DNA of 39,869 nucleotides, taken from Pricia sp. Lineage in GTDB: Bacteria; Bacteroidota; Bacteroidia; Flavobacteriales; Flavobacteriaceae. Shown here one piece after another: positions 1 to 39,869 of the stretch; positions within the stretch are counted from its first letter, which is position 1, and each line of letters opens with the position of its first letter. A model generated the notes under the pieces. It was not told the origin of the DNA, did not search any database, and worked only from the letters and a program-made list of their open reading frames with translations. Where the stretch lies: NCBI GenBank assembly GCA_024635875.1, contig JAGXIC010000202.1:1-39869 (forward strand), in the 5' to 3' direction. A program made the position numbers and the translations under genes.

Positions 1-2
1 AT

Positions 3-716
3 GCAAGACCTTTCCATTGGCAAGGCAAACAATGGGCACAGTTCAGCGGGGTCGTTGCCGGCACCGCTCTGGTCTATACGGCCGATTATGAAACCTCAAG
101 GTTTATCAGGGCAAATCGTGAGAGCGTACCGAAATGGGTACGCGATTACGGCTCACTTTATGGGAATCCATCAAACAATTTTCTGGCCACTACCGGGGTA
201 TATGCAGTCGGCCTATTTACGAAAAATGAAAAGTTGAGACGTACCGGAGTTTTATTGGTGGCCTCCGCTGCCTCATCGGGCCTCTTGCAACAGGTTCTCA
301 AATCTGCAGTAGGGCGCGCAAGACCCGAATCTGATCTGGGAAAAGATACTTTCGACCCGTTCAATTCGAACCGACGGTTTCATTCATTTCCTTCCGGCCA
401 TGCGCTTATGGCCTTTACCAACGCCTACGCCATTGGCAAGCAGTTCAGAAGTCCATGGGTTAAAGCCGGCATCTACACCATCGGTGCCATTCCCGGAATC
501 TCCCGTGTCTGGGACGGTCAACACTGGCTCAGCGATTTTGTGTTTGCCATTGCGATTAGCGTCGCCACGGTAGAATCGATAGACCGGTATCTAGACCGCA
601 AGTACGACAGAAAGTATAATGACGAAGCGGAACGGCAGGCTTATCTCAAGGATAAAAAAACGAGCTGGGACCTGAACTTTGGGGCGGGTACTGTTGGGGT
701 TGCCATCCGGTTTTAA
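3..716 (+). CDS. PAP2-family (phosphatidic acid phosphatase type 2) membrane phosphatase, 5' truncated by window edge
   Basis: Frame 3 is open from the window start (ARPFHWQGKQWAQFSGVVAG...) and continues into the 234..716 ORF. Contains PAP2 motifs KSAVGRARP, SFPSGHA and SRVWDGQHWLSD. Confidence 0.85.
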   Translation, partial: ARPFHWQGKQWAQFSGVVAGTALVYTADYETSRFIRANRESVPKWVRDYGSLYGNPSNNFLATTGVYAVGLFTKNEKLRRTGVLLVASAASSGLLQQVLKSAVGRARPESDLGKDTFDPFNSNRRFHSFPSGHALMAFTNAYAIGKQFRSPWVKAGIYTIGAIPGISRVWDGQHWLSDFVFAIAISVATVESIDRYLDRKYDRKYNDEAERQAYLKDKKTSWDLNFGAGTVGVAIRF

Positions 717-916
717 AAAGTCTAAAGCAATCGAGCGGGAGAAAAACAATCGGGAAATGGGTGTTAATCCCTGAGAAAAGGATGGTTTTATAGAACCCAG
801 CAGTTGGACGGATAAATATACCCGAATCTTATGTTGTTTCAGTAGAGCTTGTTGAATTTTCGATTAAAAAATCCTGACTATCCGAAATTCCCGTAATTTT
901 ATTCAAAACAAAAATC

Positions 917-2209
917 ATGAAAAAAACCATCACAGCTTTCCTCCTAACACTTCTGACCATAACCCTCTCCGCCCAAACAAAATCCACCCAAACCTCCCCA
1001 GCGCTCTCGGAAACTTCCCCTGAAAACGTTGGCATGTCGCCTGAACGCCTGGCCAAAATAGATGCCATGCTCCAGAAGGCCATAGCCGAAGATCAAGTGC
1101 CGGGTGCTGTGGCCCTTATCGCCAGAAACGGCAAAATCATATTTCACAAGGCTTATGGGATGGCGGACAACCAGGAAAAAAAGGAGATGGACAAGGATGC
1201 CATCTTCCGAATAGCATCCCAGACCAAAGCCATCACCTCGACGGCCGTCATGATGCTTTGGGAGGAAGGAAAGTTTCAATTGGACGATCCCATCTCAAAG
1301 TACATTCCCGAATTCGGGGAGGCTCAGATACTCGATACTTTCAACGAAGCCGATTCCACTTATACCGCAAAACCCGCCAAAGACCAAATTACCATCCGTG
1401 ATCTGATTACCCATACCTCCGGGTTGGGATATGGTGTTATCGACGGCGATGAACGTTTTCGGAAAATATATGCCAAAGCAGGTATTACCGATCTTTTTAC
1501 CACCGAGGATATCACTATCGCGGAAAGTGTAAAGAAATTGGCAAAATTACCTTTGCACCACAATCCCGGGGACGCCTATTCGTACAGTGAGGGGCTCGAC
1601 GTGCTCGGCTATTTCGTCGAAGTAATTTCCGGTCTGCCATTCAATCAGTTTTTAAGAACCCATATTTTTCAACCGCTCGGCATGAACGATACTTGGTTTT
1701 ATCTTCCGAATGAAAAACAGGATAGATTGGTAACGGTACAGCAAATAAAGGATGGGAAATGGGAAAAGTATCCCGAAACTTTTTACGATACCGACTACCC
1801 CATGAAGGGGGCCAAACGATTTTTCTCAGGAGGTGCAGGACTTTCAAGCACCGCAAAAGATTATGCGACCTTTTTGCAGATGTACCTCAACAACGGTGAA
1901 TTGAACGGGAAAAGAGTCCTCAGCAGAACAACGGTACGAAGTATTATGGGCAACCAGACCGGCGACCTGTTCGGCGCCGGGCTCAAACATTATGGACTGG
2001 CGTTCGGCGTAGTGAGCGACAAAGGACAGGATTCAGGCGGTAGTGGCAGTGCCGGCACATTCGATTGGGGCGGTTATTTCAACACCCAATATTTTGCGGA
2101 CCCAAAAGAGCAAGTTATAGGTGTCTTGATGAAACAGACCCAAGGCAATGTTTCCGATGAAACCGGATGGAAGTTCAGGCAAATGGTTTTTGCGGCTGTG
2201 GACGATTAA
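917..2209 (+). CDS. Beta-lactamase-family serine hydrolase (class C / esterase-like), secreted
   Basis: N-terminal signal peptide; SQTKA (SxxK) motif, YSYSEG (YxN-like) and C-terminal GGSGSAGTF (HxG-like) region. Confidence 0.88.
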   Translation: MKKTITAFLLTLLTITLSAQTKSTQTSPALSETSPENVGMSPERLAKIDAMLQKAIAEDQVPGAVALIARNGKIIFHKAYGMADNQEKKEMDKDAIFRIASQTKAITSTAVMMLWEEGKFQLDDPISKYIPEFGEAQILDTFNEADSTYTAKPAKDQITIRDLITHTSGLGYGVIDGDERFRKIYAKAGITDLFTTEDITIAESVKKLAKLPLHHNPGDAYSYSEGLDVLGYFVEVISGLPFNQFLRTHIFQPLGMNDTWFYLPNEKQDRLVTVQQIKDGKWEKYPETFYDTDYPMKGAKRFFSGGAGLSSTAKDYATFLQMYLNNGELNGKRVLSRTTVRSIMGNQTGDLFGAGLKHYGLAFGVVSDKGQDSGGSGSAGTFDWGGYFNTQYFADPKEQVIGVLMKQTQGNVSDETGWKFRQMVFAAVDD

Positions 2210-2319
2210 ACGGTGTAAACGCTGAAATAGCAAAATCAAAATCCGAAAAATTTTACCAATCCGTTAACCTTGAACCATCTTCTTACATAAATAAACGTAA
2301 CCTTAAAAAATAGAAAACA

Positions 2320-2925
2320 ATGAAAAACTATCTGACTATTATCGTATGCTTCGTTTCTATGACGCTGTTCGCCCAAAAAATGAAAATCGTCGATGGCGGT
2401 TTCGATTTCCTCAAAGGACAAAAAGAGGTCAATGTGGAATTTGTCTATGACAACACAACGTTTTACAAAGAAAATATGACCGAGGAGGAGTACATCGCCA
2501 AGCAATCCGCAGAGGCGGAGGAAAAGTCAAAAGGTTCGGGCGAAAATTGGAAAAAGAAATGGGCTTCGGCGCCAGAAACGATATGGCAGCCCAAATTTCT
2601 GGAATTGATGAACCGTAATTTTCAAGACGACCACGCTCTAAGTTTTCAAGAGGGCCTTACAGATGCCCAGTATACCTTGATTGTAGAGACGGTTTGGTTA
2701 TATCCGGGTTGGGATGCCGCTGTTATGAAGCAACCGGCCAAGGTTTCGCTCGACCTTAAATTCGTAGAAACGGCAAATCGGGATAAGATTTTGGCCGAGG
2801 TTACCAGTGAAAACGCTCCGGGCAATCAATGGGGCAGCAGCTTTAGCAACGAAGATCGCTTAGGTGAAGGTTATGCGAAAACCGGAAAGTCTTTTGCGAA
2901 ACTGATCGAGAAGAAGGCTTTTTAG
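2320..2925 (+). CDS. Hypothetical secreted protein
   Basis: 201 aa ORF with signal peptide (MKNYLTIIVCFVSMTLFAQ); no motif recognised. Confidence 0.6.
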   Translation: MKNYLTIIVCFVSMTLFAQKMKIVDGGFDFLKGQKEVNVEFVYDNTTFYKENMTEEEYIAKQSAEAEEKSKGSGENWKKKWASAPETIWQPKFLELMNRNFQDDHALSFQEGLTDAQYTLIVETVWLYPGWDAAVMKQPAKVSLDLKFVETANRDKILAEVTSENAPGNQWGSSFSNEDRLGEGYAKTGKSFAKLIEKKAF

Positions 2926-2932
2926 GAACACC

Positions 2933-3131
2933 TCATTGCGAGGGGCCACCAGCAATTCCCGAGCAAGAAAATGGTTGTGGCGACGTGGCAATCTTTTGAA
3001 CCTGCTACGCTTTCGAACAAAACCTGGCGACATGGCAGCAATCTGTTTAGCATCCTAGAATGTCTGACAGATTACCGAGTCGCCTTTACCGTTTTCCAAA
3101 CTTCAGCGGTCCGCCCGGCTCCTCACAATGA
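2933..3131. repeat. Short inverted-repeat (REP/MITE-like) intergenic element
   Basis: Left end TCATTGCGAGGGGC (2933-2946) matches the reverse complement of the right end GCTCCTCACAATGA (3118-3131) at 12/14. Internal repeats of TGGCGACGTGGCAATCT type. Fills the spacer between two genes. Confidence 0.5.
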
Positions 3132-3138
3132 CTCGTTC

Positions 3139-4374
3139 CTAAAGTCCCTGCTCCAACTCCGCCACTCGCGCCACGGTCTTCACCAAGCGATGATGGTTCT
3201 TTACAAACGGATTCGTCTTGTCCCAGACATAGCCTGCCAGCACGGCACAGATCTGGGCCTTGATTACAGGGTTTTCATTACTATCGAAAAAGATGGTCTG
3301 TAGATTTCCCGAATACCATTCCTTGACGTATGTAGAGAAGACCTTCACGCCTTCTTTCATGTGTTCGGTGTAATCGTTTTCCCAATCGACGGTGTCGCCA
3401 TTTAATTGTCGGGCTATCAATTTAGCGGCCACTAAAGAGGATTCGGTGGCAAAGGTCACGCCCGATGAAAATACGGGGTCCAAAAATTCGGCGCTGTTTC
3501 CGGTCAGCACATAGCCGTCTCCGAAAAGCTGTTTTACCGATTTGGCGATGTTCTTGATCATTTTCGGCTCGAATTCGTAGTCGATACCATCAAAGCGGTC
3601 GAAATAATAGTCTGACAGCTTCATCATTTTCTGGAGTTTTTCGGTGTTGTCGCCCTCGAACGATTCTAAATATTCGGTCGGACCTACATAACCGATACTG
3701 GTATATCCGTTGGAAAAGGGAATGACCCAAAGCCAGGTTTTGCGGCTTACGATATCGAAAGTAATGATGGTACCTTCCCGCCCTTCGGGACGCTTCAGAT
3801 CCTTGACATGGGTAAAAATCGAGGAGTGTTTGGGAATCTCGGAAGGTTTATCCAGATCTAATAACCGCGGCAGCACCCTACCATGCCCGCTGGAATCCAC
3901 AATATATTTGGCGGAAACAGTCGAAAGCTGTCCCTCGGCATCCTTAACAGTAGTCATTGAATCGCTTCCATTGAAATCTACCGCAACGACTTCCTGTTCA
4001 AAAGCGATGTCTACGCCCCATTTCATTAATGTATCGGTAAGGGTCTTATCGAAATCGGCCCGCGGCACTTGCCACGTCCAATCCCATCCTTTCGTATATT
4101 TTTTACTGAAGTCAAAATTACAGATTTTCTCTCCCCGCATAAATCGGGCGCCTGCCTTAACCTCGAAATTCTGTTCCTTTAAGGACTCCAACAGTCCGAC
4201 TTCCTCAAAATGTTCCATGCAGCGGGGCAAAAGGCTCTCCCCAATTACAAATCTTGGAAACTTGCTCTTTTCAACGACCTTTACCTTTAGCCCTTGTTTA
4301 TGCAGATAAGCGGCAGATACTGCCCCCGAAGGTCCTGCACCGATAATCAACACATCTACATGTTCGTTTTTCAT
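3139..4374 (-). CDS. FAD-dependent oxidoreductase, flavin-dependent halogenase-like
   Basis: GAGPSGAVSA FAD motif, IGESLLP, WTWQVPRADFD, TWLWVIPFSNG, FLDPVFSSGV. Lys in EVKAGARF aligns by motif context with the halogenase catalytic lysine. Confidence 0.82.
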   Translation of the reverse strand: MKNEHVDVLIIGAGPSGAVSAAYLHKQGLKVKVVEKSKFPRFVIGESLLPRCMEHFEEVGLLESLKEQNFEVKAGARFMRGEKICNFDFSKKYTKGWDWTWQVPRADFDKTLTDTLMKWGVDIAFEQEVVAVDFNGSDSMTTVKDAEGQLSTVSAKYIVDSSGHGRVLPRLLDLDKPSEIPKHSSIFTHVKDLKRPEGREGTIITFDIVSRKTWLWVIPFSNGYTSIGYVGPTEYLESFEGDNTEKLQKMMKLSDYYFDRFDGIDYEFEPKMIKNIAKSVKQLFGDGYVLTGNSAEFLDPVFSSGVTFATESSLVAAKLIARQLNGDTVDWENDYTEHMKEGVKVFSTYVKEWYSGNLQTIFFDSNENPVIKAQICAVLAGYVWDKTNPFVKNHHRLVKTVARVAELEQGL

Positions 4375-4454
4375 CTACTCATAATTTTTGGCAAAGTCTG
4401 GGGTATCTTATTGAGATTCAAAGTAAAAATACAATAATCATGACGTAAATGTTA

Positions 4455-4462
4455 TAAATTTG
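4455..4462 (+). promoter_or_regulatory. Candidate Bacteroidota -7 promoter element TAAATTTG upstream of the ammonia-lyase gene
   Basis: Exact match to TAnnTTTG about 90 nt upstream of the ATG at 4550. Confidence 0.4.
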
Positions 4463-4549
4463 AGTCTCAAAATCGCTATTTTTGCCTTCCCGATTAACGG
4501 AAACACGTACAGAGGCCTATTGCGCTTCCTCAGAATCAACCAACTGCAG

Positions 4550-6079
4550 ATGCCAAACATCAAGGGAAAATTAGGAATACAGGATTTTTACGATACCATT
4601 TTTGAGGGGCAGTCCATTACCATTGACCCAAAGGTTATCGAGACCGTTCAAGAAAGTTTCGATTTTCTAAAGGATTTCTCAAAGAACAAGGTCATTTACG
4701 GTGTAAACACGGGCTTTGGCCCCATGGCGCAGTATAAGATCAAGGATTCCGAGACCATCCAATTGCAGTACAACCTCATCCGAAGCCATGCTTCCGGTAC
4801 GGGAAATCCGATTCCCCCGAAATACGTAAAGGCCGCTATGTTGGCGCGTTTGAACACCCTAAGCTTGGGCTATTCAGGCGTACATCCCTCGGTCATCGAG
4901 ACCATGACGGTCTTGATCAATAAAGACATCACCCCCCTTATCTACGAGCACGGTGGGGTAGGCGCTAGCGGAGATCTCGTGCAGTTGGCACATCTTGCGC
5001 TTGTATTGATCGGCGAAGGCGAGGTCTTTTATAAAAGGGAGAGAAGGCCAACCGCAGAAGTATTTAAGGAGGAAGGTATACAACCCATATCCGTAAAATT
5101 GCGCGAAGGTCTAGGCCTTATCAACGGCACCTCGGTCATGACCGGAATCGGTATGGTAAATACCATCTACACCCGCCGCCTGCTAGAATGGATGATTGCC
5201 TGCTCTTCGGCCATCAACGAAATCATGCAAGCTTATGACGACCATCTTTCCGAAAATCTGAACCAGACCAAAAAACATAAGGGACAGCGTGAAATCGCGA
5301 GATCGATGCGAAGCCACTTAAAGGACAGTACCCTGACCCGAAAGCGTGAACACCATTTGTACACCGGTAACAATGGGATTTCGGTCTTCGAGGAGAAGGT
5401 GCAAGAATATTATTCAATTCGTTGTGTGCCCCAAATACTCGGACCGATTCTGGATACCCTGAACGAGGTTGAGCGTGTCTTGATCGAAGAGGTGAATTCG
5501 GCCAATGACAACCCGATCGTCGATGTAGAACGAAAGAATGTCTACCATGGCGGTAATTTTCATGGGGATTACGTATCTCTTGAAATGGACAAGCTAAAAA
5601 TTGTAGTGACCAAGATGAGCATGCTAGCGGAAAGACAACTGAACTATCTTTTGAACCATAAATTGAACGATATCCTTCCCCCTTTCGTAAATTTAGGTAC
5701 GTTGGGGCTGAATTTTGGTATGCAGGGGGTACAGTTCACTGCCACCTCGACGACAGCAGAAAACCAGATGCTGAGCAACCCGATGTACGTGCATAGCATC
5801 CCAAACAACAACGATAATCAAGATATCGTGAGTATGGGCACCAATGCCGCCCTGATTACTAAAAAGGTTATCGAAAATGCCTACGAGGTCATCGCAATAG
5901 AGATGATTACCGTGGTGCAGGCCATTGAATATTTAGGTGTACAGGATAAGGTATCCTCAAAAACCAAAAGCATGTACGATGCCGTTCGCAAAATCGTTCC
6001 CGCTTTCAAGGAAGATTTAATTATGTATCCGTATGTTAACCAAGTGAAGGATTTTATCAATAACCACAAGAATGTTTAA
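4550..6079 (+). CDS. Aromatic amino acid lyase, probable tyrosine ammonia-lyase (HAL/PAL/TAL family)
   Basis: MIO signature GVGASGDLVQLAHLALVLIGEGEVFY; YGVNTGFGPMAQYKI; RSHASGTG; NSANDNPIVDV. Very similar to the Flavobacterium johnsoniae TAL as remembered. ATG at 4550 preferred over the TTG at 4460. Confidence 0.92.
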   Translation: MPNIKGKLGIQDFYDTIFEGQSITIDPKVIETVQESFDFLKDFSKNKVIYGVNTGFGPMAQYKIKDSETIQLQYNLIRSHASGTGNPIPPKYVKAAMLARLNTLSLGYSGVHPSVIETMTVLINKDITPLIYEHGGVGASGDLVQLAHLALVLIGEGEVFYKRERRPTAEVFKEEGIQPISVKLREGLGLINGTSVMTGIGMVNTIYTRRLLEWMIACSSAINEIMQAYDDHLSENLNQTKKHKGQREIARSMRSHLKDSTLTRKREHHLYTGNNGISVFEEKVQEYYSIRCVPQILGPILDTLNEVERVLIEEVNSANDNPIVDVERKNVYHGGNFHGDYVSLEMDKLKIVVTKMSMLAERQLNYLLNHKLNDILPPFVNLGTLGLNFGMQGVQFTATSTTAENQMLSNPMYVHSIPNNNDNQDIVSMGTNAALITKKVIENAYEVIAIEMITVVQAIEYLGVQDKVSSKTKSMYDAVRKIVPAFKEDLIMYPYVNQVKDFINNHKNV

Positions 6080-6180
6080 AAAAGAGAAAAGTAAAGACTA
6101 GACTGAATTGCTCTAAAGGCGAATCTTTTTCTATTTTCTCTACTCTATTTACTTATTTTTCAACTTTAAAATAAATTCAT

Positions 6181-7311
6181 ATGAAAACAACTTACACATT
6201 ACTATTCATTTTACTTATGACTTCTTCTACCATTTTCGCCCAAGAACTGGCTTTGGTTCGGGAAGACGGCAATTTTGGTTATATTGACAAAACTGCGAAA
6301 TATGTAATCGAACCCGAGTTCAAGGATGCAAAATCGTTTTCCGATGGCCTGGCCGCTGCCGAACGGGATAAAAAATGGGGCTTTATAGATGCTTCCGGAA
6401 AATGGGCCATCGAACCCCAATATGACAAGGTCAAGTATTTTAATTCAGGATATGCCTTGGTTTTAAAGGAGGATCAATGGCAGTACATCGACAAAAAGGG
6501 ACAGGTGCTTGAAATTCCCAGTACGACTGAGAAACTATACGATTTCGAGGAGGGCGTTGCTTTTTTCAGGAACGGAGATAAAATAGGCCTTTTGGGTACG
6601 GACGGGAAACTCGTTTTAGAACCTACCTATGATGCCATCAAGGATGTCAAAAATGGTCATGCCAAAGTTGTAAAAGGAGATTTATGGGGTATGATCGATA
6701 CTAGCGGGAAAGAGGTGATTCCGACCGAATATGAAGATATCGACAACACATGGTCCGCAAATGGCGTCTACGGAAAAAAAGGTGGCGTGTATGGCATTAT
6801 CCATAATGGAAAATTCAATGCAATTGACGGCGCAACGAATGTTTGGACCTTTCATGGGGACTCGAAATTGACCTACGCCGAAAAGGATAAAAAAATTGGA
6901 TTTGTAGATAGCAGCGGAAAATGGGTCATCGAACCCCAGTTCGATAAGGCCAGGGCTTTTTCGGATGGATTGGCGCCTGTCGCCAACGGGAAGACTTGGG
7001 GATACATTACTGAGAAAGGTGAAATGGTCATCGAACCCCAATTCCGTGATGCGGAAGTTTTTTCGGATGGTCTTGCCCCCGTAAAGGACAAAGACTGGGG
7101 CTTTATCGATACTTCCGGGAAATTGGTCATTCCGATGGATTACGATATCACGGCCGGACTTGCATTTTTGTCCGGAAAGAACGAAAAAGGCTTTATCAAC
7201 GGCCTTGCCCGGGTAAAGACCAAAAAAGGATGGGGATTTTTGGATAAGAACGGGAAACTGCTCGGAGATAAATGGTTCGAAAATGTAGAGCCTTTTGAAG
7301 CGGTAAAATAA
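6181..7311 (+). CDS. WG-repeat-containing secreted protein
   Basis: Signal peptide plus multiple WGFIDxSGKWVIEPQFD-type WG repeats. Confidence 0.9.
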   Translation: MKTTYTLLFILLMTSSTIFAQELALVREDGNFGYIDKTAKYVIEPEFKDAKSFSDGLAAAERDKKWGFIDASGKWAIEPQYDKVKYFNSGYALVLKEDQWQYIDKKGQVLEIPSTTEKLYDFEEGVAFFRNGDKIGLLGTDGKLVLEPTYDAIKDVKNGHAKVVKGDLWGMIDTSGKEVIPTEYEDIDNTWSANGVYGKKGGVYGIIHNGKFNAIDGATNVWTFHGDSKLTYAEKDKKIGFVDSSGKWVIEPQFDKARAFSDGLAPVANGKTWGYITEKGEMVIEPQFRDAEVFSDGLAPVKDKDWGFIDTSGKLVIPMDYDITAGLAFLSGKNEKGFINGLARVKTKKGWGFLDKNGKLLGDKWFENVEPFEAVK

Positions 7312-7471
7312 TACCAAGTTTTTTCAAGTCTTTGTGAACTTTGCTCCTTTTGTTTTGAAAGCAAATGCTTCATCCGAGTGCTGCGTCGATGCTGAAAACT
7401 TCTTGGTTTCCCAACAAAACTACTGGGTTTAAGGTATTTTACGGTTTCACAAGAATTTATATCTTTAGTAC

Positions 7472-8227
7472 ATGCAAGACAAAAAAGCGGAAAAGCAAAA
7501 ATTCGCATTGGTAACGGGCGGATCTCGTGGTATCGGAAGGGCCATCTGCATTCAGTTGGCCAAAGATTTAGAATATCACATCCTTATCAATTATTACAGC
7601 AATGAGACGGCCGCAAAAGAAACCCTAAAATCGGTCGAAGAGGCCGGTGGCCACGGCGAACTTATGCCCTTTAACGTGACTGACGCAGAAAACGTAAAAT
7701 CTACTTTGGATGAATGGCACAAAACCAACCCTGATGCCATAATTGAGGTTATCATAAATAATGCGGGAATTACCCAAGACGGAATGTTCATGTGGATGAA
7801 AGCGGAAGACTGGTCCAGGGTCATCGATACCAGCCTCAACGGATTTTTTAATGTCACCAACCATTTGATCCAAAAACTATTGGTCAACAAATATGGTCGC
7901 ATCATCAACATGGTATCCGTTTCCGGATTAAAAGGTACCCCCGGTCAAACCAATTATTCTGCTGCCAAGGGCGCCGTCATCGGTGCGACCAAGGCCTTAG
8001 CGCAAGAGGTCGCCAAAAGAAACGTTACGGTCAACGCTGTAGCCCCAGGTTTCATTTCCACGGACATGACCCAAGATCTGGACGAAAAGGAGCTAAAGAA
8101 AATGATTCCCGCCAATCGGTTCGGCACCGCCGAAGAAGTGGCCCATTTGGTCTCTTTTTTAGCCTCCGACAAGTCCGGATATATTACGGGCGATATCATC
8201 AATATTAACGGAGGTATCTATTCTTAA
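7472..8227 (+). CDS. 3-oxoacyl-ACP reductase (FabG-like SDR)
   Basis: TGGSRGIG, NNAG, YSAAKGAVIGATKALAQE, GDIININGG. Confidence 0.93.
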   Translation: MQDKKAEKQKFALVTGGSRGIGRAICIQLAKDLEYHILINYYSNETAAKETLKSVEEAGGHGELMPFNVTDAENVKSTLDEWHKTNPDAIIEVIINNAGITQDGMFMWMKAEDWSRVIDTSLNGFFNVTNHLIQKLLVNKYGRIINMVSVSGLKGTPGQTNYSAAKGAVIGATKALAQEVAKRNVTVNAVAPGFISTDMTQDLDEKELKKMIPANRFGTAEEVAHLVSFLASDKSGYITGDIININGGIYS

Positions 8228-8388
8228 CGCTAATCTGAAAGCTTTCCAGCCCAAAAGAAGAAGAAGGCTTTTATCGATATCCGGCAAAAAAACAATCGAT
8301 TCCTGAACGGAAACAATTTTCGGCCTGAAACTCCGTTAGCATTCCTAACTTTCGTATATTAAAACCAAGAAATAACCATGTTAAAAGA

Positions 8389-9606
8389 ATGAGGAGAGTA
8401 GTAATAACGGGTATGGGCATCTATTCCTGTATCGGGAAGAATCTCGATGAGGTCAAGACATCGCTATACGAAGGCCGCTCCGGCATCGTTCATGACCCAG
8501 AACGTGATGCTTTTGGATTTCGATCTCCGATTACGGGCCTGGTCGACCCCCCGGACCTCAAATTATTATTATCTAGACGCCAGCGTATCAGTATGGGCGA
8601 CGAGGCCCAATATGCCTATATGGCGACTATCGACGCCCTAAAAAACGCACAGATGGATCAAGATTTTATGGACAACCAAGAAGTCGGTATTCTTTATGGC
8701 AACGACAGCACTGCCAAATCTACCGTAGAATCGGTCGACACTATGCGCGAAAAGGGCGATACCACTTTAGTAGGCTCCGGAGCAATTTTTAAGGCGATGA
8801 ACTCTACGGTCACCATGAACCTATCTACGATTTTCAAACTTCGTGGCATAAATCTGACCGTTAGTGCCGCCTGTGCCAGTGGATCCCATTCGATAGGGCT
8901 TGGATACCATTTAATCAAAAGTGGACTACAAGATTGTATTATTGCTGGCGGGGCCCAAGAAATAAACCCCATGGCGATGGGTACTTTTGACGGTTTGGGC
9001 GTTTTTGCGACGAATACGGATTATCCCGAAAAAGCGTCCAGACCTTTCGACAGGGACCGAAACGGATTGGTACCCAGCGGTGGCGGTGCGAGTTTGATCA
9101 TAGAAAGTTACGAATCGGCCGTGAAACGCGGCGCACCTATTTTGGGAGAGATTGTCGGATATGGTTTTTCATCAAACGGAGATCATATATCGACGCCCAA
9201 TGCAGAAGGGCCAACAAGGGCGATGAAAAGGGCACTGGAAGATGCGAACCTAGCCGCATCGCATATCGAATACGTAAATGCCCATGCAACTTCGACCCCG
9301 GTAGGTGACGCGAACGAGGCCAAAGCCATACACGCCGTTTTCGGGGCGAACGGCCCTTACGTAAGTTCGACCAAATCAATGACCGGACATGAATGCTGGA
9401 TGGCCGGTGCCAGCGAGGTCATCTATTCGATGCTTATGATGCAAAACCATTTTATTGCCCCCAATATCAACTTGGAAAATCCAGATGAGGATTCCCGAAA
9501 ACTTAACCTTGTTAAGAAAACCCTAAATAAAAAATTTGATGTATTTTTGTCCAATTCATTCGGCTTCGGCGGAACGAATTCCGCTTTAATAGTCAAAAAA
9601 TGCTAG
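8389..9606 (+). CDS. Beta-ketoacyl-ACP synthase II (FabF-type)
   Basis: Cys-His-His triad: SAACASG, AHATSTPVGD, KSMTGHE; FGFGGTNSALIV. Confidence 0.93.
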   Translation: MRRVVITGMGIYSCIGKNLDEVKTSLYEGRSGIVHDPERDAFGFRSPITGLVDPPDLKLLLSRRQRISMGDEAQYAYMATIDALKNAQMDQDFMDNQEVGILYGNDSTAKSTVESVDTMREKGDTTLVGSGAIFKAMNSTVTMNLSTIFKLRGINLTVSAACASGSHSIGLGYHLIKSGLQDCIIAGGAQEINPMAMGTFDGLGVFATNTDYPEKASRPFDRDRNGLVPSGGGASLIIESYESAVKRGAPILGEIVGYGFSSNGDHISTPNAEGPTRAMKRALEDANLAASHIEYVNAHATSTPVGDANEAKAIHAVFGANGPYVSSTKSMTGHECWMAGASEVIYSMLMMQNHFIAPNINLENPDEDSRKLNLVKKTLNKKFDVFLSNSFGFGGTNSALIVKKC

Positions 9607-9764
9607 TGTTGTGTTAGGCCTGTGGTGTCGGTTAAGCCGCCGTCATTTTTTGCCAGGTCAAGGCAAAAAATTAGTGCATAGCCGTAGCTACGGAATCATA
9701 TTTTAACGCAGAACTGGTAAAAAAAACAAGGCTTGGGCCGGCTAAGACAGGTTTAACAAAACAC
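9606..9764. repeat. MITE-like inverted-repeat element with internal hairpins
   Basis: GTGTTGTGTTAGGCCTGT at 9606 matches the reverse complement of ACAGGTTTAACAAAACAC (9747-9764) at 15/18. Internal TTTTTTGCC-n-GGCAAAAAA hairpin and 12-bp palindrome CCGTAGCTACGG (9682-9693). Confidence 0.55.
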
Positions 9765-9773
9765 TGATGAAAA

Positions 9774-10022
9774 ATGGTGATGACCAAGGAAAATATAGTT
9801 GAAAAGGTAGATGATTTTCTAATCGATGATTTCGAAGTAGAAGAAGAAGCGTTAGTGCCCGAAGCCAATCTAAAGGATGCCCTAGATCTCGACAGTCTTG
9901 ACTTTGTGGACCTCGTGGTCGCAGTCGAGAGTAATTTCAGTGTCAAGCTGACCGGTGAGGATTTTGTGAACATCCACACTCTCCAGAATTTCTACGACCT
10001 TATCGAAAGAAAGCTGGGGTGA
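9774..10022 (+). CDS. Acyl carrier protein
   Basis: 82 aa, acidic, phosphopantetheine site LDLDSLDFVDLV. Confidence 0.92.
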   Translation: MVMTKENIVEKVDDFLIDDFEVEEEALVPEANLKDALDLDSLDFVDLVVAVESNFSVKLTGEDFVNIHTLQNFYDLIERKLG

Positions 10023-10045
10023 CCCTTTCTTACAAAATCCAAGAT

Positions 10046-10975
10046 ATGGCCACCGAATGGGAAGGAAAATCAAGAGGCACCCTTTTGGGGTACCAGATTT
10101 ACATTTTATTTCTCCAGAATTTTGGAATCGGCGCGGCTTACCTTTTACTGCGTGTCGTTATCGTGTACTACATCTTGTTTTCCCCAAGAAGCAATCGTGA
10201 TACGTATACCTATTTCCGAAAAAGGCATGGCTTTTCTAAGGGAAAAAGTATTTTGAACATTTATAGAAGCTATTACACGTTCGGACAGACCCTGACCGAT
10301 AAGGTGGCCATAGCAACGGGGCTACGCGATAAATTTACCTACACACACAACGGCATCGAGCATATCGACGATCTCCTTCAAAAAAACCAAGGTGGCATTT
10401 TGATCAGTGGCCATGTCGGTAATTTTGAGATTTCGCATTACTTTTTGGAAGACCGCTACCACATTGCCAATATCAGCATGGTGACAACGCACGCAGAGCA
10501 TCAGGATATCAAGGAGTACATGGAGCGTATTTCGGCGAAATCACATTTAAAATTCATTGTGGTCAAAGACGACATGTCGCATATCTTTGAAATCCATAAG
10601 GCAATCGATGACGGCGGATTGGTGGTTTTTACCGGCGACCGCTATATGCCCGGTTCCAAAACCCTTACCGAGAATTTTTTGGGCAAAAAAGCCAATTTCC
10701 CCATGGGGCCCTATCTCTTGGCCGCACGATTGAACCTGCCGGTATTGTTCGTGTATTTCATGAAAGGCCCGAAACGCCATTACGACCTCTACGCCCAGAC
10801 TGCCGAATTTAAGGCACGGGACGCTCAGGGCCTGCTAAAAGAATATACCGAAAGTATGGAGCGCATCCTGAAAAAATATCCTTTACAATGGTTCAATTAT
10901 TTTGATTTCTGGAAAGATAGGAAAAGTACGAAGTATGAGGTTAGAGGTACAAGGGATAAAAAGGTTGATGTTTAA
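10046..10975 (+). CDS. LpxL/HtrB-like lysophospholipid/lipid A acyltransferase family protein
   Basis: GHVGNFE (H-x4-E) motif, FTGDRYMPGS, PMGPYLLAARLNLPVLFVYF. An alternative GTG start at 10019 overlaps the ACP stop. Confidence 0.85.
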   Translation: MATEWEGKSRGTLLGYQIYILFLQNFGIGAAYLLLRVVIVYYILFSPRSNRDTYTYFRKRHGFSKGKSILNIYRSYYTFGQTLTDKVAIATGLRDKFTYTHNGIEHIDDLLQKNQGGILISGHVGNFEISHYFLEDRYHIANISMVTTHAEHQDIKEYMERISAKSHLKFIVVKDDMSHIFEIHKAIDDGGLVVFTGDRYMPGSKTLTENFLGKKANFPMGPYLLAARLNLPVLFVYFMKGPKRHYDLYAQTAEFKARDAQGLLKEYTESMERILKKYPLQWFNYFDFWKDRKSTKYEVRGTRDKKVDV

Positions 10976-11095
10976 TTATTATTGGGTCCCAGTCATATCT
11001 TCGCTTCTGTGTGTAAACAGAATTTTGCAGCGCTGCATGCCAAGCACTACGGTGATCCGCAATGCTTTCCAGATAAAAACTAGAGTGAATTGTAG

Positions 11096-12025
11096 ATGAA
11101 AGAAGTTTTAGTCATACACTATTCCCAAACCGGACAACTGACGAGCATTTTAGAAAATATGGTCGGCACCCTATCAGGCGATAGCATTAATATCTCCCAC
11201 TACAAAATCGTTCCAGATCCCCAATATGGCTTCCCTTGGAAACCGACGCAGTTTTATGATGTCTTTCCGGAAACCTTTTTGCAGATTCCTGCCGGCTTCC
11301 ATCCTCCTCAACCGGACATTCTTGATAAAAAATATGATTTGGTGATTTTGGGATATCAGGTTTGGTATCTGACCCCGTCCATTCCCATAACATCCTTTTT
11401 AAAATCAGATTTTGCTGGGAAGCTCTTGAAAGACACTCCCGTTGTATCCGTTGTTGCCTGCCGTAACATGTGGATTCAGGCACAAGAAAAAATAAAACGT
11501 TTATTGGTTTCCGTGGATGCCAAACTGGTCGGACATATTGCCTTGGTTGACCGCCATATCAACCATATCAGCGTGATAACGATAGAACATTGGATGCTAT
11601 CGGGCCGCAAAGACCGCTATTTAAGCCTGTTCCCGAAACCGGGGATTTCGGATAGCGATATTATAAATGCCTCGAAATTCGGACAGCCTATAAAGGATGC
11701 ATTACTAGCGGCCGATTTTACCAAACTTCAGGAAAACCTTTTGCAAATGGATGCCGTACGTGTAAATCCACTTTTGGTACGAACCGACGAAAGGGGCAAC
11801 ATACTGTTCTCGAAATGGGCGAATCTCATCATTAAGAAAGGGGCCCCGGGCGGCCCTAAACGACTAAAATGGCTACGTTTATTCAAATTTTACCTGAAAT
11901 TCGCCATTTGGTTCATAGCACCTATAGTTTTTGTGGTATTTTTGATCACTTATTTCCCCATGACCAAAAAGCGGAACAGGGAGCGGAAATACTACGCTTC
12001 TGTAGCTTTAAAGGATACACAATGA
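11096..12025 (+). CDS. darA: Dialkylresorcinol condensing enzyme, DarA-like
   Basis: N-terminal VLVIHYSQTGQLT flavodoxin-like start, C-terminal TM segment, adjacency to a DarB-like KSIII with ATGA overlap. Confidence 0.85.
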   Translation: MKEVLVIHYSQTGQLTSILENMVGTLSGDSINISHYKIVPDPQYGFPWKPTQFYDVFPETFLQIPAGFHPPQPDILDKKYDLVILGYQVWYLTPSIPITSFLKSDFAGKLLKDTPVVSVVACRNMWIQAQEKIKRLLVSVDAKLVGHIALVDRHINHISVITIEHWMLSGRKDRYLSLFPKPGISDSDIINASKFGQPIKDALLAADFTKLQENLLQMDAVRVNPLLVRTDERGNILFSKWANLIIKKGAPGGPKRLKWLRLFKFYLKFAIWFIAPIVFVVFLITYFPMTKKRNRERKYYASVALKDTQ

Positions 12026-13155
12026 AGGACGTTTACATCACACGAATTGCCAAATTCTTGCCCAACAATCCTATTGATAATGATCAGATGGAGGAAAAAC
12101 TGGGTATTATCGACGGCAAGGCCTCCAAGGCCAGACGCCTGGTGCTACGCAATAACAAGATAAAGACCCGCTATTACGCCCTCGATGAAAATGGCAAGGT
12201 GACCCATAACAATGCCCAATTGACCGCTGCTGCAGTTGAAGCCCTTTGCGATGACGAATTTACGCCCCAAGATATCGAACTGTTGTCTTGTGGCACTTCA
12301 AGTCCCGATCAGATATTGCCCTCGCACGCCAGTATGGTACACGGCTTTTTGAAGAATCGGAATATGGAGATCAACTCGCCCTCCGGTGCCTGTTGCTCGG
12401 GAATGAACGCCCTGAAATACGGCTATCTTTCGGTAAAGGCCGGTCAGACTGAAAATGCTGCCTGTACCGGTAGTGAACGCACCTCTTCATGGATGAAAGC
12501 CGATGTTTTCGAAAACGAAGTTGCCCATCTGAAAAAAGTGGAAGAAAATCCGATTTTGTCCTTCAATAAGGAGTTTTTACGCTGGATGCTCTCCGATGGC
12601 GCAGGTGCCGTACTTTTGGAAGGTGCCCCCAACGGTCCACATCCCCTTAAAATAGAATGGATCGACGGCTATTCGTACGCCCACGAATTGGAAACCTGTA
12701 TGTACGCCGGGGCTGAAAAGGAAGCCGACGGTCACCTGACGCCGTGGAGCGAAATTCCCGCAGAACAATGGGGCAAAAAATCGCTCTTTGCCATGAAACA
12801 GGATACTCGACTTTTAGGGGACCATATCTTGAAAAAAGGAGTTGATAGCTTAAAGCAGGTCTACAAAAAACACAATATTAAATCCGATGATGTAGATTAT
12901 TATTTGCCGCATATATCATCTTATTACTTCAAACAAGGTTTATACGATGAAATGGCAGCACAAGGTGTAGAGATGCCTTGGGACAAATGGTTCTTGAACC
13001 TTGAACACATTGGCAATATTGGTGCCGCATCGATTTATGTAATGCTGGAAGAGCTGGTGGCATCCGGAAAACTGAAAAAGGGCGATAAAATTCTATTTCA
13101 TGTGCCCGAAAGTGCGCGTTTCTCCTATATGTACGCCTACCTTAGCGTTTGTTGA
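12022..13155 (+). CDS. darB: Beta-ketoacyl-ACP synthase III, DarB-like
   Basis: FabH-like SGACCSGMNALKYG (Cys), YYLPHISS (His), EHIGNIGAASI (Asn). ATG at 12022 overlaps the darA stop; the longer ORF from 11869 is an in-frame extension through darA. Confidence 0.88.
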   Translation: MKDVYITRIAKFLPNNPIDNDQMEEKLGIIDGKASKARRLVLRNNKIKTRYYALDENGKVTHNNAQLTAAAVEALCDDEFTPQDIELLSCGTSSPDQILPSHASMVHGFLKNRNMEINSPSGACCSGMNALKYGYLSVKAGQTENAACTGSERTSSWMKADVFENEVAHLKKVEENPILSFNKEFLRWMLSDGAGAVLLEGAPNGPHPLKIEWIDGYSYAHELETCMYAGAEKEADGHLTPWSEIPAEQWGKKSLFAMKQDTRLLGDHILKKGVDSLKQVYKKHNIKSDDVDYYLPHISSYYFKQGLYDEMAAQGVEMPWDKWFLNLEHIGNIGAASIYVMLEELVASGKLKKGDKILFHVPESARFSYMYAYLSVC

Positions 13156-13592
13156 TGAGCGGTTCGGAACCACATATTGCCGTTGGAGAACTGCTCTTAA
13201 GCCTAATACCACAGAAAAATCCCTTTGTCATGGTAGATACCTTGGCAGAATATACTGAAAAACGGATAGTATCCCATTTTTTGGTGCAGGCCGATAACGT
13301 ATTGGTCACCGAGAACCACTTTTCTGCACCGGGCCTCATTGAGAATATGGCTCAGACCATTGCGTTGCATATGGGCTACAAATATTACCTATTAAAACTA
13401 CCGGCCCCGACGGGCTATATTGGCGCCATAAAAAAAGCTGAGATTTTACAACTGCCCAAAGTATCCGAAACCTTAACTACCACGGTTGATATTTTACATG
13501 ATATTATGGGGGTAACCTTGGTGCAGGCCAAAGTCGAGTGTAATGGCGCCTTGATGGCATCAAGTGAAATGAAAACGGCGTTGGCACAGTAA
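13155..13592 (+). CDS. Hotdog-fold 3-hydroxyacyl-ACP dehydratase-like protein
   Basis: LIPQKNPFVMVDTL, GLIENMAQTIALHMG, GYIGAIKKAEI; TGATG overlap with darB. Confidence 0.8.
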   Translation: MSGSEPHIAVGELLLSLIPQKNPFVMVDTLAEYTEKRIVSHFLVQADNVLVTENHFSAPGLIENMAQTIALHMGYKYYLLKLPAPTGYIGAIKKAEILQLPKVSETLTTTVDILHDIMGVTLVQAKVECNGALMASSEMKTALAQ

Positions 13593-13690
13593 GTTGACTT
13601 TACGCCGTGCAATAAGCACTTTACGCAAACACCAAAAAGAGACTTCCGAAAAACGTTTGGCAAATGGCGTTCGGCTCATACCCTTTGGAA

Positions 13691-14155
13691 ATGAAAAAAG
13701 CTAGATACGACATCAACATAAAAAACTTCCTACCGCATCGCGAACCGATGTTGATGGCTACCGTCACCCCTTATCTCGACGAAGATTCAGTCGTCACTCA
13801 TTTCGTGATAAAGGAAAATTGCATCTTTTTAAATTCTGCTGGACGCTTATCCGAAAGTGGACTCATAGAAAACGCCGCCCAGGCCAGTACGGCTATCGTT
13901 GGGCAAAGTTATTTTGATGATGACGATTTCGAAGGCGCCGGAAATTCCATTGTAGGCTATATCAGTGCCATAAAAAAAGCCGAAATACACGAATTGCCAA
14001 AGATTAACGAACTTTTGGTGACCAAGGCCCATTTGGTTTCCAGATACGATACGGGTAACATGAGTATATGTACCGTTATCTCCTCCACTTTTAGAAATGA
14101 TGATTTAATCGTAGATTGTACCTTTAATTTTCTGATTCACGAAGTAGAGAAGTAA
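13691..14155 (+). CDS. Second hotdog-fold dehydratase-like protein
   Basis: FLPHREPMLMATV, GLIENAAQAS, GYISAIKKAEIHELPKI; paralogous to the preceding ORF. Confidence 0.78.
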   Translation: MKKARYDINIKNFLPHREPMLMATVTPYLDEDSVVTHFVIKENCIFLNSAGRLSESGLIENAAQASTAIVGQSYFDDDDFEGAGNSIVGYISAIKKAEIHELPKINELLVTKAHLVSRYDTGNMSICTVISSTFRNDDLIVDCTFNFLIHEVEK

Positions 14156-14159
14156 TGAG

Positions 14160-14561
14160 ATGAAAAAGAAGGAAGTCCCGCAAGACAAGAGCCATCTTGA
14201 AAAGGCCAATATTAAAGATATGGTCTATGCCGTTGATGAAAATGGGGAATATACTGCCGAGCTCAGCACCGGATGGGAGCCCAAATCCATAGCGCTAGAC
14301 AATGCCATTCAAGAAATAGAGGAACGTACCGCAGCTGCAAAAGCACGTTTTTTCAACAACGAATCAAGTCCCATCGAATATTATATGGAACTGCATAAAA
14401 TGGATATCCCTATTTTGGCCAGCTATATGGGTCTTTGGCAATGGCGCGTAAAAAGGCATCTCAAACCATCCGTTTTTCGTAAACTTAGTGCGAAGACCCT
14501 TCAAAAATATGCCGACGTTTTTGAAATTTCGATCGGACAGTTAAAAGGTATCAATGAGTGA
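14160..14561 (+). CDS. Conserved small protein with XRE/HTH-like C-terminus
   Basis: 133 aa; MDIPILASYMGLWQWRVKRHLKPSVFRKLSAKTLQKYADVFEISIGQLKGI has a Cro/C1-like helix pattern. Confidence 0.65.
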   Translation: MKKKEVPQDKSHLEKANIKDMVYAVDENGEYTAELSTGWEPKSIALDNAIQEIEERTAAAKARFFNNESSPIEYYMELHKMDIPILASYMGLWQWRVKRHLKPSVFRKLSAKTLQKYADVFEISIGQLKGINE

Positions 14562-15561
14562 AACTTTAAAAATAGATTTCTCACACAAACAAGCGGCCCA
14601 CTGCGAAAACGGTGTAGTTTCAAACCTAATGCGGCACAACGGATTTGAAGTCAGCGAACCCATGGTCTTTGGCATCGGGTCAGGATTGTTATTCAGCTAC
14701 TTGCCCTTTATCAAAGTGAACTACGCCCCGGTCTTTACCTATCGCGTCTTGCCCGGCCTTGTCTTCAACCGCTTTGCCAAAAGGGTGGGTATCAAAGTAA
14801 AGCGTGAGAAATTCAGCAGTCCGAAAAAGGCAAAGGCACGTTTAGATGAAAACTTGAAAAACAATAATCCCGTTGGACTCCAGGTCGGAGTGTACAATTT
14901 AATTTATTTTCCCGACGAGTACCGCTTTCATTTCAACGCCCATAATATGGTGGTCTATGGAAAGAAAGACGGCCAATATCTTATTAGCGATCCAGTCATG
15001 GAAAGTGTGACCTCATTGACCGAAAGGCAATTGGAAAAAGTTCGTTTTGCGAAGGGGGCCTTTGCGCCAAAGGGGCATATTTACTATCCTACCGCCTTTC
15101 CCGAAAAATTGGAGCTCGAAAGTGCTATCGCCAAGGGCATCAAACAGACCTGCCGCGATATGACCGCGCCCGTACCGATCGTCGGGGTGAAAGCGATTCG
15201 CTGGGTGGCCAAAAACATTCGGAAATGGCCGAAAAAAATAGGAGCCAAAAAAACAAATCACTATCTGGGTCAAATCGTTCGTATGCAAGAAGAGATTGGA
15301 ACGGGTGGCGGTGGCTTCCGTTATATTTATGCGGCATTTTTGCTGGAAGCTGCTGATGAAATCCACAACGAAAAACTCAAGAAATTTTCCAAAGAAATGA
15401 CCGAAATCGGGGATTTATGGCGTGATTTTGCGCTGGACGCCTCCCGAATTTACAAAAACCGTAGTAGTGAAAGTGATGGCTATAATAAGATTGCCGATCA
15501 GTTGGTCGCAATTGCAAATCGGGAAGAAAATTTTTTTAAGCGATTGAAGAAAGCTATCTGA
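14554..15561 (+). CDS. BtrH N-terminal-domain protein (putative acyl-ACP acyltransferase, cysteine peptidase-like fold)
   Basis: AHCENGVVSNLMRHNGFEVSEPMVFGIGSGLLFSYLPF; FNAHNMVVYGKKDGQYLISDPV. Confidence 0.75.
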   Translation: MSETLKIDFSHKQAAHCENGVVSNLMRHNGFEVSEPMVFGIGSGLLFSYLPFIKVNYAPVFTYRVLPGLVFNRFAKRVGIKVKREKFSSPKKAKARLDENLKNNNPVGLQVGVYNLIYFPDEYRFHFNAHNMVVYGKKDGQYLISDPVMESVTSLTERQLEKVRFAKGAFAPKGHIYYPTAFPEKLELESAIAKGIKQTCRDMTAPVPIVGVKAIRWVAKNIRKWPKKIGAKKTNHYLGQIVRMQEEIGTGGGGFRYIYAAFLLEAADEIHNEKLKKFSKEMTEIGDLWRDFALDASRIYKNRSSESDGYNKIADQLVAIANREENFFKRLKKAI

Positions 15562-15583
15562 AAAATTCAAGATTATAATTTAG

Positions 15584-15597
15584 GGGATTATAATCCC
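15584..15597. promoter_or_regulatory. Perfect 14-bp palindrome GGGATTATAATCCC; possible operator
   Basis: Self-complementary sequence in the 138-bp spacer before the ABC transporter genes. Confidence 0.3.
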
Positions 15598-15699
15598 TGA
15601 AAATACGGATATTTGGAAATCAGTCCCTTAACCCCCCCTATTTGAAAGCAGTAACACTAAATATAAGCCTCCACTAATGAGTTGAAATTTAGGAACCCT

Positions 15700-16443
15700 A
15701 TGATTCAAATAACCCAACTCTCCAAAAAATATAAAGATGCCGAAGACTATTCGGTTCATAACCTGAACCTCAAAATTGAAGAAGGCGCGGTTTTTGGATT
15801 GCTAGGTCCCAACGGGGCCGGTAAAACGACCTTGATTTCCATGTTAAGTTCATTACTTAAGCCAACATCGGGTTCGTTCAGTATTGATGGTCTCAACTAC
15901 CGTGAAAACAAAAATAAATTGAAGCAACGTATCGGGATAGTGCCTCAAGAGTATGCGCTTTATCCATCTTTAACCGCATATGAAAATCTACAGTATTTTG
16001 GGAGCATGTATGGGTTAAAAGGTAATTTGCTTAAAAACAAAATTCTTGAACATATCGAAATCTTAGGTCTCTCAAAGTTCGCCCATATAAAAATCTCCAA
16101 CTTTTCCGGAGGCATGAAACGGCGTATCAACTTAATTGCCAGTATTTTGCACCGTCCTAAAGTTCTGTTTCTAGACGAGCCAACGGTAGGTGTCGATGTG
16201 CAGTCCAAAAATGTCATTATGGAATATTTGGGACAACTCAATACAGAAGGGACTACCATTTTATACACTTCCCATCATCTAAACGAAGCAGAACAGTTCT
16301 GCACCCGTGTCGCGATTATCGATTTAGGAACGATTGTTTGCCAAGGCGCACCCAAAACTTTGATTGCACAACAAGTGGGTGCCCAGAACCTTGAAGAAGT
16401 ATTTTTGGCACAAACAGGCAAAGCCCTAAGAGACCATGCATAA
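15700..16443 (+). CDS. ABC transporter ATP-binding protein
   Basis: Walker A GPNGAGKTT, signature FSGGMKRR, Walker B VLFLDEPT. ATG at 15700 preferred to the upstream TTG. Confidence 0.95.
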   Translation: MIQITQLSKKYKDAEDYSVHNLNLKIEEGAVFGLLGPNGAGKTTLISMLSSLLKPTSGSFSIDGLNYRENKNKLKQRIGIVPQEYALYPSLTAYENLQYFGSMYGLKGNLLKNKILEHIEILGLSKFAHIKISNFSGGMKRRINLIASILHRPKVLFLDEPTVGVDVQSKNVIMEYLGQLNTEGTTILYTSHHLNEAEQFCTRVAIIDLGTIVCQGAPKTLIAQQVGAQNLEEVFLAQTGKALRDHA

Positions 16444-17704
16444 ATTATGGGCCTCTACATACAAAGAGTTTTTACTGCTGACTCGGGATTTTGGCGGCTT
16501 GGCCATCCTTTTCTTGATGCCCTTGCTATTAGTGATTACCATAACCCTTGTCCAAAATGATACCTTCAAGACCTTGAAGGAAACAAAAATTCCCATTCTT
16601 TTAGTAGACAACGACCAAGGCGAGGTCTCAAAAAGCATCCTACAAAACCTTAAAAATTCGCCACTTTTTGAAGTCAATTCCCAATCCAGCGAAAAGTCGG
16701 TCAAAGAACTGGTGCTGACCGGTAAATATCAATTGGGCATCGTTATCCCGAAAAACCTATCCAAAGATTTAAATCTCAAAGTTGCTGAAAATGTCGAGGG
16801 CATTCTAGAAATATTTGGGGAGGAAGAGGAAAGTATACCCTTGGTAAAATCGAAACTAAAGCCTAAAGAAATCAGGCTCTATTTTGATCCGGCCACACAG
16901 TTTTCCTTCCGGAATTCGATTAAAAGTGGCATCGACCAAATGGTATCCAAAATCGAGACCCAGACCATCTACAAAGCTTTTCAGGAAGAGCTGACGGACG
17001 ACCCCTCCGAAGACATCTTCGACACGGAACCATTTATACTTTTTAAAGAAATAGTACCTTCGGACGGGGAAAAGGAAATCATACCAAACGCCACCCAGCA
17101 CAACATTCCCGCTTGGACGCTTTTTGCCATTTTCTTTATCATCTTGCCGCTTTCAATCAACATGGTAAAAGAAAAAAATCAAGGCACCTTTGTCCGGTTA
17201 CGGACCCATCCGGTTGCATATGCGACCTTTCTTGGTGGAAAAACAATTGTCTTTTTAGGGGTGGCCTTGATTCAGTTTGCTTTGATGCTGCTGATAGGCA
17301 TTTATCTTTTTCCATGGATCGGCCTTCCCAAGTTGGATGTTTCGGGCAGACTACCCCTACTATTTTTCGTAGCTTCTTTTGCCGGCCTGGCAGCCGTAGG
17401 TCTCGGCCTGTTATTGGGCACTGTTGCAAAGACACAGGAACAATCCGCTCCCTTTGGAGCCACCTTCGTTGTTATTCTTGCGGCATTGGGCGGGGTTTGG
17501 GTACCGGTTTTCGCCATGCCGAAATTTATGCAGGTGCTTTCGAATATTTCCCCCATGAACTGGGGTCTCAACGCTTTTTACGATGTTTTCTTGCGGAATG
17601 TTGGGATACTGGAACTGCTACCCGAAATTGCCTTGTTATTTTTGTTTTTTGTGGTTACAGTGGTGATTTCCGTAGTGTATAATGAGCGGAAGAACGCGGT
17701 GTGA
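16436..17704 (+). CDS. ABC-2 type transporter permease
   Basis: N-terminal TM plus large extracytoplasmic domain plus C-terminal TM cluster; overlaps the ATPase gene. Confidence 0.92.
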   Translation: MHKLWASTYKEFLLLTRDFGGLAILFLMPLLLVITITLVQNDTFKTLKETKIPILLVDNDQGEVSKSILQNLKNSPLFEVNSQSSEKSVKELVLTGKYQLGIVIPKNLSKDLNLKVAENVEGILEIFGEEEESIPLVKSKLKPKEIRLYFDPATQFSFRNSIKSGIDQMVSKIETQTIYKAFQEELTDDPSEDIFDTEPFILFKEIVPSDGEKEIIPNATQHNIPAWTLFAIFFIILPLSINMVKEKNQGTFVRLRTHPVAYATFLGGKTIVFLGVALIQFALMLLIGIYLFPWIGLPKLDVSGRLPLLFFVASFAGLAAVGLGLLLGTVAKTQEQSAPFGATFVVILAALGGVWVPVFAMPKFMQVLSNISPMNWGLNAFYDVFLRNVGILELLPEIALLFLFFVVTVVISVVYNERKNAV

Positions 17705-17895
17705 ATTTATATGAAAGCTTCCTTGCGTTTGTTGACTCTTAGGAAACACGTCGCAAACCGGTGAATTTTTGAGGTTTGAAAAGCAAGCGAAGTTGAACGA
17801 CCTTACACTTTCGCTCAAAAGATAAATTGTTATGCCTAATACGGGAGGTAACCTTTGAAGCTCAGTTGACCAACGGGAGCTCGTCATTAAAGCCT

Positions 17896-17903
17896 TATTT
17901 TTG
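17896..17903 (+). promoter_or_regulatory. Candidate -7 element TATTTTTG immediately upstream of the thioesterase gene
   Basis: Exact TAnnTTTG match ending 4 nt before the ATG at 17908. Confidence 0.35.
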
Positions 17904-17907
17904 TAAA

Positions 17908-18333
17908 ATGAAACAACAAATCAGCCACACCAGTGAAGTCCGGATACGCTTTGCGGAGTGCGACCCATTAGGCATTGTCTGGCATGGCAATTACTTACAG
18001 TTTTTCGAGGATGGTCGTGAGGCTTTCGGCCGCTATCACGGTATTTCGTACCTCGATCAAAAGGCGAATAATTTCTCGACCCCGATCGTATCATCAAAAT
18101 GCGAACATAAATTGCCCCTCCGCTATGGGGATGTCGCGACCATAAAAACGATCTATATGGATTCGCCCGCTGCCAAAATGATTTTTAAATATGAGGTTTT
18201 AAATCCCGAGGGTCAGGTGGCATGTACCGGTGAAACTGTTCAGGTTTTTGTGGAATTGGGTGGGGAACTTTCATTGATCATTCCCGATTTCTTTAGGAAT
18301 TGGAAAATAAAAATGGATTTGTTGGATGCATAA
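17908..18333 (+). CDS. Acyl-CoA/acyl-ACP thioesterase, 4HBT/YbgC-like
   Basis: RIRFAECDPLGIVWHGNYLQFFEDGREAF hotdog thioesterase motif. Confidence 0.92.
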   Translation: MKQQISHTSEVRIRFAECDPLGIVWHGNYLQFFEDGREAFGRYHGISYLDQKANNFSTPIVSSKCEHKLPLRYGDVATIKTIYMDSPAAKMIFKYEVLNPEGQVACTGETVQVFVELGGELSLIIPDFFRNWKIKMDLLDA

Positions 18334-19468
18334 CACCTATCTATCACATAATAACATCGTTTCATCGCTCGGTTTTGATAGCGTTATCGTTGTGGACCAG
18401 ATCAGCAATGAAATTTCGGGGCTACGATTAATACAAGAGCCAAAAATTTTTGAATCCCCTTTATACTCCTCCATGATTTCCGAGGAGGTGTTGAACGAGG
18501 TGTTTGACCGATTGCGTACAAAATTACCGCATACCCGATTGGAAAAGATGTTAATGGTCTCGCTCAAAACTATCTTGAAGGCCTCGAAAATTGAACTTAC
18601 CCATCGGGTAGGGCTATTAATTTCTACGACAAAGGGTAATATTGATGTGCTTGAAAAAGACAGCAGGTTCCCAAAAGAACGGGCCTATTTAAGTACTTTG
18701 GGCACCGAACTACAAAACTATTTCGGCTTCGTCACCGAGCCTATAGTAGTCTCGAATGCTTGCGTTTCCGGGGTTTTAGCTATCACGGTTGCCAAAAGAT
18801 TAGTCGATCATGGAAAATTTGACCATGTTTTCGTGGTGGCAGGCGATCTCGTTACCAAATTCATTATTTCGGGATTTAATTCCTTTCAGGCCTTGAGCGA
18901 TTTACCTTGCCGGCCGTATTGTAAGTCCCGATCAGGCATCAATATTGGAGAAGTTGCGGCAAGCGTTCTGGTCACAAAAGATAAAAGTCGATTGGTCGAA
19001 GAATCCGTCGAAATTTTGGGGGCAGCATCCTGCAACGATGCCAACCATATTTCCGGGCCATCGCGCACCGGAGAGGGGTTGTTCCGCAGTGTGAATTGGG
19101 CCCTGAAGGAAGCCCATCTATCCCCAGAGGATATCGATTACATCTCGGCCCACGGCACCGCAACGATGTACAACGATGAAATGGAAGCCATTGCTTTTAA
19201 TCGGGCCGGTCTGGGCGATACGCCTTTAAATAGTCTCAAAGGCTATTTTGGCCATACGCTCGGCGCATCGGGATTATTAGAAACCATTATTGGCATGCAC
19301 TCTTTGCAGCGAAATACCTTGTTCGCCTCTAGAGGTTTCAAGGAATTGGGCGTTTCGCAATCTTTGAATATCATCGAAAAAACAACTCCTAAAAAACTCA
19401 ATACCTTTTTAAAGACGGCCTCCGGCTTTGGGGGGAGCAATACGGCAGCGGTTTTTAGGAAGGTCTAG
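18326..19468 (+). CDS. Beta-ketoacyl-ACP synthase family protein (FabF-type, divergent)
   Basis: SNACVSG (Cys), SAHGTATMYND (His), KGYFGHTLGASG (His), SGFGGSNTA. Confidence 0.88.
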   Translation: MHNTYLSHNNIVSSLGFDSVIVVDQISNEISGLRLIQEPKIFESPLYSSMISEEVLNEVFDRLRTKLPHTRLEKMLMVSLKTILKASKIELTHRVGLLISTTKGNIDVLEKDSRFPKERAYLSTLGTELQNYFGFVTEPIVVSNACVSGVLAITVAKRLVDHGKFDHVFVVAGDLVTKFIISGFNSFQALSDLPCRPYCKSRSGINIGEVAASVLVTKDKSRLVEESVEILGAASCNDANHISGPSRTGEGLFRSVNWALKEAHLSPEDIDYISAHGTATMYNDEMEAIAFNRAGLGDTPLNSLKGYFGHTLGASGLLETIIGMHSLQRNTLFASRGFKELGVSQSLNIIEKTTPKKLNTFLKTASGFGGSNTAAVFRKV

Positions 19469-19562
19469 AGCCAAATCGCACTAAAACCTACAAATGGATA
19501 TGAAGTCTCCGTATCAAAGTGAATAGATGCTCTTTAAAATTTCCCGATTAACCTACAATCCG

Positions 19563-19570
19563 TAAATTTG
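19563..19570 (+). promoter_or_regulatory. Candidate -7 element TAAATTTG upstream of the methyltransferase gene
   Basis: Exact TAnnTTTG match 26 nt upstream of the ATG at 19597. Confidence 0.35.
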
Positions 19571-19596
19571 CGCACCGAAAAGAATTGAATCCCAGC

Positions 19597-20658
19597 ATGT
19601 CCAAAAAAAAGATAAAAGCCATCGAAGCCTTGGAGGAGGCGCAGAAAATTGCTTTTGCCCCCTTTGTTTTCCAAACAACGATGACTTTGCGCAAGCTGGG
19701 GGTTCTAAATTATCTGTTCGAGAAGGGTAATGACGGCGGAGTAACAATTGAAAGCCTTTCCCAAGCACTTTCCATCAGCGAATACGGGCTGAGCGTGTTG
19801 CTGGAAATTGCAGAAAGCTCCGATATTGTAGAGAAAAATAGCGGCGGAGGCTACGAACTGAGCAAAATCGGTTACTTCCTGAACTACAACAAAATGACTG
19901 AAGCAAACCTAAATTTTACACAGGACGTCTGTTATCAAGGCCTGTTTCACTTGCATGAGGCCATACAGAAAGGGGAACCAAGTGGACTGAAGGAATTGGG
20001 ACCATGGCCCACTGTATATGAAGGTCTATCACAGCTGCCGTCGCATGTTCAAAAATCATGGTTCGAATTTGACCACTTTTATTCCGATGAAATTTTCGCG
20101 GAAGCGCTACCGTTGGTATTTCGGCATAAACCCAAGACCCTTTTCGATATCGGAGGAAATACTGGTAAGTTCGCGGTGCTCTGTTGCAAATACGACCCAG
20201 ATGTACACGTAAGAATATTCGATTTGCCCGGCCAATTAGCGAAGGCACTTTCCAACGCCGAGGAAAACGGGTTAAAGAATAGGATTTCCGGTCAGGAAAT
20301 TGATTGGCTTTCGAAAAACCCGCAAATTCATGAAGGAGCCGATACGATTTGGATGAGCCAGTTTTTAGATTGTTTTTCCAAGGGAGAAATCCTAAAAATA
20401 TTGAGGAACTGTGTACAATCGATGGATGCTACAACGCAATTGATCATTATTGAAACCTTTACCGATCGCCAGAAATTCGACAATGCCCGTTTTACCTTGG
20501 AAGCGACGTCATTATATTTTACGGCCTTGGCCAACGGTAATAGCAAGATGTACCAGGCGACCGAATTTTTGGACCTTATTGGGCAGGCCGGATTGCAATT
20601 GAAAGAAGACTTATCCGTTGGGGAATTTCACACCATGTTCGTTTGTAAAAAGACGTAA
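19597..20658 (+). CDS. SAM-dependent methyltransferase, O-methyltransferase family 2-like
   Basis: N-terminal winged-helix-like dimerisation region, then TLFDIGGNTGKFAV (motif I) and DTIWMSQFLDCFS. Confidence 0.87.
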   Translation: MSKKKIKAIEALEEAQKIAFAPFVFQTTMTLRKLGVLNYLFEKGNDGGVTIESLSQALSISEYGLSVLLEIAESSDIVEKNSGGGYELSKIGYFLNYNKMTEANLNFTQDVCYQGLFHLHEAIQKGEPSGLKELGPWPTVYEGLSQLPSHVQKSWFEFDHFYSDEIFAEALPLVFRHKPKTLFDIGGNTGKFAVLCCKYDPDVHVRIFDLPGQLAKALSNAEENGLKNRISGQEIDWLSKNPQIHEGADTIWMSQFLDCFSKGEILKILRNCVQSMDATTQLIIIETFTDRQKFDNARFTLEATSLYFTALANGNSKMYQATEFLDLIGQAGLQLKEDLSVGEFHTMFVCKKT

Positions 20659-20793
20659 CACATTAGATATAAGACAGTAGGAATACTGTTTGGTGAAAAA
20701 AAATGACATCATAAATTTACCGATGGGAGTTTCGCACCACACAATTTACAGGTCTAAAATCTGATGTCCCACATCTAAAAACTTATATCTCTT

Positions 20794-21411
20794 TTGGACA
20801 AAATTTCTCACATATCAGCGTACTGCCATGTTAAGAAAAACGCCATCTCACTTAACGAGAACATCCTTTTCGAAAATACTGCCGGCGACTTTGCCGGTTA
20901 CATGAAATCGGCCTATTCCCATTTTAAGATAGAGTATCCCAAGTTTTTTAAGATGGACCGATTGAGCAAACTGGCCTTTTTGGCAGCGGAAGTACTTTTG
21001 GGACATCCGAATACATCCAAAGAAAATCGAAATATGGCCGTTGTACTTTCAAACAGTGCCTCCAGTTTGGATACCGACCGAAAATATCAGGAATCCATCT
21101 CCGATGCACACAATTTTTACCCGAGTCCCGCCGTTTTCGTCTATACTTTGCCCAATATCTGTATCGGCGAAATTAGCATACGGCATAAACTGCGTTCTGA
21201 GAATAGTTTTTTTATCTTTGATGCGTTTAGTCCGGGGTTTTTAAAAGATTATTCCGAAAGTTTGTTGCAGACGGATAATACGGACGAGGTACTCTGCGGA
21301 TGGGCCGACGTCGATGAAGACAGCTACGAGGCTTTTTTATATCTCGTATCCCCGATTGGAAACTATTCACATGACGAACCACAATTAACCAAATTATACG
21401 CAACCCCATGA
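20794..21411 (+). CDS. Half-size beta-ketoacyl synthase N-terminal-like protein (ApeC / chain-length-factor-like)
   Basis: 205 aa, ketosynthase N-terminal lobe only (AVVLSNSASSLDTDRKYQ, VFVYTLPNICIGEISIRH); TTG start; ATGA overlap with the next ACP. Confidence 0.72.
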   Translation: MDKISHISAYCHVKKNAISLNENILFENTAGDFAGYMKSAYSHFKIEYPKFFKMDRLSKLAFLAAEVLLGHPNTSKENRNMAVVLSNSASSLDTDRKYQESISDAHNFYPSPAVFVYTLPNICIGEISIRHKLRSENSFFIFDAFSPGFLKDYSESLLQTDNTDEVLCGWADVDEDSYEAFLYLVSPIGNYSHDEPQLTKLYATP

Positions 21412-21665
21412 GTGAGTTGAAACAAGAACTAAAAGAAAAAATCATAGAGCAACTGAACCTTGAGGACGTTGCCATCGAGGAAATCAAGGATACCGATCCG
21501 CTTTTCGGCGAAGGTCTGGGCCTGGATTCTATCGACGCTTTGGAACTGATCGTAATGCTCGATAAAGACTACGGTATCAAATTGGCAGATCCCAAGCAGG
21601 GCAAATCGATTTTCGAATCGGTCGAGACCATGGCCGTTTATATTAAGGAACATCGCAGTCGATAG
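21408..21665 (+). CDS. Acyl carrier protein
   Basis: 85 aa; GLGLDSIDALELIVML phosphopantetheine site. Confidence 0.93.
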   Translation: MSELKQELKEKIIEQLNLEDVAIEEIKDTDPLFGEGLGLDSIDALELIVMLDKDYGIKLADPKQGKSIFESVETMAVYIKEHRSR

Positions 21666-21790
21666 GTCTAGACTGCAGTCGACCCTGACAAATCGATGAT
21701 AATCCGTTTCTGATACAACTTACAAAACCGCCTCTGGTAGATTAACGAGTGGTTACCTAAACGAGCTAAAAACACTTCCTGAATCCAAGA

Positions 21791-22999
21791 ATGATAAAAG
21801 GCGTAGCAATAACGGGCATGGGTATCATTTCCGCCATTGGCAACAATGTAGCGGAGAATTATGCGTCGCTTATTGCGGGTAAAAAGGGAATTTCAAGGAT
21901 TTCACAGATTGATACCGTACATAAGGATGATATCATGGTCGGCGAAATCGCCGATACCAATGCCGTTCTGGAAAAGCAACTTGGATTTGCCGAAAACGAG
22001 GTTTCACGCACCGTTTTAATAGGATGTATCGCAGCGAATGAGGCTATTTTGAATGCTGGAATTACCGATATCAACGACGCCAGAACCGGAATGATTTCCG
22101 GCACCACCGTCGGTGGTATGGACAAATCCGAGCAATATTTTTATGATTATTTCGACCGCCCCGAGGTTAGGCAGCACATCACCGGGCTTCATGCCGGCGA
22201 TTCCACTAAAAAGATTGCAGCTCATTTAGGACTCGAAGAAAGCTTTGTTACCACCATCAGCACTGCCTGTTCCTCTGCGGCCAACGCTATCATGCTGGGT
22301 GCGCGGATGATCAAATCGGGACAATTGGACCGCGCCATTGTCGGGGGCACCGATTGCCTTTCAAAATTCACGATCAACGGCTTCAAGACCTTATTGATTT
22401 TATCCGACACGTACAGCTCCCCTTTCGATGAAGAACGCAAAGGGCTGAATTTAGGGGAAGCCGCCGCCTACCTCGTCTTGGAATCGGATGCGCTTGTTCA
22501 AAAAGAGGCTAAAAAAGTGTTGGGCTACGTCACAGGTTACGGTAACGCCAACGATGCCTATCACCAAACAGCCTCCTCGGAACATGGAGACGGGGCAGTA
22601 TTGGCCATGGGAAAAGCCCTTAAAACAGCGGGCTTGCAACCTTCCGATATCGACTATGTCAATGCCCATGGCACCGCAACACCGAACAACGACCTTTCCG
22701 AAGGACGGGCCTTGATTCGATTGTTTGGAAAAAACGTACCAGAATTCAGTTCAACGAAAGCCTCGACAGGCCATACCTTAGCGGCTGCGGGGGGGGTAGA
22801 AGCCGTATATTCTGTACTGGCACTACAAAACGATACTATTTTTCCTAATTTGAATTATAAAACACCTATGACGGAATTTGACCTTGAACCGATTACCGAG
22901 GTCACCAAAAAACCGTTACGTCATGTGTTATCGAATTCGTTCGGGTTTGGGGGGAACTGTTCGACGTTGATATTTTCTAAGGATAAATCATTAGCTTAA
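21791..22999 (+). CDS. Beta-ketoacyl-ACP synthase II (FabF-type)
   Basis: STACSSAANAI, NAHGTATPNND, STKASTGHTLAAAGG, SNSFGFGGNCSTLIF. Confidence 0.94.
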   Translation: MIKGVAITGMGIISAIGNNVAENYASLIAGKKGISRISQIDTVHKDDIMVGEIADTNAVLEKQLGFAENEVSRTVLIGCIAANEAILNAGITDINDARTGMISGTTVGGMDKSEQYFYDYFDRPEVRQHITGLHAGDSTKKIAAHLGLEESFVTTISTACSSAANAIMLGARMIKSGQLDRAIVGGTDCLSKFTINGFKTLLILSDTYSSPFDEERKGLNLGEAAAYLVLESDALVQKEAKKVLGYVTGYGNANDAYHQTASSEHGDGAVLAMGKALKTAGLQPSDIDYVNAHGTATPNNDLSEGRALIRLFGKNVPEFSSTKASTGHTLAAAGGVEAVYSVLALQNDTIFPNLNYKTPMTEFDLEPITEVTKKPLRHVLSNSFGFGGNCSTLIFSKDKSLA

Positions 23000-23001
23000 A
23001 A

Positions 23002-24069
23002 ATGCCGGTCTACATAAACAGCATAGGTTCCGTTTCCGCCCAAAGGACGTTCGACAATTCGATTTTTTTAGAAGAAATCGTTCGCTATACCGATACCGTA
23101 TTGGAAATTATCACTCCAAATTACAAAGATTATATACCTCCGGCTGCGGCACGTAGAATGGCCAAAGGCATCAAAATGAGCACCGTCAGTGCCAAGACCG
23201 CCATGACCGAGGCCGGCATGGAAGAAGACGAAATCGATGCCATTATCGTAGGCACTGGATTGGGTTGTATCGGCGATTCCGAAAAATTCGTCAGCGATAT
23301 TCTTGATAACGACGAGCAGTTTTTGACGCCTACACGCTTTATACAATCCTCGCACAATACCGTTGCGGGGCAGATTGCCTTGGGTATGGGCTGCATGGGG
23401 CATAATTTCACCTACGTTCATTCCGCAATTTCTTTCGAATCGGCGGTATTGGACGCCAAAATGCTATTGGAAAACGGAGAGGCAAAACATATTCTGGTCG
23501 GTGGAGTCGATGAATTGGTCGACCATCATGTAAACACCCATCGATTGATCGGGCATATCAAACAAGAACCGGTCGAGACCATGTCGGTCTTAAAATCCGG
23601 AACCAAAGGGGCAATATTTTCGGAGGGGGCACATTTTTTTACGCTTTCCAGTGAAAAACGGCCCTCCTGTTACGCCGAACTTTTGGCGGTCAAGACTTTA
23701 AATACCTTAGGGGAAAATCAAGTTTCCGGAAAAACGCGATCCTTTTTATCTGAAAACGGAATAGAGCCAGATGCCGTAGATGTTATTATTCTGGGATATA
23801 ATGGAGATGCGGAATTTGACGGTTACTACGATACGCTCGCTAACGCCTTGTTCAAAGACGCGGTTCAAGTATACTTTAAACATTTATCGGGTGAATTTGA
23901 TACGGCCTCCGGTTTTGGGTTTTGGTTGGGGAACAAAATATTAAAAGAACAGACCATTCCCGATGCAGTTCGGATGAATTCCGTCGCTACGAATTCTCCA
24001 AAAACCGTACTGATCTACAACCAATATCGCGGCGAAAACCATAGTCTTACCTTGCTTCGAAAATGCTGA
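23002..24069 (+). CDS. Ketosynthase-like protein with degenerate active site (chain length factor-like)
   Basis: KS-like fold motifs (IIVGTGLGCIGDSEKF, AGQIALGMGC), but the nucleophile region reads YVHSAISFESA and the histidine regions LGYNGDAEFD and HLSGEFDTASGFG. Confidence 0.82.
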   Translation: MPVYINSIGSVSAQRTFDNSIFLEEIVRYTDTVLEIITPNYKDYIPPAAARRMAKGIKMSTVSAKTAMTEAGMEEDEIDAIIVGTGLGCIGDSEKFVSDILDNDEQFLTPTRFIQSSHNTVAGQIALGMGCMGHNFTYVHSAISFESAVLDAKMLLENGEAKHILVGGVDELVDHHVNTHRLIGHIKQEPVETMSVLKSGTKGAIFSEGAHFFTLSSEKRPSCYAELLAVKTLNTLGENQVSGKTRSFLSENGIEPDAVDVIILGYNGDAEFDGYYDTLANALFKDAVQVYFKHLSGEFDTASGFGFWLGNKILKEQTIPDAVRMNSVATNSPKTVLIYNQYRGENHSLTLLRKC

Positions 24070-24839
24070 GGCGTAGGGTGGTCAATCCCGTCGCCCTGAT
24101 TTCGCTTTTGGCCTTGACGATACTGGCTTTCTTTTTCGCCATACCTTGGTGGGCCTACGCCCTCGTTGTGCTCGCTTGGTTCTTGATTACGCTATGCGGT
24201 TCGTTTTTCGTCGGATGGGACTATCATCTCAAATCCCACCACTGTAACAAAAAAAGTATCGGCAATTGGGTGTCCTTGACCTTTGATGACGGGCCAAACC
24301 CCGAGTTTACACCGAAAGTCTTGAAACTTCTAAAGGAACACAGTGCGAAAGCGACCTTTTTCTGTATCGGACGACACCTTGAAAATCATCCTGATATCCT
24401 GAAGCAAATTCTTGCCGATGGGCATTCTGTTGGAAACCATACCTACTCACATTCCAAATCTTTCGGATTTTTTGGGGAAACAAAAGTATTGGCAGAACTG
24501 AAACAGACGAAATCCGTAGTCCACAATCTGACCGGACTGAAAATGAACCTTTACCGCCCGGCCTTCGGTGTCACCAATCCACAGATCGAAAAAGCGGTCA
24601 AAAATCTTAAATTAGAGTCCATCGGGTGGAACGTACGCTCATTGGACACCACGCCAAGATCCGAAAAGGCGGTTTTAGACCGAATTATCAATACGGTTTC
24701 AAAAGGCGACATTATCTTGTTGCATGATACCAGCGAAAAAACGATAGCGGTTTTGGAACGGTTATTGGTATTTTTGCAGGAAGAAAATCTGCTGTCGGTC
24801 ACAGTAGAAGAGCTGTTGGAAATCGAAGCTTATGGATAA
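24063..24839 (+). CDS. Polysaccharide deacetylase (NodB-type) family protein, membrane anchored
   Basis: Two N-terminal TM segments, SLTFDDGPNPEFTPKVL, GNHTYSHS, RPAFGV, ILLHD. Confidence 0.92.
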   Translation: MLRRRVVNPVALISLLALTILAFFFAIPWWAYALVVLAWFLITLCGSFFVGWDYHLKSHHCNKKSIGNWVSLTFDDGPNPEFTPKVLKLLKEHSAKATFFCIGRHLENHPDILKQILADGHSVGNHTYSHSKSFGFFGETKVLAELKQTKSVVHNLTGLKMNLYRPAFGVTNPQIEKAVKNLKLESIGWNVRSLDTTPRSEKAVLDRIINTVSKGDIILLHDTSEKTIAVLERLLVFLQEENLLSVTVEELLEIEAYG

Positions 24840-25518
24840 AATATTGGGTTTTTCTGTCATTCTCGCTTCGCGACTACCGTCAAGACAGGTATCGGCCGGA
24901 ATCTTTGCAAGCTTACTACTTAACTTTTTTGCTACGAGCATGCTCTCCGCCCAAATCAATATGTCCACAACCGAGGCAAAAGCGCTGAAAACATCGGTCA
25001 AGCAGCAGGCCGATGCCACGACCACGATTACCAGTGATTTCACGCAGTACAAACACCTCGATTTTCTCTCCGACGATATCAAGTCAAAGGGGGAACTGGC
25101 TTTCAAAGCTCCTGATCTAGTCAAATGGGAATATATTCAACCCTTTTCCTATTCCATAATCTTCAAAAATCAAACGCTTTATATAAACGATGACGGCGAC
25201 AAAAGCGATATGGACGTTGGCGGAAATAAGATTTTCACACAGCTCAACCAGTTGATAACGGCGAGCATTCGAGGCGATTTGTTCGACGATGACCAATTCG
25301 ATATTTCCTATTTCAAAAAAGATGGCAACAGTCTGGTGCATTTTTTGCCCAAGGATCCCCAATTCGCGGAGTTTATAAAGGCATTCCACATGACTTTCAA
25401 CCCGACAGGAGAAGTTATTGAAGTGAAAATGATAGAGCCCTCCGACGATTATACACAGATTGTTTTTAGCGGTCGAGAAACCAACCAACCCCTATCCGAT
25501 GCGGATTTTACTCCCTAG
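24832..25518 (+). CDS. lolA: Outer-membrane lipoprotein carrier protein LolA-like
   Basis: TITSDFTQYKHLDFLSDDIKSKGELAFKAPDLVKWEYIQPFSYSIIFK LolA signature. Confidence 0.88.
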   Translation: MDKILGFSVILASRLPSRQVSAGIFASLLLNFFATSMLSAQINMSTTEAKALKTSVKQQADATTTITSDFTQYKHLDFLSDDIKSKGELAFKAPDLVKWEYIQPFSYSIIFKNQTLYINDDGDKSDMDVGGNKIFTQLNQLITASIRGDLFDDDQFDISYFKKDGNSLVHFLPKDPQFAEFIKAFHMTFNPTGEVIEVKMIEPSDDYTQIVFSGRETNQPLSDADFTP

Positions 25519-26107
25519 CCTTTTCGTCTTTGTATTCTTTGGATGTGCGTCCTATCCCAAAAAAAACGGATTTCAATCTATTGAAACCATCCCAAAGAAA
25601 ATTTTGAATCCCTATTTTTCCGATATTTCGAATGATTATGTCTACAAGGCAAAAATCGAAGCCTTTGATAAAACTTTTGGCGGACTTTTTATTGTCAAGA
25701 AACTGGGACCGGGCCACCATCGTCTCGTATTTACGACTGAATTGGGAAACACTATTTTTGATTTTACCTTTCAAGGGGATGACTTTAAGGTAAACCGTAT
25801 TTTGAAAGAAATGGACCGTCAACTACTCATCAACATCCTAAAAAGAGATTTTAAGGCCCTTATAGAAGAGCATCCACAAATTTTGCAAACCTTTGAGCGC
25901 AAAGGGGATACGGTTTACGCTACCAAAATTCTTTCCAAAAAACATTATTTTTACTATAGTAAAGGTCATTTGAATACAATTGCACGTGTCAAGCACGGCA
26001 AGGAAAAGGTGATCATCCTTTTTTCTAAAATTAAAAATAGTCTGTCGGAAGAGGTTCAGATCTTTCATAAAACGTTTCCGTTGACTATAAAATTAAATGG
26101 AATTTAG
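25499..26107 (+). CDS. Hypothetical lipoprotein
   Basis: Signal peptide/lipobox MRILLPSLFVFVFFGCAS; overlaps the lolA and downstream hotdog ORFs. Confidence 0.72.
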   Translation: MRILLPSLFVFVFFGCASYPKKNGFQSIETIPKKILNPYFSDISNDYVYKAKIEAFDKTFGGLFIVKKLGPGHHRLVFTTELGNTIFDFTFQGDDFKVNRILKEMDRQLLINILKRDFKALIEEHPQILQTFERKGDTVYATKILSKKHYFYYSKGHLNTIARVKHGKEKVIILFSKIKNSLSEEVQIFHKTFPLTIKLNGI

Positions 26108-26486
26108 TCAAAACCATATGTTGATAAAAGAATTATACCGTATTCAATCCTTTGATGAAACCGGAGGCATAGTAGAAGCCTCGATAAAATTGAACAAAGA
26201 TCACGAAGTGTTCAAAGGACATTTCCCTGGAAACCCCATAATGCCAGGTGTCTGCACCATTCAAATCGTCAAGGAACTCACGGAAAAGGCATTGGACAAG
26301 GCGTTGTTTTTATCCGTCGTATCCAACGTTAAGTTTATGGCTATCATCAATCCCGAAAAAAACGAAAGCATACAGGTCGTGCTGAATATTGCGGAGGAAG
26401 AGGGTGCGGTCAAAGTGAAAAATACCGTTTCCTATGACGATACTTTGGCCCTAAAACTCAGTGCGACTTTTAAAGTAATGTCTTGA
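26097..26486 (+). CDS. FabZ/hotdog-like 3-hydroxyacyl-ACP dehydratase family protein
   Basis: VFKGHFPGNPIMPGVCTIQIVKEL motif. Confidence 0.82.
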   Translation: MEFSQNHMLIKELYRIQSFDETGGIVEASIKLNKDHEVFKGHFPGNPIMPGVCTIQIVKELTEKALDKALFLSVVSNVKFMAIINPEKNESIQVVLNIAEEEGAVKVKNTVSYDDTLALKLSATFKVMS

Positions 26487-26488
26487 TC

Positions 26489-26983
26489 ATGAAACTAAAA
26501 ATTCTATTGATTTTTATGGGATGGATGACTGCCGGATACGTTACCCCAGATTTGGAGACCGTGCGGCAGGATTACCGCAAAGCATCCGAAAACGAGGAAG
26601 CTACAAAAACACTTTATGACGGCTTAACCGCTATCGGTAAAAACGCCGACCCCGTTTTGGTGGCCTATAAAGGGGCCGTAACCACGATGATGGCGGAATT
26701 TGCCCCAATCTTCAAGGACAAAAAGTCATTTTTCAAGGAGGGCCGGGAGTTACTGGAATATGCCATAGAGACCCAGCCCAAGAACGTTGAAATTCGATGT
26801 ATACGTCTGAGCGTTCAGGAAAATATGCCCAAGATTACCGGTTATCATAAGAACAAGGACGAAGACAAACAGTTTATTATCGACAATTATTCCGCTATGG
26901 AGGATGACGGTGCAAAGGAATTCGTTAAAGGGTATGCCTCAGAATCGGACAGTTTTACCGAAGCGGAAAGCCAATTGTTTTAG
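26489..26983 (+). CDS. Hypothetical secreted protein
   Basis: Signal peptide (MKLKILLIFMGWMTAGYV); helical ORF in operon context. Confidence 0.65.
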   Translation: MKLKILLIFMGWMTAGYVTPDLETVRQDYRKASENEEATKTLYDGLTAIGKNADPVLVAYKGAVTTMMAEFAPIFKDKKSFFKEGRELLEYAIETQPKNVEIRCIRLSVQENMPKITGYHKNKDEDKQFIIDNYSAMEDDGAKEFVKGYASESDSFTEAESQLF

Positions 26984-27057
26984 AGGCGGTTTTGAATCCT
27001 TATCTTTACTGGAAAAATCGCCGATTGCCGACTTTTACCCCACATTTACAAACTACC

Positions 27058-28227
27058 ATGCAACAGCTGAAATGCTGTGTGCTTATCCCTACCTATAACA
27101 ACGCAGGTACTTTGGCGCGAGTTTTGGATGGTGTTCTAGCTATGACCAAAAATATCGTTGTGGTCAATGACGGCGCTACCGACAGCACAGAGAGCATCTT
27201 AAAAGCGTATCCCAAAATCCATCAAATCCATCTTCCTCTTAACAAAGGGAAAGGCAAGGCTTTAAAAATCGGATTCAAAGAAGGCCTAGAACTCGGCTAT
27301 GATTTTGCAATAACCATAGATTCCGACGGACAACATTTCCCTGAGGATATTCCCGTTTTTTTAGAAGCTTTGCAAAAAGAGGACACCAAGAACGTACTCT
27401 ACATCGGATCTCGCAATATGAAGCAGTACGATGTGCCCGGATCCAGTAGTTTTGGCAACAAATTCTCGAATTTTTGGTTCTGGTTCGAAACGGGTACATG
27501 GCTTACCGACACGCAATGCGGCTACCGGCTCTATCCGCTCAAGGAAATCGAAAAATTAAATTTGTATACGCCAAAATTCGAGTTCGAAATCGAAGTCATC
27601 GTCAAGGCCGCATGGAACGGTACTTTGGTCAAAAATATTCCCGTAAGAATCTCTTACGATGAAGCGGAAAGGGTATCCCATTTTAGAAAAGGACCCGATT
27701 TTGCACGTATCAGCGTAGTGAACACCATTTTCGTCTTCGTCACGCTTTTCTATATTAAACCGCGTGATTTTTTTCGGAAAATCAAGAAAAAAGGGGTTGC
27801 AAAATTCTTTTCCGAAGATGTCTTGGGAAGTAAAGATTCCCCTCGAAAAAAAGCTTTTTCCATAGCATTGGGTCTTTTTATAGGGTTGAGTCCGTTCTGG
27901 GGTCTACACACGCTATTGGTACTCGGGCTGGCCTTTATATTCAAGTTGAACAAGCCGATAGCTTTCGCGTTTTCGAACATCAGCCTTCCACCGTTTATTC
28001 CATTTGTGCTGTATTTGAGCATTCAGACGGGCGTTTGGATCACAGGGGAAGAAAATTTCTTTGCCTTGGATAGTATAATGGATAATCTTGTCGCCTTAAA
28101 GGGGCTGAAAACCTATCTTATAGGAAGTTTTACGTTAGCAACACTAGTTTCGGTCATTTCAGGCCTTATAAGCTATTTTACCCTGACCCAAATGGCCAAA
28201 CGAAAAATCGCCGTGGAAAATGGATAG
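27058..28227 (+). CDS. Glycosyltransferase family 2 fused to a DUF2062 membrane domain
   Basis: VLIPTYNNAGTLARVLDG, VVNDGATDST, TIDSDGQHFPED. C-terminal RKKAFSIALGLFIGLSPFWGLHTLLVLGLAFIF matches DUF2062. A TTG start at 26992 is the alternative. Confidence 0.88.
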   Translation: MQQLKCCVLIPTYNNAGTLARVLDGVLAMTKNIVVVNDGATDSTESILKAYPKIHQIHLPLNKGKGKALKIGFKEGLELGYDFAITIDSDGQHFPEDIPVFLEALQKEDTKNVLYIGSRNMKQYDVPGSSSFGNKFSNFWFWFETGTWLTDTQCGYRLYPLKEIEKLNLYTPKFEFEIEVIVKAAWNGTLVKNIPVRISYDEAERVSHFRKGPDFARISVVNTIFVFVTLFYIKPRDFFRKIKKKGVAKFFSEDVLGSKDSPRKKAFSIALGLFIGLSPFWGLHTLLVLGLAFIFKLNKPIAFAFSNISLPPFIPFVLYLSIQTGVWITGEENFFALDSIMDNLVALKGLKTYLIGSFTLATLVSVISGLISYFTLTQMAKRKIAVENG

Positions 28228-31200
28228 TTTCTTTTTTCGTGCCTACGTTGCCATTGCCAAAAAACGATGGTTGGCGCTTCTGTGCCTGTTGGGCATCGTC
28301 GGCGTACTTCTCGGCATAACCAGACAGATTGAATTCGATGATGACATTTCGTCCTTAATTCCCGCCAACGAGGAAACCCAGCAGACATTGCAAGTCCTAA
28401 AATCCATCGCCTTTACGGATAAAATCGTTGTCAACATTCGAAAAGGCGAGACCGGTAACGTTGATGACCTGACCCGATACGCCACCGAATTTTTGGATAG
28501 CGTGGAATCAAAACAAGGCGAGTTCATCAAAAACATCCAAGGCAGGGTCGCTTCAGACGATGTACCCAAGACCCTTGATCTGGTCTATGAAAATCTTCCA
28601 CTCTTTTTGGAGGCTTCCGATTATGAAGCCATTCAAAATAGACTATCGCAAGACAGCATTGAAACGATTACCGCCGAAAACTATCGGACCTTGATTTCCC
28701 CTACTGGTATCATAGCGAAAAAAAGTATTGTCCGAGATCCGTTGGGACTATCTTTTATAGCCCTCAAAAAACTAAGGCAACTAGGTTTTGGGGAAGGCTT
28801 CAAACTCCAAAACGGATTTCTACTCAATGAACAGGAAGAAAATATCCTTCTTTTTATCACTCCGACATTCGGTTCCGGCGAAACGAATAAAAACCTGCCC
28901 TTTTCAGATGCGCTCTATGCCGTTCAGGATGCCTTGAACGCCAAATACGGCGACAAAGTAAGCAGCGAATATTTTGGGGCGGCCTTAAGTGCCGTTTCCA
29001 ATGCAAAACAGATCGAACGGGATATAAAATTTACGGTGGGCATTGCGCTGACCTTACTCATTGTTCTGCTTATCTTGTTCTATCGCAATCTGGTCCTTCC
29101 GCTGATACTGTTCGCCCCGACAGTTTTCGGAGGCTTGTTGGCCATCGCTTTCCTGTGCCTTTTACGCGTTGAAATTTCGGCCCTTTCCCTAGGAATCGGT
29201 GCCGTAATGCTCGGCGTTACCTTGGATTACGGGTTGCACATACTGACCCACATCCGCAACGGAGAGGAAACAAAAAGCCTGTTCAAGGAAGTTGCGCCCT
29301 CGGTCTTGATTAGCAGCCTTACCACGGCCAGTGCTTTTCTTTGCCTATTGTTTCTGGAATCCCAAGCCCTTCAAGATTTAGGCATATTCGCGGCCATCAG
29401 CGTATTGGGCGCTTCCGTTTTTGCACTTCTTTTTATCCCACAGGTTTATAAAGGCAAAAAAGCACTGACTGCCACAAAAACCATACTGGATCGATGGGCT
29501 GATCTAGAGTGGCATAAGAGTAAGTGGGCAATTGCAGCATTGTCCATCCTATTTATAATCAGTATTTTAAGGTACGGAAAAGTTGTTTTCGACCAAGATA
29601 TTTCCAAGCTCAACTACGAGACCCAAGCGCTACTCGATGCCCGGGACCGACTTGAAAAATTGACGGACATCGGTTCGAAATCTCTTTACCTGGCCACCTA
29701 CGGGGATAATCTTCAGGAAGTTTTACAGCGAAACGATAGCCTTTTCCTGGTATTGGAACAATTGAAAGAAACGGGTGAAATTGTTAGTTTCGGCTCGATA
29801 GGCACCTTGGTAAAGTCAAACCGTACCCAACAACAAAAAATCGAGGCCTGGCGGCTGTTTTGGGATATCCCGAAAATCGACTCGCTCAAAAATAATCTGA
29901 TTGCTAGCGGATCTGAACTGGGCTTCAAACCAACTGCCTTTTCCCAATTCTATGCCCTCTTGGATGCTGATTTTAAACCTATGCCACTTTCGGAAATCGG
30001 GGCGATACAATCATTTTCTATGGATGATTATGTGGTGACGGACGAAAACGGCACAACAATAACATCATTAATCAAGGTCAATGATGCCGACGCTGCCACT
30101 GTCCGAAAACAATTTAAAGATGTTCCCAATACACTGCTTATCGATCGGCAAAACGTCAACGAGACCTTTTTGGGTAACCTCAAAAACGATTTCAACCGGC
30201 TGTTGGGCTATTCGCTGATCGTAGTGCTATTGATTTTGTACCTATTTTATCGAAGTTTTACCTTAACGTTGATTACCGGTATTCCAATTTTTGTGACCTG
30301 GTTTCTGACGGTCGGTATTATGGGTCTTCTACATATCGAGTTCAACATCTTCAATATCATCATCTGCAGTTTTATATTCGGCCTGGGCGTTGATTATAGC
30401 ATTTTCATGACCAATGGCCTGCTGACCGAGTACCGCACGGGCGAAAAGACCCTCAGCAACCATAAAACATCTATAATACTCTCCGTAATTACCACTATTG
30501 CAGGTGTCGGGGTATTGGTCTTTGCCAAGCATCCGGTGTTGTATACGGTTTCCGTGGTCTCGCTTATCGGTATTGGGTGTGCGCTATTCGTCGCTTTCAC
30601 ACTGCAGCCCCTGTTGTTCCGGCTTTTTTTAGGAGATACCCGTAAACGACCTATTCAACCCAAGATACTGATCCATTCCCTCTTATCGTTTGCCTATTTT
30701 AATTTGGGAGGAGTGCTATTTTCCATCTACTCGTGGATGGTCTTGAAACTAAATCCGAAAGCTCGTTCAAAAAAACAATTGGGACTGCATAAAGCGGCAT
30801 CGAAGTTCATGAAGTCGGTGTTGTATACCAATCCCTTTGTATCCAAAAAAGTAATAAATGACCATAACGAAACCTTTGAAAAGCCGGCGATGATGATTGC
30901 CAACCATACGTCATTTTTAGATATTTTGTCCATGGGCATGCTACATCCTAAGTGTATCTATCTCGTTAAAGATCATGTTTACAACTCCAAAACCGTAGGG
31001 TATGCTGCTAGACTACATGGTGCCTATCCCGTTTCTGGGGGCATTGAGGGCGGCGAGGCCTTCCTGAAACAGAAATTGGCACAAGGTTTTTCAATCATTG
31101 CGTTTCCGGAAGGCACCCGATCGGCGACAAACAAGATAGGCCGCTTCCACAAAGGCGCCTTCTATTTGGCAGAACAGCTCAGTCTCGACATTCTGCCCGT

Positions 31201-31900
31201 TATGATCCATGGCGGTTCGGAAGTCTCGCCCAAGGGGACTTTTATCATCCGCAATGGCAGTATAACCATCGAAATATTGTCGAGAATCACCCCAGATGAT
31301 TCGCGGTTCTCAACAGGCTATTCCAAACGACCTAAAGAAATCGGCCAGTATTTCAGGTCCGAATTTAGGAGGCTGCGCGACCAGATTGAGGATCCAACCT
31401 ATTGGCACAAACTGATTTTAGAGAATTATCGCCATAAAGGGGATGCTATCTACAAAGCGGTCAAAACAGACCTAAAAGATAACGCGAAAACCTATAAAAA
31501 GATTCTGGAAAACCTTGGTGAAACAGATACTATTATCCATTTATCCCAAGACTTCGGACAGTTAGATCTGCTGTTGGCCTTGGATTCTGTTGACCGTAGA
31601 ATCGTCACTTATATAGAGAATCACGAGGCTAGGACGATTTTGAAAAACAATTATTTGACGCACAATTATAGTAAGCTTATTGTTGTGAATTCTGTTAAAG
31701 AGGCGTTAGAAAATTCAGCTAAAGTATTAATCATCGATTTGGAAGGTTTTGAGGTGAATAGTATCGACAGGGAGGCGTTTGATTTTATAGCTATCGTTCT
31801 TTTGAAAAGAGGTCGTCAGACTCAAATTCTCAAGGGTTTCGTCACTTCCCTCGAAAATGATAACTTTATCCTGTTTAAGAGAGAAATTCATAAAGAATGA
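28220..31900 (+). CDS. MMPL/RND-family transporter fused to a PlsC-like 1-acylglycerol-3-phosphate acyltransferase and an additional C-terminal domain
   Basis: 1226 aa: two RND-like TM blocks (LDYGLHILTHIR; FGLGVDYSIFMTNG), NHTSFLDI (H-x4-D) and FPEGTRS PlsC motifs, then a roughly 170 aa Rossmann-like tail. Confidence 0.9.
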   Translation: MDSFFFRAYVAIAKKRWLALLCLLGIVGVLLGITRQIEFDDDISSLIPANEETQQTLQVLKSIAFTDKIVVNIRKGETGNVDDLTRYATEFLDSVESKQGEFIKNIQGRVASDDVPKTLDLVYENLPLFLEASDYEAIQNRLSQDSIETITAENYRTLISPTGIIAKKSIVRDPLGLSFIALKKLRQLGFGEGFKLQNGFLLNEQEENILLFITPTFGSGETNKNLPFSDALYAVQDALNAKYGDKVSSEYFGAALSAVSNAKQIERDIKFTVGIALTLLIVLLILFYRNLVLPLILFAPTVFGGLLAIAFLCLLRVEISALSLGIGAVMLGVTLDYGLHILTHIRNGEETKSLFKEVAPSVLISSLTTASAFLCLLFLESQALQDLGIFAAISVLGASVFALLFIPQVYKGKKALTATKTILDRWADLEWHKSKWAIAALSILFIISILRYGKVVFDQDISKLNYETQALLDARDRLEKLTDIGSKSLYLATYGDNLQEVLQRNDSLFLVLEQLKETGEIVSFGSIGTLVKSNRTQQQKIEAWRLFWDIPKIDSLKNNLIASGSELGFKPTAFSQFYALLDADFKPMPLSEIGAIQSFSMDDYVVTDENGTTITSLIKVNDADAATVRKQFKDVPNTLLIDRQNVNETFLGNLKNDFNRLLGYSLIVVLLILYLFYRSFTLTLITGIPIFVTWFLTVGIMGLLHIEFNIFNIIICSFIFGLGVDYSIFMTNGLLTEYRTGEKTLSNHKTSIILSVITTIAGVGVLVFAKHPVLYTVSVVSLIGIGCALFVAFTLQPLLFRLFLGDTRKRPIQPKILIHSLLSFAYFNLGGVLFSIYSWMVLKLNPKARSKKQLGLHKAASKFMKSVLYTNPFVSKKVINDHNETFEKPAMMIANHTSFLDILSMGMLHPKCIYLVKDHVYNSKTVGYAARLHGAYPVSGGIEGGEAFLKQKLAQGFSIIAFPEGTRSATNKIGRFHKGAFYLAEQLSLDILPVMIHGGSEVSPKGTFIIRNGSITIEILSRITPDDSRFSTGYSKRPKEIGQYFRSEFRRLRDQIEDPTYWHKLILENYRHKGDAIYKAVKTDLKDNAKTYKKILENLGETDTIIHLSQDFGQLDLLLALDSVDRRIVTYIENHEARTILKNNYLTHNYSKLIVVNSVKEALENSAKVLIIDLEGFEVNSIDREAFDFIAIVLLKRGRQTQILKGFVTSLENDNFILFKREIHKE

Positions 31901-33450
31901 AATCCCAGTACGACATCGTAATCATAGGCAGCGGAATGGGCGGCCTGGTCGCAGCCAATATTATGGCGCGCGAGGGAAAGTCTGTTTGTGTGCTGGAAAA
32001 AAACAACCAATTCGGGGGCAACCTACAGACTTTTGTGCGTGAAAAGACGATTTTTGACACGGGGGTTCATTATTTAGGCGGACTTTCGGAAGGCCAAAAT
32101 CTCTACCGCTACTTCGATTATTTAGATATTCTAGACGGCCTACACTTTAAAAAGCTGGACGAGGATGGATTTGATATCATCACTTTTGATGACGATGACA
32201 CAGAATATCCACATGCCCAAGGTTATGAGAATTTTGCATCCCGGTTAAAACTAAAATTTCCGGAAGAAGCCGATGCAATTCATACCTATTGCGAAAAGTT
32301 ACAGGAAGTCTGCCAGAAATTCCCGCTTTACAACCTCGAAGCCGGTAAGCCCTACCATCAAGATTCCGACCTGTTCGCACTTGGCGCAAAATCGTATATC
32401 GATGCATTGACGGATAACAAAAGACTACAGGCCGTACTGGCGGGCTCCAATCTTTTGTACGCGGGCGAACCCGAAAAAACCCCCTTTTACGTTCATGCGC
32501 TTTCCATCAACTCTTTTATAGAAAGCGCTTACCGCTGTGCCGACGGGGGAAGCCAGATTACCAAATTGCTTATTCGAAGATTGAAGGAAAACGGTGGCGA
32601 TGCGTTCAAACATCAAGAAGTCACCCGTATTAATGTTACCGACAAAAAAGTGGTCTCCGTAACCACCAAAACGGGACAAGAAATCGAAGGCGGCCTTTTC
32701 ATATCAAATATCGATCCAAAAAGCACCTTAAGGTTGACGGAGGGCGACCCATTCAGAAAATCGTTCACCCGGCGCATCGATGAGATGGAAAGTACCATTT
32801 CCGCTTTTAGCATCCATATTGTACTGAAACCGAAATCGTTTAAGTATTTGAACCATAATTACTACCATTCCAAAGACCTCAACGCCGTTTGGAACGGCCA
32901 TACATACACCCAAGAAAATTGGCCCATGAGCTATATGGTTTCCATGGGGGTCCGCAAAAATCAGGACGAATGGGGCGAACAAATGACTGCCATAAGCTAT
33001 ATGCGTTTTGAAGAGGTCATCCCTTGGGCAAAAACCTTCAATACGGTCGCCGATAAGAACGACCGCGGGGAAACTTACGCTGAGTTCAAGGCGAAAAAAA
33101 AGGAACTGTTTTTGAATGAATTGGAAAAGAAGTTTCCGAACATCCGAGAGTGCATTCAATCCATTCACACTTCGACGCCCCTGTCGTACCGCGACTATAT
33201 CGGTTGCCATCGCGGGGGAATGTACGGCTACATAAAAGATGTAGAAAACCCGTTAAAATCGTTCATTTCGCCCCAAACCAAAGTAGAAAATCTTTATTTT
33301 ACGGGACAAAGCTTGAACATGCACGGTATTTTAGGAGTTACCATTAGCGGGGTTGTGACTTGCTCAGAAATTTTGGGTGCTGAATATTTATTGGAAAAAA
33401 TCGTGGCAAGAAGTGAAAAAAGTGGGCGTTTACAGCAAGTGAAGGCATAG
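31897..33450 (+). CDS. CrtI/phytoene desaturase-like NAD(P)/FAD-dependent oxidoreductase
   Basis: IVIIGSGMGGLVAANIMAREGKSVCVLEKNNQFGGNLQTF; C-terminal GQSLNMHGILGVTISGVVTCSEILG. Confidence 0.9.
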   Translation: MKSQYDIVIIGSGMGGLVAANIMAREGKSVCVLEKNNQFGGNLQTFVREKTIFDTGVHYLGGLSEGQNLYRYFDYLDILDGLHFKKLDEDGFDIITFDDDDTEYPHAQGYENFASRLKLKFPEEADAIHTYCEKLQEVCQKFPLYNLEAGKPYHQDSDLFALGAKSYIDALTDNKRLQAVLAGSNLLYAGEPEKTPFYVHALSINSFIESAYRCADGGSQITKLLIRRLKENGGDAFKHQEVTRINVTDKKVVSVTTKTGQEIEGGLFISNIDPKSTLRLTEGDPFRKSFTRRIDEMESTISAFSIHIVLKPKSFKYLNHNYYHSKDLNAVWNGHTYTQENWPMSYMVSMGVRKNQDEWGEQMTAISYMRFEEVIPWAKTFNTVADKNDRGETYAEFKAKKKELFLNELEKKFPNIRECIQSIHTSTPLSYRDYIGCHRGGMYGYIKDVENPLKSFISPQTKVENLYFTGQSLNMHGILGVTISGVVTCSEILGAEYLLEKIVARSEKSGRLQQVKA

Positions 33451-33557
33451 AGATGGTGCATGCGGTCAAAAGAGCGAAGCGGAAATCAAAAACTAAGAAA
33501 CATCTTACCTAAAAAAGTCTGCCTGTCGTTGGTTCAGTTTAAACATTTTATACGTTT

Positions 33558-35291
33558 ATGAGTTTATTCAATCGATCTGGCCTTCTAAAAATACTGCAAT
33601 TCCCTTTATCGATAGTGACTGGAGTAGGCTCGTGCGCTTGGCTTCAAAAAATACAGCTATTTGGAGTATTGCTTTTGCTCCTAACCTCATGCGGTGTAAA
33701 AAAATCATTGCACGACGTACCGAATGTAGGCCAATACGAATCCGAAATTCCGGAACGGACCCAACTGAACGACTCCACTTTTGTTCTGGACCACAATTTC
33801 CTGACCAAAAACCGACAAGGCCAATGGGAGCTGTATGTGGATGGAAATCCTTATGAACTCGGGCTCAAGATAGGCAGCCTTACCCAAGAACTCTTTCACC
33901 ACCAAGAACGGATTTTTGTCGATAAAATCGATTCCCTGGTACCCTCCAAAGGCAAACAAAAGCTGCTCCGAAAATTTCTCGCCTGGTTTAATCGCAAAAT
34001 GTACCGCAATATCGACGAGCAGTACAAGGCCGAAATTTACGGAATGGCTCAGTACGCCTCAAAAGATTTCGACTATATCGCCAAACCCTATCAAAGGGTC
34101 ATGTACTTTCACGGGGCGCACGATATTGGGCATGCCCTGCAAGATTTGGCCTTGGTAGGCTGTTCGAGCTTTGCGGCCTGGGGCGACCATACCAAGGACG
34201 GAAAAATGATCATCGGTCGTAATTTCGATTTTTATGTGGGCGACGAATTCGCGAAAAATAAGATTATCGCATTCGTTGCACCCGATGAAGGGCATAAGTT
34301 CATGTCCGTAACTTGGGGCGGGTTTATAGGAGTGTTATCGGGGATGAACGACCAAGGCCTTACGGTAAGCATCAACGCGGGAAAATCTGATTTTCCGATA
34401 GTTGCCAAAACTCCCATTTCGTTGGTCACCCGCGAGATTTTGCAATACGCTTCTACCATTGCCGAAGCCATCGCCATCGCCAAAAAAAGGAAAGTATTCG
34501 TTTCGGAATCCATATTCGTTGGAAGTGCTAAGGACAAGCGGGCCGCTGTAATCGAAGTCTCGCCGAATAATTTCGGAGTGTACGAGGTCGAGAACTCGGA
34601 TCAACTAATCTGTTCCAATCATTTTCAGAGCGCGGCCTACGCCCATGACAAAAAAAATCGAAAGCATATTCTTGAAAGCCATTCGCAATACCGTTACAAG
34701 CGGATGGAAGAATTGTTGGATGAGCAATCCAAAGTGACTCCCGAAATCGTCGTTGACATCCTCCGCGATAAAAAAGGCCTTGATGACAAGCGCATTGGCT
34801 ATGGCAACGAAAAGGCCCTGAACCAATTGTTGGCGCATCACGGTATCGTTTTCCAACCAGAAGACCTGAAAGTATGGGTCTCCAGTAATCCGTATCAATT
34901 GGGGGAGTTCGTGGGCTATGACCTCAACGAAATTTTCAACGAAACGGATGGTGGGGACGGGGCGAAATCAATGTCCCTACCAAAATTGAACATTGCCAAA
35001 GACCCCTTTTTAAATACGTTGGCCTATCGACACTATCAGCGTTACCGAAAGCTCCGAAACCAAATTACAATGGCGATTTCTTCGGATGGAAAAGTAGATA
35101 AAAAGACGCTAGAAGAATTCATACTGCTTAATCCCGATTTTTGGGAAGCCTACTACTTGGTCGGAAAGTACAATTATGAAAAAGGATATTATCATTTGGC
35201 CCTGAAGGCTTTTTTGGAAGCGGAGACCAAAGAAATCACCACCGTCCCGGACAGGAAAAAAATAGAACGCTACATTCGCAAATTAAAATGA
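33558..35291 (+). CDS. C45-family (acyl-CoA:6-APA acyltransferase-like, Ntn hydrolase) lipoprotein with C-terminal TPR-like segment
   Basis: Lipobox LLLLLTSC; candidate nucleophile LVGCSSFAAWGDHTKDGKMIIGRNFDFYVG; C-terminal NPDFWEAYYLVGKYNYEKGYYHLALKAFLEA. Confidence 0.85.
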   Translation: MSLFNRSGLLKILQFPLSIVTGVGSCAWLQKIQLFGVLLLLLTSCGVKKSLHDVPNVGQYESEIPERTQLNDSTFVLDHNFLTKNRQGQWELYVDGNPYELGLKIGSLTQELFHHQERIFVDKIDSLVPSKGKQKLLRKFLAWFNRKMYRNIDEQYKAEIYGMAQYASKDFDYIAKPYQRVMYFHGAHDIGHALQDLALVGCSSFAAWGDHTKDGKMIIGRNFDFYVGDEFAKNKIIAFVAPDEGHKFMSVTWGGFIGVLSGMNDQGLTVSINAGKSDFPIVAKTPISLVTREILQYASTIAEAIAIAKKRKVFVSESIFVGSAKDKRAAVIEVSPNNFGVYEVENSDQLICSNHFQSAAYAHDKKNRKHILESHSQYRYKRMEELLDEQSKVTPEIVVDILRDKKGLDDKRIGYGNEKALNQLLAHHGIVFQPEDLKVWVSSNPYQLGEFVGYDLNEIFNETDGGDGAKSMSLPKLNIAKDPFLNTLAYRHYQRYRKLRNQITMAISSDGKVDKKTLEEFILLNPDFWEAYYLVGKYNYEKGYYHLALKAFLEAETKEITTVPDRKKIERYIRKLK

Positions 35292-35439
35292 AGGGTCGAC
35301 CAATAATAACCCGGCATACCCAATCGAACGCTGACACCAAAGATTGGGCGGAAAGGCACCAAATGAAGTCTTAACCATTTGCGTCACTTACCGGCCAGAC
35401 ATGGCTGCGTTCAAGTATTGAAATGTAAATCTTTGTACT

Positions 35440-36729
35440 ATGATTCCAAAAATCGAAAAAGCATCCTTACCAGAAATCAAGACTTTCCAGGAAGAAAAAC
35501 TGAGGGAGCTTTTCGAATATTTAAATACGAATTCCACTTACTATCGACGATTGTTTCGAAAACACAAAATAAGTGCGGATGCCATCCGCACTTTAGAAGA
35601 TCTGAAGCGCATTCCGACCACTTCAAAGGAAAATCTTCAGAAGTTCAACGATGATTTTTTGTGTGTGCCGAAAAAAAAAATAATCGATTTTGTGACCACA
35701 TCGGGAACGCTCGGTGAGCCTGTGACCATTGGTTTGACAGATGCCGACCTTGACCGGCTGGCTTATAACGAGGCGATTTCGTTTGCCTGTGCCGGCGTAA
35801 CCGACGAAGACGTTTTACAATTAACCACAACCATCGACCGACGTTTTATGGCAGGGCTTGCCTATTTTTTAGGCGCGAGAAAATTGGGGGCTGGAATTAT
35901 TCGCGTCGGGGCGGGCATCCCTGAACTGCAATGGGACAGCATTAAAAAATTCAGTCCTTCCTATTTGATAGTGGTGCCATCCTTCCTATTGAAATTGATA
36001 GAGTACGCCGAACAACATGATATCGATGTGGACGCTTCAGGGATAAAAGGGGCGATTTGCATCGGCGAATCGCTGCGCGATCAAGATTTCTCGCTTAACG
36101 TACTGGCCAATAAGATAAAATCAGCTTGGGACATTGAACTATACTCCACTTACGCCTCCACCGAAATGAGCACCGCTTTTACCGAGTGTTCGGAACAGCA
36201 AGGCGGACACCAACATCCGGAATTGATTATCACGGAAATTTTGGACGAAGATGAGAATCCTGTTCCCGAGGGCACAGAAGGCGAACTGGTGATCACGACT
36301 TTGGGAGTAGAGGCCATGCCTCTTTTACGCTTTAAGACCGGAGACATGGTCGTGGCCCATAGCTCGCCCTGCCGTTGCGGAAGAAACGGCTTGCGGCTAG
36401 GTCCCGTAGTAGGCCGTAAAAAACAGATGATCAAATATAAAGGTACTACGCTCTATCCGCCGGCCATGCACAATGCGCTCAACGATTTTCCGGAAGTGGA
36501 CAGTTTTGTCATCGAAATCTATCACAATAGCATCGGTACAGATGAAATTCGAATTAAAATCGCTGCAAAAATACCTTCCGAAGAACTTTTGCAAACGATA
36601 AAAGATCACTTCCGTTCAAAACTACGTGTAACTCCCAGTATCGAATTTGTTCCCAAAGAAGAAGTGCAAAAACTGCGGATGTCTAAGTTAGGGCGGAAAC
36701 CAGTTAGTGTTATTGATAAGCGCTCTTAA
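35440..36729 (+). CDS. Phenylacetate-CoA ligase (PaaK)-like adenylate-forming enzyme
   Basis: VTTSGTLGEPVTIGLT P-loop-like motif, LYSTYASTEM, FKTGDMVVAHSSPCRCGRNGLRLG, GRKKQMIKYKGTTLYPPAM. Confidence 0.9.
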   Translation: MIPKIEKASLPEIKTFQEEKLRELFEYLNTNSTYYRRLFRKHKISADAIRTLEDLKRIPTTSKENLQKFNDDFLCVPKKKIIDFVTTSGTLGEPVTIGLTDADLDRLAYNEAISFACAGVTDEDVLQLTTTIDRRFMAGLAYFLGARKLGAGIIRVGAGIPELQWDSIKKFSPSYLIVVPSFLLKLIEYAEQHDIDVDASGIKGAICIGESLRDQDFSLNVLANKIKSAWDIELYSTYASTEMSTAFTECSEQQGGHQHPELIITEILDEDENPVPEGTEGELVITTLGVEAMPLLRFKTGDMVVAHSSPCRCGRNGLRLGPVVGRKKQMIKYKGTTLYPPAMHNALNDFPEVDSFVIEIYHNSIGTDEIRIKIAAKIPSEELLQTIKDHFRSKLRVTPSIEFVPKEEVQKLRMSKLGRKPVSVIDKRS

Positions 36730-36740
36730 GGTTTTCATAT

Positions 36741-36785
36741 GTGCTCAGCGTGACATGAATGTCATGCTGAGCGCAGTCGAAGCAC
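36741..36785. repeat. REP-like hairpin between convergent genes; possible bidirectional terminator
   Basis: GCTCAGCGTGACA-TGAA-TGTCATGCTGAGC (12/13 pairing, one G:T), followed by GCAGTCGAAGCAC. GTGCT/AGCAC give an outer pairing. Confidence 0.6.
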
Positions 36786-36796
36786 CTAGGGAAACA

Positions 36797-38890
36797 TCAT
36801 TTCCCCGCAAGAAATAACCCCATCTTAATCTTCCAATACGGCATTTTTTCCTCAAAATGGTCAAAGTAAGGTCGCAGTCCTTCAGGTTCTTCCAATTCGG
36901 ATTGTGCCTTCTTGATCGATCCTATTTCTTGTTCAGCAATAAATTGGTGCAGATCGATGGGTTTCCCTTCATCGGCCATCTTTAAAAAATGGCTGTAAAC
37001 GGTATTCTCAGCGATTCCCCTATTCCTTGCGATTTCTTTGACGGAAAATCCTTCATTGAACAAATTCAAGGAAAGTTCATGTGTAGTCACTTCTTTGGAT
37101 TCCAAAGTTCTTTTGTGTCTGTTGATTTCCTTAAGGAAAGCGGTGGCATATTTTTCAAGTTTGGCTTCCCCAACCCCCGAAATTTGCAGAAAATCGGCTT
37201 CGTCGTACGGCATTCTTTCTTCCATATCCCTTAAACTGGCGTCGCTGAATACCACGTAAGCGGGTACGTTGGCTTCCACGGCGATTTGCTGTCTTAGCAA
37301 GCGTAATTTTTCGAAGAGTCCAGACGGTTTTGCTGCAGTTTTACGTTCTTTTTTAGGTTTGAACCTTTCCTTTTCCAAAACGGCCAAGCGCACCTCTTTT
37401 CCTTCGAAAAGCACTTGTTTTGCAGAGGGAGTAAGGGCAATTCTGGAACCTTCCTTAAAATTGATTTCCAATATCCCTTGGTTCAGTAATTGAATAACAT
37501 ACTGCTGTAAATCGAGCCAGGACACTTCTTTCACTGCGCCGTAAGTTTTTATGTTCTGATAGCCGTTATCAAAAATTTGGGCGTTTTGTGCCCCCCGCAG
37601 TACGTCGACCAGCATACCCATAGCCTCGTTTTCCTTCAGTCGTGCCACAGCGGAGCAGATTTTTTGGGTCAGCAGCGTAGCGTCGAAGTATTTGGGCGGA
37701 TGCTTGCAGATATCGCAGTTACCGCAATTCTCATAAACAGGCTCTCCAAAATAATTGAGCAGGGCGATGCGGCGACAGCTTAGGGCTTCCGCAAACTGCT
37801 GCATACGTTCGAGCTTGGCATATTCGACCTCGGCATTTTCGCTATCGGCAATAAACCGTCGCAATAGGGTGACATCACCATAACTGTAAAACAAAAGCGC
37901 ATGTGCCGGCTGGCCGTCACGACCGCTCCGTCCGATTTCCTGATAATAGCCTTCCACATTTTTCGGAAGGTTATAATGGATCACGAAACGCACATTACTT
38001 TTGTCGATACCCATTCCGAAAGCTATGGTGGCCACGATTATCGGTATTCGATCAGTAATAAAATCCTCTTGCACAGCAGACCGTTCTTCCGAAGTCATGC
38101 CGGCATGGTACGCCTTGGCCTGAAAACCGGAATCCCGCAACCGTTCAGCAATTTTTTCGGTATTCTTTCGACTCAGGCAATAGATAATTCCACTTTCATC
38201 GGGGCGTTGCGCTAAAAAATCGACAATCTTTTTAATACGGTTTTGAGCGGGGCGTACTTCCAGAAAAAGATTAGGACGGTCGAAAGATGCCAAATGCCTG
38301 TCAGCCTTGGGAATACTCAATTGGGCTACAATATCATCTTGGGTCGTCTTGTCCGCCGTGGCGGTAAGCGCCATTATCGGAATGTCCGGAAAGCGCTCTT
38401 TTAAAGTTCCCAATTGCGTATACGCCGGGCGAAAATCGTGTCCCCAGGCTGATATACAATGGGCCTCATCGATGGCGAACATGCTGATCGGAATATCCTG
38501 AAAAACCGCATCAAACTGATGCAAGCTTTCGGGGGCAACGTAGAAAAGTTTTAGTTCACCCTCTCGTAAAGACCGCAGTATTTCTTGCTGTACTTCATAA
38601 GGCTGGGAACTGTTATAGTAAGCCGCGGCAACCCCATTAGCGCACAGTGCATCTACCTGATCTTTCATCAATGCAATTAGAGGCGATACAACCACTGCAG
38701 TACCTTGGTTCGCCAAAGCGGGCAATTGAAAACAAAGTGACTTTCCGCCGCCCGTCGGCATGATAGCCATCACATCTTTTTTGGAGAGAATATCTTCCAT
38801 CACTTCCAACTGGTTCGGCCGGAAAGAATCGTAGCCGAAGTGGGTTTTTAATAAGGGAAGGAGTTCTTGTTGCACTATGGTAGATGTCAT
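36797..38890 (-). CDS. recQ: ATP-dependent DNA helicase RecQ
   Basis: MPTGGGKSLCFQLPA, DEAHCISAWGHDFRP, IGRSGRDGQ, cysteine-containing NCGNCDIC region, HRDC-like and helix-turn-helix C-terminus. Confidence 0.96.
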   Translation of the reverse strand: MTSTIVQQELLPLLKTHFGYDSFRPNQLEVMEDILSKKDVMAIMPTGGGKSLCFQLPALANQGTAVVVSPLIALMKDQVDALCANGVAAAYYNSSQPYEVQQEILRSLREGELKLFYVAPESLHQFDAVFQDIPISMFAIDEAHCISAWGHDFRPAYTQLGTLKERFPDIPIMALTATADKTTQDDIVAQLSIPKADRHLASFDRPNLFLEVRPAQNRIKKIVDFLAQRPDESGIIYCLSRKNTEKIAERLRDSGFQAKAYHAGMTSEERSAVQEDFITDRIPIIVATIAFGMGIDKSNVRFVIHYNLPKNVEGYYQEIGRSGRDGQPAHALLFYSYGDVTLLRRFIADSENAEVEYAKLERMQQFAEALSCRRIALLNYFGEPVYENCGNCDICKHPPKYFDATLLTQKICSAVARLKENEAMGMLVDVLRGAQNAQIFDNGYQNIKTYGAVKEVSWLDLQQYVIQLLNQGILEINFKEGSRIALTPSAKQVLFEGKEVRLAVLEKERFKPKKERKTAAKPSGLFEKLRLLRQQIAVEANVPAYVVFSDASLRDMEERMPYDEADFLQISGVGEAKLEKYATAFLKEINRHKRTLESKEVTTHELSLNLFNEGFSVKEIARNRGIAENTVYSHFLKMADEGKPIDLHQFIAEQEIGSIKKAQSELEEPEGLRPYFDHFEEKMPYWKIKMGLFLAGK

Positions 38891-39039
38891 ACTTGTAAAA
38901 ATAAGGATTGTTTTAAAATATATGTCTCAATGGCTATTTCGATTTGTAGCCTATCTGCTTTCGGGGGTTTCGATTTCGTTTTCATTTGGTAAGCATTTTT
39001 GAGATTGGTAGAATTTAAACTCTCCCCATTAAATAAAAG

Positions 39040-39074
39040 ATTACGGGCCACCTCAAGGGGAGGTTGCCCGTAAT
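39040..39074 (-). terminator. Stem-loop terminator of the ssb gene
   Basis: ATTACGGGCCACCTC-AAGGG-GAGGTTGCCCGTAAT: 15-bp stem with one mismatch, just downstream of the ssb stop. Confidence 0.65.
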
Positions 39075-39086
39075 ACTATTTATATC

Positions 39087-39419
39087 CTATTTCCCCAACA
39101 TCAAAAGTTCATTACATTTAATTTCGGTAAAGTATTTCTTTTCACCTTCCTTGGTTTCATAGGTACGATGGATCAACTTGCCCTCTACGGCCACTTGTTT
39201 GCCCTTGGTGAGATAGCTTTCAACGATTTCTGCGGTCTTGCCCCAGGCGACGATATTATGCCATTGGGTATCCTCTACTTTTTCACCCTTGGCGTTCTTG
39301 TAGTAGTCGCTCGTTGCAAGCGAAAATTTTGCGAGCTTGCTTCCACTTTCCAAGGTTACGATTTCTGGGTCCTGTCCCAAGTTACCGATCAACTGTACTC
39401 TGTTCTTAATTGCGTTCAT
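39087..39419 (-). CDS. ssb: Single-stranded DNA-binding protein
   Basis: MNAIKNRVQLIGNLGQDPEIV...DTQWHNIVAWGKTAEIVESYLTKGKQVAVEGKL OB-fold SSB signature. Confidence 0.95.
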   Translation of the reverse strand: MNAIKNRVQLIGNLGQDPEIVTLESGSKLAKFSLATSDYYKNAKGEKVEDTQWHNIVAWGKTAEIVESYLTKGKQVAVEGKLIHRTYETKEGEKKYFTEIKCNELLMLGK

Positions 39420-39496
39420 AATAAATAGTTTTAAAGGTTAAACAGTAATGAAGTGATTCAGACATTTTCTTTTACCTGCGAATTTCACATTTTGCA

Positions 39497-39563
39497 CCCT
39501 AATGTTACCATTTTTGATTACCGTAGCTACGGCGATGCTACTAAAAATTGGCTTCATTAGGCC
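39497..39563. repeat. Imperfect inverted repeat around a CCGTAGCTACGG palindrome
   Basis: CCTAATG (39498-39504) pairs with CATTAGG (39555-39561). CCATTTTT/AAAAATTGG inner arms. CCGTAGCTACGG at 39521-39532. Confidence 0.5.
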
Positions 39564-39782
39564 ACAAAAGTCGAAATTCTCGATTCCAAACAAAAAATCT
39601 AAATCACTTCAATGCAATCAAACGTCTTTCGTTCGACAGGGCAAACATAGAACGCCCTCCAAATTTTATTCGGTTGAGAAATAATTACTTTCGTTTGTAA
39701 ACGTTTAAAAATGTTTTTTACATTAAAAATCAACTATTTAAAAAAATTGCTGTTTTTTTGGGATGAATGAAAAGTTAAGACG

Positions 39783-39812
39783 TTTGTAAAAGATTATTTA
39801 TCCATATCTTAG
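39783..39812 (+). promoter_or_regulatory. Candidate promoter (TTTG - 18 nt - TATCTTAG) for the truncated gene at the window end
   Basis: Resembles the Bacteroidota -33/-7 arrangement with one mismatch in the -7 element; upstream of the ATG at 39842. Confidence 0.3.
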
Positions 39813-39841
39813 TTGATTACCTTCAAATAACCTCAAAAATC

Positions 39842-39869
39842 ATGAAAAACACCCTCGTCCGTTTATCAC
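39842..39869 (+). CDS. Start of a CDS truncated by the window edge (MKNTLVRLS...)
   Basis: ATG AAA AAC ACC CTC GTC CGT TTA TCA; looks like a signal-peptide start, but only 9 codons are visible. Confidence 0.35.

Follow-up and report, generated by a model that had tools for sequence, protein, structure and literature searches.

The protein DarH, encoded in a flexirubin gene cluster within the window (the whole stretch of Pricia sp. DNA analysed here, 39,869 nucleotides long), is likely to form the ester of flexirubin, acting as a carrier-protein-dependent cysteine acyltransferase, a reading based on its predicted fold, its co-occurrence with the dialkylresorcinol (DAR) genes and the elimination of rival candidates. 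Flexirubins are yellow-orange chemotaxonomic pigments of the Bacteroidota. It has been shown with genes of C. pinensis that DAR is made by darA and darB alone, so that DAR itself does not require DarH, and in the same work a 'ligase-like enzyme', FlxW, was suggested for the ester step of the C. pinensis flexirubin (PMC3992019). The DAR-only cluster of P. chlororaphis, according to its description, consists of darABC and two regulators, and a BtrH gene is not mentioned (PMC6403133). In a literature search that covered few subscription journals, no paper was found that assigns the reaction of DarH or that assigns, by experiment, the flexirubin ester step. An earlier note on this DNA had named DarH as a candidate for the ester bond, which is now supported indirectly by the fold, the invariant Cys-His-Asp residues, the co-occurrence and the elimination of rivals; the same note knew of no assigned enzyme for the step, for which FlxW had, however, already been suggested. 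The two-way elimination of other candidates and the fold comparison are what the present analysis adds, the gene itself being an ordinary member of an already named family with a suggested activity, and not a new one.

The darH gene is an open frame of 335 codons that contains AHCENGVVSNLMRHNG and SEPMVFGIGSGL. Both domains of its product score above the Pfam gathering thresholds and far beyond chance, BtrH_N (PF14399), which spans residues 16-147, with 173.5 bits (cut-off 29.7) and DUF4872 (PF16169), which spans residues 159-331, with 209.2 bits (cut-off 28). The protein also matches the full NCBIfam model NF053550 (DarH_acyl, "BtrH-related acyltransferase DarH") with 512 bits against a cut-off of 300, lies in the same dar neighbourhood as the family and shows no difference from it, and it is the single DUF4872 protein in the window's own genome. 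DUF4872 proteins not adjacent to dar genes reach 120-190 bits on this model, below the cut-off. The frame, its motifs, Pfam and NF053550 thus bear out the placing of a BtrH N-terminal-type protein among dar genes; its position directly downstream of DarA/DarB, as the earlier note had it, has to be corrected, since three genes intervene and darH starts about 1.4 kb past darB, overlapping darG by 8 bases. The surrounding cluster is intact, with about 29 genes on one strand, and is confirmed as a flexirubin cluster by the matches of DarB, DarG and FlxY in the window, all above their NCBIfam cut-offs (Table 1). The darA product has no match in Pfam or NCBIfam, and a scan for promoters and terminators gave results at chance level only. 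For DarG, a fold search returned nothing below E 0.001; its C-terminal half weakly resembles an XRE-type helix-turn-helix fold, which would be an odd partner for an acyltransferase, and DarG may be either a regulator or an adaptor.

Table 1. Genes and predicted catalytic codons of the flexirubin cluster, in positions of the window
Feature	Position	Strand	Basis or remark
LpxL-like acyltransferase (rival ester former)	10019..10975	+	PF03279
darA	11096..12025	+	context given in the earlier note, place before darB, co-conservation
darB, dialkylresorcinol ketosynthase	12019..13155	+	NF053539, 650 bits (cut-off 550)
FabZ-like gene	13149-13592		between darB and darH; scores below cut-off
163-aa protein	13664..14155	+	no family match; missing from 12 APE-only clusters
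darG, small protein of the DAR-specific module	14160..14561	+	NF053545, 203 bits (cut-off 170)
darH, subject gene	14554..15561	+	BtrH_N + DUF4872 acyltransferase, 335 aa
Cys17 codon (HCENG), predicted nucleophile	14602..14604	+	in every full-length homologue read
His130 codon (FNAHN), predicted general base	14941..14943	+	invariant, 72/72
Asp146 codon (SDP), predicted third triad residue	14989..14991	+	invariant, 72/72
ABC transporter ATPase, DAR-specific module	15682..16443	+	Pfam
ABC-2 permease, DAR-specific module	16436..17704	+	Pfam
Acyl carrier protein, proposed to carry the polyene acyl donor	21408..21665	+	PP-binding
Polyene ketosynthase	21791..22999	+	Pfam
Putative partner ketosynthase (chain-length-factor-like)	23002..24069	+	Pfam
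MMPL exporter fused to acyltransferase (rival)	28220..31900	+	Pfam
C45 autoproteolytic acyltransferase/hydrolase (rival)	33558..35291	+	PF03417, NF040521
flxY, acyl-CoA ligase, polyene starter activation	35440..36729	+	NF053551, 726 bits

An AlphaFold2 model of DarH, built with 72 homologues (pLDDT 89.5, pTM 0.88), was compared with structures in the PDB by Foldseek, and the top matches were AziU3, CtaG and CcbD (E about 1e-7 to 1e-10), with TM scores of 0.64-0.69 for the predicted model along almost the entire protein. The predicted model thereby shares the two-part fold of carrier-protein-dependent cysteine acyltransferases of the CcbD/CtaG/BtrH kind, and points to acyl transfer from a carrier protein; the earlier note had tied its proposal to a BtrH- or cysteine-transferase-like fold, and this is the kind of fold that the model displays over its full length. 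A search of the PDB by sequence gave no convincing relative. The residues Cys17, His130 and Asp146 are retained in all full-length DarH sequences read and in a divergent DUF4872 protein from another genome (G158); at 8 loci HCENG is encoded in frame upstream of a late ATG. Mutants of CtaG named in PDB titles (C11A, H128A and D144N) parallel C17, H130 and D146 of DarH, with nearly equal spacing by numbering.

The distribution of DarH was followed in two sets of genomes. Among 198 Bacteroidota genomes, all 12 that have DarB also carry a DUF4872 protein, and one further genome (G158) has the divergent protein mentioned above, which falls below the DarH cut-off. In 181 Flavobacteriaceae genomes, DarH scores above the cut-off in 32, and DarB is found in exactly these 32 genomes (above its cut-off in 31, the DarB of G232 being cut by a contig end), an association with a Fisher p of about 3e-36 that is uncorrected for kinship. 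By a quick parsimony method, the state of having DAR genes plus DarH changes 8 times on the tree of the C45 protein, at least 4 of these on well-supported branches. DarH was present at 79 of 80 dar loci, all from Bacteroidota, and at the remaining one the contig ends within DarG. Conservation of the operon was not accepted by itself as evidence for DarH, the LpxL-like gene being about equally constant. In one genome (G219) some 52 kb separate the DarA/B/G genes from DarH, which is on the opposite strand, and the MMPL, C45 and ABC genes are found in other parts of the genome; in another (G017) the DarA-DarB and DarG-DarH pairs are on different contigs. That DarH is kept after being unlinked from darAB argues against mere hitch-hiking. 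The flexirubin genes of G219 are spread over at least 4 places of one chromosome (L130, L131, L132), so that nature itself provides a test of functional coupling in this genome. Across the genomes compared, DarG and the ABC transporter are distributed just as DarH is; the profile alone thus cannot tell esterification from another DAR-linked step, and part of the argument for esterification rests on the fold.

Two contrasting gene sets allow the candidates of the cluster to be separated. The 12 genomes with an aryl polyene (APE)-only cluster, that is, with the C45 gene and without DarH, comprise 10 Flavobacteriaceae, in which DarB is absent genome-wide, and two members (G372 and G428) of the family of the genome G099, in which it is absent within the cluster. 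All 12 clusters retain the LpxL-like, MMPL-acyltransferase, C45, ketosynthase, dehydratase and export genes, and all 12 are without DarA, DarB, the 163-aa gene, DarG, DarH and the ABC pair. G099, known from its genes alone, shows the reverse: DarA-DarB-DarG-DarH-ABC stand beside an acyl carrier protein, ketosynthases, an aromatic amino acid (tyrosine-type) lyase and FlxY, and no homologue was found genome-wide of the LpxL-like protein (E 1e-10), the MMPL-acyltransferase (E 1e-10), the C45 protein (E 1e-20) or the glycosyltransferase (E 1e-40). The acyl carrier protein gene is retained both in the APE-only clusters and in G099, and two alpha/beta hydrolases near the dar/polyene genes of G099 are further possible actors. 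DarH is the sole acyltransferase-type gene of the cluster that tracks DAR plus polyene in both directions. DAR is made without DarH, and the APE-only clusters lack it as well; its most likely place of action is therefore the joining of the two halves.

Transfer of acyl groups from ACP to hydroxyls is the general activity of LpxL-type enzymes, and the LpxL-like gene adjoins an ACP gene and darA, so that this protein, or the MMPL-fused O-acyltransferase, might be thought to form the ester from acyl-ACP; this is improbable given that both genes are retained in clusters devoid of dar genes and are missing from G099, and the proposed role of ApeD and ApeJ, acyltransferases of E. coli APE clusters, is to link the polyene to a lipid anchor (PMC8253772). 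A somewhat better, though still unlikely, contender is the C45 (AAT-like) protein, with DarH doing something else: C45 enzymes are acyltransferases or hydrolases, the gene occurs in all 32 DarH-positive Flavobacteriaceae genomes and, to judge from gene order, it is probably FlxW, the protein that the literature suggests for this step (PMC3992019). The equation with FlxW nevertheless comes from gene order, the C45 gene persists in the 12 APE-only genomes without dar genes, and it is missing from G099 in spite of the DarA/B/G/H and polyene genes there.

Two other readings concern DarH itself. Its N-terminal domain is papain-like, the Azoarcus DarE protein is annotated as a 'BtrH-like peptidase', which implies a protease (PMC3949708), and the ABC-2 transporter genes downstream share its DAR-specific distribution, all of which would suit a papain/C39-like protease or hydrolase that serves the transporter in processing or proofreading. 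The full-length fold matches are, however, carrier-protein acyltransferases, whereas C39 peptidase domains and the C39 exporter PCAT1 match the model in part only (TM 0.34 for PCAT1); no full-length similarity to C39 peptidase-transporters was found, and the matches in a viral fold library were papain-like and covered the protein in part only. With DarH and the ABC genes also separated in G219 and G017, such a role is very improbable. Just as improbable is that DarH, though an acyltransferase, serves the DAR branch with a different acceptor (such as a membrane anchor or a second hydroxyl) or a different donor: co-occurrence marks the branch and not the exact bond, and CcbD accepts many acyl groups (PMC12945683), but a different enzyme would then be required for the known ester, and G099 has no other acyltransferase of the cluster types.

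Genes related to parts of this system occur elsewhere. A second Bacteroidota group of BtrH_N/DUF4872 proteins (L117:6318-7322, L133:9858-10847, L134:9615-10598, L128 and L129) falls below the DarH cut-off and lies away from dar genes, the G158 member being next to NAD-salvage-type genes; the motif reads GQHCETTATG in four and GEHCETTATG in L129, with the cysteine kept. Acinetobacter plasmids (45 records) encode a BtrH/DUF4872 protein with about 28% identity to DarH (L110:7971-8942); in L110 its gene has a TetR regulator on one side and two PaaI thioesterases on the other, with a cytochrome P450 nearby. Searches for DarB on plasmids returned proteins from Bacteroides, Prevotella, Phocaeicola, Pseudoalteromonas and Streptomyces, and DarA and BtrH annotations were absent from the three records examined; plasmids of Bacteroides and Prevotella (L109, L112) carry a lone StlD/DarB-type ketosynthase beside an HTH or TetR regulator, with no DarA or DarH annotation. 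A 616-aa frame with a DarB-like part is found apart from the flexirubin cluster in G182 (L122:7421-9268), and also in G199 and in G215, the last without DarH. In the dar operon of Paenimyroides (L084, L104), a second DarA-DarB pair separates the ABC ATPase gene from the permease gene, and in Maribacter litopenaei (L034) the darA, ABC permease, ketosynthase and methyltransferase genes are in pieces, by decay or sequencing error.

In the reaction proposed for DarH as ester former, the finished aryl polyene, held as a thioester on its acyl carrier protein, would be passed to Cys17 to give an acyl-enzyme, which would then be attacked by a phenolic hydroxyl of the DarA/DarB dialkylresorcinol, activated by His130/Asp146, to release the ester; the order would be ping-pong, and the adjacent ABC transporter may export the product. 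Such an order has been reported for CcbD, in which the acyl group moves from the carrier-protein thioester to the catalytic cysteine and on to an amine, with a wide range of acyl groups tolerated (PMC12945683). CcbD/LmbD of lincosamide synthetase resemble DarH in the whole-length fold and the catalytic cysteine, and take their donor from a carrier protein, but they are 12-14% identical to it, form amides and have a Cys-His-Glu triad where that of DarH ends in Asp. CtaG of closthioamide biosynthesis, for which hydroxybenzoyl transfer between carrier proteins has been proposed (PMC6772006), shares the whole-length fold and a parallel triad and has an aromatic proposed donor, yet its identity to DarH is 11-14% and its product bond is an amide. 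BtrH of butirosin biosynthesis, likened to DarH by description and not by sequence, has the BtrH_N domain and is an ACP-dependent acyltransferase, but makes an amide on an aminoglycoside. The documented reactions of these relatives are thus amide-forming and not ester-forming, which counts against the ester role. Closer in context is Azoarcus sp. BH72, for which darA, darB, darD, darE ('BtrH-like peptidase') and darF (ABC ATPase) have been listed and a DAR ester pigment has been predicted from MS fragmentation (PMC3949708); its darE (azo0290), likened to darH by description and position, sits between darB-darD and the ABC gene in a system predicted to make a DAR-polyene ester, and differs in being betaproteobacterial and annotated as a peptidase. 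The distribution data point to a single gene for the esterification of polyene and dialkylresorcinol, a step for which the papers searched offer no more than a guess (FlxW). If this is true, the CcbD/CtaG/BtrH kind gains a former of phenol esters, which extends its known chemistry and could be put to use in joining carrier-bound acyl chains to phenols. It seems fairly probable that DarH is the phenol-acceptor, ester-forming enzyme of the CcbD/CtaG/BtrH type, and that it is dedicated to joining two type II polyketide-like products, both in flexirubins and in the related proteobacterial DAR-polyene pigments.
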